Origin: an uncultured Flavobacteriales bacterium
GTDB lineage: Bacteria > Bacteroidota > Bacteroidia > Flavobacteriales_D > Sanyastnellaceae
Direction: 5' to 3'
NCBI GenBank assembly: GCA_943787435.1
Contig: CALSMK010000014.1
Span: 1-64,000, forward strand
Length of the DNA: 64,000 nt
The notes below the pieces were generated by a model, which was given only the letters and a program-made list of their open reading frames with translations, was not told the DNA's origin and searched no databases. The position numbers and the translations under genes were made by a program. Each line of letters starts with the position of its first letter. Within the stretch, counting starts at the first letter, position 1. Below, one piece after another: positions 1-64,000 of the stretch.

Positions 1-604
1 ATCAGCGGAGGCGGTTCGAATCCCATCCAGAATGCCGGCATAAGAATCGGCATTGACTTCAGCGGCGCTGATGAGGCGCGCCAAATCCCCAGGCTGCTTG
101 GCGTTCAAACGGTCTGCTTCACCAGAAGGTTGACCGACCACGGGGAAGTCGCACCGGCGAATCACATCGTTAATCATGCCTTGAAGGCCGAGTTCGCGGC
201 CGTCGTCCGGATGGTAAATGCGCTCAATGCCGTAGTCCTGGAGTTCCGCGATCTCCTCGGGCAAAATGGTGCCTCCTCCGCCACCAAAAATGCGAATGTG
301 TCCCAGCGCCTCGCTCGTCCAGCAAGTTCTTCATGTATTTGAAGTACTCCATGTGCCCCCCTTGGTAGGACGTCATGGCAATGGCTTGTGCGTCTTCTTC
401 AATGGCGCAATTCACCACCTCATCTACGGACCGGTCGTGTCCCAAGTGGATGATCTCACAGCCAGAACGTTGCAGGATTCGCCGCATGATGTTGATGGCG
501 GCATCGTGGCCATCGAACAAGGAAGCAGCGGTGACAATTCTGATGGGGTGCCCGAGCCGCTTGGCAGCTGCCTTTTGAGCGTCGGTGGGTTGGGGGGTTT
601 CCAT
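1..604 (-). CDS. icmF: IcmF-type B12-dependent acyl-CoA mutase, N-terminal part (cut by window edge, one frameshift)
   Basis: Only the N-terminus is inside the window. It is the adenosylcobalamin-binding (Rossmann) domain of a fused isobutyryl-/methylmalonyl-CoA mutase: the motifs [25 protein letters not shown] and SSYQGGH-like [14 protein letters not shown] are visible, followed, after a shift of frame, by [17 protein letters not shown] and then [20 protein letters not shown] carries the lower-axial cobalt-ligand histidine of this family. The frame changes at about position 301: removing one base there (the T between GTG and CCC on the plus strand) restores [13 protein letters not shown] and an open frame to the window edge. 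ATG at 604 is chosen over an upstream TTG at 628. IcmF normally also contains a GTPase chaperone domain and the mutase barrel, which lie outside. Family assignment is firm; exact substrate is not. Confidence 0.85.
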
Positions 605-684
605 GCGCGTTTCAATGGATCGTCCCAAAGGTAATTCGAGGAGACGGCCTCAAGGGCAATTCCGATGCCCGACTGGACAATCGT

Positions 685-3600
685 TCATTGACAAGGCTCG
701 CCAAACAGGCCGAGCATGATCAGCAAATCGTTGACGCCCACCAATCCATCGGCATCGACATCCGCAGTGCCGCAATCATCATCGCAGCCGAAAATGCTCA
801 ACGCGGTGAGCAAATCACCCACGTCGCGAATTCCGTTTCCGTTGACGTCCCCCAGGCAATAGGCTCCAGGGGTCACACAGCCCGTGCTGACCGAAGCCAC
901 ATTGTGGCGGTCTTGATTGGTGACTTCGGACACATCCAACAGGCACAACGTGCCCGTGGAAGCGGTGAAGTCCACCCTAAAGAGGGGCTGAGGGAGGGTG
1001 CTTTTGGAGATCAGGCTGTCTTGAAGTGCCACGCCAAACGCTCGGCCTTCGGGCGAAAGGTGAAACAAGTGATGATAGCCCGTGGTGTCGAACAAGGGGA
1101 CCAGATTGCTGAATTGGGCTCCATCCAGTTCTACCGACCAGCCACTGAGCCAGGTGTTGGGGTTGTGCACGTAGACCTCCACATAGCTTGAATCTTCGTG
1201 GGGCAGGATCAAAGAGAACTGCACCTGTTCATCGGGCACCGTCAGGGGGCCATTCCAATCGCAGTGGTCCTCCACACCATTGTCGCCGAGGTGGTTGTGA
1301 CCATAGTGCGCACAGTCCGCACAAAGGGCCACATCGGTGATGGTGAGCTCTCCGTCGGCATTCAAATCCAAACAAGGGGCGTCAGTGTCTTGCCCTTCGA
1401 TCAAAAGGTCGGCGTACATCAACGCATCGGCGGGGTTCACTTCTCCATCTGAATTCAAGTCGCCTTTGGTGAGGAACCCAGGACAGTTGCCCGCACAATC
1501 GGGTTCCGCTGTGCCATAGGGGTGACCAATGCAGTCTAAGGGCACAGGGCAGTCTTGGTATTTGGCAAAGTTCACTGCATTCCCGTCGGCATCTCGATCG
1601 AACGAAAAGCACACGGCCACAGCGTTGTTGGCATAAGACAGCTCGTAGCTGCCATTGGCGTCGGGGCTGTAGTCCCAATTGACCCGGATCACCAAGGTGT
1701 ATTCACCCCCTGGGATGTCGGTGATGTCCACCCATTGACAATCGAGGAATCGGGAATAAATGTCTTGACATCCCGCAGTGATTCCCATGTTGGCGCAATT
1801 GTACTTGGTGGGGCCTCCGCCGTAGTTGCAGCTGCCCAAATCCATGATGCAGAAGCCGTTTTTGAAGCCAATGGTGGGCAGTGCCGCGCCACCTGAGGTG
1901 TACAAGGCGTAGTCGGCATAGCCTTCGTAGTGGTAGTGGTTGTGACACGCATCCCACTCAAAATTGCTCGGGGTTGTCGGAGGGGGCTCCAATGAAGTAG
2001 TCCTCTGTGCCGATGTTGGCGATCTCGGTGTCAAATCGAACAATCTCTCGTGTGCCGTAGCCTTGAAGACAGCCTTCTTCAATCATGCATCCATCGGTGC
2101 TGTTTTCGGTGGTGTACTCCAAGGTGCTGAATGCCCGAGGTCCATTGATGATGAGGTCGGGGCCGATGTTGGGGCATTCGGGGTCTCCAATCAGGAAGCA
2201 GGTGTCGGGGGTGGTGGCAATGGGCAGGTAGTTGCAGGCCTCGATGTTCATGCACCCCGGAATGCCTCCCATGTAGCTGGCTTCAAAAGGAACACCAACA
2301 GCACCGTCATCACACAGCCCACCGTCTGCCTCGATGTGTACATAAATGACTTGTCCACTGGTGAGAACAGGCGTGACCACACTTTGCAAGTCGCAGTCGT
2401 CTTCTGACATCGTGATGAAGGCCTCCGAAGAGGTTTCGAATACGGCCATGTCGCAATAGTCATACAGGTGAATTCGCGTGTCGCATGTGGTCAAGCCACA
2501 CGTGGAAAAGCGGTATTGTCCAGTGGTGTCCACATTCAACACATACCAACTGCTTTCCATGGGGGCTGTGATCCATTGCATGGAATCCTCTACCTGAATG
2601 GAGAGGGGCAAGGCGTCGTCGCAGCTGCTGCCTACCGGGCAGCCTACAAGGGTGAGTTGAGCGGCATCAAAATGCTCTCCATCCCGCAACACATTGCCGT
2701 CATATCGAATTTGATACGTGCCTCCGATGGAGAATCCGTCTGCACCCAAATCGGTGAGCCACACCGAAGTGCATCCCTCTGGAATGCACACATCCAATCC
2801 CTCGGGGCCGCCTGTATGGAGGGTGTCGCCCAAGGCGGAAATCACAGCGAATCCGGTTTCTTGGGGAAAGGCATCTGGGGTGATGTCAATTTCCAAACGG
2901 TGCAGGTTTTCTCCAACGACCACTGAACTTGTGGTGGTGGAAGTCTCGCCTTCGGGATCCGACACGGTCAGGGAAACGGCATAGAGGCCGGCTTCAGTCC
3001 AAACCACCTCTGGAGAGCTTTCCGAGGATGAAGCAGGGGAGCCTCCGTTGAATGTCCATAAGTGGCTGCTCACATTCCCCGTGCTCTCATCGGTGAAGAA
3101 GACAGTTTCGGGCAAACCGCATGTCGAAGTCCAATCAAAAGCTGCTCCCAAAACAGGGTAGACACAGCTTCCGTCATCCACCATGGCGCATGCATCAAAA
3201 TTCAAAGCGGCCAAATCTGTACATCCTTCCGAATCGCCATTGGGGCATAGTCCAAAGAGGTCAATCTCGGCGCTGTATTCACTGTTCCCGCCAGAATTCC
3301 AGGCGTTCATGATTTCAATGGTCCAACAGCCAGACCCCGACAACCCCAATTGATCTAAGTCAGTGATGCTCGCGGTGTAATTGCCGTCGACGTTGGAATT
3401 CCAACCCGAAGGCCATGAACCAGCTTCCGGGTATCCGAAGTTCACATTGTACCCGCCCCATTCCGCCTGGTTGCCATTGGGAGCGGTGATGGCCATGGCC
3501 ATGTCTCCAGCCCAATTGTTTCCGGGTGCAATGATGTCAAAGCTGATGTCGAAACCGGTCAAGTTGCATCCTGCAGTCACCTCAAATGTTCCCACTTCAG

Positions 3601-3721
3601 AGCCAGCCAAATTGCCCGCCCAAGCCACTTGAGTCGTGTCTTGGGACCAAAGGCCAAATGTGAGCGCCACAAAAAACAGGGTGCAAAGGGAGCGAGTAGG
3701 CATTAAGATTGACATGCGCAT
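685..3721 (-). CDS. Secreted multidomain lysyl-oxidase-like protein with dockerin-like C-terminus (one frameshift)
   Basis: About 1010 residues when joined. Order: signal peptide (hydrophobic run ending near residue 26), a proprotein-convertase-P-like beta domain, a GCTD...DDGSC module, a PKD-like domain (residues about 190-270), two further beta modules, then a lysyl oxidase domain, a dockerin-type repeat pair, a cohesin-like beta stretch and a C-terminal dockerin-like repeat pair ending FGEPCQ. The lysyl oxidase signature is clear: the copper motif CHNHYHY (codons near 1947-1930), the lysine of GFKNGFCIMD (near 1863) and the tyrosine of GCQDIYSRFLDCQWVDITD (near 1758). These last two are the residues that form the lysine tyrosylquinone cofactor in animal enzymes. 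The upstream reading stops at 1958 and resumes in another frame; deleting one A of the AAAA run at 1960-1963 joins DNPEQF to EWDACHNHYHY. Export is likely; the amine substrate is unknown. Confidence 0.8.
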
Positions 3722-3742
3722 GTGTCCTTGAAGATACGGATT

Positions 3743-4762
3743 TCAGCGGAGTTCTTGTGCGCGATTGGCGGCGAAATGGTAGAGTTCCACCTGCTTGGTC
3801 AAGTTCGCCCGGATGTTTTCCCAGAACAAGTTGTAGTCGGCCACGTGCCAGTTCTTCATGGCAAACATGCCTGCACCCAAAACGCGAAGAGGCTTAATCC
3901 AGAGCATACCCTGATTCAATGCGCCGGACAGAGACTCCTGGTGCTTGAGTTTAAACTGGCGATTGACAATCCCGCCATGGGCTTCCCAATGGCTCCAAAT
4001 GCCCTCTTCGTCTGTCCAGAGGACGGGGTGTATGGTTCCGATGTCTTTCATGTGAGAAGCGTGAAACTCGGGCACAAACGACTCCGAAAACGTCATCCAG
4101 CTGTGAACCGCTCCCACGTGGGCTTCACGGTCGGCAAAGGGCAAGGATTGAAAGCTGTTTGAGGGCAATGGGTAGCCAGGGAGATAGGCTGCAACCAATC
4201 GGTTTTGCAAGGGCATTCCATCAAAAAACTCCTGAAGCAGGCGCCAGCCATGATGAGAGCCTTGGCTGTGTCCAGCGATGATGATGGCGCCGTCATCTCC
4301 TGTGCTTTGAAGGAATTCGAGGAAGGCGCGGCGGATGTCAGAATAGGCCAAGTCCAAAGCGGCATGGCTGTCGTCACCCCGCAAGAAAAAGGTGCGCAAA
4401 TGGGCTTGACGATACCGAGGCGACATCACACGGCCAACAGAGCGGAACAGGCTGGCCTGGTGTTTCAGTGGCCAAGAATCGGTGATTTTGGCAATGTCGG
4501 GTTCGTCCCAACGTGCATTCCACCCCACGCCCAACCCCCTGAATGTGGTGGGGTGAATGAAAAAGGTGTGCACCGAATTTGGATGGCTGCCTGGAGCAGG
4601 AGGCAAGCTTCCCACACGGGACGGCCAATCTTTCAGCGGCTTGTGTTCGGGGTGGGCTGCCCAAGCGCTCGCCTGGGTGTAGTCCGGAGCCTCAGGCGCA
4701 GGAAATTGGCTAAAGGGGCCAGGGTGCTCAGTCTTGTCGCGGTGGTCGCTACCAAAAATCAT
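3743..4762 (-). CDS. DUF3089-family alpha/beta hydrolase
   Basis: A 339-residue protein without a signal peptide. It shows the nucleophile elbow GHSQGS (near residue 164), the family pattern PRYRQA near residue 118, and a C-terminal NLFWENIRANL stretch typical of DUF3089 proteins (alpha/beta hydrolase fold, sometimes annotated as lysophospholipase-like). A serine hydrolase reaction is expected from the elbow; substrate is not known for the family. It starts 12 bases after the stop of the pseudouridine synthase gene on the same strand, so the two are probably cotranscribed. Start ATG at 4762 leaves a reasonable N-terminus. Confidence 0.8.
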   Translation of the reverse strand: MIFGSDHRDKTEHPGPFSQFPAPEAPDYTQASAWAAHPEHKPLKDWPSRVGSLPPAPGSHPNSVHTFFIHPTTFRGLGVGWNARWDEPDIAKITDSWPLKHQASLFRSVGRVMSPRYRQAHLRTFFLRGDDSHAALDLAYSDIRRAFLEFLQSTGDDGAIIIAGHSQGSHHGWRLLQEFFDGMPLQNRLVAAYLPGYPLPSNSFQSLPFADREAHVGAVHSWMTFSESFVPEFHASHMKDIGTIHPVLWTDEEGIWSHWEAHGGIVNRQFKLKHQESLSGALNQGMLWIKPLRVLGAGMFAMKNWHVADYNLFWENIRANLTKQVELYHFAANRAQELR

Positions 4763-4774
4763 GGGGCAAATTTT

Positions 4775-5533
4775 TCAAGGTTCATCTCGAATGGCTTGCT
4801 CAGAGGTGAATTCATTCAAGTCCCAGCCCGTGTGCTGTTGGAGCTGGATCCAGCTGGGAGGCAATCCTGCCGTGATGGACAGGCGGCCGCCTTCCGGGTG
4901 GTCAAATGCAAAACTCCGGGCATGAAGCAAAAGTCCATGGGTTCCGGTGAATTCCGCAAAAGCTCTGTTTTGGTGCTTATCGCCATGTTGGCTGTCGCCC
5001 ACGATGGGGTGACGAAAGTGTCTAAAGTGCAAACGTATTTGATGGTAACGCCCTGTGTGAGGCGTGCATTGCATGAGGGAGAACCGGGCAGAGGAATAGC
5101 GGCTGACGGTGTAAGGCAATTCACATTTGGCCAATGGTGCAAACGAGGTCTGTGCCAACTTGGTGGGGCCGGTCATGCCTTTGGGAAGGGGTTTGCCAAT
5201 GCAACCCGCGGCATCGATCCAGCCTCGCACAACGGCCATGTAGGATTTATCTGTCTTCTTGGATTCGAATTGTTGCTTACAGACATCAATCGCTTCCACG
5301 TCTTTGCCAAAGACGATCACCCCACTGGTGGGTTTGTCCAATCGATGAACCGGATCAAGTCTCCCCGAAAAATGGCCGCGCAACAGGTCCTTCAAGTTCT
5401 CCGGTTCGTAAGCATCTATTGGGGTTTTGTGGACCAAAAGTCCAGCCGGTTTGGACACGATCAAGTAGCGATCATCTTCATGAAGCAACCTTATGTGACC
5501 AGTACGTGATGATTCAATGACTACACCCTGCAT
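4775..5533 (-). CDS. truC: tRNA pseudouridine synthase, TruC-like (RluA family)
   Basis: RluA-type pseudouridine synthase of about 252 residues. The catalytic motif PVHRLDKPTSGVIVFGK contains the invariant aspartate of HRLD. The N-terminal DRYLIVSKPAGLLVHK and the later TPHTGRYHQIRLHFRHFRHPIVGDSQHG motifs match the TruC subgroup, which isomerises U65 in tRNAs; RluA-like alternatives are less likely because of the short N-terminus without an S4 domain. I chose ATG at 5533 rather than GTG at 5584, because the longer form would run into the divergent secreted-protein gene starting at 5608. Confidence 0.87.
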   Translation of the reverse strand: MQGVVIESSRTGHIRLLHEDDRYLIVSKPAGLLVHKTPIDAYEPENLKDLLRGHFSGRLDPVHRLDKPTSGVIVFGKDVEAIDVCKQQFESKKTDKSYMAVVRGWIDAAGCIGKPLPKGMTGPTKLAQTSFAPLAKCELPYTVSRYSSARFSLMQCTPHTGRYHQIRLHFRHFRHPIVGDSQHGDKHQNRAFAEFTGTHGLLLHARSFAFDHPEGGRLSITAGLPPSWIQLQQHTGWDLNEFTSEQAIRDEP

Positions 5534-5607
5534 CAATTGCGTTATTTTGCGGCCCCCTCCGGAAAGTGCGTGATGGCCTGTCACTGCAAATTACCGGACC
5601 AAAAGCC

Positions 5608-8600
5608 ATGGGAGCACAACGAATTCACCTATTCCTGAGCCTGTTGATCGGCCTAGTTCTGGCCCAATCTTCACAAGCCCAAACCTTTGACCTTCAGGTC
5701 GACGTCGTCCTGGATACCGTCCTTTATGACGGTTTTGAAGGTCCGCAAGGCGTGGTGCCCGATGGGTACCGCCGCTACCGTCTTTATGCGGTCTTGCCCG
5801 ATGATGATTTCATCATGCTGGGACTGGCTGCAGACGACATTTCCGACCCAGTGATCCCGGCATTTGGTTACGATGCGCCCTGCGGTTGCTACAACTGGAG
5901 CCTTCCTCCAACAGAGAGCTATCACAATGCAGCCACCATCAACCCTGCATTGGCCAACAACTTTCCTACGCTGAATTACGACTCTTGGTGGACCACACAC
6001 ATTCCGCAATTGACTTCAGGTGTCACGGTGACCGTGCCTCCAGGAACATTTCCTCCTGGTTTCGACATGTGCTCAGACCTGGTCAGTCAAGGTGGGTTGT
6101 TTGTGACCAACGCAAGCCCTGTGCACGACAATGTGGTGGATGGACGGGCCCTGATTGGTCAAATCGTCACCTGTGAAAGCTTTTCGTTTCAAGTATGTGT
6201 CTCCTTTCAGCAAGGGACCGACATTTTGACCCAATGCACCGATGGCCTTGTGGAGGTTGGAGACTTCTGCGAGCCCATGATCGATCCGCAGTTCACGGTC
6301 ATGCAGGGCATCGACTGTTTTGGAGACTCTGCCAGCGTGGAGGTGATCCCGAACAACCCCTTAGAGGCGTTCAATGCTTCAGTGGAATACAGCTTGTTTG
6401 AATTGACCAGCACGGATACGGTGCTGGTTCAGCAACAAGTAGGCAACCCCACATTTGACGCCATTGGCGAGGGCAACTACTTCGTGGCATTGGTGGACAC
6501 AGCCAGAACAGTGGCGTTTTCATCCAACACCTGCCGAGACACGACTGGGGTCTTTGCCTTTCTGTCCCCCGATGAAATCGTCCTCAACGCCACCTTGACT
6601 GAAGACAACCTCTGCGGAGAGCTCGATGAGGCCACCGTTTGCTTCACGGCCGAGGGAGGGACAGGCGACCTGACCACCCAAGGTTCCAATGCCCTCGGAC
6701 TCTTGCTCGTCCCCGATGCCAGTGGGTGCTTTGGCCCCCTTTCATGCTTCGGTGGGGACGGGAACTACCTGATTGAGGTGACCGACGAATCCGGATGTTC
6801 CAAAGACACGTTGATCACGGTTTCATGTCCTGAGGCGCTCTTTTTTGATGTGAGTGACACTGAAGTCAGTTGCACGGGATACAGCGATGCCAGCTTTGAC
6901 GCTTCTGCAGCAGGAGGAACAGGTTTTGTGACTTTTGAGGTTCCCGAAATCGGGGTTTCCATTGATTTCGAAGGGGCAGTGGACTACGCCCAAGACAGCC
7001 TTCCGAGCGGAACCTACACGTTCACCCTGATCGATGAAAATGGATGCACCCTGACTGACTCGATTGTGATCGCAGAGCCCGATGGACTTTCGGTGGAATA
7101 CGCAGTCACGGATGTGGCTTGTGCTGGAGATTGCAACGGACTGATTTTGGCCGACATCGAAGGCGGAGAATTGCCCTACCAGCTCACGGTCACCACTGTG
7201 GACGGCTTGGATGCCATTTCAGGTCAGCTTTGCGCAGGCACTTACCTCCACATCACAGAGGATGGCAATGAGTGCTTGGTGGTGGATACCCTTTCGATTT
7301 TAGGGCCGGACACCATTCAGTTCTCGTACTCGGTCACCAATGTCCCTTGCAGTGGCGAGGACAACGGCCAAATTTGTTTGGACAGCTTGCAAGGAGGCAC
7401 GGGCCCGTTGCAGCCGCAGCTTGTTCCTCTCCCCACGGGAAGCTTGGACGGCAATTGTTTCAATGTTCCTGCCGGCAACTACGAAGTGTTGGTTCAGGAC
7501 AGTGTTGGGTGCACCAGTGCTTTTTATGCAGCCAGCGTGGAAGAGCCAGCGAACATCGAAATCCTTCCCACCATTTCTCCGATCTCATGCACAGGTGCAG
7601 GGGATGGCGTGTTGGTGATCAATGCCATTGGCGGCAGTGGCACCTTGGGGCTGCTTTCACCCTTTGTATTCTCCACCCTGCCAGACACCTTGTTTTCTTT
7701 GGGAGCAGACAGCCTCACCCTGGTTGTGGGGGACACCTTGGGCTGCAGCGACAGTTTGATTGTGTCCATTCCGGAGCCCGACCCCATTCAGTTGGAGGTT
7801 TTGACAACGGTATTGCCAGATTGCGGTGGAGATTGCAGCGGTGGCATTGAGTTGAGCATCGGCGGGGGAACAGGGGTGTTGACCTTGTACAACGGTTCGA
7901 TTTCGGACTCCACTTCGGTGGTGGTGAGCAACCTGGTGAACCTCTGCGCCGACACCTACGATTTGTATCTGACGGACGAAGAGTTGTGCACCGATTCAGT
8001 AACGGTGGTGATTGAAGAGCCAGACCCTTTGTTGTTTGACATCACCATTCAAAATGTGACCTGCACAGGAATGGATGACGGGGTGGCCATCATCGGAACC
8101 ACTGGCGGTACAGGCGAGTCGGCTTGGGAATTCGTAGGCGAAGACGTAGATGTACTCAACTTGTTCGAAGGGGAGTATTCAGTTTCCGCTGCCGACACTG
8201 CGGGTTGCACGGCCGATTCCACCTTCTTGGTGGAGGCCGACATCATCACCGACATGTTGGTCGAGATTTTCACCTCACCGGTCACATGCTGGCAAACCTC
8301 AGATGGCACGGCGACCGCAGCAGTGACAGGGGGGCAGCAGCCCATCTCCTATATCTGGAGCGACAACGATGACCAAGTCACAGCCACGGCCATTGGTTTG
8401 CCCGAGGATGTCTATAGCGTGACGGTGACCGACAACATTGGTTGCACCTTGGGTTTCTTGGCCACTGTCGAACCCACGGAAGACTGCCTGTTCATCGCCG
8501 ACGCATTGACCCCGAACGGCGATGGCATCAACGACCGTTGGGTGGTTGGAGGATTGGAGTTCTTCCCCCAGAGTGAAGTCCAGGTGTTCAATCGCTGGGG

Positions 8601-8748
8601 ACAAATGCTCTTCCGGTCCTCTCCGGGAACAACGTGGTGGGATGGCACCTTCAATGGTGCGTTGCTTCCCGCCAGTGACTACTACTACGTGATCACGGTG
8701 TTCGCGGGAGCGGAGCCCATCACAGGAACGGTAACCTTGAAATACTGA
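5608..8748 (+). CDS. T9SS cargo with SprB-type repeats and gliding-motility type B C-terminal domain
   Basis: About 1046 residues. The ATG at 5608 starts a good signal peptide (hydrophobic core followed by AQSSQAQ). An N-terminal domain carrying RRYRLYAVL and NYDSWWTTH is followed by a long region of at least seven SprB-like repeats, each opening with a V/I-x-C-x-G-x-x-[DN]G pattern and a GGTG turn (for example VSCTGYSDAS, NVPCSGEDNG, NVTCTGMDDG). The last 90 residues are a type B C-terminal domain: ALTPNGDGINDRW, QVFNRWGQMLF, WWDGTFNG, and YYYVITV. Such domains direct export through the type IX secretion system, often with a dedicated PorP/SprF partner, and that partner gene follows after 4 bases. 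Role: large surface or released adhesin-like protein (inference). Confidence 0.9.
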   Translation: MGAQRIHLFLSLLIGLVLAQSSQAQTFDLQVDVVLDTVLYDGFEGPQGVVPDGYRRYRLYAVLPDDDFIMLGLAADDISDPVIPAFGYDAPCGCYNWSLPPTESYHNAATINPALANNFPTLNYDSWWTTHIPQLTSGVTVTVPPGTFPPGFDMCSDLVSQGGLFVTNASPVHDNVVDGRALIGQIVTCESFSFQVCVSFQQGTDILTQCTDGLVEVGDFCEPMIDPQFTVMQGIDCFGDSASVEVIPNNPLEAFNASVEYSLFELTSTDTVLVQQQVGNPTFDAIGEGNYFVALVDTARTVAFSSNTCRDTTGVFAFLSPDEIVLNATLTEDNLCGELDEATVCFTAEGGTGDLTTQGSNALGLLLVPDASGCFGPLSCFGGDGNYLIEVTDESGCSKDTLITVSCPEALFFDVSDTEVSCTGYSDASFDASAAGGTGFVTFEVPEIGVSIDFEGAVDYAQDSLPSGTYTFTLIDENGCTLTDSIVIAEPDGLSVEYAVTDVACAGDCNGLILADIEGGELPYQLTVTTVDGLDAISGQLCAGTYLHITEDGNECLVVDTLSILGPDTIQFSYSVTNVPCSGEDNGQICLDSLQGGTGPLQPQLVPLPTGSLDGNCFNVPAGNYEVLVQDSVGCTSAFYAASVEEPANIEILPTISPISCTGAGDGVLVINAIGGSGTLGLLSPFVFSTLPDTLFSLGADSLTLVVGDTLGCSDSLIVSIPEPDPIQLEVLTTVLPDCGGDCSGGIELSIGGGTGVLTLYNGSISDSTSVVVSNLVNLCADTYDLYLTDEELCTDSVTVVIEEPDPLLFDITIQNVTCTGMDDGVAIIGTTGGTGESAWEFVGEDVDVLNLFEGEYSVSAADTAGCTADSTFLVEADIITDMLVEIFTSPVTCWQTSDGTATAAVTGGQQPISYIWSDNDDQVTATAIGLPEDVYSVTVTDNIGCTLGFLATVEPTEDCLFIADALTPNGDGINDRWVVGGLEFFPQSEVQVFNRWGQMLFRSSPGTTWWDGTFNGALLPASDYYYVITVFAGAEPITGTVTLKY

Positions 8749-8752
8749 AGCC

Positions 8753-9733
8753 ATGCGCAACATGATCATCATCGCCAAGCGCGCGGCCCAATTGGCCGCT
8801 GTTGTTGCACTCCTCTTCACAGGTGGAGTGAACGCCCAGCAGCTTTCCCGCCAAAGTCAATTCGTTCAGAATCCCTTTCTGATCAATCCGGCATTTGCAG
8901 GGACGGAGCTGGGGACCTTTGCCTCCTTGAACCACAGAGAACAGTGGGCGGGATTCAATGGGGCGCCCACGACCAGTTCTGTGACCGTCACGTCCAGCCT
9001 GCCCAACCGTTTTGGTTTCGGCGTTGTGGTGGAAAGGGACGACCACGGTGGGGCTTTCCGCAACACAGGTGTGGAGCTTGCAGGCACTTACACCGTGGAC
9101 TTGAACAACCAAGATGCTGTGGCATTTGGCATTGGCCTGATGGGCAGAAACACCCGTTTTGATGGGTCAGATCTGCAGTTGTGGCAACCGGATGACCCCG
9201 CCATCACAGGTGCGATAGAGAGCAACTTTGCCTTTGATGCCCGTTTTGGGCTTATGGTGTTTGGTGAGTTTTATCAATTTGGCTTCGCCGTGAGCAATTT
9301 GATGCAAACCCCTTTCGGTTTGGAGTCTGAGCCCACCAACACCCGGAATCGGGGCGTGCGCCACTATGCCCTTTCCGGACGCTATGACTATGCATTGGAC
9401 CAACAGTGGACTTTGCAGCCAGCGGTGATGCTTCGTTTCACGGAATTGACACCGGTTCAACTTGACTTGCACGCTCGGGCATTGTTTGACAACCGCTACT
9501 GGGGAGGAATGGGTTTCCGTCAAGGAGATGCCTTCATCCTGTCTGCAGGGGCCATTTTCCAAGACATTCAAGTGGGTTATGCATACGATGCAGGAACCGG
9601 CGCCGTTGGGAATCTTTCACCAAACACCCACGAAATCACGGTATCTTACGTCCTCCCACGCCGTGGAGTTGGCTTTTCTCGCAAAGGCTTTGGTGGCCGA
9701 CTCTTGGACAGGAATCTCATCATTCGCAATTGA
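8753..9733 (+). CDS. PorP/SprF-family type IX secretion membrane protein
   Basis: 326 residues with signal peptide (ends near GGVNAQ) and the family N-terminus QLSRQSQFVQNPFLINPAFAGTE, followed by NHREQWAGFNGAPTT. PorP/SprF proteins are outer-membrane beta barrels that associate with T9SS substrates carrying type B C-terminal domains; the amphipathic alternation through the body and the C-terminal EITVSYVLP fit a barrel. It lies 4 bases after the cargo gene and just upstream of a small secreted protein gene, so the three form one operon closed by the terminator at 10394. Assignment to the family is strong; which exact paralogue is not determined. Confidence 0.92.
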   Translation: MRNMIIIAKRAAQLAAVVALLFTGGVNAQQLSRQSQFVQNPFLINPAFAGTELGTFASLNHREQWAGFNGAPTTSSVTVTSSLPNRFGFGVVVERDDHGGAFRNTGVELAGTYTVDLNNQDAVAFGIGLMGRNTRFDGSDLQLWQPDDPAITGAIESNFAFDARFGLMVFGEFYQFGFAVSNLMQTPFGLESEPTNTRNRGVRHYALSGRYDYALDQQWTLQPAVMLRFTELTPVQLDLHARALFDNRYWGGMGFRQGDAFILSAGAIFQDIQVGYAYDAGTGAVGNLSPNTHEITVSYVLPRRGVGFSRKGFGGRLLDRNLIIRN

Positions 9734-9741
9734 TTTCAAAC

Positions 9742-10371
9742 ATGGTTTCTCGTTTTTTGACCCTGGCTCTCTTCTTAGGAGCCGTTCTTGCTTCACAAGC
9801 CCAATTCAAAAGTTTGGTCGTGGAGGAAGTGGACAACAAGGGTGAAGTGCCTGGGCGCACGTATCGGGTATATGCCCAAATGGAGGGCGAAGGTGACGTG
9901 ATTGATGCTGTGTTTGGTGATGGCGACGATTACTTGGAGGTCAGCAGCACTGCACCTTTTTATCAGCACGAATTGGGAGCCAACAGCGCCAACGACCTTC
10001 AGCGTGCCACCGTTCAAAGCGAACCGGGGTTGAAGTACGACAGCTGGGTCACGATTGGATTTGAGGACAACTACATGAATGCGTTGACCGCGTTCTTGAT
10101 GGACTTTTCGGGTTTTGAGAAGGGGGATACGCTCTTCACCGACAATGGTGCATGGTTTGTAACCCCTGACATGCGCCAAGCTGCAGCAGGTCCGGACGGC
10201 AAGCTCCTCTTGATGCAGTTGACCACGGAGGGAGAAGTGTCCGGACAATTGAATTTGCATGGACGCACCCGTCCGCTGCCATTGCGCAACCTCGAAGATT
10301 TGGCTCAGTTTCCAGACAGCCTTGCCCCGCGTTTGATCGACGTGAGGAATGTGGAATTGAGCATTCGTTGA
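9742..10371 (+). CDS. Secreted protein of unknown function sharing an N-terminal motif with the T9SS cargo
   Basis: 209 residues from ATG at 9742 (8 bases after the PorP stop); the hydrophobic start ending ASQAQ is a signal peptide. No enzyme motif is recognised. It shares with the N-terminus of the protein at 5608 the ordered pattern P-G-x-TYRVYAQ, then a glycine/aspartate-rich turn (VFGDGDDY), FYQHELG and LKYDSWVTIG; in the cargo these appear as RRYRLYAVL, SYHN and NYDSWWTTH. This suggests a common extracellular beta domain. Last gene of the T9SS operon; the symmetric terminator at 10394 follows 23 bases after its stop. Confidence 0.7.
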   Translation: MVSRFLTLALFLGAVLASQAQFKSLVVEEVDNKGEVPGRTYRVYAQMEGEGDVIDAVFGDGDDYLEVSSTAPFYQHELGANSANDLQRATVQSEPGLKYDSWVTIGFEDNYMNALTAFLMDFSGFEKGDTLFTDNGAWFVTPDMRQAAAGPDGKLLLMQLTTEGEVSGQLNLHGRTRPLPLRNLEDLAQFPDSLAPRLIDVRNVELSIR

Positions 10372-10393
10372 TTCAAACCATCGAATTCAATCA

Positions 10394-10419
10394 AAACGGC
10401 GCCCGAGGGCGCCGTTTTT
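10394..10419. terminator. Strong symmetric rho-independent terminator
   Basis: AAAACGGCGCCC, a 2-base loop GA, then GGGCGCCGTTTT. The stem is perfect over 12 pairs and flanked by A and T runs, so it can end transcription from both the T9SS operon (plus) and the convergent msrB gene (minus). Confidence 0.9.
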
Positions 10420-10462
10420 CGTTTGTAGAGGGTTCCTGAAGAGGAAGGGGAACGGACCTCTT

Positions 10463-11002
10463 TCAGTCGTATTGAATGCCCTTCACTGACGTGGTATCGC
10501 TCTGGACAAAGGACAAGGCAGCTGAATTGATGCAGTAGCGGAGGCCAGTGGGCTGGGGGCCGTCGTCAAAGACGTGTCCCAAGTGTCCACCGCAAGCCGA
10601 GCACATCACCTCGACCCGGCGCATGCCCCAACTGTCATCTGACTCTTCTAGAACGGAAGTGCCTTCGGCAGGTTGGAAGAAACTCGGCCAACCTGTGCCC
10701 GACTCGAACTTGTGATCGGCGTCAAATAGGGTCTGGCCGCATCCGGCACAGCAGTACATCCCAGGTTCGTGGTTGTCCCAGTATTCGCCGGAAAATGCGC
10801 GTTCGGTTCCTTTTTCGCGGAGGATGAAACAAGCCATGTGGGGCAATTCTTCACGCCATTCAGCTTCGGACTTGGACACGTTCAGCGTGCTGTCGGCGTT
10901 GGCGGAGGCGTCGGTGCTTTTGGAGGACTGACTCTGGGCCTGGCAACTGGTGAGTGCCATGGCGCAGGCAAAGGCCCATGAAAGGAGGGGAGCTGTTTTC
11001 AT
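10463..11002 (-). CDS. msrB: Peptide-methionine (R)-S-oxide reductase MsrB, exported lipoprotein
   Basis: 179 residues. The N-terminus has a lipoprotein signal ending in the lipobox LTSC (cysteine near residue 20), so the enzyme should be anchored in the envelope. The MsrB domain follows: FSGEYWDNHEPGMYCCAGCG, ESGTGWPSFF, EVMCSACGGHLGHVFDDG and the catalytic RYCINSAALSF with the reducing cysteine. The two CxxC pairs bind zinc. It reduces methionine-R-sulfoxide in proteins, here probably as periplasmic oxidative-damage repair. Length is family-typical plus the signal region. Start ATG at 11002. The gene is 12 bases downstream of uvrA, same strand. Confidence 0.93.
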   Translation of the reverse strand: MKTAPLLSWAFACAMALTSCQAQSQSSKSTDASANADSTLNVSKSEAEWREELPHMACFILREKGTERAFSGEYWDNHEPGMYCCAGCGQTLFDADHKFESGTGWPSFFQPAEGTSVLEESDDSWGMRRVEVMCSACGGHLGHVFDDGPQPTGLRYCINSAALSFVQSDTTSVKGIQYD

Positions 11003-11014
11003 GTGTTGTGTCTT

Positions 11015-13903
11015 TTAAGGATTCAACCGCGCCTTGAGGTACGCGGCAGTGGTCGACTGCATGGATTGTGCCACTTTTTCTGGAGTGCCAGTGGCCACAC
11101 ATTTTCCTCCATGTCTTCCTCCTCCAGGTCCCAAGTCAACCACGTGATCTGCACAGGCCATCACATCCAGGTTGTGCTCCACACAAATCACTGTGTGGCC
11201 TTGCCTGATGAGGGCCTCAAACGCCTCCAGGAGTTGCGCCACGTCATGAAAATGCAGGCCTGTGGTGGGCTCGTCAAAAATGAACACCGTGTGACCCACC
11301 CGGTCACCTTTGGCCAAAAACGCGCCCAGTTTGATCCGCTGTGCTTCTCCGCCACTGAGCGTAGTGGCACTCTGTCCGATGGTGACATACCCCAAGCCCA
11401 CATCCAACAGCGGCCTGAGTTTTCGCACAATGCCCCGATCGGCAGCTGTGGCTTTTTCTCGGGACGAAAAGAACTGAATGGCATCGGAGACGGTCATGCA
11501 CAGCACGTCGTAAATGTTCATCCCGTCTACCATGACCTCGAGCACAGGGTCGGTGAAGCGCTGTCCCTTGCAAGCGTCACAGGTCAGGGTCACATCCGCC
11601 ATGAATTGCATGCCAATCGAGACCCGCCCTTCGCCTTCGCAGGTTTCGCAGCGCCCACCAGAAGTGTTGAAGCTGAACACAGATGGCTTGTAGCCTCGGT
11701 TTCTCGACATGGGCTGAGACGAGAAAAGGCTGCGCACATCGTCCCAAGCCTTCACGTAGGTGGCTGGGTTGGAGCGGCTGCTCTTGCCAATGGGGTTTTG
11801 GTCCACAAACTCCACCATTTCGATGCGGTCAAGCGCCCCGGACAAACCATCGCTGACCCCCGGCCGGTCTCCACCCAAATCCAGGTGACGGGTGAGCAGG
11901 GGGTATAGAATGCGCTTGACAAGAGTGCTTTTGCCAGAACCCGAGACACCGGTTACCACGTTGAGGGCGCCCAGTAAAAAGTCGGCATCCACGCCTTGGA
12001 GGTTGTGCGCTTTTGCATTTTTGACCGAAATCGTTCCCAAGCCTGCACGGCGGGATGCGGGCAATGCGACGCTGCGCTCTCCAGTGAGGTAGTCTGCAGT
12101 CAGTGAATTTTTGGCCCCGAGCAAATCAGAAAAGGTGCCTGAAAAGACCACTTCGCCACCCTCGGTGCCCGCTTCTGGGCCCAAGTCCACGATGTGGTCT
12201 GCGGCTCGAATCACCGCCTCCTCGTGCTCTACGACCACCACGGTGTTGCCCAGATCGCGCAACCCGGTGAGCACGCGGATCAACCGGTCTGTATCATGGG
12301 GGTGGAGGCCAATGCTGGGCTCATCCAAAACATAGGTGCTGCCCACGAGGCTGCTGCCCAAGCTGGTTCCCAGTTGAATCCGCTGGCTTTCACCACCGCT
12401 GAGTGTGGCGCTTCCGCGGTTCAGGGTCAAGTAGCCCAAGCCCACGTCGAGCAGAAACTGAAGCCGGTGGCTCACTTCTAGCAGCAGGCGCTTTCCAATT
12501 TCGCGGTCGGTCTCACTCAATGAGAGGTCACGAAGGGTGGAGGCGACATCTTCAACGGGCATGTTCAGCAGGGATGGCATGGTCAATCCATCGATTTGAA
12601 CGTAGCCGGCTTCGGGTCGGAGACGGGTGCCTTCGCAGTGTGCACAGGGGGTTTTCCCCCGGTAGCGACTGAGCATCACCCGGTTTTGAATCTTGTAGCT
12701 TTTGGCCTCCAGCTTGGCAAAGTGGTCGTTGATTCCTTTCCATGAGCGCGTTCCGTCCCACAGTTGGCGCTTTTGCTTGGCGGTCAAGTCGGCATAGGGC
12801 GCGTGAACGGGGAAGTCTTCATCGTAAGCGTTTTGAAGCAGCACCTGCTTGTAGCGGCTGGCTTTTTCGCCACGCCATGGTGCCACAGCATTGTCATAGA
12901 CGCTTTTGGACGGGTCCGGAATCACCAAGTCCTCACTGATTCCAATCACGTGCCCAAAGCCTTCACATTTGGGACAGGCCCCTTGAGGACTGTTGAAGCT
13001 GAATAAATCCGGAGAGGGCAGGGCAAACGAAAGGCCATCGAGTTCAAATCGATCGCTGAAGCTTTGGATTCGGGTCTCACCAGAGGTCTCCATCCAATGC
13101 AATTCACAGCATCCATGGCCCTCGTAAAAGGCGGTGTCCACCGAGTCGGCCAACCGCTGCTGAAATTCTTCCCAGTCCTCCTTTTCTGGAATGGCCAAGC
13201 GGTCAATCACCAAGTGAAGGTGGTGGGTGCTGGCAGACCCGTCGTGCTCTGATTCAGCTTCCGCTTGAATCAAGTCGGCCATGTTGGCGGGCTGTCCGTC
13301 TGTGAGCAGCCGGGCAAATCCTTGCTGTTGCCAGACTTCAAGTTGTTGGGACAAAGTGCGGTCGTCTTGGAGTCGAACTGGGGCACAGACCATAAAACGG
13401 TGACCTGTTGGTGCATCCGCAGCAGCATTGACCACGTCGGTCACGGTGTCCTTTCGGACTTCCTCTCCGCTTACAGGGCTGTAGGTCCTGCCAATGCGCG
13501 CCCACAGAAGTTTCAGGTGATCGTGGATTTCGGTGACCGTTCCCACGGTAGAGCGGCTGGAACGCGAAGCCACCCGCTGCTCTACAGCGATGGCGGGGGT
13601 GAGGTTGTCGATTTTGTCGACGTCGGGCTTTTCAAGTCTGCCAGCAAACTGCCGCACATATGAGCTCAAGCTCTCCACGTACCGCCGCTGCCCTTCGGCG
13701 TAAAGTGTGTCAAAGGCCAACGAGCTTTTTCCGGAACCACTCAGACCGGTGACCACAGTGAGGGTCCTCAGTGGAAGGTCCACATCGACCCCTTTGAGGT
13801 TGTGCACACGGGCTCCGCGAATCCTGATGAACCGCGGCGGTGAACTGGGGCCTTGTTGCACCATTTCAGGGTCAGCTGAATCGGTGGAGGAGTGGTTGGG
13901 CAT
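11015..13903 (-). CDS. uvrA: Excinuclease ABC subunit A
   Basis: 962 residues, usual length for UvrA. Two ABC ATPase halves are visible: Walker A GLSGSGKSS (residues 53-61) and GVSGSGKST (about 650), the signatures LSGGESQRIQLG and LSGGEAQRIKLG, and zinc-binding CxxC groups (CPKCEGFGH, CAHCEGTR, CETCEGEGR with CDACKGQRF). UvrA finds bulky DNA lesions and loads UvrB in nucleotide excision repair. The gene is divergent from the ECF sigma factor and followed by msrB. A DnaQ/GIY-YIG (UvrC-like) nuclease gene lies about 1 kb away, but uvrB and uvrC are not in the window. Confidence 0.97.
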   Translation of the reverse strand: MPNHSSTDSADPEMVQQGPSSPPRFIRIRGARVHNLKGVDVDLPLRTLTVVTGLSGSGKSSLAFDTLYAEGQRRYVESLSSYVRQFAGRLEKPDVDKIDNLTPAIAVEQRVASRSSRSTVGTVTEIHDHLKLLWARIGRTYSPVSGEEVRKDTVTDVVNAAADAPTGHRFMVCAPVRLQDDRTLSQQLEVWQQQGFARLLTDGQPANMADLIQAEAESEHDGSASTHHLHLVIDRLAIPEKEDWEEFQQRLADSVDTAFYEGHGCCELHWMETSGETRIQSFSDRFELDGLSFALPSPDLFSFNSPQGACPKCEGFGHVIGISEDLVIPDPSKSVYDNAVAPWRGEKASRYKQVLLQNAYDEDFPVHAPYADLTAKQKRQLWDGTRSWKGINDHFAKLEAKSYKIQNRVMLSRYRGKTPCAHCEGTRLRPEAGYVQIDGLTMPSLLNMPVEDVASTLRDLSLSETDREIGKRLLLEVSHRLQFLLDVGLGYLTLNRGSATLSGGESQRIQLGTSLGSSLVGSTYVLDEPSIGLHPHDTDRLIRVLTGLRDLGNTVVVVEHEEAVIRAADHIVDLGPEAGTEGGEVVFSGTFSDLLGAKNSLTADYLTGERSVALPASRRAGLGTISVKNAKAHNLQGVDADFLLGALNVVTGVSGSGKSTLVKRILYPLLTRHLDLGGDRPGVSDGLSGALDRIEMVEFVDQNPIGKSSRSNPATYVKAWDDVRSLFSSQPMSRNRGYKPSVFSFNTSGGRCETCEGEGRVSIGMQFMADVTLTCDACKGQRFTDPVLEVMVDGMNIYDVLCMTVSDAIQFFSSREKATAADRGIVRKLRPLLDVGLGYVTIGQSATTLSGGEAQRIKLGAFLAKGDRVGHTVFIFDEPTTGLHFHDVAQLLEAFEALIRQGHTVICVEHNLDVMACADHVVDLGPGGGRHGGKCVATGTPEKVAQSMQSTTAAYLKARLNP

Positions 13904-14105
13904 GGAGGCGAATTTCGGTCTTCTCTGGCCTTGTTAACACGCTTTGGGCGAATGGAGTTCGGAAAAGACCTCACCTTTTCCGTATCTTTATGTGGAACCC
14001 GCTACAGGCGGACAGAAACAAAGGCTATACGATAAACACTACCCAACTGCATGCTTCCCGATTGAAGGCTTCCTGAAAAAGGGGGTGTGCGCAATTTGTA
14101 GTGTT

Positions 14106-14693
14106 ATGGCCCACAAAGCTTCCCAGGACCGCGCCTTAATCGCGGAATTTCAGCAAGGCAACGAACGTGCCTTCGAAACCCTATTCGCCCGTCATCGCGA
14201 CCAGGTGTACACCAAGTTGTACCTCTTGGTCAGAGACCACGACTTGGCGGCAGACTTGTTTCAAGACGTTTTCATCAAGGTGGTGGACGTACTGAGAAGC
14301 GGGCGATATAACGAAGAGGGGAAGTTTTTGCCGTGGGTGCTTCGCATCGCACACAACGCAGGCATCGATCATTTCCGCCGTCAGAAGAAGATGCCCATGA
14401 GCCGGGGCACCGAAGAGTTTGACCTGCTGGGCAACATTGCTCAGGAAGGTCCGAATCGCGAAGACGAGCTGATTGAAGAGCGCATTGTCTCCGACTTGCA
14501 GCATTTGGTGGATCAATTGCCCGAGGAGCAGCGCGACGTGGTTCACATGCGCGTATACAAGGGCATGAGCTTCAAAGACATCGCGGATTCTACAGACGTG
14601 AGCATCAACACGGCTTTGGGCCGTATGCGGTATGCATTGATCAACCTTCGAAGAATGATGGAAGAACAGAATGTCTCTCTGACACTGGACTGA
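14106..14693 (+). CDS. RNA polymerase sigma factor, ECF (sigma-70 family)
   Basis: 195 residues from ATG at 14106; upstream in-frame sequence is not protein-like. Region 2 shows AFETLFARHRDQVYTKLYLLVRDHDLAADLFQDVFIKV and the RWVLRIAHNAGIDHFRR-type helix; region 4 has LPEEQRDVVHMRVYKGMSFKDIADSTDVSINTALGRMRYAL, a helix-turn-helix for the -35 element. No anti-sigma gene adjoins. The gene ends just before a clear terminator. Orthologues in Flavobacteriales are often housekeeping-like ECF factors with no known partner, which fits the lack of an adjacent regulator (established for the family only loosely). Confidence 0.93.
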   Translation: MAHKASQDRALIAEFQQGNERAFETLFARHRDQVYTKLYLLVRDHDLAADLFQDVFIKVVDVLRSGRYNEEGKFLPWVLRIAHNAGIDHFRRQKKMPMSRGTEEFDLLGNIAQEGPNREDELIEERIVSDLQHLVDQLPEEQRDVVHMRVYKGMSFKDIADSTDVSINTALGRMRYALINLRRMMEEQNVSLTLD

Positions 14694-14720
14694 TTCCATC
14701 TCTCGCCAAAACACAATTTG

Positions 14721-14750
14721 AAGAGCCGGGGCAATATGCCTCGGCTCTTT
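14721..14750 (+). terminator. Rho-independent terminator after the sigma factor gene
   Basis: AAGAGCCGGGGC, loop AATAT, then GCCTCGGCTCTT with a short T run. The stem is 12 pairs with one G-T wobble region, 28 bases after the sigma factor stop. Confidence 0.85.
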
Positions 14751-14798
14751 GCGTTAAGAGCCTGACCGCAAATTCGCGGACGCATCAAATCAATGTGC

Positions 14799-14957
14799 AT
14801 GGAGCAGATTACCCCGAATTCACCTTCTTCCACTTCTTTCGTTCCCAAAGCCGACCAATGGTCAGCGCCGGAAAGCGCAGTAGCGTTGGTTCTCGCTCAT
14901 GTGCGATCCACGAGCGGAAGCCACGAAAACATCATCGGACGCATCCACCTCAACTGA
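14799..14957 (+). CDS. Possible 52-residue small protein between two terminators
   Basis: An ATG-to-TGA reading of 53 codons beginning MEQITPNSPSSTSFVPK and ending NIIGRIHLN. It is bounded by the sigma factor terminator (14721-14750) upstream and another hairpin-plus-T-run (14982-15016) 24 bases downstream, so a short transcript is expected here. The protein has a Ser/Thr/Pro-rich start and an Ala/Val-rich middle; no signal peptide or membrane helix. No family recognised and no clear ribosome site, so it could equally be a small RNA. Confidence 0.45.
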   Translation: MEQITPNSPSSTSFVPKADQWSAPESAVALVLAHVRSTSGSHENIIGRIHLN

Positions 14958-14981
14958 CGAGTTGGCCCCGTGTCCCCAACG

Positions 14982-15016
14982 AAAACCCTGTCTTCACAAC
15001 GAGAACAGGGTTTTTT
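14982..15016. terminator. Rho-independent terminator (bidirectional character)
   Basis: AAAACCCTGT, a 13-base loop, then ACAGGGTTTTTT. The 10-pair stem has an A run on one side and a T run on the other, and lies between the small ORF (plus) and the convergent nuclease gene (minus), which ends at 15045. Confidence 0.85.
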
Positions 15017-15044
15017 CTTGGGGCCCTTTCGCAGAATCAACGGC

Positions 15045-16407
15045 TCAGCCCTCGGAGGCTTTTTCTGCTTCCAAATGGGCGGCCTGTCCTTCGGAGAAGT
15101 ATCGCTCCATCATGGCGTCTATGCGGCCTGACCCGGCGTCGGGAATCCATTCGGCGTTCTCTGTTTCGCCGACAAAGCGGTAAGCCTTGAATTTTCCTTG
15201 TTCCAATTGAAGCTCTGGAATCCAGCCTTTTGGGGTGGGGGGCAAGGAGATCACCTGGGTTTGGTTTTGCTGTCTTTTGGCCGCTTTGAACCGCTCAAGC
15301 CATGCCGATGCCCGTTCGTTGTGAAGCGCACGTGCCGCTTGGTTGTCCAACCAGCCATCCTTCCATGCTGTACCCGGAAGACCAGACCAAGCTGGATTTA
15401 GGCCTTCATCTTCGACCACTTTCCGAAGCCAAGTTTCGCCCTCCACCTTAGACCGGAAGCGGTGCAAAGAGGTGGCCCGGCCACCTTTGGACAGGGAAAA
15501 CCGAGAGATGCCTTGACGGCAAGAGAAGCCGTCGAGGGCCCACCCTTTGCCCACCACTTTTTGCGCCCGATTCAATGGGGGATGATGCCTGCGAATCAGA
15601 ACATCTTCCAAAACAATGGCCATCCATTCCGACCCCGGTTTCCTGCCAAGTCACATGGTGGACCAGTTGACGCAGCTTTTGGGAACGGGCCTCTCCGCCA
15701 GAACCATTGAAGTGCTGGCGCACCCGAGAGGCCAGGTTTTTGCTCATTCCGACATAGGCCAGTTTGCCGTCGCTGTCCAAAAAACGATAGACCCCAGGTG
15801 TGGAAGGAATGGCGGCCAGCGCGTCTGGTGGCAGGTGTGGTGGCCACCAAGATGTGCCGCCTCCGCGTCCCCATTCTTGGGCCATGTCGTCGGCGTGGTT
15901 TTTCCAGAGCTTGGCGAAGAGTTCGGCTGTGGCCACGGCGTCGCCCCAAGCCCTGTGGTGGGCCTCGTTTTCAATGCCGAAGAATTCGCACAAGGCGCCA
16001 AGGCTGTATCGCTGCGGTCCTTTTAACCACTTGCGCGACATCCGCACGGTGCACAAACGGCGGGGGTTGTAAGTCAAGCCCGCGTTTTTGAAGCCGGCTT
16101 GCAGGTGCTTCAAGTCAAACGACACGTTGTGCGCCACAAAGACCGAGTCCCCCAAAAACTGATGCAGGTCGGCTGCCACCTCGCCAAACACTGGGGCGTC
16201 TTGAACCATGCTGTTGTCAATGCCAGTCAACCGGGTAATGCCGGGCGGAATGGAGCTGGATGGCCGAATCAGCTGAACCCAACGGTCGATTTCGCGCACG
16301 CCATCGTGGAGCACGGCAGCCACTTCTGTGATGTTGTCTCCCGTGGGGGCGCCCCCATTGGTTTCAATGTCGACAATGGCAAAAAGAAGGGCTTTGGGCT
16401 CAGTCAT
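15045..16407 (-). CDS. DnaQ-type 3'-5' exonuclease fused to GIY-YIG nuclease domain (one frameshift)
   Basis: About 455 residues joined. N-terminal DEDD exonuclease: FAIVDIETNGG (ExoI), FVAHNVSFDLKHL (ExoII) and HHRAWGDAVATAELF (ExoIII with HxxxxD). Then a GIY-YIG domain: PGVYRFLDSDGKLAYVGMSKNLASRVRQHF, with the tyrosine and arginine of the UvrC-like family, continuing as EWMAIVLEDVLIRRHHPPLN, which supplies the glutamate. The domain pair is known in Bacteroidota and Mycobacteria as a UvrC-like repair or epsilon-like protein. The frame breaks at the CCCC run 15633-15636; with one C fewer, ETG joins SEWMAIVLEDV. ATG at 16407 is preferred; 16437 is an alternative in the same frame. A role in excision repair with the nearby UvrA is inference. 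Confidence 0.85.
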
Positions 16408-16462
16408 GGATTCAATGGACGGTGACAGGTCCATCATGGAAGTACGTGGTTAAATTTCAGAC

Positions 16463-17413
16463 ATGAATTCCATTGGATACGTATTCAAGGTCGCGGCCTT
16501 GGTTTTTGCGGTGCACGGAACAGGTCTGGCTCAGGTTTACAACTACGAACCGTACAATGAGGAGGACTTGGAAGACTTTGAGCGGCCCAATAAGCTGCAC
16601 TTTGGCATGAACATCAACGTGGGCAAAGCAGGAGGGGGCTCGAGTGTGTTTTACAACGGCACGGGTCTGGGAGAGCTTGGCGATGTCTTTCGCGAGTTGA
16701 TCAGCATTCCAGAACGGTTGGATTGGAACAGCGTGGCGAGCGGTACGGGGAATTCGGTTCGCAATCAAATCGCACAGCAATTGGGATTGGCCGACGCAGG
16801 AGCCATGTCTGTGGCCACTTACCCCATTGATCAGCGCTATGATGTGGGTTTTGGCTTTGGACTGAGGGTGATGCAGCGCTTCAACTTGGAGAATGCCATT
16901 GTGATGGATGTGGACATTTGGAGGTTAAAGAGCCGTGGTGCTTGGCAGCTGGACACTGGGATGCTGCCCGACCAGGGCCAGGGCGCGACCGATTTGCGCG
17001 ACTTCGGGATTTTCGCATCGGAAGAACGGATGCAGTTTCATTTGGGCTACCGAACCGCCAGTCCCGTGGACAAAAGCGTGAGCTGGATTTTTGAGCTCGG
17101 GGGCAGCATGACGGCGGCGAGAATCCGGGAGCATTACATCGAAGTGAACCAAAACACCTACGATCTGATTGTGCCCAGACAGGGCCAAATCTTTGGGGCA
17201 GGAACGCCCGAATTGACTTGGGGTGTGGGCTATGGTGGCTATGTCAGATTGGGTGCGGAAGCCTATTTGGAAGCGGGAGCTGGCTTGGAATTGGCCTATT
17301 GTTTGGGCTACGATGGTGTGGTTCTTGGAAACTCCGATTTCCGGGTCTTTAACCACGGTCTACAATTGACTTGGTTGTTTCCTCCACCTCAGATGACATC
17401 GGCCTCATTCTAA
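16463..17413 (+). CDS. Putative outer-membrane beta-barrel protein, unknown function
   Basis: 316 residues. It has a signal peptide (ends near GTGLAQ), an acidic stretch after it (EPYNEEDLEDFERP), and then alternating polar/hydrophobic strands with many Gly and aromatic residues (HFGMNINVGK, GFGFGLRVMQRF, MQFHLGYRTA, GVGYGGYVRLGAEAYLEAGAG), ending LQLTWLFPPP. This is the look of a small outer-membrane barrel. No named family is recognised. It lies 55 bases from the divergent nuclease gene and is followed after 44 bases by the Hpt gene, so it could belong to the same transcription unit as the phosphorelay proteins. Confidence 0.6.
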   Translation: MNSIGYVFKVAALVFAVHGTGLAQVYNYEPYNEEDLEDFERPNKLHFGMNINVGKAGGGSSVFYNGTGLGELGDVFRELISIPERLDWNSVASGTGNSVRNQIAQQLGLADAGAMSVATYPIDQRYDVGFGFGLRVMQRFNLENAIVMDVDIWRLKSRGAWQLDTGMLPDQGQGATDLRDFGIFASEERMQFHLGYRTASPVDKSVSWIFELGGSMTAARIREHYIEVNQNTYDLIVPRQGQIFGAGTPELTWGVGYGGYVRLGAEAYLEAGAGLELAYCLGYDGVVLGNSDFRVFNHGLQLTWLFPPPQMTSASF

Positions 17414-17457
17414 CATGGTGGGTTGATTTTCATGCGGTATCTTGGGCCCACAACGAC

Positions 17458-17775
17458 ATGGAAATCATTGACCGTCTTTCTGCAGGGGATCCAGAGAAGA
17501 AGAAGTACTACATCCGCTTGTTTCTCGACACCATTGAGCCAGAGTTGGGGAACCTTCAGGCCATCGACATATCGGTGGATCAAGAGCCCATTCGTGCGAT
17601 CCTTCACAAACTGAAGAGCCAAGTGCAAACCATCGGCGCTGTCGATGCCCATGCTTTGATGTCGGCGCAAGAGCAGACCATCAAAGAAGGAAAGCAAATC
17701 ACCCGAAGCGAGCTGGACAATACCTGCGAGCTTTTGTCCGTGTTGATTCAAAACATGCAAGACCTGTTGAAATGA
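17458..17775 (+). CDS. Hpt (histidine phosphotransfer) domain protein
   Basis: 105 residues from ATG at 17458. It is all alpha-helical in pattern and carries the phosphotransfer motif ILHKLKSQVQTIGA, in which the histidine of HKLK matches the phosphorylated residue of HxLKGxxxxxGA. No other domain. Such free Hpt proteins pass phosphate between the receiver of a hybrid kinase and a separate response regulator. Its stop overlaps the start of the receiver gene by the ATGA arrangement at 17772, and a hybrid kinase gene converges from 21381; both suggest a local relay (inference). Confidence 0.8.
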   Translation: MEIIDRLSAGDPEKKKYYIRLFLDTIEPELGNLQAIDISVDQEPIRAILHKLKSQVQTIGAVDAHALMSAQEQTIKEGKQITRSELDNTCELLSVLIQNMQDLLK

Positions 17776-18257
17776 GCAAGCATCTGAAAATCGCCCTCGT
17801 CGACGACGACATTCCCAATACCGAGGTCCTTCGTGATTTCCTCATCCGAAATGGATACAGCCACGTGGACAAGTACCATGATGGAGAGAGCTTTTTGGAG
17901 ACTTTGGAGCGTTTTGACGATCGTGCTTTGGTGCTTGACTTTGACTTGAGTGGAGGTGGTGAACTCAATGGACTCGAAGTGCTCGAGGCCGTGAAGGAAC
18001 GCAGCCCTCAGACGCACGTCATTTTCTTCAGTGGTCAGGACAGCTTGGAAGTGGCTGTGGAGTCTCTGAAGAACGGCGCCGATGATTACATCGTCAAGTC
18101 CAACGCCGCCTATGCATTGGTCAAGACGTCGCTCGACAAGGTGTATGACCTTCAGGTGCTCAAGCTCAGCGAACGTCGCAACGCGCGCATCAGCTGGGCC
18201 TTGGCCATTGGTTGGATGGTGACCTTGGTCGGTGTGGCCCTCTTTGTGGCCAACTGA
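17772..18257 (+). CDS. Response-regulator receiver with C-terminal membrane helix
   Basis: 161 residues. Residues 5-130 form a receiver: the acidic pair in IALVDDD, the phosphorylated aspartate in ALVLDFDLSGG, the conserved S/T in VIFFSGQD and the lysine in DDYIVKSN. No DNA-binding output domain follows. Instead the last 25 residues, after SERRNARI, form one hydrophobic helix (SWALAIGWMVTLVGVALFVA), so the receiver should be tethered to the inner membrane by its tail with the receiver in the cytoplasm. Translationally coupled to the Hpt gene. It may work as a phosphate sink or as a localised protein-protein switch; this is inference. Confidence 0.85.
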   Translation: MSKHLKIALVDDDIPNTEVLRDFLIRNGYSHVDKYHDGESFLETLERFDDRALVLDFDLSGGGELNGLEVLEAVKERSPQTHVIFFSGQDSLEVAVESLKNGADDYIVKSNAAYALVKTSLDKVYDLQVLKLSERRNARISWALAIGWMVTLVGVALFVAN

Positions 18258-18276
18258 TTCACAGTCTGATTGAAGC

Positions 18277-18310
18277 GAAGTCCCTGAGTAGAAGGACTTC
18301 CCTCTTTTTG
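18277..18310 (+). terminator. Rho-independent terminator after the receiver gene
   Basis: GAAGTCC, a 10-base loop, GGACTTC, then CCTCTTTTT. It is 20 bases after the receiver stop and ahead of the convergent kinase gene end. Confidence 0.7.
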
Positions 18311-18330
18311 GCAATCTCGATCGCGGGCCG

Positions 18331-21300
18331 TTAACCTTTGGAAAGGTGGGCCCTCTGGATTTCTTCAATGAGCTGTCCTGCCTTGAATGGCTTGGGGACG
18401 AACCCGTCCATGCCCTGCTTGAGGTAATGGTCTGTGTCTTCTTTTAAGACGCTGGCCGTCATTGCAATGATGGTGGTGCTCGCTTTGATTTCGTCGGGCA
18501 AAGCACGAATGGCCAAAGTGGCCTCAATTCCCGTCATCTCAGGCATGGCGATGTCCATCAACACAAGGTCCCATTCGCCGTCCCGCACGGCTTCGAGGGC
18601 CAGCTTTCCGTTTTCGGCTTTGCCAATGGTGATGTCGTGCAATTCCGAGCGCAAGGTGTCTTCGGCCACGATGACATTGAATGGATTGTCTTCGGCAATC
18701 AAAATGCGCAAGTGGGGCATCGCAGGTCGTTCCGCAAGGGTCTCGTCTTTCCGAGACTTCTGGAGCCTGTAGATCTCCCGTTTCAGCTGCTCCGCCTGAA
18801 ATGGCTTGGGCACAAATCCATCCATGCCATGGCGCATGTAGTTGTCGGTCTCTTCGCGCAACACGCTGGCCGTCATGGCCACAATCAAGGTCCGTGACTT
18901 GTCGTTGGGGAGCTTTCGGATGGCCGAGGTGGCCTCAAGTCCGCTCATCTCCGGCATGTGAATGTCCATGAGCACAAGGTCCCATTCTCCATCGCGGACC
19001 ATTTCAAATGCCACTTGTCCATTTTCGGCCTTGCCAATGGTGACCCCCTCCAATTCCGATTTGAGGGTGTCTTCTGTCACAATCACATTGAATGGATTGT
19101 CCTCGGCAATCAAAATCCGAATGGGGCCAATGTGCTCGGCCAATGACTCCGATTCTTCGGCCATTTCTTCGACCTCGACGGGAGTGGCAGGCAAAGCAAA
19201 ACAGAAGTCAGACCCTTTGCCATCTTCACTTTCGACCCAAATGACGCCCCCTTGGAGCTCCACGATTTGTTTGGAAATGCTCAGGCCCAATCCTGTGCCA
19301 CCAAACTTTCGGGTTTTCAAGGAATCGCCTTGGTTGAAGCTTTCAAAAATCTTCTCCAGTTTGTCGGCGGGGATGCCGATGCCCGTGTCTTTTACCCGAA
19401 TGATGAACCACATATCATGGTCCTTGGATGGGGCGGGACACCAAGTGGGCAACTCGGGCAACTCGCCAACGGACGCTTGCATGGTGACACCTCCGTCCAG
19501 GGTGAATTTGACCGCATTTCCAATCAAGTTGATCAGCACTTGATTGAGGCGACTGGAATCGCCGAGTAAATGGGAGGGGAGGTCTGGGGAGGCTTCCACC
19601 GTGAATGAAAGGTCCTTCTGTTCGGCAGGAATGCGCATCACATTTTCGGCCACCTCCAAAGCGTCCTTCACAGAGAAAGGCTCTTCGGCAATCTCGAGCT
19701 TGCCTGCCTCCAGTTTCGAGAAGTCCAAAATGTCATTGACGATGTCAATCAGGTTGGAAGAGGCAATGACAATGTTCCTCAAATATTTCTTGGCCGTATC
19801 GGCCATGTTTTCTTTGGATGCCAAGTTGGACATGCCCACGATGGCGTTCAATGGCGTCCGGATCTCATGTGACATGTTGGAGAGGAAGACCGCCTTGTGG
19901 TTCAATGCGATTTCCAAATCTGCATTGGCCCGGATCAGCTCGCGCTGCCTGTCAGACAATTGTTGTCTTTGGGTGGAAATCAAGTTGCTTTGGCGCTGCG
20001 TAAATCGGTATCGGTAGGTGATGAACATCGCAAAAGCAATGAGCAACGCCACGATGGCATACAGGTAAGTCTGCTGTTCTTCTTGAAGTCGGTACTGCTC
20101 ATCCTGCATGGTTTGCTTGCGCAGGGTGTCGTATTCGTAGAGGTCCAGTCGCACTCGGGTTTGCCTCTGGCTCAAAATCAGTTTGTAAGCTGCTTCAGCA
20201 CTGTCGCTCACTTTGCGAGCTTCAATGCTCGCTTTGTATTGCTCCAGGGCAAATCTGGCGTTGGCGATGCAGTCCCAACAGTCCGTCAGTCGGGTGGCTC
20301 GGTTAAAGTTCCTGAGCTTTGGGTTTTGCTTCACTTCCTGAACCAAGGAATCGCACATCATCAAGGCTTCATTGGGCCTTCCCAAGGCAATCAGGGAGGT
20401 CCCCATCTTGGCGGATATGTATGCGGTGCGTTCACCTCTTTCGCCCAAATCCATCGTGAGTGCTTCGCGCAACCAGCGCTCCGCATCTTCATACCGCTTT
20501 TGTTTATTGGCGATTTGTCCCAAATATTCTTTGCATTTGATCTGGCTTGTGACTGAGAGGCCCATTTTGAGGGCAGCTAAGTATTCAGAACGGGCTTCTC
20601 CGAGGCGATCAGCCTCTCTTAAATACTTGGCAATGGTGAGGGTGGTCAAGCCCACTTTTCTTTGCAACCCGTAGCGTTCGAATACTTGCCGAGAGGTTTT
20701 GAGATAGTAAAGTGCGGTATCGCGCTCAATGCCGTCTTCGGGTCTGGAGAGTTTGGCGAGGTTGACCTTGGCTTGGGTGATTTGCAATTCGTCGTTGCTG
20801 TTGAGCACGGTAAACTCATAATGCCCCCTGGCTGAAGCGGGGTCTTTGATCTTGTTGTGGACGTATCCCAACCGGTCATGGACGTCGCAGATGCTGTTGA
20901 TGTCTCCAATGCTCTCTGCCAGCGTCAATGCCAGCGTGAGGTCGTCAAGCTGCAGAAGAATTTTCTCTCCGAGGGTCTTGGTATCCATGAAAGACCTCGA
21001 ATTCATGCCCCGTTCGACATAGAGGGGAAGAAGGATTTCAGCTGAAGATTCTTTGTATTGGTCAATGCTTTGGGTGAGCAGGTTGAAGCCTGTTTCTACT
21101 TGACCTGCTTTAAGAAGTGCACGGGCTTTGCGGGACAAGACCACGACCTGTTGATCATCAGATAACGCTTCCTTGAGGAGCAAGTCGGCCAGTGGGTAAA
21201 TGGCTTCCGCATTCACCAGTTCGAGTTCTTCGGTGGCGCGTTCAAAGGCGTCGACTCTTTCCTGAAGTGCCAGGCTTTCGTCTTGGATCATCAACTTTTC

Positions 21301-21381
21301 ATCAGAAAAATTGACTTGTGAAGCCCCCTGAAAGGAGCCAAATGCCATCAAAAGAAAGAGGGGGAGAAACAATCTAACCAT
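18331..21381 (-). CDS. Hybrid sensor histidine kinase: TPR-like sensor, one membrane helix, kinase core, two receivers
   Basis: About 1016 residues from ATG at 21381 (a GTG seven codons upstream is possible). Order: signal peptide, extracytoplasmic TPR-like helical repeats to about residue 420, a membrane helix near 438-457 (YAIVALLIAFAMF), coiled coil, HisKA with the autophosphorylated histidine in [13 protein letters not shown] (about 505), the ATPase boxes NLIGNAVKFT, DTGIGI and GGTGLGLSIS, then two receivers with the phosphorylated aspartates in LVLMDIHMP (about 805) and LVLMDIAMP (about 942). The receivers are near-duplicates. Convergent with the Hpt/receiver pair, which could supply the missing relay steps. 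No DNA-binding output domain. The TPR sensor class is common in Bacteroidota, with ligand unknown. Confidence 0.93.
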   Translation of the reverse strand: MVRLFLPLFLLMAFGSFQGASQVNFSDEKLMIQDESLALQERVDAFERATEELELVNAEAIYPLADLLLKEALSDDQQVVVLSRKARALLKAGQVETGFNLLTQSIDQYKESSAEILLPLYVERGMNSRSFMDTKTLGEKILLQLDDLTLALTLAESIGDINSICDVHDRLGYVHNKIKDPASARGHYEFTVLNSNDELQITQAKVNLAKLSRPEDGIERDTALYYLKTSRQVFERYGLQRKVGLTTLTIAKYLREADRLGEARSEYLAALKMGLSVTSQIKCKEYLGQIANKQKRYEDAERWLREALTMDLGERGERTAYISAKMGTSLIALGRPNEALMMCDSLVQEVKQNPKLRNFNRATRLTDCWDCIANARFALEQYKASIEARKVSDSAEAAYKLILSQRQTRVRLDLYEYDTLRKQTMQDEQYRLQEEQQTYLYAIVALLIAFAMFITYRYRFTQRQSNLISTQRQQLSDRQRELIRANADLEIALNHKAVFLSNMSHEIRTPLNAIVGMSNLASKENMADTAKKYLRNIVIASSNLIDIVNDILDFSKLEAGKLEIAEEPFSVKDALEVAENVMRIPAEQKDLSFTVEASPDLPSHLLGDSSRLNQVLINLIGNAVKFTLDGGVTMQASVGELPELPTWCPAPSKDHDMWFIIRVKDTGIGIPADKLEKIFESFNQGDSLKTRKFGGTGLGLSISKQIVELQGGVIWVESEDGKGSDFCFALPATPVEVEEMAEESESLAEHIGPIRILIAEDNPFNVIVTEDTLKSELEGVTIGKAENGQVAFEMVRDGEWDLVLMDIHMPEMSGLEATSAIRKLPNDKSRTLIVAMTASVLREETDNYMRHGMDGFVPKPFQAEQLKREIYRLQKSRKDETLAERPAMPHLRILIAEDNPFNVIVAEDTLRSELHDITIGKAENGKLALEAVRDGEWDLVLMDIAMPEMTGIEATLAIRALPDEIKASTTIIAMTASVLKEDTDHYLKQGMDGFVPKPFKAGQLIEEIQRAHLSKG
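18355..19130. repeat. Tandem duplication of the receiver-coding segment (two copies about 415 bases apart)
   Basis: Copy 1 spans about 18355-18715 and copy 2 about 18770-19130. Identical or nearly identical stretches recur at the same offset, such as TTGAATGGATTGTC followed by TCGGCAATCAAAAT (18674 and 19089). At protein level both read RILIAEDNPFNVIV, GKAENG, DGEWDLVLMDI and GMDGFVPKPF. The conservation extends to synonymous sites, pointing to a recent duplication. Confidence 0.85.
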
Positions 21382-21494
21382 CTGTAATCCTCTAAAATAC
21401 ACAGCATGGTCTTTCAGATTTCAACTCTCCTTCTTTTCGGCCATTGGCAGGCTCGAAATTTCGTCTACATTTGCGCTCCCTTTGGGGCAAAGCC

Positions 21495-21571
21495 GACTAT
21501 GTAGCTCAACTGGATAGAGCACCTCACTACGGATGAGGAGGTTGAGGGTTCGAATCCTTCCATGGTCGCCA
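21495..21571 (+). tRNA. tRNA-Arg (anticodon ACG)
   Basis: 77 bases including an encoded CCA. Acceptor GACTATG pairs with CATGGTC (one G-T pair); D arm GCTC/GAGC with the loop AACTGGATA; anticodon stem CCTCA/TGAGG around the loop CTACGGA, giving anticodon ACG; T arm GAGGG with the loop TTCGAAT. ACG is read as ICG after deamination, decoding CGU/CGC/CGA. A strong terminator follows. Confidence 0.95.
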
Positions 21572-21580
21572 CAGTTTACA

Positions 21581-21617
21581 GAAAGCCCTCGTTGCAATGT
21601 CGCAACGGGGGCTTTCG
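21581..21617 (+). terminator. Terminator after tRNA-Arg
   Basis: GAAAGCCCTCGTTGC, loop AATGTC, then GCAACGGGGGCTTTC. The stem is 15 pairs with a single mismatch, 9 bases after the tRNA. A short T-rich stretch follows. It also lies just past the end of the convergent metalloprotease gene. Confidence 0.85.
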
Positions 21618-21656
21618 ATTTTGGGACACTGGTGCCCGGAATCTTAAGGTATAGGC

Positions 21657-24600
21657 TCAGTCGCAGCTGTTCCCGAATTCGCCCAAGACGATCAGGAAGT
21701 CTTCTACGGAGACGAAGCCATCGAGGTTGATGTCGGCCATGCAAGCAGATGAACACCCAAATTCGCCGAGCATGATCAAAATGTCGTTCACGGCGACCAC
21801 GCCGTCTTGGTCCAAGTCGTGAGGACACGCGGGGTCACAAATGCCGTCGCCATTGACATCTGCGGCACAATCTCCACCACACACGTCCAAGGCATCGACG
21901 TTGTAAAGACACGAGCCATCTTCTTCGGAGGCCTCTGCATCATAATTGCAGGCCAGGATGTCCGTGCAGCCCGGCACAACGGGCGTACAATCTGGAGACA
22001 CAGTGAAGGGGTTTCCATAATCCCAACTGCTCGGAGGGTAGGGGTGTTCCGCGAGGTAAATCCGGTACTCCACACCTGCTGCAGCCACATCGATGGCCCA
22101 TGGATGCAAGCCGGTGTTGTCCACAACCCCCAAGTCAGCCACAGCGGCGTTGGCGTTGATGTTGATCAAGCTCAGGTAGACACTGGTGTTGGGGTCTCCT
22201 CCAGACCATGAGATCAAGAGGGTGTCGCCCAGGCACCATTCACTGGCCACATCGTCCAGGGACAAGCCCACATAGAGGCAAGAACCGTCGTCATAGGTGG
22301 CCTCTGGATTGTGGTTCAAGGCCGACGCGTCTGTGCACCCTAGAACATCGTCTTCGTAATAGCACGAGCCATCATCCTCTTGGGCCTCTTCCTCGAAATT
22401 CAAAGCCAACGGATCGGTGCAGCCCACAATGGGATAGTAGCAGGATCCGTCATCGAGGAGGGCATTGGGGTCATAATTGAAGGCCTGATCATCGGTGCAT
22501 CCATAGAACGCATCGCAGCCGCCGTTGACCGAGAACAGCCCCGATGAACCGCCGGATCCACTGGCCACGGGCACACTGTCCAAGAGCAGTTCCCACGAAA
22601 TTTCAGAGAGGTAGCTGCCGCCTCCTGCACCAAAGGTGTAGCACCCATCGGGCAGGCAGAATTCGGTCATGCCTTCTGGCCCAGAATTCAAGGTCAAGCT
22701 TTGAATCAGTGCGCCGTCGGTGCTGGAGATGTCGAGTTCGTTGCCATTCCAGCCGTCGCCATAGGAGTCGTACATGTGCAGGGTCAAGGCGTTGTCCTCT
22801 CCGCAGTCCAGCGGATAGGTGCAGGTCCCGTCATCGTCTACTGCGAAAGGGTTGAAGTTCAATGCCAGCGGATCGGTGCATCCATAAGTGGCGTAGATCT
22901 GCCCCGCCAAAATCTCCTCCCCGGGCTTGCGGTTGTATGCGTAGTCCACAAGGCGCACCATGTCGCCTGCCTCGCTGACCTCAAACCTCATCCATCCGTA
23001 ATGGAAGCGCTCAGCCAATGTGAATTTGACGCCGGCAAACGTGGTTTGGCCATTCCATTCACTGTAGGTGGGAGAGGTGATCACCAATTGGGTTTCCAAT
23101 TCCGAGAAGTACTTCCAGTGGCTTTCGCTTTGGATGGTGTCTCCGGCTTGGAGCGCGCTCAAGTTGGTGGAACCCACATTGCAAACGCCAGATTTGGAAT
23201 ACGTCTCCAACCGGAAATGGCCATTGACGTACCACAGTCCAAAGTCTGCATCGCCCACGTTCCAGCTGAAGTATTTCCAGTTGTTTCCGGGGTTGGCAAT
23301 CGCGATGCCCTCGGCAGGATCCACTTCCACGTATTGGATGGCATAGGGGTCGGCGTAGTCGAGGGACATGGACCGCGAGAGGTCCATGCCGCTGGGGACA
23401 TCGGAGAGGAGGGAGGCGTCCAATGAAACGTGGAATGAAGCGTCGTCCACATCGGTGTGGGCACTGGCCTGTCCGCCAGAGACAAATGGATGCGGGAATC
23501 GGAGACGCGCTCAATGTGGGCCGTCAAACCTTCGGGAAGGTCGGAAACGTCGAAGCCTGACCCGGTCCCAAGGGTGTCAAATTCGGTCCATGTGGCCCCA
23601 AACAGGTCGATGCTGCGCTCCGAGGAAACGCTTCCATCGTTTTCCAAAGCTTCGTGGAACACCGTCTGGGTGTAAGCCAGCACTGGAGACTGCACTTCGC
23701 CCATGGCAATGGCGCCGTTCCGGTTGCTCGTTGTACGCCATGTCCAGGGCGTAGTAATGGCGGCCATCCTCACTCACGCGCATCCGAATCCATCCGTAGT
23801 GGTCATTGCCGTTGCGCTGGAATTGCACGCCAGCGTATGCGGTTTGTCCGTTCCAGTCGGTATAGTCGGGATTGGACAAGTCCAGCTGGTCGGGGTACCA
23901 AGGGCCAGGCTCGGTGATGTCGGATTCGGGGCCGACCACGGCTCCAAAAGCGAGGGGGACAAGATTGGAGGTGCCGGGGTGGCACACGGCCCCGTTGCCA
24001 TAGGTTTCGAGCTTGATGTTGACCAAGTCGTAGTGAAAGAAACCGAAGTCGGCACCGCCAGATCCCATGGTAAACCAAGTCCATCGGCGCCCTTCGAAGA
24101 AGTTGTGGGCATCGTCCACCAAGTCCACAAATACGATCTCGTAGGGGTCCAAGAAGGTCAGCCCGAGGGCGGTGTTGGACGGGTTGTAGAGGTCCTCGTA
24201 TGTCACTCCGGCGAAGGGGTTGACGGTGAAGTGAAGCGCGAGGTTGTCCAGGTTGTCGCCGGCCGCATGGCTGGCCACTTGACCGGTGAGGTGTGCCGTC
24301 GCATGGGTGGAGTCCACGACCACCACAGACAAGGAGGTCCCAGCGGGCAGGTTTTCGGTACTGAAGTCGACCCCTTCTACCAGTGTGCCGGTGGCGCCAA
24401 AGGTCAGGTCGAGCAATTCAATGCCGATTTCGCTGTCCACAGTGCCATCGTTGGCGAAAGACTCCGAAAAGGAGGACTCCAAGTACACCATCCGAGGCAG
24501 GAACCCTTCAAGAAAGACCAGCGCGTGGTTGTCCGCAGACCAAATGTTGTTGCGCCCCGCCACGTCCGAGCACATGGTCGCCAGCATCCGTGTCTTCTGA

Positions 24601-25499
24601 CCTTGGGTGAACATGTTGGAACAATTGGAATAGTCCATGTAGTTCTGCACGTTGTCCTGGGAGTCGCATGACTCAGCCTCCAGGTCGCAGCCTGTGTTTC
24701 CGATGGTGTTGGGGGTGTCTTCCACCGCGTCGTCGAAACCGCAGCCCGCCGTGGATTGGTTGCCCGACTGGTCGCCCCAAGTGTGTTTGAGGTTGGCCCA
24801 GTGCCCCACCTCGTGGGTCAGAATTTTGTAATGGGTCCAAACCGCAGTCTCTGTTCTACCCACGGCCCAATACGAAGACACCACGCCATCGTAAATGGAA
24901 GCGGACCCTTCGACATCGGCGGGGTAGAATGCGAAGGCAGATCCATTGCCCCCATCCGAAGAGTTCACCACCCAAACGTTGAGGTACATGGTGGGATCCC
25001 ACTGGACCAATTGCTTGAGGGCAATGTCGCTGCCGTTGTAGGTCAATTCGGATTGGATGCGGTTGATGCCGGTGGTGGGCTGGCCATTGGGGTCGAAGTC
25101 GGCCAAACGAAAGCCCATGCCCACGTCGGCGACGATGCCGGAGAAATTGGGGTGGACCTCGGTCAGCTCCGCGTTTGAAGCGGAGAAGTCCTCGTTCAAT
25201 TGCACAATGGCCTCATGGATTTGCGCGTCAGAGATGTTCTCTGGCCCATTGTCGTGCACCACATGAAACACGATGGGGATCAAAAGGTCCTCGTCCGTGC
25301 AGGAAAGAGACTGGGCGGCAAAGTTTCGCGTGTGGTCTTCGAGCGACAACCTCCTGAGCTCTTGGCCCCCCATCCACTCAGGGTGGGCGAGGCGCATGTC
25401 GTCGCGCTGCTTCTGGTGCTCGCAACCATGCTGTGCTTGACTCACCCCGCTGAACAACAGCAACGCAAAAAGTGGCCAAATGAAGCGGAGTGGATTCAT
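21657..25499 (-). CDS. Secreted M43 (pappalysin-type) metalloprotease with Cys-rich modules and dockerin-like end (two frameshifts)
   Basis: About 1280 residues when joined. Signal peptide (residues 1-22), pro-region, then the zinc protease: HEVGHWANLKHTWG (His229, Glu230, His233, His239) and the Met-turn region VQNYMDYS, typical of M43. Downstream are two similar beta modules (each with LxxAYN/MAYN and a Gly-rich GADFGFF/GDADFGLWY strand), then GCTDPLALNF...DDGTC-type modules repeated at least four times, a sandwich domain, and a C-terminal dockerin-like pair ending FGNSCD. Reading shifts frame near 23725 (after MAYNEQPE, resuming NGAIAMGEVQ) and near 23473 (SLAG joins QASAHTDVDDASFHV if one G is added to TGGCGGAC). 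No T9SS type A tail is seen. Exported degradative or processing protease is the likely role. Confidence 0.85.
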
Positions 25500-25605
25500 G
25501 AACGCAAGGTGGGACAGGAAGATACGGCGATTGGAGCCGCCCCTTCTAGAGATGGAAGCCGGCCTTTCACGAGGGCCTTCCGCTCAAGCGGGCTAATTTG
25601 TGGCC

Positions 25606-27525
25606 ATGCCTTTTTTGCTCGATTCGCCCGAAGCGGTGGCCGCTGCCCGCCTGAGTGCATCCCACAACCCCGAGGCCTTTTGGGCCGACATCGCCGGCCA
25701 TTACGACTGGATGAAGCCGTGGAACAACGTGTGTTCCGCAGAGTTTGAAACGCCGTCCGTGCGCTGGTTCGAGGGCGCAGAGCTCAACATCACCGCCAAC
25801 TGTCTGGACCGGCACTTGGCCGAGCATGGCGACCGAACTGCCATCCTGTGGGAGCCCAACGACCCGGCAGACAGCACCGTGGCGATCACCTACGCGGAGC
25901 TGCACGGCAGGGTGTGCCGATTTGCCAATGTGCTGAAAAGCAGTGGGGTGGGGAAGGGCGACCGCGTGGCGCTTTACCTGCCCATGGTGCCGGAGCTCGC
26001 TGTGGCGGTGCTGGCCTGCGCCCGCATCGGAGCGGTGCACAGCGTGGTCTTCGCCGGCTTCTCCGCGCGCAGCCTGGCCGACCGCATTCAGGACGCCGGC
26101 GCTGTGTGCGTGATCACCAGCGACGGCATGAAGCGCGGCGCCAAGGGGCTGGCCCTGAAGGCGGTCGTGGACGAGGCCCTCGCCGAATGCCCCACGGTCA
26201 CCACCAACCTTGTCGTTCGCCACACCGGCGAAGACGTCCAATGGAACGCCCACCGTGATGTGTGGCTCCACGAGGCGCTCACTGCCGTTTCCGGCGACTG
26301 TCCGCCCGAGCCCATGGATTCAGAGGACCTGCTCTTCATCCTCTACACTTCGGGCAGCACGGGCAAGCCCAAGGGCGTGGTCCATACCTGTGGCGGATAC
26401 ATGGTGTATGCAGGCTACAGCTTTGCCAACGTCTTCCAGTACCAGCCCGGCGACGTCTATTGGTGCACCGCCGACATCGGTTGGATCACCGGACACAGCT
26501 ACATCGTCTATGGCCCGCTGCTCAATGGTGCGACCACGGTGATGTTCGAAGGCGTACCCACATACCCTTCGCCCGCCCGTTTCTGGGAGGTCTGCCAGAA
26601 GCTCAAGGTCAACCAGTTCTACACGGCTCCGACGGCCATCCGCGCCCTGATGGCTTGCGAGCCCCGCTTCGCAGAGGGCCACGACCTGTCGGCGCTCAAG
26701 GTCATCGGCTCAGTAGGGGAGCCCATCAACGAAGAGGCATGGCAATGGTACCACGACGCGATTGGTGGCGGTGAGTGCGCGCTGGTCGACACCTGGTGGC
26801 AAACCGAGACCGGCGGCATCCTCATCAGCGGCCTCGGATCGCACAGCCCCATGAAGCCGGCCCACGCAGGCTACCCCTTGCCGGGCATCAGTCCCGTGCT
26901 GGTGGACGGGGACGGTAACACCTTGGAAGGGGAGGCCGAAGGCTACCTCTGCATCGACCGCCCATGGCCGTCCATGATCCGCACCACCTACGGCGACCAC
27001 GAGCGTTGCCGAAACGTGTACTTCAGCGCCTTCAAAGGCAAGTACTTCACCGGTGACGGGGCCCGGCGCGACGCCGACGGCATGTTCCGCATCATCGGCC
27101 GCGTCGACGACGTGGTCAACGTGAGCGGCCACCGCTTCGGCACCGCCGAGATCGAGGACGCCATCGATTCTCACCCCGCCGTGGCCGAGTGCGCCGTCAT
27201 CGGCTATCCGCACCCCATCAAGGGCCAGGCGGTCCACGCCTATGTGATCCTCAAAGACGGCGCCCTGCCCACCGACGCCCCGGGCATCGCGGCATTGCGC
27301 AAGGAAATCGGCATCCAAGTCAACACCGAGATCGGCAACATCGCCCGCCCAGACCGCGTGCAATTCACGCCGGGCTTGCCCAAAACGCGCTCGGGCAAAA
27401 TCATGCGCCGCATCCTCCGCAAGGTGGCCAGCGGCGAGCACGACCAGCTCGGCGACACCTCCACGCTCCTCGACCCCACGGTCGTCGATGGCGTCATCGC
27501 CGGCGCCGCCGAATTCCTCGCCTGA
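25606..27525 (+). CDS. acs: Acetyl-CoA synthetase (AMP-forming)
   Basis: About 639 residues from ATG at 25606. Motifs: YTSGSTGKPKGVVHT (P-loop-like, residues about 245-258), TADIGWITGHSYIVYGPL, WWQTETGG, and the C-terminal hinge GRVDDVVNVSGHRFGTAEIE, with the catalytic and acetylatable lysine in PKTRSGKIMRRILRK (Lys598). It activates acetate to acetyl-AMP and then acetyl-CoA. It is preceded by 100 bases of spacer and followed after 14 bases by a lipoprotein hydrolase gene. Its base composition is much richer in GC, with strongly C-ending codons (about 65% by eye in sampled lines against 52-57% in nearby genes), which could mean strong expression bias or acquisition. Confidence 0.97.
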   Translation: MPFLLDSPEAVAAARLSASHNPEAFWADIAGHYDWMKPWNNVCSAEFETPSVRWFEGAELNITANCLDRHLAEHGDRTAILWEPNDPADSTVAITYAELHGRVCRFANVLKSSGVGKGDRVALYLPMVPELAVAVLACARIGAVHSVVFAGFSARSLADRIQDAGAVCVITSDGMKRGAKGLALKAVVDEALAECPTVTTNLVVRHTGEDVQWNAHRDVWLHEALTAVSGDCPPEPMDSEDLLFILYTSGSTGKPKGVVHTCGGYMVYAGYSFANVFQYQPGDVYWCTADIGWITGHSYIVYGPLLNGATTVMFEGVPTYPSPARFWEVCQKLKVNQFYTAPTAIRALMACEPRFAEGHDLSALKVIGSVGEPINEEAWQWYHDAIGGGECALVDTWWQTETGGILISGLGSHSPMKPAHAGYPLPGISPVLVDGDGNTLEGEAEGYLCIDRPWPSMIRTTYGDHERCRNVYFSAFKGKYFTGDGARRDADGMFRIIGRVDDVVNVSGHRFGTAEIEDAIDSHPAVAECAVIGYPHPIKGQAVHAYVILKDGALPTDAPGIAALRKEIGIQVNTEIGNIARPDRVQFTPGLPKTRSGKIMRRILRKVASGEHDQLGDTSTLLDPTVVDGVIAGAAEFLA

Positions 27526-27539
27526 ACTAACTTTCCGGC

Positions 27540-28647
27540 ATGCGATTCCATTCACTTCTGATGCTGGCTGTGCTGCCTGCTTTCCTGCTTGCTTCTTGCG
27601 CCAACGACGAGTGCTGTTCTGCGGACAGTCACAAAGGCCCTGCCCATGAGGGCGTCACGGTAGAAGACGACTACCACGCCACGGGGAATTGTGCCCTCGA
27701 GTTTACGGCGGCCGACAGCGCGCGCCGGGCGGCCAAGCATGCCGAGCCGGGTGTGAAGATGGTGGAGCTGTCCAATGGCTACCGTGTCTTTACGCAAACG
27801 GTGGGGGAGAGTGCCGACGTCAAAATCTTGACCCTTCACGGCGGGCCGGCTTGCACCCACGAGTACATGACGGTTCTTGGCGACGTCCTGCCCGAATCAC
27901 GGGGATACGAGGTGATTTACTACGATCAGCTCGGGAGCTACTACAGCGACCAGCCCACCGAAGACCTGTGGAACATCGACCGCTGGTGCGAAGAAGTGGA
28001 GGAGGTCCGCATGGCCCTCGGCTTGAACAAAGACAACTTCTACATCCTCGGAAACAGCTGGGGCGGCATCTTGGGCATGGAGTATGCTTTGCGTTACCAA
28101 GAGAACCTCAAAGGGTCTGATTGTGAGCAACATGGTCACGAGCATTCCCGAGTACGCGGCGTACAACGAAGAGGTCTTGCGTCCGCAAATGGACCCCGCC
28201 ATTCTCGACAGCCTCGAGGCCTTTGAAGCCGCCGGCGACATTCAAAACGAGACCTTCCTCCAACTGGTCGACGAGCATTTCTACGCCAAGCACCTCTGCC
28301 GTTTGGAGGAGTGGCCCGAAGCCATCACCGGTTCTTTTGAGCGCCTCAACTACAAGCTCTACGACCTCATGCAAGGGCCCAGCGAGTTCCGCGTGGGCGG
28401 GCGCCTCATCGAGTGGGACATCACCGACCGCCTCGGCGAAATCACGGTGCCCACCCTCATGGTGGGCGCAGAGCACGACACCATGGACCCCGACAAGATG
28501 ACCCAGCAAGCCACGCTCGTGGCCAACGGCCGGTCCTTGCATTGCTACAACGGGTCGCACCTGTGCATGTGGGACGACCAAGACGCCTTCATGGGCGGCG
28601 TGGCGAGCTTCATCGAAGACGTCAACGCCGGCCGCCCCATGCGCTGA
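27540..28647 (+). CDS. Exported alpha/beta hydrolase, proline-iminopeptidase-like lipoprotein (one frameshift)
   Basis: About 368 residues joined. A lipoprotein signal ends in LLASCAN (cysteine near residue 20). The hydrolase domain shows HGGPACTHEY (oxyanion HGGP of prolyl iminopeptidases), YYDQLGSYYSDQP, and the nucleophile elbow GNSWGGILGMEYA. After the shift it continues GLIVSNMVTSIPEYAAYN, the aspartate of VGAEHDTMDP and a C-terminal histidine in NGSHLCMW. The frame changes in the run AAAGGG at 28110-28115; one base fewer joins ENLK to GLIVSNM. It likely releases N-terminal residues (often proline) from peptides in the envelope. GC-rich like acs just upstream and probably cotranscribed with it. 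Confidence 0.85.
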
Positions 28648-28695
28648 GCGCCTCGGATCAGAGGCTTGGGTCTGAGAGCGGTTCCTGCCCTGCTG

Positions 28696-29615
28696 CTATT
28701 CGCAAGGGGAGACCTGAAGGTCCAGGCCGTGCTTGCGGATGATGTGCTCTAGCCTGCCGTCGTAGCGGTCGGGGTTGTAGCTCTTGTTGAGGCGATAGCC
28801 ACTCAGCCGAGAAAACATTTTGATGGTGCTCCAAAAGGGCAGTTTGACCGCTTTGGCATAGTCATCGGCAAACGCCAACATGCCCGGGTTTTGTCGGTCG
28901 AGCAGGTGCACCATCAAAAAGCCCTCTTTGAATCCAAGGTCTTCTTGCACAGTCGTGTCGGATACCATGAGCTGCATGCCGTCGGCATCCAAGCTGTCCA
29001 ATACAGAATAGCCCTGCTGTTCTTGAAGTGCGATGACACAGGGATCGTTGGAGACCGAAATGGTGTCGATTGAGGGTTCGGATTCGGCGTTCCCACGCTC
29101 GATGGAAAGGCCGGGTTCTGACGTGTCCTGATCGTCTTGCCCTTTGTTGGCGGCACCGGCCACAGCCGAATTTTCATCCTCCGCGGGAACACCCAGCTTT
29201 CGCGCTTGCTTTTCGGCTCTCTTTTCTGCCTTTTTCTCGGCTTTCCGCTCCGCTTTTCCGACTGCGATGGAGTCGCGCTGGGCCTGAAGCGTGCTGTCTG
29301 GCACTGCGCCAATGCCCTCCGAGAAGGCGGGCCGCATGGTGTCGAGCATGGTGGTGATGATCATGACCTGTGGCCAGACCTTGAGCACCAAAGCTTCGAG
29401 TTCCATGTACTTGTCTTTGGATTCGTCGTAATCCTTGATGTCCACCGCGCGCCAATTGGGCCCATCCTCGGCAGCCACCACTTCTGCCTCGCCAATCAAG
29501 TGCACAAAGGGCGAAAGCCAGGAGGGAAATCCGTGCTGTCGGCCGTCTCCTGAGCACAGGCTGGTGTGGCAAACAAGGCCACAAAGAAGAAAGGAAAAAG
29601 AAGGAGCCGAAGCAT
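28696..29615 (-). CDS. DUF4294-like secreted protein with a Lys/Glu/Ala-rich insertion (one frameshift)
   Basis: About 307 residues joined. ATG at 29615 begins a signal peptide (MLRLLLFPFFFVALFATPACAQ). The frame changes at the GGG run 29524-29526; adding one base joins TDFP to SWLSPFVHLIGEAEV. The C-terminal part GFLMVHLLDRQNPGMLAF, then PFWSTIKMFSRLSGYRLNKSYNPD and LEHII matches the DUF4294 core (QGkLLIKLIDRQTG, fWQ.iArlFG...LK..Y). Between the first helix region and the core is a charged helix (ERKAEKKAEKRAEKQ) plus an acidic linker, not usual for the family. Function unknown. It is divergent from the Smr gene, 80 bases apart. Confidence 0.7.
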
Positions 29616-29695
29616 AAAGAGGGGCTTGAACGAAGGTGAAAGTAAAGCTACTCGGCCGAGGCAATTTTGTCGGAGCTTGGGTTTAATTTGTGCGC

Positions 29696-30298
29696 ATGGC
29701 AACGGCATTTTCCGTGGGAGACAAGGTGCGCTTTTTGCACCAGAGTGGTGAGGGGAAAATTCTCGCGTTGGAGGACGGTGGACAAACCCTTCTGATCGAA
29801 GACGACGACGGGTTCCCCATGCGCTTTCCGGCCAAGGATTGCCTCCCCATGCCCAACTTGGCCGAAGAGGCCAAGGCGTATGCCTCCAAAGACATCACCA
29901 AAGGAGAACTGCTCGAGCGCAACGTGGACGAGCACCTGATTAAAGCGTCTCAAAAAGACTTCGATGTCAAGTACCGGAATCCCGATGCCACCAACATGCG
30001 CAAGCGAGATGAGCACCTGGAAGTGGACCTGCATTTTCACGCCTTGACCGGAGCCCGAGACAGCGCGTCACCCCACGAGATGCTGACGCTTCAAATGGAC
30101 CATTTCGACCGCATGATGCGCAGGGCAGAGGAGAAGCGCATTCCCCGGGTGATTTTCATCCACGGGGTGGGACAGGGAAGGCTCAGGCAGGAAATCAGAG
30201 AAACCTTGACGGCTTACTGGCCGCATTGTTCTTGCCGTGAAGGCGACCCCAGAAAGTATGGCCACGGAGCCACAGAAGTCCGTTTCGGGCAGCGCTGA
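29696..30298 (+). CDS. DUF2027/Smr-domain protein (MutS2-like)
   Basis: 200 residues from ATG at 29696 (GTG at 29690 possible). The N-terminal SH3-like part is FSVGDKVRFLHQSGEGKIL with DDDGFPMRFPAKD. The C-terminal Smr domain has DLHFHAL, the core IHGVGQGRLRQEI and YGHGATEV. Smr domains bind and sometimes nick DNA or RNA at branched or stalled sites. Bacteroidota carry this stand-alone DUF2027-Smr protein widely. It ends exactly one base before the stop of the convergent secreted protein gene. Confidence 0.88.
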   Translation: MATAFSVGDKVRFLHQSGEGKILALEDGGQTLLIEDDDGFPMRFPAKDCLPMPNLAEEAKAYASKDITKGELLERNVDEHLIKASQKDFDVKYRNPDATNMRKRDEHLEVDLHFHALTGARDSASPHEMLTLQMDHFDRMMRRAEEKRIPRVIFIHGVGQGRLRQEIRETLTAYWPHCSCREGDPRKYGHGATEVRFGQR

Positions 30299-31057
30299 TC
30301 ACTGACGTTCCGCCTCCAAACGGCGGCGCATCATGTCCCCTTCGCTGACGGGAAACACATACCCTTCCAAAGAAATGTTGACGGGGTTTTCCAGCTTTTC
30401 GATGCCTTTGAACTCCAGCACAAGGCGGGGCTCACGGCTGAACTCGGTGTCGATGGAGATCCAGCGGGTCACAAATCCTTGGTAGGTGCCCAAGGCAAGG
30501 GATTGAAAGCCGACTTCAAACTGGGGCCATAGTCTTCCAATGGCCAACTCCGTTTCGCTCGCTTGGCTGTCTGCCCAGAGCTCATCGATGCGGGTGCCTT
30601 CTTCGAACCAGTAGTGGGCGCTCATGCGGCCTTGAATCTCACGGTCACCAGAAACCCGAGAAACAAAAAGGGTGTCGTTTTCTGTAGGGATCAACTTGGC
30701 TTCGGCCCCCACTTTGGTTTCACCAAAATCGGACAGGCTAAACCGCATGCCCGAGACCAAGTCGCCAATGGTGGTGAGGGTGGCCTGATCTGTGGTCACC
30801 ACGCGTCCATATGCGCTGTCGCCAGGCGTAAAATAAAGGTCCATGCCACCTTCCAACTTTTTGGGGGGGCGACCTTCTCCCGCATCCACCCGTTGCACCA
30901 GGGAGTAATGGATCACATGATCAAAGGTGAACGACCCTGGGCGTTCGACTTCCTCTCCATAAACACTGTTGATCAGGTTGTCTGTGGTCTCCTGAGCACG
31001 GGTGCAGAGGGAGAACAACAGGGCGCCGACAACAAAGGGGAGGGAGCGAAAAATCAT
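30299..31057 (-). CDS. Secreted protein, DUF4412-like (unknown function)
   Basis: 252 residues with a signal peptide (ends near LCTRAQ). The body reads as a beta-rich protein with FTFDHVIHYSLVQR, GGMDLYFTPGDSAYGRVV, an alternating sequence and a Met/Arg-rich tail (GDMMRRRLEAE). The pattern of a methionine-containing YxxxGGMDxYF strand recalls DUF4412-type periplasmic proteins of Bacteroidota, but identity is weak and I do not assign a role. Start ATG at 31057. The next gene on the same strand ends 35 bases upstream. Confidence 0.5.
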   Translation of the reverse strand: MIFRSLPFVVGALLFSLCTRAQETTDNLINSVYGEEVERPGSFTFDHVIHYSLVQRVDAGEGRPPKKLEGGMDLYFTPGDSAYGRVVTTDQATLTTIGDLVSGMRFSLSDFGETKVGAEAKLIPTENDTLFVSRVSGDREIQGRMSAHYWFEEGTRIDELWADSQASETELAIGRLWPQFEVGFQSLALGTYQGFVTRWISIDTEFSREPRLVLEFKGIEKLENPVNISLEGYVFPVSEGDMMRRRLEAERQ

Positions 31058-31091
31058 GCCATGAAGTTAACCCAGGCCGCCGCGTTGGGCA

Positions 31092-31982
31092 TCAGTTTCT
31101 TCTTCGATTTCGTGGACGAGGGTCGTTGAAGGGGCGATCTTGGGGAAGGGGCTGAATGGCTTCGATGTTGGTTTGCAACACCCAAGGGGCGCCTTCGCGT
31201 TTGCCTGGGACGTAGGCCTCAAAGGTCATGTCGGGGCCGTAATAGGCCGTGATGCCCGACAGGTGAGGCTCCTGTGGAGACAGGTGATCGAAGACAATGC
31301 GTTGGCCATGTCCGTCGCGCCCTTTGGTCTTGGATTGATGCCGCAAAGACACCTGAACCGCATCGGCAAATTCCAGCACATGGCGGCGCTGCATGCCCAT
31401 GGCCGACTGAAGCATGGCTGCACCAAATCGAATGCCCCGAGGCCTTGCTTGAAGGGTCTCAATGACCTTGCGCGTCACCTGTGCATCGGCATCGTCCCAC
31501 CCCAGCAAAAACCAAGTGTTGTCGTCGACGGGGTCTGGCACCATGTCGTAGTACAGGGCGCCGCACCATTCTTCTGCCTTGTAAGCGCGATTGATCTCGG
31601 GCGCATCGGCGCTGCTTTCGTCTTGCAACCGAGTGTAGCGAGGCTGCTCACCTTTCTGAACGCGGTCCACCACCAAGCCTCCATATCCAGACGTTCGGTC
31701 GTCGTGGGTCCAGTTCCAGGTGAAGACGCGCAAGCGGTCATCACCAGAGGCCACAGCCGCCATGAAGTCCACTTCTTCAATCCAGCGTTCATCCAAGTCT
31801 GGGTTGGACAACAATCCTTCCAACTCGCTGGCGATGTCGTCACTCAGGGAAAGACAAGCTTCTCCCTTGCATTCGGCCAGCGATCCATGCAAAAGCCGCA
31901 GGCCATCCAAGGGGTCAGGTTGACCCCATGATGTCGCGGTCAAAAAGCCACAACCCAAAATCAACCCCAGCAACCGAAACAT
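31092..31982 (-). CDS. Secreted protein of a Bacteroidota family of unknown function
   Basis: 296 residues from ATG at 31982, with a signal peptide ending near TATSWGQ. It carries patterns I have seen in orphan secreted proteins of the phylum: WNWTHDDRTSGYGGLVV, WCGALYYDMV, TWFLLGWDDADAQVTRKVIE, then IVFDHLSP followed by YYGPDMTFEAY. A Trp- and Asp-rich beta protein; no catalytic motif recognised. It marks the last typical gene before the AT-richer island. Longer starts up to 32093 would run through sequence without protein character. Confidence 0.6.
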   Translation of the reverse strand: MFRLLGLILGCGFLTATSWGQPDPLDGLRLLHGSLAECKGEACLSLSDDIASELEGLLSNPDLDERWIEEVDFMAAVASGDDRLRVFTWNWTHDDRTSGYGGLVVDRVQKGEQPRYTRLQDESSADAPEINRAYKAEEWCGALYYDMVPDPVDDNTWFLLGWDDADAQVTRKVIETLQARPRGIRFGAAMLQSAMGMQRRHVLEFADAVQVSLRHQSKTKGRDGHGQRIVFDHLSPQEPHLSGITAYYGPDMTFEAYVPGKREGAPWVLQTNIEAIQPLPQDRPFNDPRPRNRRRN

Positions 31983-32128
31983 CAGAGGTGCATGAATTGA
32001 GCCACCCTCCCAAATCACCTGCTTACGCATTGCATAAGTATCTGTATGGCAAATAACTAAGGGCTTCATTTGAGCATCAATCTGTGTATCCAATGTGTCT
32101 CCAATGGGTGACCTGTTGTGTACTTTTT

Positions 32129-32138
32129 GTCACGTGAC
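32129..32138. promoter_or_regulatory. Palindrome GTCACGTGAC with a partial repeat, upstream of the island
   Basis: GTCACGTGAC is a perfect 10-base palindrome; the motif TGTCACG occurs at its left arm and again at 32139. It sits in the 196-base spacer between the divergent genes ending this side at 31982 and 32179, a plausible operator or protein-binding site. The rest of the spacer (31983-32178) is AT-rich with no other feature seen. Confidence 0.3.
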
Positions 32139-32178
32139 TGTCACGCGAATGCGAGAAAGTTAGGACAGCTTGTGCCGA

Positions 32179-32445
32179 ATGAAACGAGCAAAACGCCCTG
32201 TCATTGTCTACGAGCGAAAAGGTACTGATGGCCTGATCACATTCTATCATCACATCACGATTCATGGCAACCGTGAGCGGGTCCGATTGGAGTCACTTGG
32301 ACGAACGCTCCATAGGGAACGCAAAACCTTCACGCACTCCCTGAAGGAAACTTCACCCATACAAGAACAGATACTACATCAACTACTAAATCATCTATCA
32401 AGATGGATGAAGGAAGTAAAGAATGGACAGAGAGGATGTTCCTAA
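32179..32445 (+). CDS. Small basic protein of unknown function, possible integrase arm-domain remnant
   Basis: 88 residues from ATG at 32179. The first 50 residues, VIVYERKGTDGLITFYHH then GNRERVRLESLGRTLHRE, recall the beta-rich arm-type DNA-binding domain at the start of Bacteroidota tyrosine recombinases, but no catalytic part follows. The tail is helical (IQEQILHQLLNHLSRW). It overlaps the next reading frame by 43 bases, so one longer broken gene is possible. Base composition is lower in GC than the flanking genes. Function unknown. Confidence 0.4.
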   Translation: MKRAKRPVIVYERKGTDGLITFYHHITIHGNRERVRLESLGRTLHRERKTFTHSLKETSPIQEQILHQLLNHLSRWMKEVKNGQRGCS

Positions 32446-32786
32446 AGAGGAGCTCCGCCTTTGAGATATCCCGCTCGGTAGTCAAAGATTGGGCCGCCGA
32501 ATTCTATGAGAAGTTTCACCGCGACGGTCGATGGTCAGACAAACATGGAAAGGACATTCAGGACGTAGAGCGGTACGCCCATAATCACCTCAATTATCGT
32601 CTAGAGAAAGCCATGCCAAATGGCGTGAGGCGGAAGAAGGAAGTCGTGATTGACAAGGAAAAGATCAGGCGCGATATCAAATGGCACCATAAAAGGTTAT
32701 GCAGTTTCGAAGCCGCTGGGAACGAGGAGCGCGCTAATGCCGAGAGAGCGGCAATTCAAAGGCTTGAACAGCGATTAGAGGGTTAG
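32403..32786 (+). CDS. Charged helical protein of unknown function
   Basis: 127 residues, strongly charged (many Lys, Arg, Glu) and predicted helical: EISRSVVKDWAAEFYEKFH, a HGKDIQDVERYAHNHLNYRLEK stretch and a C-terminal coiled-coil-like part (EERANAERAAIQRLEQRLE). No family is recognised. It follows and overlaps the small basic gene at 32179. A GC-rich 110-base spacer with the first copy of a 17-base repeat follows its stop. Could be the second half of one broken gene. Confidence 0.4.
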   Translation: MDEGSKEWTERMFLKRSSAFEISRSVVKDWAAEFYEKFHRDGRWSDKHGKDIQDVERYAHNHLNYRLEKAMPNGVRRKKEVVIDKEKIRRDIKWHHKRLCSFEAAGNEERANAERAAIQRLEQRLEG

Positions 32787-32856
32787 TCGCCCGCCCGTCT
32801 CCAGGCGAAAAACGGAGGCCCGTCATGGGAGAGGCTGCGCGAAAGCGTGGCCTTTT

Positions 32857-32873
32857 CTGCGCGCTGACAAACC
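32857..32873 (+). repeat. 17-base direct repeat, copy 1 (CTGCGCGCTGACAAACC)
   Basis: Exact match to 33369-33385. It sits in the GC-rich spacer between the charged protein gene and the decayed gene, 39 bases before the latter. Confidence 0.8.
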
Positions 32874-32911
32874 GAAAATTGACATGATGGATTTATGCCT
32901 AGATTAATGCC

Positions 32912-33361
32912 TATGGCTAAGAGAACAGAATTTGAAGAATCTAAGAACTGAAAAAGTCGGGATCACAATATTGCGAGAAGGAGTTCCTGGGTTTGTTGTG
33001 CCTTCACAAGATCAAAAACGAGCACTTTATGATATGTGTGACATTGATTACCGCCGCTACTCTCAGAGTATCGATGGCGTGAATATTACAAGTAGACGGC
33101 TTTGAAAACGTCCGACGTCGTGACGACTTTTTGTTCGTTGAGGTCAAGACGACCGGCGTCAAAGACAGTGAAAGAATTGCCTTTTGGAGTGTTTTTCGGT
33201 TTTACTGAGAACGAAGAGTCCTTATTTAAGTCTCAATCGAATTACAGGCTTTGGCATTGTTCATACTGGAATGAGGAAGCATTGCTTGCTGACATTTACA
33301 GAATACGAGGCTTTGATTCAGAACAAACGCATTCAGTATCAAGTCAATTTTAAAACGCGCT
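32912..33361 (+). pseudogene. Decayed gene, possible nuclease-like protein
   Basis: Coding-like sequence that needs three or four frame changes to read through. Start MAKRTEFEE; then LRTEKVGITILREGVPGFVVPSQDQKR and YDMCDIDYRRYSQSIDGVN; then VDGFENVRRRDDFLFVEVKTT; then FFGFTENEESLFK with NYRLWHCSYW; and last TEYEALIQNKRIQYQVNFKTR before a TAG at 33359. The order and character fit one original protein of about 150 residues. DDFLFVEVKTT resembles the D...ExK core of restriction-endonuclease-like folds, but this is only a pattern. Shifts are spread along the gene and not confined to homopolymers, so real decay is more likely than sequence error. AT-rich. Confidence 0.6.
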
Positions 33362-33368
33362 AGGTGCA

Positions 33369-33385
33369 CTGCGCGCTGACAAACC
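33369..33385 (+). repeat. 17-base direct repeat, copy 2
   Basis: CTGCGCGCTGACAAACC, identical to 32857-32873, starting 7 bases after the stop of the decayed gene. The pair brackets that gene at a distance of 512 bases. Confidence 0.8.
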
Positions 33386-33444
33386 CACTTGCGCCGCCAG
33401 CAAACCGCGCGGCGAGAGCGTCTAGTCATCGCCCATCATTGGGC

Positions 33445-33606
33445 ATGGATCACACCGCCGAGCGCATAGCGCAAGCCGCACACATCATTCGAAGGATTCC
33501 AAGCCAGCAGGAGCGCGAGCGCATCATGCAGCAGCTGGAGGAGGATGGAGACTTTACCGCTGAAGGCATCGAGGCCGTCAGGCGGGCGGTGGGTTACTCC
33601 GCGTAG
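33445..33606 (+). CDS. Small helical protein of unknown function (53 residues)
   Basis: Starts MDHTAERIAQAAHIIRRIP and ends EGIEAVRRAVGYSA. It is rich in Glu, Arg and Ala and likely two or three helices. Its last nine codons form the first copy of a 27-base direct repeat whose second copy lies 756 bases away, so the 3' end of this frame is duplicated. It overlaps the convergent gene's end by 13 bases. No recognised family; could be a small regulator or an element-borne fragment. Confidence 0.4.
   Translation: MDHTAERIAQAAHIIRRIPSQQERERIMQQLEEDGDFTAEGIEAVRRAVGYSA
33573..33599. repeat. 27-base direct repeat, copy 1
   Basis: GGCCGTCAGGCGGGCGG followed by TGGGTTACTC, matching 34329-34355 with one difference (T against C). 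It covers the end of the 53-codon frame and the last codons (minus strand GAG TAA) of the gene at 33594. Placed immediately 3' of that minus-strand gene. Confidence 0.85.
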
Positions 33607-34277
33607 TGCCAGTATGGGAGGATGTTCATATAGGTAGCACTGCTGAGGAAGTTAGCCCAGTATGAGAAACTCAAGCCACTCTCTGAGAAACTGTATGAGT
33701 CTGCGAACGGAAGTGTCCATGAGGTGCCACTCAGGCTATCTGTCTTCGCATATGAGATATGGCTACCAAGAATTACCTCATATCCTTGACTAGAAACTTC
33801 CTCATCGCGAATCGTGAATTGGTAAACCCCAGTGTCGGAGGAGTAGTCGATAACAAACCGTTTAGTTCCAAAACTGTCGTACAGACGGAAATAAATCTGA
33901 TAAGGCCCATTAGTGGAGAATGCATATAGTGGTAGAACAAAAGACCGTTCTAGGGAGACAACTTCCCATACAGGGTCTGGACATCCAGGAGAATAAACTA
34001 GTCCTGAGTCAATTACATGATATTGAATGAGAACGGAATCCATTACTACGTTCTGATCGAAAACAGAAGTCAGGAAATCTTCAAACTCTGAACCGTCATA
34101 GTCACACGTCAAGCTGCTGTCGATTCCGAACTGCTGTCCGTAGAGAGGGAGTAGACCGAGAATGTCTGAAGCGCCGATATAGCTGTCGTCATCGGCGTCA
34201 GGGTTGTACGGCATCGTGGACTGCGCAGATCCGTTAAACGCGGCCAGGATCGCCAGGCAAGCAAGTAGATGTCTCAT
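33594..34277 (-). CDS. Secreted protein with dockerin-like N-terminal motif, unknown function
   Basis: 227 residues from ATG at 34277, with a signal peptide ending near FNGSAQ. Just after it comes YNPDADDDSYIGASDILGLLPLYGQQFG, quoted here in two parts as YNPDADDDSYIGASD and ILGLLPLYGQQFG: a calcium-loop-like Asp cluster followed by a Leu-rich helix, as in dockerin-type or EF-loop units of marine Flavobacteriales. The rest is beta-rich with many Ser and Tyr (SYSFSESGLSFSYWANF). AT-rich relative to core genes. It ends inside copy 1 of the 27-base repeat. Probably accessory. Confidence 0.5.
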   Translation of the reverse strand: MRHLLACLAILAAFNGSAQSTMPYNPDADDDSYIGASDILGLLPLYGQQFGIDSSLTCDYDGSEFEDFLTSVFDQNVVMDSVLIQYHVIDSGLVYSPGCPDPVWEVVSLERSFVLPLYAFSTNGPYQIYFRLYDSFGTKRFVIDYSSDTGVYQFTIRDEEVSSQGYEVILGSHISYAKTDSLSGTSWTLPFADSYSFSESGLSFSYWANFLSSATYMNILPYWHYAE

Positions 34278-34328
34278 GCGGTCAAGTTCGCACCGCAAGC
34301 GCAGAATGCCATGCCGCTGGCGAAGTGG

Positions 34329-34355
34329 GGCCGTCAGGCGGGCGGCGGGTTACTC
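34329..34355. repeat. 27-base direct repeat, copy 2
   Basis: GGCCGTCAGGCGGGCGG followed by CGGGTTACTC. It contains the stop region of the minus-strand pentapeptide gene (GAG TAA), exactly as copy 1 contains the stop region of the preceding minus-strand gene. Confidence 0.85.
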
Positions 34356-34940
34356 TGTTACGATACGGTAGCCGTCAGGCTCCGAGCTGTCAGGATCAGG
34401 TTCGCAGGTGTAGCCTGATGGGAGCGCAGATGGGCGGCCGCCTTGAAGGCAGGTCAGCGTAGCACCAGAGAGGTCGGCACCAGAGAGGTTGGCATTATTG
34501 AGGATGGCAGCATAGAGGATGGCGCCAGTGAGGTTGGCGCCGATGAGGTCGGCACCTATGAGGTTGGCACCTCTGAGGTCGGATTGAGTGAGGTTGGCAC
34601 CAGAGAGGTTGGCACCAGTGAGTTTGACATTCCAGGCGTCAGCACCTTCGAGTTCGGCAGATTGGAGATTGGCTTGAGACAGGCGGGCACCAGAGAGGGA
34701 GGTACCAGAGAGGTCGGCATCAGAGAGGTTGGCACCACCGAGGTCGGAATGGCAGAGGTTGGCACCGGAGAGGTTGGTGCGTTGAAGATTTAATTTAGAA
34801 AGGTCAACGAAGGATAAGTTTATTCCAGGCTCAAGTCCGTAATCACGCCGGTTCTTGACAATCTGCTTCAGTTCCTCCTTGGTCAGGGAAATAATTACCA
34901 TGCTGGGAATATCCAAAATATCGTCAATAGGGTAGCCCAT
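34350..34940 (-). CDS. Pentapeptide-repeat protein
   Basis: 196 residues. An N-terminal helical part (LTKEELKQIVKNRRDYG) is followed from about residue 45 by some 20 tandem A(D/N)LxX units: LSGANLCHSDLGGANLSDADLSG and on to NLSGADLSGATL, here cited only in pieces. Such proteins fold as right-handed quadrilateral beta helices; some mimic DNA and protect gyrase, but most have no known target. No signal peptide. The 15-base periodicity is visible in the DNA from 34450 to 34790. It ends YRIVTE inside the 27-base repeat. Accessory-island gene. Confidence 0.85.
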   Translation of the reverse strand: MGYPIDDILDIPSMVIISLTKEELKQIVKNRRDYGLEPGINLSFVDLSKLNLQRTNLSGANLCHSDLGGANLSDADLSGTSLSGARLSQANLQSAELEGADAWNVKLTGANLSGANLTQSDLRGANLIGADLIGANLTGAILYAAILNNANLSGADLSGATLTCLQGGRPSALPSGYTCEPDPDSSEPDGYRIVTE

Positions 34941-35030
34941 TTAGAAAAAGATGTGCGCCGATTTGTACATCGCCGGTGTCAGGCGTCTAGAGTCGCGGCG
35001 ATTTTGAGTGAGTCCCTGTTGAATCGTGGG

Positions 35031-35046
35031 TGTCCCAAATGGGACA
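35031..35046. promoter_or_regulatory. Inverted repeat TGTCCCA-AA-TGGGACA (operator-like)
   Basis: Perfect 7-base arms with a 2-base spacer in the 200-base gap (34941-35148) between the pentapeptide gene (minus) and the ferredoxin gene end. No gene or terminator is otherwise evident in this gap. Close arms suit a dimeric regulator better than an RNA hairpin. Which promoter it would serve is unclear; the pentapeptide gene start is about 90 bases away. Confidence 0.35.
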
Positions 35047-35148
35047 TGGGACGCGGTTCCCGAGCAGGAGGGAAGCGGCAAAGTTTTCCACTTTGTCACG
35101 CTACCGGCACGTGGGCACTTAAGGTACTGATTTACAGGGCGTAGTCGT

Positions 35149-35496
35149 TCAGAGGTGCATGAACGCCTTCTTGGCGAGCAGCTGGTCCTCCGATTCTTCG
35201 TGGTCGGGGTCGTCCACGCAGCAGTCTACAGGACAGACTGCGGCGCATTGGGGTTCGTCGTGGAAGCCTACACATTCGGTGCACTTGTCAGTGGCGATGT
35301 AGTAAACGTCCATGCTGCCGGGTTCTTGTGTGGACTCGGCATTGATTGGTCCCGCTGAGGGGTGGGCGCCCTCTCCTTTGAGGCCTGTTCCGTCGGCAAA
35401 TGTCCATTCTGCGCCACCTTCATAGATGGCGTTGTTGGGGCATTCGGGTTCGCAGGCTCCGCAATTGATGCAGGCGTCGGTGATCATGATGGCCAT
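35149..35496 (-). CDS. 4Fe-4S dicluster ferredoxin
   Basis: 115 residues from ATG at 35496. First cluster CINCGACEPECPNNAIYEGG; second cluster CTECVGFHDEPQCAAVCPVDCCV. This is the standard Bacteroidota soluble two-cluster ferredoxin; the insertion between the clusters and the acidic tail are usual. It transfers single electrons in redox metabolism. The divergent acyl-CoA reductase gene starts 100 bases away, a pairing I recognise from other flavobacteria. A longer start at 35625 would overlap that gene and is not credible. Confidence 0.93.
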   Translation of the reverse strand: MAIMITDACINCGACEPECPNNAIYEGGAEWTFADGTGLKGEGAHPSAGPINAESTQEPGSMDVYYIATDKCTECVGFHDEPQCAAVCPVDCCVDDPDHEESEDQLLAKKAFMHL

Positions 35497-35596
35497 GGCG
35501 TGGTGCTGTCTCTTGGAATCTTGCGCTGAGCAAAAATAACCCTTCAGACCCTGAAGATGTTGCCACCATCTTTGCATCGTTAAGCACTTCTCCCCA

Positions 35597-36649
35597 ATGG
35601 TTGCCCAAAATGCCACGGTTGACAAGGCCCGAGCCCGTCAACTTCTTTCTGCCCTTCACACCGGATTGACCGCCATTGGCGGCGAAAACGCCGCTCCTGA
35701 ATGGGCCCCTTTGAAGCAAGCGATGACTGTGGCCGAGCACAGCAACGGGTGGTTTAGCCCATCCGAAGTGGAACACGCCGCCACCGTTTGGAGCCAGGCC
35801 TTGGCCCCAGAAGAGGTAGAGAAATGGCTGGAGAGCTTGCCGGAGACCGCGCAGGATAGAAGCACCGTGACGGTGGGCATTGTGATGGCGGGCAACATTC
35901 CATTGGTGGGGTTGCACGATTTGATCTGCGCTGTGGTTTCTGGTCACCAGGTCAAGTTGAAGCCCAGCCGCGATGACGCAGGGCTCACGGCAGCGTTGCT
36001 CTTGAGTTGGTCCAATGTGTGTCCGGGCTTAAAAGAACAGGTGAGCATAGAGCAGGAGCGGCTCACTGGATTCGATGCCGTGATCGCCACCGGGAGCAAG
36101 AACTCGGGTCGCTACTTCCAGCACTATTTCGGGCAAGTGCCCCACATCATTCGCGGTCAGCGCACATCGGTGGCCGTGCTCGATGGCAGCGAATCGCTGG
36201 AGCAGCTCAAGGCGCTTTCGCAAGACATCTTCCGCTACTACGGACTGGGATGTCGCAACGTCACCCAGGTCTTCATTCCAGAAGATTTTGACCTTGACCG
36301 CCTGTTTGCCGCCTTTGTGGACTGGTCTCATTTGGGCCACCACAACCGCTTTTACAACAACTACACCTACCACAAGGCCCTTTGGCTGATGGAGGCTGTT
36401 GACCTGCTCGAAAATGGATTTGTGCTGCTCAAAGAAGACCCCGCTTGGGTCTCTCCCGTGGGGGCATTGCATTACCAGCGCTACACGGACGTGGCCTTGG
36501 TGGAGGAACGACTTCAGAACGATGCCCAGGCCATTCAGTGCCGCGTGGGCCACGGTGGATTGGCTTTTGGCGATGCCCAATGCCCCGGATTGTCCGACTA
36601 CGCGGACGGCGTGGACACCATGGCCTTTCTGATGGGCCTCGGAGCGTAA
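35597..36649 (+). CDS. Acyl-CoA reductase (LuxC family)
   Basis: 350 residues from ATG at 35597. Family features: VGIVMAGNIPLVGLHDL near residue 95, HQVKLKPSRDD, FDAVIATGSKNSGRYFQHYF, PHIIRGQRTSVAVLDG and GLGCRNVTQVFIPEDF with the catalytic-type cysteine. LuxC-type enzymes reduce activated acyl groups to aldehydes with NADPH. In non-luminous Bacteroidota the physiological substrate is not known; it is typically next to a dicluster ferredoxin, as here. Ten bases separate its stop from the following lipoprotein gene. Confidence 0.9.
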   Translation: MVAQNATVDKARARQLLSALHTGLTAIGGENAAPEWAPLKQAMTVAEHSNGWFSPSEVEHAATVWSQALAPEEVEKWLESLPETAQDRSTVTVGIVMAGNIPLVGLHDLICAVVSGHQVKLKPSRDDAGLTAALLLSWSNVCPGLKEQVSIEQERLTGFDAVIATGSKNSGRYFQHYFGQVPHIIRGQRTSVAVLDGSESLEQLKALSQDIFRYYGLGCRNVTQVFIPEDFDLDRLFAAFVDWSHLGHHNRFYNNYTYHKALWLMEAVDLLENGFVLLKEDPAWVSPVGALHYQRYTDVALVEERLQNDAQAIQCRVGHGGLAFGDAQCPGLSDYADGVDTMAFLMGLGA

Positions 36650-36658
36650 GTTTGCACC

Positions 36659-37828
36659 ATGCAAAATGCGTCTGGCTTTGTTTGGTTTCTGCTGTTCACC
36701 ACTTGCCTGGGCATGGGGTGCACCACAGATGTGGACTTGAATGCCCCATATGAGGAGCGCACTTTGGCGTTTTGTTTGCTCGACCCCAACTCAGATGAGC
36801 AGTGGGTGAGGGTGAACCGCACCTGGTTGGGTGAGGGCAACAATTTGGAATTTGCCCAAATCGCAGACAGCAGCGAATACGGCCCAGGCGAAGTCACCAT
36901 CATGGTGGAAGGCTTTGCAGGAGACGATGTGGGGTTTGAGTCGCCCTTGGTCTCGTTCATGGCCATGGACACCGTTTTGCAAGACAAAGACGACAACGGC
37001 ATCTTCTTTGGCCCCGAATACCGGGCGTACCATTTCCAAACGCCAGGGGGCTTGGAGATTGCGCCATCCAACAACAGCGAGGATTTGAGGGTGTATCGCC
37101 TCCAGGTTGACTTTGCCGATGGGCGCAGTCCTTTGACCGCTGTGACCACCCTGATCGGTGAGTCGCTTGGCAACATCAGCAATCCCCCCTCGGGCATTCC
37201 GGGGTTCAGTTTGAACTTTGCCAGTGGGTCCGGCGGCCTGGTGAACTACCCCAATGTGAATTTCAAGTGGTCTTCCACTCCGGGGGCCAAGCGCTACGAA
37301 GCCTCCATTGAGATCAAGTTCAAGGAACGCATCTGGACCGACCCCGCACACACCATGCTGGCTTCAGAGTCGGAGAGGGTCTTGCGCTGGGATTTGGGCG
37401 AGGAAAAGACCGATGATGACGAAGGCGGCGAAGAAATCAAGCTCCCGGTCAACGGCGAGGCCTTCTTCTTGTTCTTGGCCAACAACCTGGAGACCGACCC
37501 GCTCATCACGCGCGAGCTCGGGATTTGGGACGACAACATCGATCGGATTCGCGCTTTTGATTTTGTGCTGAGCATCGCCAACGAAGAGTTGGACACCTAC
37601 CTCGCTGTGAATGCCCCTGTGACGGGCATCATTCAAGACCGCCCCGTCTACACCAACATTGCGGGGGGCTTGGGGCTGTTCGCCAGCCGGACCCAGCAGA
37701 AGGTTCTCGGGTTGGGTGTGTCCAAGCCATCGGTTCAGGAACTGGTGGAGGGAGAGCACACGGCTGCCTTGCAGTTCTGCGTGCCTTCAGAGACCGAGGG
37801 AGACGTGGCCGAATTCGCCTGTCCCTGA
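36659..37828 (+). CDS. DUF4249-like lipoprotein
   Basis: 389 residues. The lipoprotein signal ends LGMGCTTD (cysteine near residue 21). The body has the features of DUF4249-type envelope proteins, which often accompany TonB receptors: an N-terminal TTDVDLNAPYEERTLAFCLL, YRLQVDFADG in the middle, and a C-terminal NIAGGLGLFASR followed by a short beta tail. An acidic stretch (EEKTDDDEGGEE) near residue 250 is unusual. No TonB receptor adjoins. The domain assignment is from pattern only. Confidence 0.6.
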   Translation: MQNASGFVWFLLFTTCLGMGCTTDVDLNAPYEERTLAFCLLDPNSDEQWVRVNRTWLGEGNNLEFAQIADSSEYGPGEVTIMVEGFAGDDVGFESPLVSFMAMDTVLQDKDDNGIFFGPEYRAYHFQTPGGLEIAPSNNSEDLRVYRLQVDFADGRSPLTAVTTLIGESLGNISNPPSGIPGFSLNFASGSGGLVNYPNVNFKWSSTPGAKRYEASIEIKFKERIWTDPAHTMLASESERVLRWDLGEEKTDDDEGGEEIKLPVNGEAFFLFLANNLETDPLITRELGIWDDNIDRIRAFDFVLSIANEELDTYLAVNAPVTGIIQDRPVYTNIAGGLGLFASRTQQKVLGLGVSKPSVQELVEGEHTAALQFCVPSETEGDVAEFACP

Positions 37829-37939
37829 CACGGTGTTGAAACGGCGTTGACGCCGACTTGCAAGGTTCCCCATTTGGATTGTGAATAGCTGAGCTCCTCT
37901 GTGCATCAGGAAGGTCGGTTTGGGGGTCATCTTGTGGGC

Positions 37940-38398
37940 ATGTCGCATGCGTTCACATACCAAGCGCCTTACGGGGTGTTCCATTTTTCTGATGGGCTGC
38001 TCACCGTTGAGTTGGCCGAAGACCTGATTGTGGATTTGCCCCTCATGCAAAGGGTGGCGGCGCAGCGGTTGGAGTTGCTTGGGGAACGCCAGGTGGCCGA
38101 ACTGATCGTCATTCCTCGGGCCCACCTGCTCTTGGATCGCGCGGCACTCACTTGGATGGCCCAGAGCAGCGCCATGGTTGGTGTTCACCACCGTTCCATT
38201 GTGGTTCCTGCACATCTGCTGGTGTGGAGAGACAGGCTGTACCAAATGATGAGCCGTCTGACCCCGAATGTTCGGGTGTTCCGAAACAAACGGGTGGCGA
38301 AAGCCTGGCTGCAAGACCGGGCCGGCACGTTCACACCAGCTCAGGCTTCGGCCCCTGCAGTGGCAGCCATGGACATGGCCACAGCGGTCAATGGATGA
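37940..38398 (+). CDS. STAS/SpoIIAA-like small protein (DUF7793-like), function unknown
   Basis: 152 residues from ATG at 37940. Pattern of alternating strands and helices: GVFHFSDGLLTVEL, a helix LPLMQRVAAQRLELLG, VAELIVIPRAHLLLDRAALTWMA, VHHRSIVVPAHLLVWRDRLYQMM and RVFRNKRVAKAWLQ. This is the order seen in SpoIIAA/STAS-like proteins of Bacteroidota in which the last strand and helix read VF.n...A..WL. An Ala-rich tail (ASAPAVAAMDMATA) follows. Its end overlaps the convergent secreted-protein gene by 11 bases. Confidence 0.5.
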   Translation: MSHAFTYQAPYGVFHFSDGLLTVELAEDLIVDLPLMQRVAAQRLELLGERQVAELIVIPRAHLLLDRAALTWMAQSSAMVGVHHRSIVVPAHLLVWRDRLYQMMSRLTPNVRVFRNKRVAKAWLQDRAGTFTPAQASAPAVAAMDMATAVNG

Positions 38399-39431
38399 TC
38401 ACCCGGGCGGTTTGCCCTGAGACCACATCTTGAATCAACATGGTCCCTGAAGGCCACCCTTTGGTGTTCAAATGGGCGCCTTGTGCATCGGCAGAAGGCA
38501 CGCCATCAAACCAGGTGCGGCCTTGGATGTCCATGGCCAGAACACGTCGCCCTTCGAGCCCAAAAGTGCCAAGCCGGCTTCCTGCTTGCAGTGGGGAAGG
38601 ACCAGCGGTCCAGTCGGTGGTCAGCAGAGGAGCGCCATGGACGCTGCTCGTGTTGGGCTTGAATTGCCAATTGGCAGGCAGGTCCGCCAAGGTCTGAACC
38701 GACAAAACAGGCATGCCTTCGCCGGCGGCGTACCATTCGAATACCGTGCCCTCTCTTGGCAGAGAAAACCCAATCCCTGCAGCGGCCACATTCACAGAGT
38801 CCATGGCCAAGAAATCGCGCCGAACACGCAAGCACTCATAACTGCCTCCGGGCAAAACCAAGGTTCCCCAGGCGTCCACCTCGATGGTCATGGTCTGGCT
38901 GGTGGAGTAGTAGATGAGCTCCGGAAGGTCCACAGTATACGCCGAGGAACCCTCCAGCTCAGCGCCATAAATCAAAGGCAATGGCAACAGTTCTTCTTCG
39001 TCATCATAGGTCACAGGCAAATCAAAAATGTCGGTGGTGATGCCCAGTCCAATGGTCTTGTAGGCATTGGATCCAAACTCTTGGTAGTTCGTGGCCCCGC
39101 TGATGGGCAAAGCGAAATCTTCTCCGAGATCGGGGAGTTCAAAGGCCGTGAAATGGTCCGCAGAGGAAAACACAAACTGCGTGGTCAAGCTGGCGTCACC
39201 CATGGAGAAGTACTCCGTGTTGGATTCATTGGCGACTTCCAGTCCGCTGTAGTCCCAGGTTAAGTCCGCTCCAGAATCCTCCAGGTTCCCGGAATTGAAA
39301 GGGGGGATGGCTGTGGCGCGGACATACGTGGTTCCACCTTGCGGCAAATCATTGCTGCTGAGCACCGGTTGAGACGATGCGGAAAACGAAACAGCCAAAG
39401 TGACCAAGCCAAGAATGCGAAGGATGCTCAT
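38388..39431 (-). CDS. Secreted protein with T9SS type A-like C-terminal sorting domain
   Basis: 347 residues. Signal peptide ends near SFSASSQ. The body is beta-rich (YVRATAIPPFNSGN, LTWDYSGL, a TMTIEVDAWGTLVLPGGSYECLRVRR region) and resembles exported orphan proteins of the order. The last 75 residues read RVLAMDIQGRTWFDG...GWPSGTMLIQDVVSGQTARVIIH, matching the type A sorting tail with its closing GxxxVxxxV-like strand, which routes the protein through the type IX system. No catalytic motif. TamB ends 31 bases upstream on the same strand. Confidence 0.75.
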   Translation of the reverse strand: MSILRILGLVTLAVSFSASSQPVLSSNDLPQGGTTYVRATAIPPFNSGNLEDSGADLTWDYSGLEVANESNTEYFSMGDASLTTQFVFSSADHFTAFELPDLGEDFALPISGATNYQEFGSNAYKTIGLGITTDIFDLPVTYDDEEELLPLPLIYGAELEGSSAYTVDLPELIYYSTSQTMTIEVDAWGTLVLPGGSYECLRVRRDFLAMDSVNVAAAGIGFSLPREGTVFEWYAAGEGMPVLSVQTLADLPANWQFKPNTSSVHGAPLLTTDWTAGPSPLQAGSRLGTFGLEGRRVLAMDIQGRTWFDGVPSADAQGAHLNTKGWPSGTMLIQDVVSGQTARVIIH

Positions 39432-39461
39432 GCGGGCAAGGTAAGGTCTGTGGTGAAGGGC

Positions 39462-42400
39462 TCAAGGACGGTCGCTTCGAAACAGATCACGGAAGTGGTC
39501 AAAGCGAATCTGATATGCCGCGCCTATGCCCATTTTCATGCCGTCTTCTAAGGTGCTCTCCGGCTTTTGGTACCCCATGAGTTCCCATCGTCCGTCTGGG
39601 GTCAGTTTGTAGCGCACATCCAGTCTGCCCATGAACTCTGATTCTTCGTTCATCGAGAAGCCATCCATTCCCCTTGCGCCGAGGCTTCCAGAAATGCGGA
39701 GGCGGTTGTTGATCAGGTTCATTCCAAGGTCAAGCTGAAACGCATCTTCTGCATTGGCGATGTCCGATGGTGCGGCCGAACCCGAGCCCCCCGAAGAGGC
39801 CCCGGTTTCTGAAGAAGGAACATAGCGCAGGCCAATGTCTAGATCTTCGGACAGCCCACTGAGCATTTCAGAAATGCGAGAAGAAACGAGCTCCGAAGCC
39901 TGGGCGACAGCCGTTTGTTCCAGCAGCAGCGAGTTGGTGTTGGAGTTGGAATTGGTTTGTCCTCCTATGAATCCACCGGTGGCCAGCAAGGCAAAGGCCT
40001 GCCTTTCTGTCTCCCCAGGGGTGGACAAAACGGAATTGACCCTGGCCAGCAAACTGGGCTCAAACGCCTCCAGTTCGGGGAATGTCAGTGAAAAGTTCAA
40101 CAGAGGAGCCGTCAATTGCCCTTGGATGTCCATGCCCACTTCCACCTTGGTCCTTTGATTTTCGACATTGCCCGAGATGGAAGGTTGTCCAAGCCCTTCG
40201 TTTTGAAGCAGGTTTGTGGGGGTGCACATCATGTTGGAGACGGCCAATACGCTGAGCTCGGCTGAGTATGGGTCGCCGTCCCAGTCGATTCTTCCCCCTT
40301 GAGCAATGTCGATGGTCTTGGTGAATAAGTCCCTCAGACTGAATCGGTATTGACCCTGAACAATGTTCAGTCCGCCTTGGACAGAAAGGGGCCACTCTGG
40401 ACTCATGGATATGGCCAGGTGACCTTGGGCGAGGCCATCGATTCGTTCACCAGCTTCGGAATCGAGCACCAAGGCCAGTTCGGCTTCGGGGGTCACGTCC
40501 AATTCCAAATTGAGCGTCAAGCCAAAAGGAGACTGAGAAGGTGGCGGCGGCGCGGAAGAAGGACCCCCAACAAACCGAATTCCACTGGGCATGTCGGCCC
40601 CTTCGAGGGCATCCAATGGCAGGGTAAAGCTGGTTCCGACCTCGCTTTGGACTTCAGCTTCCAAAAACAGGCCTTCTTCATCGCCAAATACGTTCATGCT
40701 GCCCGTGGCCATGACGGTCCCGTAGAAGAGACCGGTGTGAGAAGGAGGCAATTCGATGGCCATGAATGGGCCGTTGTCCAGCAACAGTCCGAGGTCGTAG
40801 TTCCAAGATGTATAGTCGCTGTGAAGCACCGACAAATTGAGCAAAGCGGTGTTGCCCAAGCGGTCGGTCACCACGGCTTGGTCCATTCCGATAAAGTCCG
40901 AATCGAGGATGAGGTCACCTCGGATTCCATGTTGGCCTCCTGTGGCTCCAACCTTGATGTTGCTGGCCTCCACGGCCAAGCGTCCTTTGGGCAAAGGCAG
41001 TCCCGAACTCCAGTCTACGGCCACCTTTCCTTGGGCAAGACCTTCGATGTGAACGTCTCCCTTCGACAGAATGGGGTTGAGCACGTCCAGGGGCCAACCA
41101 TTCATTTGGATGGAGGCACTATGGGGGCCGGTGACTTCTGCGGTGAGCTTTTCTTCTTCGTCAAAAAACTGCTGCAATTGCCCCTCGAAGTGATCGGACC
41201 AATTCATGGCCAAACAGAGGTCTCCAAAGTCAAACTCATTCACGGCCGCATCCTGCCATTGCAAGTTGGCCGTGGCATGCTCACGGCGCAGGTCCAAGGA
41301 AGCATGGCCATTGAGGTTGCCTTTGAGCAATGGGTATTCCGCGCCCAGCGTCTCTGAAGTCCATTCCGATAAAGGGCCCAGGGGCACCCCATCCAAGCTG
41401 ATGCTGAAGTTGGGGCTCTCCAATTGACTGGAGTCGGCCCCTCCAAAGGTGACGGTGCCTAAGGCGCCAGTGAAGTCCAATGAGTCCATGCGCAAGGAGC
41501 GCCAATCGGTGTCCTGCCACGTCAATTTTGCGCCTGTGCCAGAGGACATGTTCCAATCTCCAGAAGCATGGCGGAAAGAGGCCAGGGTGGGGGTCACCAC
41601 ATGCTGAACCTCATCGCTCATGTGATGAATCAGGGCCACCTCGCCCTCCACTGGCCCCGTCCATTCCAGGTCAATGTGGGAGCGCTCGTCCAAGTCAACA
41701 TTGGCCATCATGGAGAGGGCTTCTACCGATTCGGTGTTGCCCACTTGAATGCGTTGGGCGTTCAGGTCAGCGGTGAGAGAGTGGTCGCTCCCCGTGCCAT
41801 TCAAGTGGAGCCTTCTTGTTTTGACGGGGCCTACATGCAAGGCAGATAGTTTGAGGTCCACGGACAGCTCGCCGTCCACGTTCGAGGCCAAGATCTGGGA
41901 ATAAGGACCCACCGACTGCGAGCCTCGGCTCCACCGTTCCAGCAAGTCATCGCGCAGGACCTTCAATTTTATGGACCAGTCTTTGGGCTTCACCAAGGAT
42001 GAGGGGCGCGGACCAAATCCGCCCGAGGCAAGGGCCAATTCGAAGGGCTGGAACCAATGCTCGACAGACAAGGGGCCTTGCACGGATCCACGCAAGAAAT
42101 CGCCGTCCAATTCGGCATTGAATCGTTGCTGATCGCCAAATGCATCAAGGGTGAACTTCTTCATGGCCAATGGCGGGGCAGATTTCCCAATCTGCAGACC
42201 AAAAGTCTCGCGTGGAACCCATTGCGATCCGGTGATATCCATGCCGCCTTTCCAGTTGAGCAGCTGTCCAGTGGCGTCCAATTCAACGTGGGCGTTGGCT
42301 TCCAAAGGACCGTTGAGTTCAATGGCATTGCCCATGTCAAGCGGCGCCATGAGGGCCGATAAGCTCAAGTCTGTTGACCAACCCCCGGCGGAATCTTGCA

Positions 42401-43682
42401 CTGCGGTCCAAGCCAATGTCCCCCCTTTGGCCGTCAACCCGGTCTCGGTTCCCAGGTGGTTCAACTCCCAAGTGCCTTGGGCATCCATCTGGTTGAACGG
42501 GGCACCCCAAACAGGCAAAGTCCCCTGGATGTTGATGGAAGGGCCATGTCCCTGCGACTGAGAGAAAAACCCGGGGGTCACATCCAATGTCAAGGCCATG
42601 GCCCCTGAGTTTGGGGACCAGTGACCAGAACTCGCCATGGTTTCTCCCGAAGGTTGGACCCAATTGCCACGACAGGAGAGGTCTCCGGTCACCTCGAACC
42701 CGCCCCATGTTCCTTTGGGCATGGCCGCTGAATCCAATGGCACCCTGAGCGGTCCGTCCAGCATCAACTCAGCCGAACTGGATGGCCATTCGGGAATCCA
42801 AAGGGCCATGTCCTCGGTCTTCAGCTCGATGCGTTCAAGGCCGATGGTATCGGGGCTCCAAGCACCCAAAACCTGAGCGCTCATCTCTGGATTGTTGACC
42901 CGAACATCGAACCCCCCGGTGTTCAAGTCCCCTCCGAGGGTCCAGTTGTCTGGACACCACCGGGTGCCCCATCCATCCAGAACGGGAACGGGGCCTTCTT
43001 GACGCTGGCCGCTGCACGCCCATTGGGTGTGGTCACCATTCATCAGAACAGAATAGCCCAAGGGAAGGCCTTCTTGGCTGGTGGCCATGACCTCCAGCGA
43101 GGCTTGCAGGTTTCCCAACGTCCAGGTTCCGTCCTCTCGATCAAGGTGGACGAGGTCCAAGCTCTTCAATGCAATGAAAGAAGGCTGAAGGGGAGCGTCG
43201 GCCATGGTGTCGAAATTCCACAGCAAGTCAGATATCCGAATGGATTGGAAATGCAGGTCGACAGCTTGGTCTTGCGTTTGCTGCACATCCTCGGAAGTGT
43301 TGAACCAATTTTCAAGCCGATCCAATGCCTGATTGGAGCCTCGAATGCCTTCAATCTCGATGGAGCGCCACTGGTTCACGTCCAAGCCTTCCGGTTGAAG
43401 GCTGATTTGGTTCACCTGAACCAAGGTGTCTCCCCCAGGCTCATCCACAAGGATGGCCAAGCCTTGCAGCGCAATCCCGAGAGGCAGTCGGTCCACGCCA
43501 ATGCCTTCGACCGAGACTTGGATGGGGTCTTCTGTCGCTGGCAATGCATCGTTGATGTGTTCCACGACAAAACGCACGGTGACCCGCTGACCATAAGGGG
43601 TCGCAAGCCAAATCACAGGCGCCAAAAGCAGGACCAAGAATGCCCCAAGGGGCCACTTGACCCAACGCCATTTCCCCGCCAC
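39462..43682 (-). CDS. tamB: Translocation/assembly module TamB-like protein
   Basis: 1406 residues with a single N-terminal membrane anchor (PLGAFLVLLLAPVIWLA), a very long beta-rich periplasmic body of repeating strands, and the C-terminal TamB/DUF490 domain: VQGQYRFSLRDLFTKTIDI, LNFSLTFPELEAFEPSLLARVNSVLSTPGETERQAFALLATGGF quoted in part as LTFPELEAFE and ERQAFALLATGGF. TamB-like proteins bridge inner and outer membrane in lipid or outer-membrane-protein transport. The start used is GTG at 43682; a one-base shift in the CCCC run 43674-43677 would give an ATG start at 43716 with MKEQSSTPKPPRGG. Divergent from tsaD. Confidence 0.88.
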   Translation of the reverse strand: MAGKWRWVKWPLGAFLVLLLAPVIWLATPYGQRVTVRFVVEHINDALPATEDPIQVSVEGIGVDRLPLGIALQGLAILVDEPGGDTLVQVNQISLQPEGLDVNQWRSIEIEGIRGSNQALDRLENWFNTSEDVQQTQDQAVDLHFQSIRISDLLWNFDTMADAPLQPSFIALKSLDLVHLDREDGTWTLGNLQASLEVMATSQEGLPLGYSVLMNGDHTQWACSGQRQEGPVPVLDGWGTRWCPDNWTLGGDLNTGGFDVRVNNPEMSAQVLGAWSPDTIGLERIELKTEDMALWIPEWPSSSAELMLDGPLRVPLDSAAMPKGTWGGFEVTGDLSCRGNWVQPSGETMASSGHWSPNSGAMALTLDVTPGFFSQSQGHGPSINIQGTLPVWGAPFNQMDAQGTWELNHLGTETGLTAKGGTLAWTAVQDSAGGWSTDLSLSALMAPLDMGNAIELNGPLEANAHVELDATGQLLNWKGGMDITGSQWVPRETFGLQIGKSAPPLAMKKFTLDAFGDQQRFNAELDGDFLRGSVQGPLSVEHWFQPFELALASGGFGPRPSSLVKPKDWSIKLKVLRDDLLERWSRGSQSVGPYSQILASNVDGELSVDLKLSALHVGPVKTRRLHLNGTGSDHSLTADLNAQRIQVGNTESVEALSMMANVDLDERSHIDLEWTGPVEGEVALIHHMSDEVQHVVTPTLASFRHASGDWNMSSGTGAKLTWQDTDWRSLRMDSLDFTGALGTVTFGGADSSQLESPNFSISLDGVPLGPLSEWTSETLGAEYPLLKGNLNGHASLDLRREHATANLQWQDAAVNEFDFGDLCLAMNWSDHFEGQLQQFFDEEEKLTAEVTGPHSASIQMNGWPLDVLNPILSKGDVHIEGLAQGKVAVDWSSGLPLPKGRLAVEASNIKVGATGGQHGIRGDLILDSDFIGMDQAVVTDRLGNTALLNLSVLHSDYTSWNYDLGLLLDNGPFMAIELPPSHTGLFYGTVMATGSMNVFGDEEGLFLEAEVQSEVGTSFTLPLDALEGADMPSGIRFVGGPSSAPPPPSQSPFGLTLNLELDVTPEAELALVLDSEAGERIDGLAQGHLAISMSPEWPLSVQGGLNIVQGQYRFSLRDLFTKTIDIAQGGRIDWDGDPYSAELSVLAVSNMMCTPTNLLQNEGLGQPSISGNVENQRTKVEVGMDIQGQLTAPLLNFSLTFPELEAFEPSLLARVNSVLSTPGETERQAFALLATGGFIGGQTNSNSNTNSLLLEQTAVAQASELVSSRISEMLSGLSEDLDIGLRYVPSSETGASSGGSGSAAPSDIANAEDAFQLDLGMNLINNRLRISGSLGARGMDGFSMNEESEFMGRLDVRYKLTPDGRWELMGYQKPESTLEDGMKMGIGAAYQIRFDHFRDLFRSDRP

Positions 43683-43805
43683 GTGGGGGTTTTGGTGTGG
43701 ATGACTGCTCTTTCATTGCGTACTGCGAACTTCGCAACAGAAATAATGCCAGACTTCATGTCGGAAGAATCGATTCCGGAATTTGTACATCAAGGGGGTT
43801 TTCCG

Positions 43806-44822
43806 GTGAGGATTCCCTCCACCATCATGCTGGGCATTGAGAGCTCATGCGACGACACGAGCATTGCCGTCATGAAGGGCGATGTTGTGCTGTCGCAGTT
43901 CACGGCGGCGCAACACATCCACTCCAAATACGGGGGCGTGGTTCCCGAATTTGCGTCTAGGGCCCACCAAAAGCACATTTTGCCCGTGTTGAATGGGGCT
44001 TTGGAACAGGCGGGTTGTGCGTTGTCGGATGTAAACGGGGTCGCTTACACCCGTGGCCCCGGTCTCAATGGCTCTCTTTTGGTGGGCAGTGCCTTTGCCA
44101 GAAGTTTGGCGTGGTCGTTGGATTTGCCCATGTGGCCTGTGCACCACATGAGGGCGCATGTCTTGGCCCATTGGATTTCCGGGGGCCAAGCACCAGCAGA
44201 GCCTATGATGGCTTTGACCGTTTCTGGTGGCCACACCCAACTGGTGGATGTGTCGTCGCCATGGGACTTGAATGTAGTGGGAACCACCTTGGACGATGCG
44301 GCGGGGGAGGCGTTCGACAAAGTCGCAAAGATGATTGGGTTGCCTTATCCTGGAGGGCCTGAGGTCGATCGATTGGCCCAGGAAGGAGACAGGTTGGCCT
44401 TTGAATTCACCTCGCCACAGGTGACGGGACTGGATTTCAGTTTTAGTGGACTCAAAACCTCGGTGCTTCGCACACTCGAAAAGAACGAAGAGGGCAGGGA
44501 GAAAGACTTGAAGTGGAAGCAGGACGTTTGCGCGTCTTTACAGCACACCATCGTCGCCATTTTGGTGTCGCGTTTGGAAAAAGCGGCCGACCGGTTTGGG
44601 CGCAGGGCCATTGCCATTCAAGGCGGGGTCAGCGCAAATTCAGGCTTGAGAAGTGCCATTCAAGAACTGGGCGCACGTCGGGGTTGGTCGGTGCACATTC
44701 CTCCATTTCAATATTGCACAGACAATGGGGCCATGATTGCCATGTCCGGACAGTTTTCGTCCATGAAAAACAAGGCTGGAGGACTTGGGGATGGCCCCTT
44801 GCCCAGGTGGCCGATGACTTGA
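43806..44822 (+). CDS. tsaD: tRNA N6-threonylcarbamoyladenosine transferase TsaD
   Basis: About 338 residues. Motifs: MLGIESSCDDTSIAV, HIHSKYGGVVPEFASRAHQKH, YTRGPGLNGSLLVG, the metal-binding HMRAH (in place of HxEGH), SGGHTQLV, PYPGGPEVDR, FSFSGLKT and GGVSANSGLR. TsaD attaches the threonylcarbamoyl group to A37 of ANN-decoding tRNAs with TsaB, TsaC and TsaE. A GTG start at 43806 follows an AAGGGGG stretch with 7-base spacing; ATG at 43827 (MLGIESSC) is the alternative. Longer readings back to 42999 only run antisense to tamB. Confidence 0.95.
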   Translation: MRIPSTIMLGIESSCDDTSIAVMKGDVVLSQFTAAQHIHSKYGGVVPEFASRAHQKHILPVLNGALEQAGCALSDVNGVAYTRGPGLNGSLLVGSAFARSLAWSLDLPMWPVHHMRAHVLAHWISGGQAPAEPMMALTVSGGHTQLVDVSSPWDLNVVGTTLDDAAGEAFDKVAKMIGLPYPGGPEVDRLAQEGDRLAFEFTSPQVTGLDFSFSGLKTSVLRTLEKNEEGREKDLKWKQDVCASLQHTIVAILVSRLEKAADRFGRRAIAIQGGVSANSGLRSAIQELGARRGWSVHIPPFQYCTDNGAMIAMSGQFSSMKNKAGGLGDGPLPRWPMT

Positions 44823-44866
44823 TTGAGTCACCGAAGTCCCCCACCAAGTCCCCCCTTTGACCGGGG

Positions 44867-45286
44867 TCAGTCGGCGATGACCAGAGACTCGGCCAGGTGC
44901 TCGGTGAGCAACGACCAGTAACTCTTGGTCCAAGATTCCGTCATCCAACCGTCGTCGCCAGAAGGCACGCCGATGTGATTCAGAATCAGGGTAGTCTCAC
45001 CAGTTTCTGTTCGCGATAAGCGAAGGTCAACCGTTGTGAAATGACCCGCTGGGAATTTCTTGTGTGTCCAAGCCAAAACGATGCGCTTGTTTTGGACCAA
45101 GTGAAGAAAATACCCTGTGTGGTTCTGATTGCACAAGGAAAAGGCACCGCCCTCATGGGGCTGGATGAAAGCTTCTTTCTCAGTGAATGCCACATGTGCA
45201 TCCTGATCGAGCAGGGTCTCGAACACCTTCGCAGGGGGCGCAGGCAGTTCGATGACTTGATAAATGTTCTCCGTTTGGAGTTTCAT
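44867..45286 (-). CDS. SRPBCC (AHSA1-type) small protein
   Basis: 139 residues. START-like single-domain protein of the AHSA1 family: IYQVIELPAPPAKVFETLLD at the N-terminus, FTEKEAFIQPHEGGAFSL, a GYFLHLVQNKRIVLAWTHKKFP strand pair, ETTLILNHIGVP and a long C-terminal helix (SWTKSYWSLLTEHLAES). Such proteins bind hydrophobic ligands or client proteins; no specific role can be given. No signal peptide. Convergent with tsaD (44 bases between stops). Confidence 0.82.
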   Translation of the reverse strand: MKLQTENIYQVIELPAPPAKVFETLLDQDAHVAFTEKEAFIQPHEGGAFSLCNQNHTGYFLHLVQNKRIVLAWTHKKFPAGHFTTVDLRLSRTETGETTLILNHIGVPSGDDGWMTESWTKSYWSLLTEHLAESLVIAD

Positions 45287-45344
45287 GAGTCAATAAAGTG
45301 TGACGATAAAAATACCCATTGGCGACGTAGGAGCCATGACCGAA

Positions 45345-46409
45345 TCAACTCGTTCTCCACATCTTTTCGCGACAAGGCACGATGAGCCGAGCGTGGGTCA
45401 GTGAATCCTTGGTAGAGATGTGTAGTCCCGACGTGGCCAACCCATCGATCAACCGCAACCGCTGGCGAATCAAATCCGTGGCGTGTCGCCTCCTCGAGGG
45501 GGATTCCACTTCGTGCGGGGCAATGCCCACATGGGAAGTTTCCATGACCGAATTGGTGACCACAATCTCGGCGTGTTCGGCTCCGGAAGAAACGGCATGA
45601 ATGTGGAGGCTGCCCGATCCTTGTTCTGCCGTTCCGCCCAACCCGTGCCACAAGGCATTCTCCACCAGCGGCTGAACCAAAAATGCAGGAATGGTTTTTT
45701 TCTTCATGCGGTCGGGTAGGGGAGAAACACACCATTCTAAGGGGCGTTGCAAGCGCCTTAATTCCAATTGTAAGTAGTCCTCCAAGACCTCCCACTCTTC
45801 TTCCAAACTCCACCAGCCGTCTTGGCTGGCTCGAATTTGACGTGTGGCCAGCCGTTTGAATGCACCCAAATTGGAAACGCCCCGCTCGCCGTTGCCCTGA
45901 AGCATGTCATGCATGACGCCATTCAGGGCATTGAAGAGGAAATGGGGATCCATGAGGTGTCGAAGCGCTGTGGCTTGGACTTCGGCGAGCTCTCGACGTT
46001 TGATGAGAGATTGACGCGCGAGCCATTCTTCGGCGGGGATGCGATTGCGCCAATGGTCCAATTCGGACTGCCTTTGGGCTTCTTCTCGTTGCAGGTGGTG
46101 TCGAACAGTCCAATCCAGGTTGATCCAAAATCCGGTTAGACTCAGCAGTCCAAAGGCGGCCACGGGCCAGGTGAATTCAGAACCCACCGACCAGGCGAAA
46201 CACAGGCCGGCCAGCATGAGCAAAAAGGGCCATTGGGCCGTGGGCCTGCGCAACCAGTAAGCCCTTTTCCATTTTCTCCATTGCATCGGAGTCAAACGAA
46301 AAGCCGTGAACGCAATGCCAAAGGCTTGACCTATGAACAGTGCAATGGCGCAGGCCATCCCTGTGGATTCGCTGTACCATGGGCCCAACATGCACCCAAT
46401 GAAGGCCAT
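45345..46409 (-). CDS. LytS-like sensor histidine kinase (PF06580 type)
   Basis: About 354 residues from ATG at 46409; a TTG at 46427 is possible. The N-terminal half has three to four membrane helices (ACAIALFIGQAFGIAF, WPFLLMLAGLCFAWSVG, TWPVAAFGLLSLTGFW), followed by a linker helix, then the phosphoacceptor motif LRHLMDPHFLFNALN with its histidine intact and IPAFLVQPLVENALWHGL (N box). The C-terminal ATP-lid glycine box usual in this family (GxGLxN) is not recognisable; instead there is SPSRRRHATDLIRQRLRLI. No LytTR regulator is next to it. Catalytic competence is therefore uncertain. Confidence 0.8.
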   Translation of the reverse strand: MAFIGCMLGPWYSESTGMACAIALFIGQAFGIAFTAFRLTPMQWRKWKRAYWLRRPTAQWPFLLMLAGLCFAWSVGSEFTWPVAAFGLLSLTGFWINLDWTVRHHLQREEAQRQSELDHWRNRIPAEEWLARQSLIKRRELAEVQATALRHLMDPHFLFNALNGVMHDMLQGNGERGVSNLGAFKRLATRQIRASQDGWWSLEEEWEVLEDYLQLELRRLQRPLEWCVSPLPDRMKKKTIPAFLVQPLVENALWHGLGGTAEQGSGSLHIHAVSSGAEHAEIVVTNSVMETSHVGIAPHEVESPSRRRHATDLIRQRLRLIDGLATSGLHISTKDSLTHARLIVPCREKMWRTS

Positions 46410-46480
46410 GCGACACCGGAAGACCAAAAAGAAGGGGCCCAGGCTTTGTCAGCGCAAGGCAAGAATTTGTCGGCGTGGAC

Positions 46481-48001
46481 TCAGTCCTCGAATGCCATCC
46501 GCAATTGCTGCTTGAGCTTGCGGTTGTATTCGTCCATCAACCACTGGCGGTAATTGTCCGTGGTCTTGGAAATGCACTTGGTGTAGTCCCGAATGCGTTG
46601 CTCAATGTCGCCTTCCAATTCCTCGATGAGTTCGATTCCATGGAATTCATCTTCGGCAACATTGGAGATCATGGTCACGTGGTGGGCCAGGCTGTCTTCA
46701 ATGGCTGCCTTGGGTCTGCGGCCTTTGCGTGTGGCCTCGATGTAGGCATCTTTCATGATGAAAGGAGGCAGATCTTGCACCTTGAACATCACCTTGAGCC
46801 TTTCAGGCATCTCGTAGACAAACGTCTCCTCGATTTCCTCGTCGGTATAGAGGCCGTCGAGGTAGGCATTTGGAGCTCGGAAGATGTCTTCCCAATTCAC
46901 GTGGGCATCCCACAATCCAAATCGGCGCGCGTTGTTGCCCAGGTCAATGACCGTGAAATCTTTCTTGTTTTTGAAGATTCGAGATCCCCGACCAATCATC
47001 TGGTGATACAGGGTCAAGGATTTGGTGGCGCGATTCAGGATGATCGTTTCCACAGAAGGCTCGTCGAAACCCGTCGTCAGGATGCTGACCGAAGTCAGGA
47101 TGGCATCGGGCTTTTCATGAAACCAGGTCAAGATGTCCTGCCTTTCCTTTTCGGTGTGGGTGTTGTCGAGGTGTCGGATCTCATATCCCTCTTCCTCAAA
47201 CAGTTGCGCCACCATCAAGGAGGTGTGAATGCCGTTGTTGAAGATCAAGGTCTTGGTTCCCTTCGCCTTCTCCTCATATGCGTACAGGAGCTTCTCCTGC
47301 ATGAAGTAATTGCCATACAGCCGCTCCGAGCTCGATACGGTGTAGTCGCCATTGATGCCCACTTTGAGGGACTTCAAATTGACGTCATAGCTGTAGGTGG
47401 ATGCCTTGGCCAGGTATCCTTGTCCCACGAGTTTTGAAATGGACTCACCCACCAAGACTTCTTGGTAGTTGTCCTTCAATGGCAATTTGATGTTGCTTGA
47501 AAGGGGGGTGGCTGTCACACCCAGCAAAATCTGATTGTCGAAAAATTTGAAGAGCTTTCTGAAGCTGTTATAGTGTGCCTCGTCAATCACCACCAAGCCC
47601 AACTTATCGAAAGAGATGTGCTCATCGTTCAGGCGGTTGTTCAAGGTTTCCACCATGGCCACGTAGCACCAATGTTCCTTGTCTTCGTCGAGGACTTTGA
47701 CTTTGGAATCAATGATTTTGTTGTCCACTCCGATGTCGGAAAGCATCCGGCTCGTTTGCCCCAAGAGTTCAATCCGGTGGGTGAGGATCAAGACTTTCTT
47801 GCCTTGTTCCAAAATGAAGCGCTTTGCCAACTCGCTAAAAATCACTGTCTTGCCTCCTCCGGTAGGGAGTTGGTACAGCAGATTGTAGCGCTCGTTGAAT
47901 TTCTTCATGCGCTCCATAATGGAGTCAATCGCTTGGGCTTGGTAGCCATAAAGCTGCTTGCCTTCAGTCGAAATCAACTTGTCCTTTACCGCTTCGATCA
48001 T
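46481..48001 (-). CDS. DEAD/DEAH-box helicase (SSL2-like superfamily 2)
   Basis: 506 residues from ATG at 48001. N-terminal Q-motif-like GYQAQAIDSIM; Walker A PTGGGKT; motif Ia LILTHRIELL; DEAH (VVIDEAHYN); motif III LGVTATP; motif IV/V TKTLIFNNGI, ILTTGFDEPSVETIIL; and motif VI YHQMIGRGSR. It matches the type III restriction/XPB-like helicases common in Bacteroidota as stand-alone proteins. No methylase or nuclease partner is present, so a DNA or RNA remodelling housekeeping role is likelier than restriction. Divergent from ung, 78 bases apart. Confidence 0.9.
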   Translation of the reverse strand: MIEAVKDKLISTEGKQLYGYQAQAIDSIMERMKKFNERYNLLYQLPTGGGKTVIFSELAKRFILEQGKKVLILTHRIELLGQTSRMLSDIGVDNKIIDSKVKVLDEDKEHWCYVAMVETLNNRLNDEHISFDKLGLVVIDEAHYNSFRKLFKFFDNQILLGVTATPLSSNIKLPLKDNYQEVLVGESISKLVGQGYLAKASTYSYDVNLKSLKVGINGDYTVSSSERLYGNYFMQEKLLYAYEEKAKGTKTLIFNNGIHTSLMVAQLFEEEGYEIRHLDNTHTEKERQDILTWFHEKPDAILTSVSILTTGFDEPSVETIILNRATKSLTLYHQMIGRGSRIFKNKKDFTVIDLGNNARRFGLWDAHVNWEDIFRAPNAYLDGLYTDEEIEETFVYEMPERLKVMFKVQDLPPFIMKDAYIEATRKGRRPKAAIEDSLAHHVTMISNVAEDEFHGIELIEELEGDIEQRIRDYTKCISKTTDNYRQWLMDEYNRKLKQQLRMAFED

Positions 48002-48079
48002 AATGGTGATTCTGCAAAAGTACCCCCCGGAATGACGGATGACAATGAATGCGGACTTGTATTTTAGGAGGTTTCTCAC

Positions 48080-48784
48080 ATGTTGCACAATACTTCACAT
48101 TCGCACGACTTGCGGAGCCTGTTCAATCACGAGAAAGCATGGGCCCTGAACGGAGGACAATGTGTTGATGATGCGTTGATTGCGGCTGTGAACAAGGCGT
48201 ACGCTGAAGGGCCGTGTCACCCGCGACCTGAGGATTGGTTTCGCGCGTTGAAATTGGTGGGGTCACCAAAAAAAGTTCGGGTGGTGATCTTGGGGCAGGA
48301 TCCATACCACGGCCCATCCCAAGCCAATGGCCTGGCTTTTTCTGTGAACCAAGGTGTTGCGTTGCCGCCTTCATTGCGCAACATATATAAGGAGCTATCA
48401 CGCGATGGTTTGGGTGTGCCGCCTGTTCATGGCGACCTGTCTGCTTGGGCCGCCCAAGGGGTGCTTCTGCTGAACGACGTCCTGTCGGTGGGCCAAGGCC
48501 AAGCCGCTTCACACTCGCGGTTTGGCTGGCAAGCGGTCACCCGGGCAATTTTGGAGCAATTGACCCACCGTCCCGTGGTTTTTCTCTTGTGGGGGCGACA
48601 CGCTCGTATGCGGGCAGCAGAATTACAAAGCCTTCACCCAGAACATCAGATTTTACAGGCACCCCATCCCAGTCCGCTGAGTGCGCATCGCGGCTTTTTG
48701 GGATGCGGACATTTCTCCAAGGTCAACCAATGGCTGTCTTCGAGAGGCGAATCAGAAATTCAATGGCTCACAGGTCCGTGGTGA
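48080..48784 (+). CDS. ung: Uracil-DNA glycosylase
   Basis: 234 residues, family-typical. Catalytic water-activating loop VVILGQDPYHGPSQANGLAFSV with the aspartate; AWAAQGVLLLNDVLSV; and the leucine loop HPSPLSAHRGFLGCGHFSKVN with the catalytic histidine. It excises uracil from DNA at the start of base-excision repair. Divergent from the helicase gene and 38 bases ahead of a WD40 gene on the same strand. Confidence 0.97.
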   Translation: MLHNTSHSHDLRSLFNHEKAWALNGGQCVDDALIAAVNKAYAEGPCHPRPEDWFRALKLVGSPKKVRVVILGQDPYHGPSQANGLAFSVNQGVALPPSLRNIYKELSRDGLGVPPVHGDLSAWAAQGVLLLNDVLSVGQGQAASHSRFGWQAVTRAILEQLTHRPVVFLLWGRHARMRAAELQSLHPEHQILQAPHPSPLSAHRGFLGCGHFSKVNQWLSSRGESEIQWLTGPW

Positions 48785-48821
48785 TGGCCGATGGGTCAAA
48801 TGGAGTCGGTATTTTCGTCTC

Positions 48822-49703
48822 ATGAGTGCCCTCGAAAACACAGCAGGCGAATCTGGAAAATGGACACTTCTCCAAGAGCTGTCCGGCCACCAAGGTGCCG
48901 TGTATGATTTAGCGCGAGGAGAGGAGGGGGATTTGTGGAGTGTCGGTGGAGATGGTTGGATGGTCCGGTGGCCCGCACAAGATGGGGCATGGTCGGTTTC
49001 CGGTGAGGCCATGGCCAGGACAGAGCAAGCCCTTTTTGCTTTGGATGTGGTGCAGGGCCAGGTTTTGGCCGGTGGAGCTGATGGGGGCTTGGTCCAATGG
49101 ACCCAAGAAGGAATCACCATCCTGTCTGGACACCAAGGAGGAACCTATTGCGTGCAAGGTGAATTCAGTGGCGGGGCAGACGGCAAACTCCGGCTGTGGA
49201 AGTCGGGCAAGACCTTGGGCCAAGTCCAAGGCCGCATTCGCTGTGTGGCCAACCACAACGGCCACCATTGGGTGGGCACCCACGACGGGAGGGTTCATCA
49301 TTTGGAAGGGAGGAGTTCTCAATCGCTTCACGAAGGCAGTTTGAGGGCCATCTTGAAATGGCCGGGCAAGGATGTGTGGGGTACAGCTGGTGGCGACGGT
49401 TCCATTCGGGTGTGGAAAGCGTCGGATGCCCAATGGGAACTGTTGGTGAACATCGATGCCCACAAGGGATCGGTTTACCGGTTGTTGCCCTCTCCAGATG
49501 GTCGATATGTGGCCTCTGTTTCTCGAGACCGAAGCATCGCCATTTGGCACGCCGACACCTTGGAATTGCACCAGCGATTGTCTCGCCCCACCTCTCCAGG
49601 GCACACACGGTCGGTGAATGCCCTTTGTTTTTTGGACCCACACACCCTGGCCTCGGCCGGAGACGATGGGAGAATCCTCATCTGGGGCTTGAAAAGCACC
49701 TGA
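48822..49703 (+). CDS. WD40 beta-propeller protein
   Basis: 293 residues from ATG at 48822; sequence upstream in this frame is not protein-like. About six WD-type blades are visible through GH...W spacing: LSGHQGAVYDL, DGWMVRW, LSGHQGGTYCV with GKLRLW, DGSIRVWK, HKGSVYRLLPSPDGRYVAS with RDRSIAIW, and HTRSVNALCFLDPHTLASAGDDGRILIW cited here in short pieces. No signal peptide, so a cytoplasmic scaffold. Partner unknown. It sits between ung and hisS on the plus strand, 57 bases before hisS. Confidence 0.85.
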   Translation: MSALENTAGESGKWTLLQELSGHQGAVYDLARGEEGDLWSVGGDGWMVRWPAQDGAWSVSGEAMARTEQALFALDVVQGQVLAGGADGGLVQWTQEGITILSGHQGGTYCVQGEFSGGADGKLRLWKSGKTLGQVQGRIRCVANHNGHHWVGTHDGRVHHLEGRSSQSLHEGSLRAILKWPGKDVWGTAGGDGSIRVWKASDAQWELLVNIDAHKGSVYRLLPSPDGRYVASVSRDRSIAIWHADTLELHQRLSRPTSPGHTRSVNALCFLDPHTLASAGDDGRILIWGLKST

Positions 49704-49759
49704 AAACCGCCGAATGCACCGGGGAGCCCAATGGTGCGGATTAACTTTGACCCCAGAAC

Positions 49760-51124
49760 ATGAGCAAACCGAGCATTCCCAAGGGCACCCGTGATTTTAC
49801 CCCCGCTGTGATGGCCAGGAGGCAGTGGATTTTCTCGACCCTTCGAGCGGCCTTTGAATCTCGCGGGTTCCAGCCCATCGAGACCCCAGCCATGGAGGCC
49901 TTGGCCACCTTAACAGGAAAGTATGGAGAGGAGGGGGATCAGCTCATTTTCAAAATCCTCAACAACGGGGATTTTCTGTCCAAAGCCCAAGAAGAAACAT
50001 TGGCATCACGCGACAGCAAGGCGCTGTCTTTTCAGGTGTCCAAAAAGGCGCTGCGCTATGACCTGACCGTTCCTTTTGCGCGTTTTGTGACCATGCACAG
50101 GAATGAGATTCCCATGCCGTTCAAGCGCTACCAAATGCAAACGGTTTGGCGCGGTGACCGACCTGGCAAGGGACGCTACCAAGAGTTTGTGCAATGCGAT
50201 GCAGACATCATCGGCTCCACGGGGGTCCTGTGTGAGTTGGAGTTGATTTCGCTGTTCGATGAAGCGCTTCGCAGTCTTCAGGTGCCCAACCACAGGATTT
50301 TGGTGAATGACCGCCGGATTTTGGCAGGCATTGCGGCCCAGTTGGGCGTGGGCGACCGGTTGACCGATTGGACGGTGGCTGTGGACAAGCACGACAAGGT
50401 GGGCATTGAAGGCGTTTGCAAGGAATTGGACCAGCGCGGCTTCGGTGCATCGGTGCAAGAGGGGACAGCCAAGTTGTTCGGACCGCGACCAGGTGGCCTC
50501 GAGGGCATGAAGGCCTTGGCCGAGGAGTTCAACCACGCTTTGGTGCTGGAGGGAACTGAAGCTTTGATGTCCTTGTGGTCATTGGCCGCAAGCCAGGGAA
50601 TAGGAGAGCCGGAATTGGTGTTTGCTCCAGGATTGGCAAGGGGCCTGAACTACTACACAGGGGCCATTTTTGAGGTGCAAGTGGTGGATTCTCCTGTGGG
50701 CAGCATATGCGGTGGCGGGCGCTACGATGACCTCACAGGCATCTTTGGAATGCCCGGCGTCAGCGGGGTGGGGATCAGCTTCGGTGCAGATCGGATTTAC
50801 GATGTGTTGGAGCATTTTGAGGCCTTCCCGTCTGATTTGGCCACAGATTTAGACGTCCTGGTTTTGCACATGGGAGAAGAGACCTTGGAGGGGACATTGA
50901 AGGCGGCCAGACTGTGCCGCGAAAGTGGCCTTCGCACCGAGCTTTACCCCGATGCTGCTAAACTGAAGAAGCAGTTCAAGTATGCCGATGATCGGGGAGT
51001 TCCCCACGTGATCATCATTGGAAGCGATGAAGCCGCCCAAGGCGTGGCCACCCTTCGCAACATGAAGAATGGAGACCAAGTCACCGACACGGTGGATGCG
51101 CTGGTGGCTCAACTTCGAGGTTAA
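49760..51124 (+). CDS. hisS: Histidine-tRNA ligase
   Basis: 454 residues, class II aminoacyl-tRNA synthetase. N-terminal PKGTRDF; motif 2 FKRYQMQTVWRGDRPGKGRYQEFVQCDADIIG given here as RYQMQTVWRGDRPGKGRYQE; histidine-specific LARGLNYYTGAIFEV; GGGRYDDL; motif 3 GVGISFGADRI; and the C-terminal anticodon-binding domain (DLDVLVLHMGEETL to VTDTVDALVAQL). It charges tRNA-His. Start ATG at 49760. Confidence 0.97.
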   Translation: MSKPSIPKGTRDFTPAVMARRQWIFSTLRAAFESRGFQPIETPAMEALATLTGKYGEEGDQLIFKILNNGDFLSKAQEETLASRDSKALSFQVSKKALRYDLTVPFARFVTMHRNEIPMPFKRYQMQTVWRGDRPGKGRYQEFVQCDADIIGSTGVLCELELISLFDEALRSLQVPNHRILVNDRRILAGIAAQLGVGDRLTDWTVAVDKHDKVGIEGVCKELDQRGFGASVQEGTAKLFGPRPGGLEGMKALAEEFNHALVLEGTEALMSLWSLAASQGIGEPELVFAPGLARGLNYYTGAIFEVQVVDSPVGSICGGGRYDDLTGIFGMPGVSGVGISFGADRIYDVLEHFEAFPSDLATDLDVLVLHMGEETLEGTLKAARLCRESGLRTELYPDAAKLKKQFKYADDRGVPHVIIIGSDEAAQGVATLRNMKNGDQVTDTVDALVAQLRG

Positions 51125-51164
51125 AATTCACTGGTGGCAGGTTTGGGCCGACTACAAGTCGGTG

Positions 51165-51245
51165 AGGCCGATGGAGCGGGCAAAGGTTCGGACTTTGGAG
51201 CCGGCTTGGGAATCGACTCTGGAGCCCGCTTGGGCATTGGCTTTG
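51165..51245. repeat. Short imperfect repeats between convergent genes
   Basis: The 137-base gap between hisS and the next (minus) gene holds two and a half imperfect units of about 24 bases of the form CTNTGGAGCCNGCTTGGG. No terminator with a clear T run was seen here. Confidence 0.4.
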
Positions 51246-51261
51246 GAGCGGCGTTGAATAT

Positions 51262-52227
51262 TCAAGCAGGAAGCAAGGGCAATTCACAGTGCCAAATGCC
51301 ACCGGCATGTGCAATGCCTCCGTGCCGCAGCATGAATGCGGCGTCCCAATCTTTGACCATCTGATTGGACCAAGTGGCATGTGGGCTGCCCGATGCCGAG
51401 AGCCTTGCAGAAGATTCGGTGAACGTCCAATGCCATTGGAGTTGTCCTTCATTCCTGTGTTCCAAGGCCGCAATGCCCATTCGCTCGGCCGCGCCGAGAA
51501 ACAGCATGGAAGGCACCTTTCTGAGCAGCGTCGGGCTGTTCTGTGCGGGTGTTCCTAAAACTTCAAGGCCTTCGATTCCCATGGTGCGAAGCCATTGGGC
51601 CCAACGGTTGACGTGACGGCAGGCCTCTGCAACTGGGATGTCATCTTGATCTCGCTCCATGAATACATGGCGCAAATGGGCGGCAATGCCGCCCACCAAA
51701 AGGGCACATTGATCGGCGTCATCTCGGTATTCGAGGAGTCGGCCCTCGAGTTCCCCAAACAGAAAGTCAAAATCTTGTGCATCGCCACGGGACAACAAAA
51801 GGGCAGAGCGGCACCGCCTCAGTCGCCGGTCCATGGCTTCGTGTTCCCTGGCGCGCATGATTTCATTCTGCACGTTGCCCCGCTTCCAAATGATCCATGA
51901 CGTCTCTTGGTTGATGCGATCTCGCATGGCCCGGTAATGGCCTTGGTTGTTTTCCCAAACCCAGCCAAAGACAGGCATGGCCAACGCCGCGCTCATGCAT
52001 GCCCAAGCCCAATCGGAAAGAGGGGAGGCGAGGGTCTTAAGGATGCCCGCTGCCACCAGAAATGCGATGGTCGAGAGAACAAAAAGGAAGCGTGAAAGGC
52101 GCTGTTGATCTTCGTTGCCCTGGCCATTCTTGACGCTCCAACCAAGGTGGACATCATCTCGAACGGCGATGCAGAAGCCGATGAGAATCAGCCAAGGTGT
52201 CAAGCCTATGGTCAGGGGGACGTTCAT
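51262..52227 (-). CDS. Degenerate LytS-like histidine kinase (pseudo-kinase)
   Basis: 321 residues. Three membrane helices (PLTIGLTPWLILIGFCIAV, RFLFVLSTIAFLVAAGIL, WACMSAALAMPVFGW) lead into a linker and then a domain laid out like PF06580 kinases: DFDFLFGELEGRLLEY stands where PHFLFNxLN is expected, so the phosphoacceptor histidine is replaced by aspartate. LLVGGIAAHLRHVF matches the following LS..LRY helix, and a Trp-rich ATPase-like remainder lacks N, G1 and G2 boxes. It therefore probably cannot phosphorylate itself. Role unknown; a sensor or a partner for the intact LytS-like protein at 45345 is conceivable. Confidence 0.65.
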   Translation of the reverse strand: MNVPLTIGLTPWLILIGFCIAVRDDVHLGWSVKNGQGNEDQQRLSRFLFVLSTIAFLVAAGILKTLASPLSDWAWACMSAALAMPVFGWVWENNQGHYRAMRDRINQETSWIIWKRGNVQNEIMRAREHEAMDRRLRRCRSALLLSRGDAQDFDFLFGELEGRLLEYRDDADQCALLVGGIAAHLRHVFMERDQDDIPVAEACRHVNRWAQWLRTMGIEGLEVLGTPAQNSPTLLRKVPSMLFLGAAERMGIAALEHRNEGQLQWHWTFTESSARLSASGSPHATWSNQMVKDWDAAFMLRHGGIAHAGGIWHCELPLLPA

Positions 52228-52263
52228 GATGCGCGTCCACCATGCCCAAAGGATGGGGACCCC

Positions 52264-53313
52264 TCAATCTAAGCCGTCGAGCAGACGTCTCACAGCGTCA
52301 AATGGCTGAATTTGTGCGTGTTGGACTTCGCTTTGCAGTTGTTTCCATGCCGCTTGGAATCCGGGCTTGGATCGCATGCGATGGAGCATTTCGCTGTTGA
52401 GCATCGATTCTAACATGTCCGCGTGTTGTCTCGCCCTTCTCGCATCCAAGTGTCCCCGGGTTCGCGCGGCGTCTAGCCGGGCTTCGATTCGGTCGACCCA
52501 TTGCGAAACGCTCTTGTTGTCCAATGCGGAACCTGTGCCAAAAAGAGGGGGCTCCCCATCGAGAGGAGGGGGCAGAAGGTCGAGCGCGCCTCGGTAGGCC
52601 GCCAAGCTGGCTTTGGCCAGTTCCACGCGCTCTTTGGGTCCATCCGCCTTGTTCATGAGCACCACATCGGCCCACTCCAAGATTCCACGCTTGATGCCTT
52701 GAACCCCATCGCCACCGCCCGGCAGCATGAGCAGCACAAACACATCGGTCATTCGCCGCACTTCAATTTCACTTTGGCCCACACCCACGGTCTCAATCAA
52801 AATGCGGTCAAAGCCGGCAGCTTCGCAGAGCCTTGCGCTTTCTGATGTCGCGCGCGCCACTCCGCCCAGCGTTTCTCCAGTGGGAGAGGGGCGGACAAAG
52901 GCCGATGGGTGTTGTGCCAGCCCGTCCATTCGGGTTTTGTCGCCCAACATGCTGCCACCTGTGCGGCTGCTGGAGGGATCCACAGCCAAGACAGCCACGC
53001 TGTGGCCTTGTTTGATGAGGGACATGCCAGCGGCTTCAATCCAAGTGCTCTTGCCCACACCGGGGACGCCGGTAAAGCCGTAGCGCAATGCCTGCCCATG
53101 GGCAGGGGGCAGGGCGGTCATCAAGGCCTCGGACCGGTTGCGGTCTTCAGGCCGGTGACTTTCGATCAAGCTGATCGCTTTGGCCAAGGCCACCCGGTCT
53201 CCGGATTGAATTCGATTGGCCCAATCCTCCATCTCGGCAGGGGGATGCGCTTTCGCTTGTCGAATTCTTTCAACCGCGCGTCGTCGGGCTTCGTTTTCAA
53301 GATCTTTGGCCAT
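52264..53313 (-). CDS. meaB: MeaB/ArgK G-protein chaperone of methylmalonyl-CoA mutase
   Basis: 349 residues. Walker A GVPGVGKST, the family pattern DPSSSRTGGSMLGDKTRM, IETVGVGQSE (switch-like) and the base-recognition NKADG. MeaB uses GTP to protect and reload the B12 cofactor of methylmalonyl-CoA mutase. It starts 36 bases from a divergent plus-strand gene. The window also carries IcmF, whose family contains its own G-domain, so MeaB most likely serves a separate MutAB outside the window. Confidence 0.95.
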   Translation of the reverse strand: MAKDLENEARRRAVERIRQAKAHPPAEMEDWANRIQSGDRVALAKAISLIESHRPEDRNRSEALMTALPPAHGQALRYGFTGVPGVGKSTWIEAAGMSLIKQGHSVAVLAVDPSSSRTGGSMLGDKTRMDGLAQHPSAFVRPSPTGETLGGVARATSESARLCEAAGFDRILIETVGVGQSEIEVRRMTDVFVLLMLPGGGDGVQGIKRGILEWADVVLMNKADGPKERVELAKASLAAYRGALDLLPPPLDGEPPLFGTGSALDNKSVSQWVDRIEARLDAARTRGHLDARRARQHADMLESMLNSEMLHRMRSKPGFQAAWKQLQSEVQHAQIQPFDAVRRLLDGLD

Positions 53314-53349
53314 GCCGCGTACAAGTTAGCGGTAGTTTAAGGCCCGAAG

Positions 53350-54138
53350 ATGAGACCCATGAATGCGATTTTGGCGATTGTGCCTTTGTGTTTGCTGACG
53401 TGCGCATGTGCAATGGGCACGGCCCAAGTTGTGCCCGATACCACGGTGTCGATTTCGGTGGGGTTGGCCGGTGAAGTGTTGGGCCCAGATGGAAGGGGGC
53501 TGCCGGGCTGCATGATTGTGAACCGTTCCACTGGAGAGGGGCGTTTTGGAAGCGCCAGTGGCAGGTTCGCTTTGGACGTTTCGCCCGGGGACACCCTTCA
53601 GTTCGCCTCCATTGGATTCAGGACCGTCAGCCGCAAGGTTCCCATCGACTTGCCCACCAAGTCGGGAGGGTGGAACTGGACCATTCACTTGGCGCGCATG
53701 GCCGTCGATGTGGCCACCGCAGAGATCATCGCTCCCCGAGACCTTGGCGAGATTGTGCGCGATATCCAGGCTCTGGGGTACAACGAAAAGGAAAACCGCA
53801 CCAGCGGAATCAACGCCTTCACCAGTCCCCTGACCTACCTGTATGAGCAGCTCAACAGAATGGAGCGGAGCAAAAGGGAAGTGGCCAGGTTGGAAAATGA
53901 AGACCGCAGGAAAGCGCTCTTGAAAGAGCTGTTGGGCAAGTATGTGGACTTTGAAATCGTCTCTCTGAGCCCAGAGGAGTTCGATGCTTTTGTGGCCTTT
54001 GTGGATCCGGGCGAAGCGGTGTTGAAAGCCTTGACTCAATATGAGTTTATCCTGTGGACTCGGGAACGTTTTCTTGCATTCAAATCTCAACCGGAACGGC
54101 TGGAGGGGTCGGACTTTGAATACCAATGGGACGATTGA
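53350..54138 (+). CDS. Exported protein with carboxypeptidase-like regulatory domain
   Basis: 262 residues with a hydrophobic start (AILAIVPLCLLTCACAMGTAQ), either a signal peptide or a lipoprotein signal. Residues about 35-110 form a CarbopepD-regulatory-like beta sandwich: GEVLGPDGRGLPGCMIVN, SASGRFALDVSPGDTLQFASIGFRTVSRKV quoted in part as GRFALDVSPGDTLQF. A helical, charged C-terminal half follows (EQLNRMERSKREVARLENEDRRK). Common in Bacteroidota envelopes; function unknown. Confidence 0.7.
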   Translation: MRPMNAILAIVPLCLLTCACAMGTAQVVPDTTVSISVGLAGEVLGPDGRGLPGCMIVNRSTGEGRFGSASGRFALDVSPGDTLQFASIGFRTVSRKVPIDLPTKSGGWNWTIHLARMAVDVATAEIIAPRDLGEIVRDIQALGYNEKENRTSGINAFTSPLTYLYEQLNRMERSKREVARLENEDRRKALLKELLGKYVDFEIVSLSPEEFDAFVAFVDPGEAVLKALTQYEFILWTRERFLAFKSQPERLEGSDFEYQWDD

Positions 54139-54145
54139 GTCGACC

Positions 54146-54262
54146 CGGAATTTGAAGCGGAGCTGACGCCGAAAGGAAAGCTGATGTCAAGGGTGAAGAA
54201 AACACCAAGGTTGAAGCCAACGCCAACAATGAAGCTGACGCGAACAATGAAGCTGACGCCAA
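54146..54262. repeat. Degenerate 15-base repeats between convergent genes
   Basis: Units of the type AATGAAGCTGACGC(G/C) recur, two of them exact (AACAATGAAGCTGACGC), with looser copies before them. In one plus frame the block reads as an acidic EADA/NANNEAD-rich peptide but there is no start codon; it follows the stop of the gene at 53350 by 8 bases. Confidence 0.5.
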
Positions 54263-54269
54263 GGGCGAC

Positions 54270-54611
54270 TTACTCCAGGTAGGAAGAACTCAAGTAGAAG
54301 GTGAAGGCTTTGAAGACCAGTCCAGCGCCGGCAATGGCCACGCAGAAGATGCGCGCATTCCGCCTTTTGGATTCGTACTGATCAAAGCGAACCACCAAAT
54401 CCAAGAAGAGCGAGATGGCGGCCACGGCTTCGAACAAGGTGACCCAGCCACGGCGCTCGTCAATGAAGGCCATGGCCTGTTCGGCCAAGTTGTTGGGCCA
54501 GACAGAGGCCAGCGAAGTGTCGGCCAAGTAAATGGCGTTGTACGCCACAAGCAAGATGAGGCTCACATCGAGCATGCGTTGCTCTGTGCGGGATTCTTCA
54601 GCGCTTTCCAT
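54270..54611 (-). CDS. Small membrane protein, four helices at most, unknown function
   Basis: 113 residues from ATG at 54611. Hydrophobic segments: MLDVSLILLVAYNAIYLA, TLFEAVAAISLFLDLVV and IFCVAIAGAGLVFKAFTFYL; an acidic start and a WPNNLAEQAMAF loop. No recognised family. Convergent with the regulatory-domain gene and next to a small divergent lipoprotein gene. Confidence 0.6.
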   Translation of the reverse strand: MESAEESRTEQRMLDVSLILLVAYNAIYLADTSLASVWPNNLAEQAMAFIDERRGWVTLFEAVAAISLFLDLVVRFDQYESKRRNARIFCVAIAGAGLVFKAFTFYLSSSYLE

Positions 54612-54691
54612 GGATGCGAAGGTAGAGGGGGGAATCGACCCAGAGATTTCCGACGCAACAAAACACACCCTACATTCGTTGTCACTCTGCC

Positions 54692-54934
54692 ATGTCGAAT
54701 CAAGACCGTCCCAAAGTCCGTGTGATTGCCCTTCGGCGCAATGGAACTCCATCCCCATTCAAGGGAATCGGACGACAAGTGAGAATGCAGCGGATGGCCG
54801 TGATTTTGATGGGAAGTTTGTGGGTTCTTGCCTTCGCCACAGGGTGCAGCCGGAACACCAAGAACTGCAGTGCATACGACGGAATTCAGCTTGAGCTGAA
54901 CGCCACAGCGCCGGATTCAGGCGCTCAAAACTGA
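54692..54934 (+). CDS. Small predicted lipoprotein
   Basis: 80 residues from ATG at 54692, or 49 from an internal ATG at 54788 that gives a shorter signal. A hydrophobic run ends in the lipobox FATGCSRN, so mature protein is about 30 residues (NTKNCSAYDGIQLELNATAP). Its end overlaps the convergent MBOAT gene by 10 bases. Either start would give an inner- or outer-membrane-anchored peptide; function unknown. Confidence 0.5.
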   Translation: MSNQDRPKVRVIALRRNGTPSPFKGIGRQVRMQRMAVILMGSLWVLAFATGCSRNTKNCSAYDGIQLELNATAPDSGAQN

Positions 54935-56634
54935 AAGTAAATAAACGGGGTCCCTCCAGCGGACAACACAGCCATCGCCACGCCCACAGCGGCCACGGCG
55001 GTGACGATTTGCACCCCAAAAGGCGCTGTGGCAAAAGCCATCCGATAGCGTGACTTCCACGTCGATGGAAGCAGGTGAATGACATAGCCCAGGCCCATCA
55101 CCAAGAAGACGTGCCCAAAGTGAGAAGTGACCTCACGGATGACTTCCCACGATGTGGCTGAAGCCAATTGGGTCAGCACCGAATTCGCAGCCGACCATTC
55201 TCCTTCCAAATCGTGGTTGGTTCCAAAACTGGCCCAAGTGGTGTGCGATGCCGTGCGAAACCAAATTCGGGTGAAGGTGATGAAATGGAAGGTCAAGAGA
55301 ATGGCCACGGCGCGCTTCCATATTCGATCCTTGTTTTCCCAAGGGCTCACCTTTCTCCAAAGCTTGTATACGGTGATGCCCAAGCCATTGAGTCCCCCCC
55401 AAATCACAAAGTTCCAGCTCGCTCCATGCCACAGGCCACCGAGGAGCATGGTCATCCATATGTTGACATTGGTGATGACCCAACGACGGAACCGAGGGAT
55501 GCGTGACATGGCGATGGCTCCACCCACCAAGGCCGCGAATAGTGTTCCGATGAAGGTGGGGTCGGGGTAGAGGAGGACCACGAACGTGAGCAGGAAACTG
55601 GCGCTGATGGCAGTGAACCAAGAGGCGCTGCGGTTGCCGCCCATGGGGATGTACAAGTAGTCTTTGAGCCAGCCGCTCAAGCTCATGTGCCAGCGGCGCC
55701 AAAAGTTGCCACAGCTGTCGGCTTTGTAGGGGCTGTTGAAGTTTTGGGGCAGCCGGTATCCCATCAACAAGGCCACGCCGATGGCCATGTCGGTGTACCC
55801 GCTAAAGTCAGCGTATACCTGCAAGGAATAGCCGTACATGGCCATGAGCACCTCGAATCCGCTGTGCGCATTGGGGGCGGCAAAAACCCGATCATTGAAG
55901 TTGACCGCGATCCAATCGGCAAGCAAGACCTTTTTCATCAACCCATTGAGGATCCAAAAACCGGCCAAGCCCACCATGTCTTTGGTCAGTGCCGCCGGGC
56001 GGAGTATTTGCGGCACAAAATCCGCAGCGCGCACAATGGGACCGGCCACCAATTGAGGGAAGAAGGACACGTAGAATCCAAAATCGCTGAGCCTTTTCAG
56101 GGCCTTCACCTGCCGCCGGTGGATGTCGACTGTGTAACTGATGGTTTGGAAGGTGTAGAAGCTGATGCCAACCGGCAGAAGAATGCGGTCCACCGACCAT
56201 TGCGTGCCCAACACTTCGTTGGCGCCCATCGCCAGCCAGTTTCGGGGAATGATGTCCCAACCTGTGGCGCTGTTCCAGGCATCGGTTAGGAAGTATGTGT
56301 ACTTGAAATAAAACAGCAAGCCCAAGTTGAGCAGGATGCTCAGGGCCAACCATCGGTTGCGGCTCCCTTGTCGGTCGCTGCGCTCAATTCGGTGTCCGAT
56401 GAGGTAGTCGCTCAGGGTGGAGAAAAGCAGGATCAGAACAAACCACCCAGAGGTCTTCCAGTAAAACAACAGACTGGCCATGAGCAGCCAAACGTGGCGC
56501 AGGGTCCGGCGCTTGTCCTTGTGCATCAGACCGTCGATGGCCAGCACCCCCATCAGAAACAGCCAAAACCCCACATCCAAGAAGGTCCAAGGCGCACCGG
56601 GATGGAAGGTCAGTATATCGCGCAGCTCCGTCAT
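54925..56634 (-). CDS. MBOAT-family O-acyltransferase (AlgI/PatA-like)
   Basis: 569 residues with ten or more membrane helices. It shows MBOAT marks: FYTFQTISYTVDIHRRQ, FFPQLVAGPIVRAADFVPQ, DFSGYTDMAIGVALLMGY and the histidine motif WHGASWNFVIWGGLNGLGI, with WRRWHMSLSGWLKDYLYIPMGGNR in between (cited in part as WRRWHMSLSGWLKDYLYIP). This subgroup imports acetyl groups across the membrane for O-acetylation of alginate, peptidoglycan or other glycans. Its start overlaps the stop of the SGNH gene by 4 bases. Last gene of the four-gene operon. Confidence 0.92.
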   Translation of the reverse strand: MTELRDILTFHPGAPWTFLDVGFWLFLMGVLAIDGLMHKDKRRTLRHVWLLMASLLFYWKTSGWFVLILLFSTLSDYLIGHRIERSDRQGSRNRWLALSILLNLGLLFYFKYTYFLTDAWNSATGWDIIPRNWLAMGANEVLGTQWSVDRILLPVGISFYTFQTISYTVDIHRRQVKALKRLSDFGFYVSFFPQLVAGPIVRAADFVPQILRPAALTKDMVGLAGFWILNGLMKKVLLADWIAVNFNDRVFAAPNAHSGFEVLMAMYGYSLQVYADFSGYTDMAIGVALLMGYRLPQNFNSPYKADSCGNFWRRWHMSLSGWLKDYLYIPMGGNRSASWFTAISASFLLTFVVLLYPDPTFIGTLFAALVGGAIAMSRIPRFRRWVITNVNIWMTMLLGGLWHGASWNFVIWGGLNGLGITVYKLWRKVSPWENKDRIWKRAVAILLTFHFITFTRIWFRTASHTTWASFGTNHDLEGEWSAANSVLTQLASATSWEVIREVTSHFGHVFLVMGLGYVIHLLPSTWKSRYRMAFATAPFGVQIVTAVAAVGVAMAVLSAGGTPFIYFQF

Positions 56635-57926
56635 TCGGTCAGGGATTCATGGGCGACGGCGGCCCGAGTGAGCGTATCGTACAAGAGTTCTCCAATCAGG
56701 ATGTAGCCATCTCGGTTGAAGTGCAGCCTGTCGCTCGCCGCCATTCCCTCGCGGTACAGCTGATCCATGGAGTGGGCGCCTCCCAATGCTTCATAGAGGT
56801 CCCAGCAGGCCACCTTTTTTTCAATGACCAAGTCCAGCATCACGTCCTTCACCGCTTCGGCATTGGGGTTGTGCCTGTGCTTGTAGTGGCTGTCATTGTT
56901 GGTGACCAGCAGAATGCATACGTCGGGGCAGGCCATGCGCAAAGAGTCGATGATGCGGGCATACCTCTGTTTGAACCGCTGAGGGTTAAATCGCTCAGGG
57001 GCCATGTGCGCGTCGTTGATGCCCCAAGCCAAAATGGCCAGGTCGGCGCCCACTTCTCGCAGTTGAGGGACCAAGTGGGGGTGCCTGAGCCAGGCGGCTG
57101 AACTCGCGCCATTTCCACCCAGGTCATGGTAGATCAAATCGGGGTCCATGGGGGGGTGGGCCACCCCTTGCACATAGGCCGTTTCCCCAGCTGGAGGAAT
57201 GAGGAGCAAGGTGTCGGGCAGGTCTTCGCCCTCCAGATCTACGGTCAAGACCCCACTGGAATCGGCGTGAAATGGGCGCTCCAATCCCGCCACGGACCAA
57301 TGGCCAATGTGGCCAGGTCGGGTCAGCAACATCAGTGAAGAGGCGCAGGATTCTCCAGCCGGTTTTCCTGTCCACACCCGCAGCGTGTCGCCTTGTTCTG
57401 CGCTGGCTTCCAATCCGGTCAAGCCCCATTGACCGCTGTGCCTGCGGTGCGCCGACCGCTGACCGCGCCACTCTGATGGAGAATCCCAACCGGTTCCTGG
57501 AGGTCCATTTTCGCCCACCAGTCTGTGGGGCGGGAGGATGCCCCGGGACACAGTCAGGCCAGGTCGATCCGCTTGCAAACGTTGGCGGAATGCCCAGCCA
57601 ATTCTGCCGGCTTGGACATGCGACCCGCCAAAGTGAAGGAGGTTCAACGGGGCAGAGGTGGCAGGCCCCTGGTCCAAGAGCAGGGCATGCCAATCCTTCA
57701 GGAATGGACCCAGGTTTTCTTCGCCGAACAAGACGGATTCTGTAGGGTGCAAAAAGGAAAGCGATTCGGATCGAAGCGGGTCCGTCGCCTGTGGCTTGCG
57801 GATTTCGGAGGTCAACTCCGCTTCCAACGCCGCGTCGGACTGACTCCACAAGTCGGTCATCATCCCGCCGAGCATCCACGCCATGGCCACCGTTCGCCAA
57901 GTGAAGATCCGATCAGGGGCCATCAT
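56631..57926 (-). CDS. SGNH/GDSL-type hydrolase, envelope O-acetylation operon
   Basis: About 431 residues from ATG at 57926 (57923 also possible). The start overlaps the upstream gene's stop. Signal anchor (TVAMAWMLGGMMTDLWSQ) then an SGNH domain: block I LLHFGGSHVQAGRIG (serine in GGS), block III LAILAWGINDAHM (asparagine of GxND), and block V DRLHFNRDGYI (Asp and His). Such enzymes remove or transfer acetyl esters on glycans and appear beside MBOAT proteins as PatB-like or AlgJ/X-like partners. The glycine in place of the usual aspartate of GDS is notable. Confidence 0.82.
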   Translation of the reverse strand: MMAPDRIFTWRTVAMAWMLGGMMTDLWSQSDAALEAELTSEIRKPQATDPLRSESLSFLHPTESVLFGEENLGPFLKDWHALLLDQGPATSAPLNLLHFGGSHVQAGRIGWAFRQRLQADRPGLTVSRGILPPHRLVGENGPPGTGWDSPSEWRGQRSAHRRHSGQWGLTGLEASAEQGDTLRVWTGKPAGESCASSLMLLTRPGHIGHWSVAGLERPFHADSSGVLTVDLEGEDLPDTLLLIPPAGETAYVQGVAHPPMDPDLIYHDLGGNGASSAAWLRHPHLVPQLREVGADLAILAWGINDAHMAPERFNPQRFKQRYARIIDSLRMACPDVCILLVTNNDSHYKHRHNPNAEAVKDVMLDLVIEKKVACWDLYEALGGAHSMDQLYREGMAASDRLHFNRDGYILIGELLYDTLTRAAVAHESLTE

Positions 57927-59748
57927 TGGGGGTTTGAATGGATTGAACGGCCTGAGCTGGGCGCCGGGCAATGCTGGTCATGGGGGTGCGGTCACCTCCT
58001 TTCTTCCATGCCCTGAATTCGGCCCACAGGGCGCGGTCTAATAGTTTGCCAACCTGTTTGGCACCCAGTGGTGTAAAGTGAATGTGGTCGGGTCCGGCCA
58101 GTGGGGGAGTGGCCTTGACCCAGGCGGGCATGCTTCCCAATCCCCCCATCACATCCAACAGGTCCCAATGGGCAGCGCCTGCCTCCAACGACACTTCCTT
58201 GAGCGCATCGCGGACAGCCGAAAGTCGAGGGAATGGCGTCCAATTCAGGCCAGACTTCTCGGCCATGTCGGAGGGGCCTATCACCAGAATGGCCGCACGC
58301 GGTTGGAGGGCTTGAAAAAGTTCAATCTGGCGACCAAACCAACCGGCATAGCGAACAGCGGCGACGGAGTCCCGGCAATAGGGCACAGTGTTTCCGCCGA
58401 ATTGCAAAACAATCAAGTCGGGGTCGATGCTTCGGAGTTGCCTTGAGAATGTGGGGCGGTGCAGTTTTCGAAACAAGGTGCCCGACGAACCGCGCATGGC
58501 CACCGAATGCCATTGCACCCCGCCCCCAATGGGGTGCACGGCGAACAATCGGGGCGGCGCCGCACTGAAGCACAGTTGAGAGCGAGGGGCTCGGGTCTGT
58601 CCGGCAGGAATGGAAACCAGGCGCTGGCCAGGCGGATCGCCAGGGCGCAGGGTGTCGATGGGCGTTCCATTCAAGCTCAGGATGGATTCGCTGTGAACGG
58701 TGTCGTGCCAAAGCGACAAGTTCGACCAGCGGCCAAAGCTCTTGTGGTTGCGTTTTTCGGGCCCGATGGTCAAGCAAGGGCCTTCACCAGAGTCGGCCAC
58801 GGCGGTCGCATAGCTGCCCAGGAGACCATAATTTTCATCTTGGTCGGTGCTGTCACGGCGACCGAAGCGGGTGTGCCGCGACCAATCGCCACTGTGGGAT
58901 TGGGAAAGGGCAAAGCTCTGCACCAAGGGGATGGGCGGTTGGATGCCCGGTCCAAATCCACCCCAGCGCTCCTGCCACTGGTGACGCAATGTCCCAGAAA
59001 TGCGGTCGCCTTCGATTTGGCTGTCGCCGTAATGAAGGACGGTGATGGGCACGCCGTCATCCAAACGCCGAAAGAGACTGTCAAAGGCCGGTTGTGCTTC
59101 CTCGGGAATGCGAATCCGAAGGGCGCTGGAAATCCAGTCGCTGGCCATGGATGGCACAGGGGCCGGCGTGGGCGTGGGTGACGAAGAAGAGGCGGAGGCA
59201 GAGCTGTCGCCTGACGAAGCCTCGAGCGGCATGCCAGAATCGGCGGTCGCCGGCGTCCGGGCTGTTGAATCTGCAGAGGTTGCCGATGTTGGCCATCCGA
59301 TGGATGCTGAGGGTTCGCTTGTGCCTTGGGGAGTCAGAGGGTCCAGACCTTCGGGCCGCGGACCTTCAGCCTGCGGACTTGCCGACAGCGGACTTCCTGA
59401 CAGTGGGCTTTCAGCGGTTTGGGAGTTGACGGAATCCGCGAAGGGTGACACCTCGGCGCCATCCCCGCTTGCATCGGCCGCCTCTGCAGCGGACAATTGG
59501 CTGTCGTATTCCTCAAGCAAGGCCTGCACATCGTCAGGAGACCAGCGCGGAATGATGGGGGTGACCGACTCAGGGGTCAGCCACGGCGCAAAAGCATGGG
59601 GCATGGTCAACTTGACCTTGGTCCCCATCAAGTTCCAACCGTCTTCTGGACACAGGCGCGCCAGAGTAAGGGCAGCACAACCGATGACCACCAAGGCAAT
59701 CAAGGGCCGCCAACGGCCATCATTGGATGGAGCATCCGGCGCATTCAT
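57913..59748 (-). CDS. SGNH hydrolase with a long Ala/Ser/Pro-rich linker
   Basis: 611 residues. N-terminal membrane anchor (PLIALVVIGCAALTLARL), a long low-complexity linker (residues about 80-200; SPLSGSPLSASPQ, SSSSPTPTPAPVP) and an SGNH domain: VLHYGDSQIEGDRI (block I with GDS), LIVLQFGGNTVPY (block III), and PDHIHFTPLGAKQVGK (block V). It is the bigger of two tandem SGNH genes and overlaps its neighbours at both ends. The anchor plus flexible linker suggests a domain reaching into the periplasm toward the wall. Enzymatic direction (esterase or transferase) is unknown. Confidence 0.82.
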   Translation of the reverse strand: MNAPDAPSNDGRWRPLIALVVIGCAALTLARLCPEDGWNLMGTKVKLTMPHAFAPWLTPESVTPIIPRWSPDDVQALLEEYDSQLSAAEAADASGDGAEVSPFADSVNSQTAESPLSGSPLSASPQAEGPRPEGLDPLTPQGTSEPSASIGWPTSATSADSTARTPATADSGMPLEASSGDSSASASSSSPTPTPAPVPSMASDWISSALRIRIPEEAQPAFDSLFRRLDDGVPITVLHYGDSQIEGDRISGTLRHQWQERWGGFGPGIQPPIPLVQSFALSQSHSGDWSRHTRFGRRDSTDQDENYGLLGSYATAVADSGEGPCLTIGPEKRNHKSFGRWSNLSLWHDTVHSESILSLNGTPIDTLRPGDPPGQRLVSIPAGQTRAPRSQLCFSAAPPRLFAVHPIGGGVQWHSVAMRGSSGTLFRKLHRPTFSRQLRSIDPDLIVLQFGGNTVPYCRDSVAAVRYAGWFGRQIELFQALQPRAAILVIGPSDMAEKSGLNWTPFPRLSAVRDALKEVSLEAGAAHWDLLDVMGGLGSMPAWVKATPPLAGPDHIHFTPLGAKQVGKLLDRALWAEFRAWKKGGDRTPMTSIARRPAQAVQSIQTPNDGP

Positions 59749-61124
59749 TGAACGGGAACACGCAGGCGCATGCCAGGTTGCAGGTTTTCGGCCGGTGTGT
59801 CATTGCTCTTCATCAGAAGCTCGAGACCCACGTTGGGGTACTGGGCGGCAATGGACCAATAGGACTCTCCGTCTTTGACGGTGTGCCAGACCCAACTGAT
59901 TTCCGAAGGGGAGGACACTGGGGCTTGGGGACTGGGGCTGGATGGTGCTGTGGGCGGAGCGCAGCGCATGTTCAAGGCCTGTCCCACGCGGATCAAGTCT
60001 CCGTTGAGGCCATTCCAACGCTGGATTTCTTCGATGCGCACCCCGAACCTGCGTGCGAGGGTGCCCAAGACTTCGCCCGGCATGACAGTGTGGACCCAAA
60101 GAAAACCAGGTTCCTTTTGACTGGGTCGCCAAAGGCACCAGTCAGAGCGCTGCTCTGGTGTGGTCCCTTCAATCATTTCGGAGGGAATCAAAACCTGGTT
60201 TCTGGATGGGGTCAGGCCGATAGAGTCGGTGGTGAACCAAGGGTTTTCATCCCTCACACCCCGGATGTCGACATTGAGTTTGGCCAAATGCTGAAAGAAC
60301 AAGGTGGGAGAACTGTCGCATACATGAGAAGACCATTCTTTGGAGCGCAGGGCCCACAGTGCAGAAAAGCTGTCCCGCTCAAAGTTCCGGTCCACTTGAA
60401 GCATCACCCTGAGCAAGTGCAGCCAGCCCAACAAGTCGGCATCCAACGAACCTGAATCAAACGACCTCGCCGCTTGCTCCCCGCGAACAAACGCCAAGAC
60501 TTGTCGGATGGGGGATGCTTTGAACCCTTGACCCACCTGCGCAATCCTAACACAGGCCGCAGCCGCCATGGCTTCTGGAACGTGGCGCTCATCCCAACCT
60601 CGTCGGATGTCCAAGCCCAAGAGCAAGGCCGTTGGCATGTCCATGGCCCATGCGCCGGCCCTGCGGTTGGGGCCGTAATAGCTGTTGTCCCATCCGGTCA
60701 GAACCATGGGCAGCACCGACCATTCGCTGGGCAAATTTTGCGCCTGGAGGCTCTCGATCATGGCCGGTCGATGCCGGTCGGCCAAGGCGTGAACCAGTTT
60801 GAACCGCATCATGCCCCCTTCTAAGATTCGCCCCAACGCGCGGTCGGCGTGGTGTTCGGCCAGCGGCAGGTTCTCCAACTCCTCAATCAAGGTTTCGGCC
60901 CATGGACTCAAGGGCCGCCATTGGTTCACGGTCAGTTGGGGGCTCATGGGGGTGGTGAGGCACCCGGGCTCAATCCTTTCCAAATCACCGGCCCACGGCC
61001 TGTTCTCCAAGTCGGACACCATGACCGCCCATCGTTGCAAATCAGGCTGCGCAACCACAGGGTTTTTGGGCAACAAAGCGAGGCCCAAACAAATCACAGC
61101 CATTGACCGGGTCATTATCAGCAT
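59745..61124 (-). CDS. LysM protein with inactive lytic-transglycosylase-like domain
   Basis: 459 residues with signal peptide (SMAVICLGLALLPKNPVVAQ). The middle region is laid out like the MltD/SLT fold: LPSEWSVLPMVLTGWDNSY, RAGAWAMDMPTALLLGLDI and RRGWDERH, matching LPxELxxLPxxESxF, AxGLWQFxPxTxxxxGL and WyDERRD. The catalytic glutamate position (V-E-S-A-F in active enzymes) reads V-L-T-G-W, so it should be inactive (near residue 142). Two LysM motifs follow, the first VMPGEVLGTLARRFGVRIEEIQRWNGL and the second WHTVKDGESYWSIAAQYPNV; they bind peptidoglycan. First gene of the operon, divergent from a hybrid kinase by 65 bases. Confidence 0.75.
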   Translation of the reverse strand: MLIMTRSMAVICLGLALLPKNPVVAQPDLQRWAVMVSDLENRPWAGDLERIEPGCLTTPMSPQLTVNQWRPLSPWAETLIEELENLPLAEHHADRALGRILEGGMMRFKLVHALADRHRPAMIESLQAQNLPSEWSVLPMVLTGWDNSYYGPNRRAGAWAMDMPTALLLGLDIRRGWDERHVPEAMAAAACVRIAQVGQGFKASPIRQVLAFVRGEQAARSFDSGSLDADLLGWLHLLRVMLQVDRNFERDSFSALWALRSKEWSSHVCDSSPTLFFQHLAKLNVDIRGVRDENPWFTTDSIGLTPSRNQVLIPSEMIEGTTPEQRSDWCLWRPSQKEPGFLWVHTVMPGEVLGTLARRFGVRIEEIQRWNGLNGDLIRVGQALNMRCAPPTAPSSPSPQAPVSSPSEISWVWHTVKDGESYWSIAAQYPNVGLELLMKSNDTPAENLQPGMRLRVPVQ

Positions 61125-61189
61125 ATTCGGACACGAAGATGCGGGCCTTCCCCTGTAACTTCTTTATCCAACCAGCTGTTGTTCTGCCC

Positions 61190-62788
61190 ATGTCCTCGAA
61201 ATCCATCCACCATGTGGAAATGCGTGAGCGCATTTTGGCGTTGGAAAAGCAGGTGGCCAAACTCCAGGCGAAACAACAGAACTACCAGGGAATCCTCGAG
61301 AACATGGAATTGGGGATTTTGGAGGTGGACCTGGATGAACGCATCGTGAAGGCTTACCCCAAATTCTGTGAGCTTCTTGGCTATACCGAGGAGGAGTTGA
61401 TGGGGGAAAAGGCCTCTGAGAAGCTGTTGGATCGGGAGCTCCATGATCAAATGGACAAGCAGACATTGGCCCGCAACAATGGTGAGTCAGGACTTTATGA
61501 AGTGCCTGTCAGAACCAAGTCAGGGAAGGCGAAGTGGTTGCTCATCAGCGGTGTTCCCGTGCGAAATACCAAGGGGGAAATCGTGGGGTCGATGGGCACC
61601 CACTACGACATCAGTGAGCGAAAGCGGGACGAAGAAGCGCTGATGCTGGCCAAGGATGAAGCGGAGAAAGCGCGTCAAGCAGAGCGCGAATTCTTGACCA
61701 AAATGAGCCATGAAATCCGCACCCCCATGAATGCCATCATGGGCATGTCTGTGCTCATGAGTGAGACGGGCTTGGATGCCGATCAAAGAAAATTGCTCAA
61801 TGGCATCCAGCATGGAAGCGCCCTTCTTCAGCGCATGCTCGATGGTGTCATGGACCTGTCAAAATTGGAGGCCAATAAAATGGAGTGTCGGTTGGAAGCT
61901 GCAGAATTGGCTCCCCTTTTTGAAGCTGTTGTGGCCTCATTTGAACCGCTTCTGCAAGAAAAAGGCGTGTCCCTCAGCTGTTCTTTGGCACCGGAGTTAA
62001 ATGGCAAGTTCATGGTGGATGGCCCCGTACTTTCCCGCGTGCTCATGAACATCATTGGCAATGCGGCCAAGTTCACGGCCAAAGGTGCCATTGAAGTATC
62101 GGCCCAATGGAACCAAGTTGGGGAGGGAGAAGATGGACGGCTGGACGTGCAAGTGAAGGACTCGGGAGTGGGCATCGATGCTTCAGATGTAGAACACATT
62201 TTTGGCCGTTTTAAGCAGGCTTCCAACCGAAAAGTTGAACACGGTGGGACCGGTCTTGGGTTGGCCATTGTGAAGGAGCTGTGTCAGCTGCATGGAGGCG
62301 ATGTCTCCGTGGAAAGCACGTTGGGAAAGGGCAGCACATTCTTGTTTCATTTTGCGGCAAGGAAGGTGGCCTTTGAGAAAAACAAGGCCCATCGAGAAAT
62401 TGCAGATTTGAGGGGCATCCGGATTTTGGTTGCCGAAGACAACGAGCTGAATCTGTTTTTCATTCGAACCCTGCTCAAGCGCTGGGGGTGCAACGCCACC
62501 TTCGCTTCGGATGGACATGAAGCCATCGAAGAATGGAGGTCCAAACCGTTCGATGTGATCTTGATGGACATTCAAATGCCCAATTTCAATGGGCTGGAGG
62601 CAGCTGCAGTGATTCGCTCAGAAGAAAGGGAGCATGACAAAGCTCACCTCCCCATTGTGGCCTTGAGTGCTTTTGCCTTTGATCACGACAAAAAGGAAGC
62701 GCTGGGCGTTGGAATGGATGATTACTTGATCAAGCCTTACACCGAGGAACAGCTGATGAATGTCTTGCGCAAATACAGGCCTGCCTGA
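61190..62788 (+). CDS. PAS-domain hybrid histidine kinase with C-terminal receiver
   Basis: 532 residues from ATG at 61190. No membrane helix or signal, so cytoplasmic. N-terminal coiled coil ([21 protein letters not shown]), PAS domain ([22 protein letters not shown] to [13 protein letters not shown]), HisKA with [13 protein letters not shown], ATPase boxes [26 protein letters not shown], and a receiver with the aspartate in VILMDIQMP and the lysine of [11 protein letters not shown]. It lacks DNA-binding output. Its start faces the LysM operon across only 65 bases, so the two may share control. Confidence 0.94.
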
Positions 62789-62877
62789 CTTTGCCATCGT
62801 CCGAAGCGGAATATAACTGAGTCTTATCCATCAAAAGAATAGACAAAAGCATATTTAATTACGACGAAAGAGGGGAT

Positions 62878-62954
62878 TCGCTTTGCGAAGAGAGATATAA
62901 TGTGTAAATTAAAGATGTGGTTGACAGGCACTTCCGTTAAGGGAAGTCAACCAC
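62878..62954. other. Two hairpins in an AT-rich gap (possible small RNA or attenuator)
   Basis: First TTCGC-TTT-GCGAA at 62878-62890, then a compound structure: GTGGTTGA (62917-62924) pairs with TCAACCAC (62947-62954) and inside it CTTCC pairs with GGAAG around GTTAAG. The gap 62789-63122 has no convincing ORF. A terminator-like hairpin follows 21 bases later. This could be a short structured transcript; no known family is recognised. Confidence 0.4.
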
Positions 62955-62974
62955 AGTTGTGAATCGTAGAGAAG

Positions 62975-63000
62975 CACCCGCAACGGCGGGTGTTTCCATT
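62975..63000 (+). terminator. Terminator-like hairpin
   Basis: CACCCGC, loop AACG, GCGGGTG, then TTTCCATTTT. The stem is perfect over 7 GC-rich pairs; the T run is interrupted. It follows the hairpins at 62878-62954 and precedes the DUF458 gene. Confidence 0.55.
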
Positions 63001-63122
63001 TTAGGCATTTTGAGTCCGGGTTACTTTGTGGAGAAGCTCAAAGGCTGGCCGGTTGCAACAGCCAAACCCCGTGATAATTTGAACGGATGGTGCCAGATCG
63101 ATCAGACCGCAGTTTCAAAATC

Positions 63123-63560
63123 ATGGGGGGGAGGAAGACCTTCGACGTGTGTGATTATGTCTCACAAATGGGCTCTTCGGGCAGCTCCTTTGTTCTGTAC
63201 GTGGGGTGTGACAGTCAAAACCACAGGAACCACACGGTCTATGTGACCACTGTGGTCTTTCGCTTTCCCCGTTCGGGCGCCCACGTGATTTACAGAAAGG
63301 AAAAGGTGCCCAAAATCTCCGACCTCTGGACCAAACTGTGGGGGGAGACGGAACGCTCAGTGGCCCTGGCCCATTTGATCCGCGAGGAGACTGGGGTGGA
63401 GGTCGAACAAATTGACCTGGACTTCAACACCGATCCTGCGCACCCCTCCAATAAACTGTTGAGCGCTTCTGCTGGATACATCCAATCTTTGGGCTTTCAA
63501 AGTGCGGCCAAGCCCAACCTGCTGATGGCGGCGTGGGCCGCAGATGCCCTCTGTCAATGA
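63123..63560 (+). CDS. DUF458 (RNase H-like) protein
   Basis: 145 residues from ATG at 63123; ATG at 63087 is also possible. Matches the DUF458/RNase H-like fold: FVLYVGCDSQNHRNHTVYVTTVVF (with the acidic DSQ), SVALAHLIREETGVEVEQIDLDFN (second acidic strand), NKLLSASAGYIQSLGFQSAAKPNLLMAAWAAD (cited in part as ASAGYIQSLGF and AKPNLLMAAWAAD). A nuclease-like role is possible but unproved for this family. A TAATTTG stretch at 63074-63080, similar to the Bacteroidota -7 element, favours the later start. Overlaps the next gene by 4 bases. Confidence 0.8.
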   Translation: MGGRKTFDVCDYVSQMGSSGSSFVLYVGCDSQNHRNHTVYVTTVVFRFPRSGAHVIYRKEKVPKISDLWTKLWGETERSVALAHLIREETGVEVEQIDLDFNTDPAHPSNKLLSASAGYIQSLGFQSAAKPNLLMAAWAADALCQ

Positions 63561-64000
63561 AGACCACCCAAAAGTTGGAGACCCGTGTTTGCGTCAAAGC
63601 CCCCATGAATCAGGTGTGGGACTTCTTCCAAACGGCCCAGAACCTCACCACCATGACCCCGCCGGAACAAAAGGTCCGCATCGAGAGCAACGGTGATGTT
63701 CCACTGCGTCCAGGCTTGGAGATTCGGATTTCTGTTTCGCCTGCGCTCGGGATCCGAACCGGTTGGCTCACCCGCATTGAAGAGGTGCATCCCGCAGAGG
63801 ATGGGGGGCGAGAAGCTTGGTTCAGAGACACCCAACAACAAGGGCCTTTTTCATTGTGGAACCACACCCATCGGTTTGTGGCCATGGACCATGGTGGCAC
63901 CGAAATTGTGGATGAGCTGGAGTACCGCCTGCCCCTTGGCGCATTGGGCCAAGCGGTAGCCGGCTGGTGGATCAAGCGGCAAATGGAAGGCCTGTTTGAA
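63557..64000 (+). CDS. SRPBCC-family protein, 3' end outside window
   Basis: 148 codons to the window edge with no stop. KLETRVCVKAPMNQVWDFFQTAQNLTTMTPPEQ at the start is the SRPBCC (polyketide-cyclase/CoxG-like) N-terminal strand and helix; LRPGLEIRISVSPALGIRTGWLTRIEEV and WFRDTQQQGPFSLWNHTHRFVAMDHGGTEIVDELEYRLPLG match ligand-cavity proteins often annotated as cell-division-inhibitor-like. In this family the pattern TMTPPxQ...PLxxGxEI is common. It overlaps the DUF458 gene by the ATGA arrangement. Confidence 0.8.
   Translation, partial: MKTTQKLETRVCVKAPMNQVWDFFQTAQNLTTMTPPEQKVRIESNGDVPLRPGLEIRISVSPALGIRTGWLTRIEEVHPAEDGGREAWFRDTQQQGPFSLWNHTHRFVAMDHGGTEIVDELEYRLPLGALGQAVAGWWIKRQMEGLFE

Follow-up and report, generated by a model that had tools for sequence, protein, structure and literature searches.

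A predicted MltD pseudoenzyme heads a probable peptidoglycan O-acetylation operon in Flavobacteriales

In Bacteroidota, the genes for peptidoglycan O-acetylation were described in 2005 as a cluster with the order ape1b-ape1c-pat, with members in Bacteroides and Porphyromonas (Weadge et al. 2005, PMC1199599). Such an OAP cluster is recognised by one or more Ape-type SGNH genes adjoining pat, and Bacteroides species with ape1b-ape1c-pat carry 27-69% O-acetylated peptidoglycan. In Neisseria and Campylobacter, the PatA/PatB/Ape1 system (PMC12148441, PMC5077204) has one PatB and one Ape1. The tyrosine of the FXYXXF motif is acetylated in PatA (PMC12148441), and in PatB the block II glycine is replaced by Ser or Asn, giving a noncanonical oxyanion hole.

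In Neisseria, a live lytic transglycosylase, LtgA, partners Ape1, which it binds and stimulates (PMC7083599). In DipM, an inactive LytM domain binds and activates wall enzymes (PMC10336132). Where a transglycosylase fold stays with acetylation genes after losing catalysis, as described below, partnering and cutting come apart, and the separation becomes open to test.

Layout of the operon and its likeness to known systems

The locus lies in a 64,000-nucleotide stretch of DNA (the window) from an uncultured Flavobacteriales bacterium, within an incomplete assembly of 2.1 Mb (79% complete). Its features, in positions of the window, are as follows.

59745-61124, minus strand: gene 1, pseudo-MltD (459 aa), with a signal peptide, an MltD-type domain without the catalytic Glu and two LysM domains (from Pfam, the structural model and alignment)
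57913-59748, minus strand: gene 2, SGNH1 (611 aa), with an N-terminal membrane anchor, a flexible linker and an Ape1-type SGNH domain with an inserted beta-sandwich
56631-57926, minus strand: gene 3, SGNH2 (431 aa, counted from the ATG), a predicted secreted Ape1-type SGNH protein
54925-56634, minus strand: gene 4, MBOAT (569 aa), an O-acyltransferase of the PatA/AlgI/DltB kind with an FWRRWH motif and a C-terminal FIYFQF
54928-54945, minus strand: codons of the FIYFQF hexapeptide at the MBOAT C-terminus, the predicted acyl-Tyr shuttle (FXYXXF motif)
61190-62788, plus strand: hybrid histidine kinase (PAS-HisKA-HATPase-REC), divergent from gene 1

The original prediction of four co-directional genes overlapping by 4-14 bases was borne out to the base: its coordinates are exact, and consecutive genes overlap by 4, 14 and 4 bases. 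Chance adjacency of the four genes is ruled out by synteny, since relatives show the same gene order, again with short overlaps. Pfam identified two LysM domains in gene 1, Lipase_GDSL_2 in both SGNH1 and SGNH2, and MBOAT in gene 4 (E 5e-21). Promoter and terminator scans gave no excess over shuffled sequences.

The SGNH1-SGNH2-MBOAT order reproduces ape1b, ape1c, pat, with an Ape-type SGNH gene adjoining a pat-type gene. As in the OAP cluster, two Ape1-family SGNH genes are followed by a PatA-type MBOAT gene with the same motif, F-W-R/N-R-W-H, seen here as FWRRWH. The arrangement had been taken as undescribed and the pair of SGNH enzymes as an extra element; neither view is supported by the 2005 account (PMC1199599), where this order appears and two such genes are the norm of ape1b-ape1c-pat, so that only the fourth gene is an addition. 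The three-gene core has thus been known since 2005, and the new part is the pseudo-MltD first gene, which the OAP cluster does not have in front. We found no mention of a fourth, LysM-encoding gene in the accessible text of Weadge et al. 2005 (PMC1199599). A further difference concerns Ape1c, which, in that same text, does not contain the insert of about 100 residues after motif I that SGNH2 has.

With the PatA/PatB/Ape1 clusters of Neisseria and Campylobacter, the locus shares the C-terminal FXYXXF of the MBOAT protein and an Ape1-fold SGNH protein encoded in the cluster. The gene order differs, however, and in place of one PatB and one Ape1 there are two Ape1-like proteins, neither with the PatB block II signature.

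Some 65 bases separate the histidine kinase gene from the start of gene 1. A similar kinase adjoins the operon across the genus, and also in two further genomes (G021, G027). The kinase is a possible regulator, which may or may not belong with the operon. Beyond the other end of the operon (52264-54758) lie genes for a meaB GTPase, a carboxypeptidase-regulatory-like-domain protein and a small membrane protein, whose position is kept genus-wide; by eye, the first two seem to lie near the operon in another genus too (L153).

A transglycosylase-derived first gene

The alignment of the gene 1 protein with an ordinary MltD from a relative covers almost the entire protein (hhalign probability 100, E 7e-44). 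Its predicted model has a mean pLDDT of 81.6, and the best structural match is MltD of Pseudomonas aeruginosa (8RHE/8RHF; Z 18.7, 290 residues aligned, rmsd 12.9, a value that includes a domain shift). Without the LysM part, the match comprises 241 aligned residues at Z 18.6 and rmsd 5.0. Pfam, the model and the alignment agree on an SLT fold followed by LysM domains, the domain order and fold also seen in P. aeruginosa MltD and the Bacteroidota paralogues.

Unlike those proteins, gene 1 has lost the catalytic Glu of the ES motif, which is replaced by Thr (LPMVLTGWD versus LPIVESALN in ordinary MltDs). At this position, each of the 37 pseudo-MltDs with a readable motif (25 and 12 in two sets; heading the cluster in nine genera of two families) has T, S, A or N, whereas every one of the 26 ordinary lytic transglycosylases in the comparison keeps the Glu. 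The pseudo-MltDs have lost the AYNxG motif as well, while the (G)LW...DER core is retained. The pseudo-MltDs are separate in the tree, with the ordinary MltDs all on one side of a branch of length 2.7 (SH-aLRT 100), and they evolve faster than ordinary MltDs. Gene 1 is further set apart by being encoded in the probable O-acetylation operon.

Purifying selection acts on pseudo-MltD: in a comparison with the nearest relative, gene 1 has a dN/dS of 0.16, SGNH1 0.19, SGNH2 0.15 and MBOAT 0.04. A decaying pseudogene is ruled out by the value for gene 1 and by open frames in many genomes. Judged by its sequence, the gene 1 protein is therefore predicted to be dead as a transglycosylase, yet it is maintained. 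The original description of a dead transglycosylase agrees with the end-to-end alignment to MltD, the closest model match and the Glu-to-Thr change. A literature search of open papers returned no precedent for a lytic transglycosylase pseudoenzyme.

Two partner systems bear a resemblance. In the LtgA-Ape1 complex of Neisseria meningitidis, a lytic transglycosylase fold likewise partners and stimulates an Ape1-type esterase, but LtgA is catalytic and is a lytic transglycosylase of another kind. We know of no operon of LtgA with pat or ape genes. DipM, like gene 1, combines LysM domains with an inactive wall-hydrolase domain and regulates other wall enzymes; its inactive domain, however, is a LytM endopeptidase rather than a transglycosylase, and it controls autolysins.

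The SGNH proteins and the acyltransferase

In sequence searches of the PDB, the top match of both SGNH1 and SGNH2 was Neisseria Ape1 (4k3u), followed by Campylobacter Ape1 (8gkd, 8gld). The SGNH1 model has a membrane helix (residues 13-32), a disordered linker (about 102-203, pLDDT <50) and a beta-sandwich inserted in the SGNH domain (about 281-417). With Foldseek, this model matched Ape1 of Campylobacter and Neisseria at TM 0.79-0.83 (target length; E about 1e-21 or better), and among the matches listed the next group had E 4e-07 or weaker. No PatB structure is among those listed matches, which is not to be read as evidence of absence. The long flexible linker noted at the outset is real, although it is mainly a trait of the window's genus and is shorter in most other genera.

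The catalytic triads are S243/D554/H557 in SGNH1 and S102/D399/H402 in SGNH2, with the block II and III residues G420 and N453 in the former and G273 and N304 in the latter. Across the families sampled (22 SGNH1 and 21 SGNH2 sequences), the triads and the block III Asn are conserved; the block II Gly is found in at least 90% of the SGNH1 set and in 21 of 21 SGNH2 sequences. G420 and G273 align with a Gly of 4k3u that lies 32 residues ahead of its block III Asn, a spacing identical to that of the Gly236 and Asn268 named for Ape1 in a review. Neither protein shows the block II replacement of PatB; filing SGNH1 or SGNH2 as PatB was rejected on this ground, and the operon thus encodes no canonical PatB.

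The Ape1 hallmarks, namely the SGNH fold, a beta-sandwich after block I, the triad and the oxyanion Gly and Asn, are seen for SGNH1 in the model and with Foldseek. For SGNH2 they are read from the sequence, in which about 200 residues between S102 and N304 are co-linear with two-domain NmApe1 and the block II motif is closer to Ape1. On this basis, SGNH1 is assigned to the Ape1 family by sequence and predicted fold, and SGNH2 by sequence.

The MBOAT protein matches DltB structures, and its C-terminal FIYFQF fits the FXYXXF pattern of the acyl relay. A terminus of this type is retained in the MBOATs of relatives, with variants such as PIYLQF in distant ones.

Distribution among relatives and proposed function

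Within the window's genus, about ten relatives have the four-gene order; beyond it, the order is shared by seven other genera of the family and by a single genus from a second family of the same taxonomic order. Nine genera from two families thus have pseudo-MltD at the head of the cluster, many of them with 4-base overlaps, and the LysM protein is conserved with the other genes. Synteny, on whose persistence in close relatives the original prediction had staked its case, held wherever the region was assembled, with one exception. The operon is dispersed in six genomes (G022, G023, G024, G026, G032 and G034), each of which still has the four genes. The tree does not split linked from unlinked pseudo-MltDs cleanly and so gives no direction for linked to dispersed or the reverse. 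Relatives of SGNH1 turned up in 30 genomes of a phylum-wide sample of 148 well-assembled ones; for the order, the figure was 146 of 199.

Departures from the full arrangement are of several kinds. In two genera (g3 and g14), the cluster consists of a LysM protein of 213-312 residues, SGNH1 and MBOAT; SGNH2 is missing, and the shortened head gene has mostly lost its transglycosylase part. Four families (f9, f17, f19 and f37) have the SGNH1-SGNH2-MBOAT core with no LysM gene in the cluster, and in one genome (G033) the cluster and pseudo-MltD are both absent. In a member of the window's genus (G005), pseudo-MltD and the flanking genes remain at the syntenic site while SGNH1, SGNH2 and a close MBOAT are gone; pseudo-MltD may therefore have another or an additional role, and might also work by itself. 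At that site (L085:4730-8312, plus strand), an OmpA-domain gene and a CotH gene stand in place of the three. Co-absence in G003, G008 and G015 was left uncounted, the flanking CpD-type gene also not being found in those incomplete assemblies. SGNH1 absence in G280 and G299 was likewise left uncounted; in G299, pseudo-MltD ends at the contig end.

From gene content and order, their conservation, the predicted folds of the first two proteins, the loss of the catalytic Glu and selection, we propose that the operon is probably a Bacteroidota (OAP)-type unit for peptidoglycan O-acetylation and de-O-acetylation, to which a non-catalytic, wall-binding MltD pseudoenzyme with a positioning or regulatory role has been added. 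By analogy with PatA chemistry and given its motif, MBOAT would transfer the acetyl group of acetyl-CoA to the Tyr of its own FIYFQF at the outer face of the inner membrane. An Ape1-fold SGNH protein would then accept the acetyl group on its Ser and hand it to muramic acid of the glycan strand. For such a cluster, with two Ape1-type proteins and no PatB-type protein, to be self-sufficient, one of the pair would have to serve as the transferase; SGNH1 is the likelier candidate because it stays by MBOAT when SGNH2 is missing. Soluble SGNH2 might strip acetyl groups or act at a second site. Pseudo-MltD, by analogy, would hold glycan strands through its two LysM domains and inactive groove, recruiting or tuning the SGNH enzymes with no cutting.

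Wall anchoring is favoured as the function retained by gene 1, on the grounds of the shortened forms, the LysM fusions described below and its conserved place at the head of the cluster. Its persistence with the operon in many genera suggests that it guides or regulates. A bolder version, which we put forward tentatively and at somewhat under even confidence, is that the pseudoenzyme has come to serve a peptidoglycan O-acetylation machine as its dedicated reader of glycan, with an Ape1-fold SGNH protein of esterase ancestry replacing PatB as the transferase in this phylum.

The substrate and the direction of the chemistry could each be read otherwise. It is doubtful that both SGNH proteins are only Ape1-type esterases, with MBOAT pairing with an SGNH protein encoded elsewhere and the operon serving mainly de-acetylation. 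The canonical oxyanion Gly in both proteins, unlike PatB, fits such a unit, but MBOAT is tightly coupled to the SGNH genes, SGNH1 and MBOAT are the sole enzymes left in the g3 and g14 clusters, and Bacteroides with the same three genes has highly acetylated peptidoglycan. The original prediction named peptidoglycan or capsule as the substrate. An O-acetylation cluster is supported, with peptidoglycan as the most likely target from the Ape1 matches, MBOAT motifs and gene order; capsule is less favoured. MBOAT-SGNH pairs do serve many polymers (PMC12148441), and the enzymes could acetylate capsule, exopolysaccharide or LPS in the manner of AlgI/AlgJ/AlgX, with the LysM protein only a wall anchor. 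This is unlikely, given that both SGNH proteins group with a peptidoglycan esterase by sequence, and SGNH1 also by fold, that their partner gene 1 descends from a peptidoglycan-cutting enzyme, and that the genes flanking the operon included no recognisable glycosyltransferase or polysaccharide-export gene.

The remaining alternatives concern gene 1. Pseudo-MltD might act independently of acetylation as a mere genomic neighbour, as its survival without the other three genes in G005 and its unlinked position in six genomes would allow. We regard this as improbable in view of its linkage, often with 4-base overlaps, in nine genera spread over two families, its presence in all six genomes with dispersed genes, and the shrunken LysM forms that still head the cluster in g3 and g14. 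That the protein is still lytic through a shifted catalytic acid is very improbable: although it keeps the fold and the (G)LW...DER core, all 37 sequences have T, S, A or N at the Glu position, with no acidic residue there instead, and AYNxG is lost. Overall, this is a genuine and conserved operon in which a predicted pseudoenzyme subunit, the new element, joins a core already known.

Variants of the cluster were also observed. A LysM domain lies inside SGNH2 in one genome (G083, residues 206-247), and a C-terminal LysM occurs on a related SGNH protein in another (G035; L100:7455-8876 and L156:4273-5742, both plus strand for these fusions); such LysM-SGNH fusions may be an alternative wall tethering of these enzymes. 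One distant family has an AMP-binding (acyl-CoA synthetase-like) gene inserted between SGNH1 and MBOAT (L093:8066-9787 and L098:8127-9860, both plus strand), and the acyl group there may differ from acetyl. At L093, a small extra SGNH gene precedes SGNH1.
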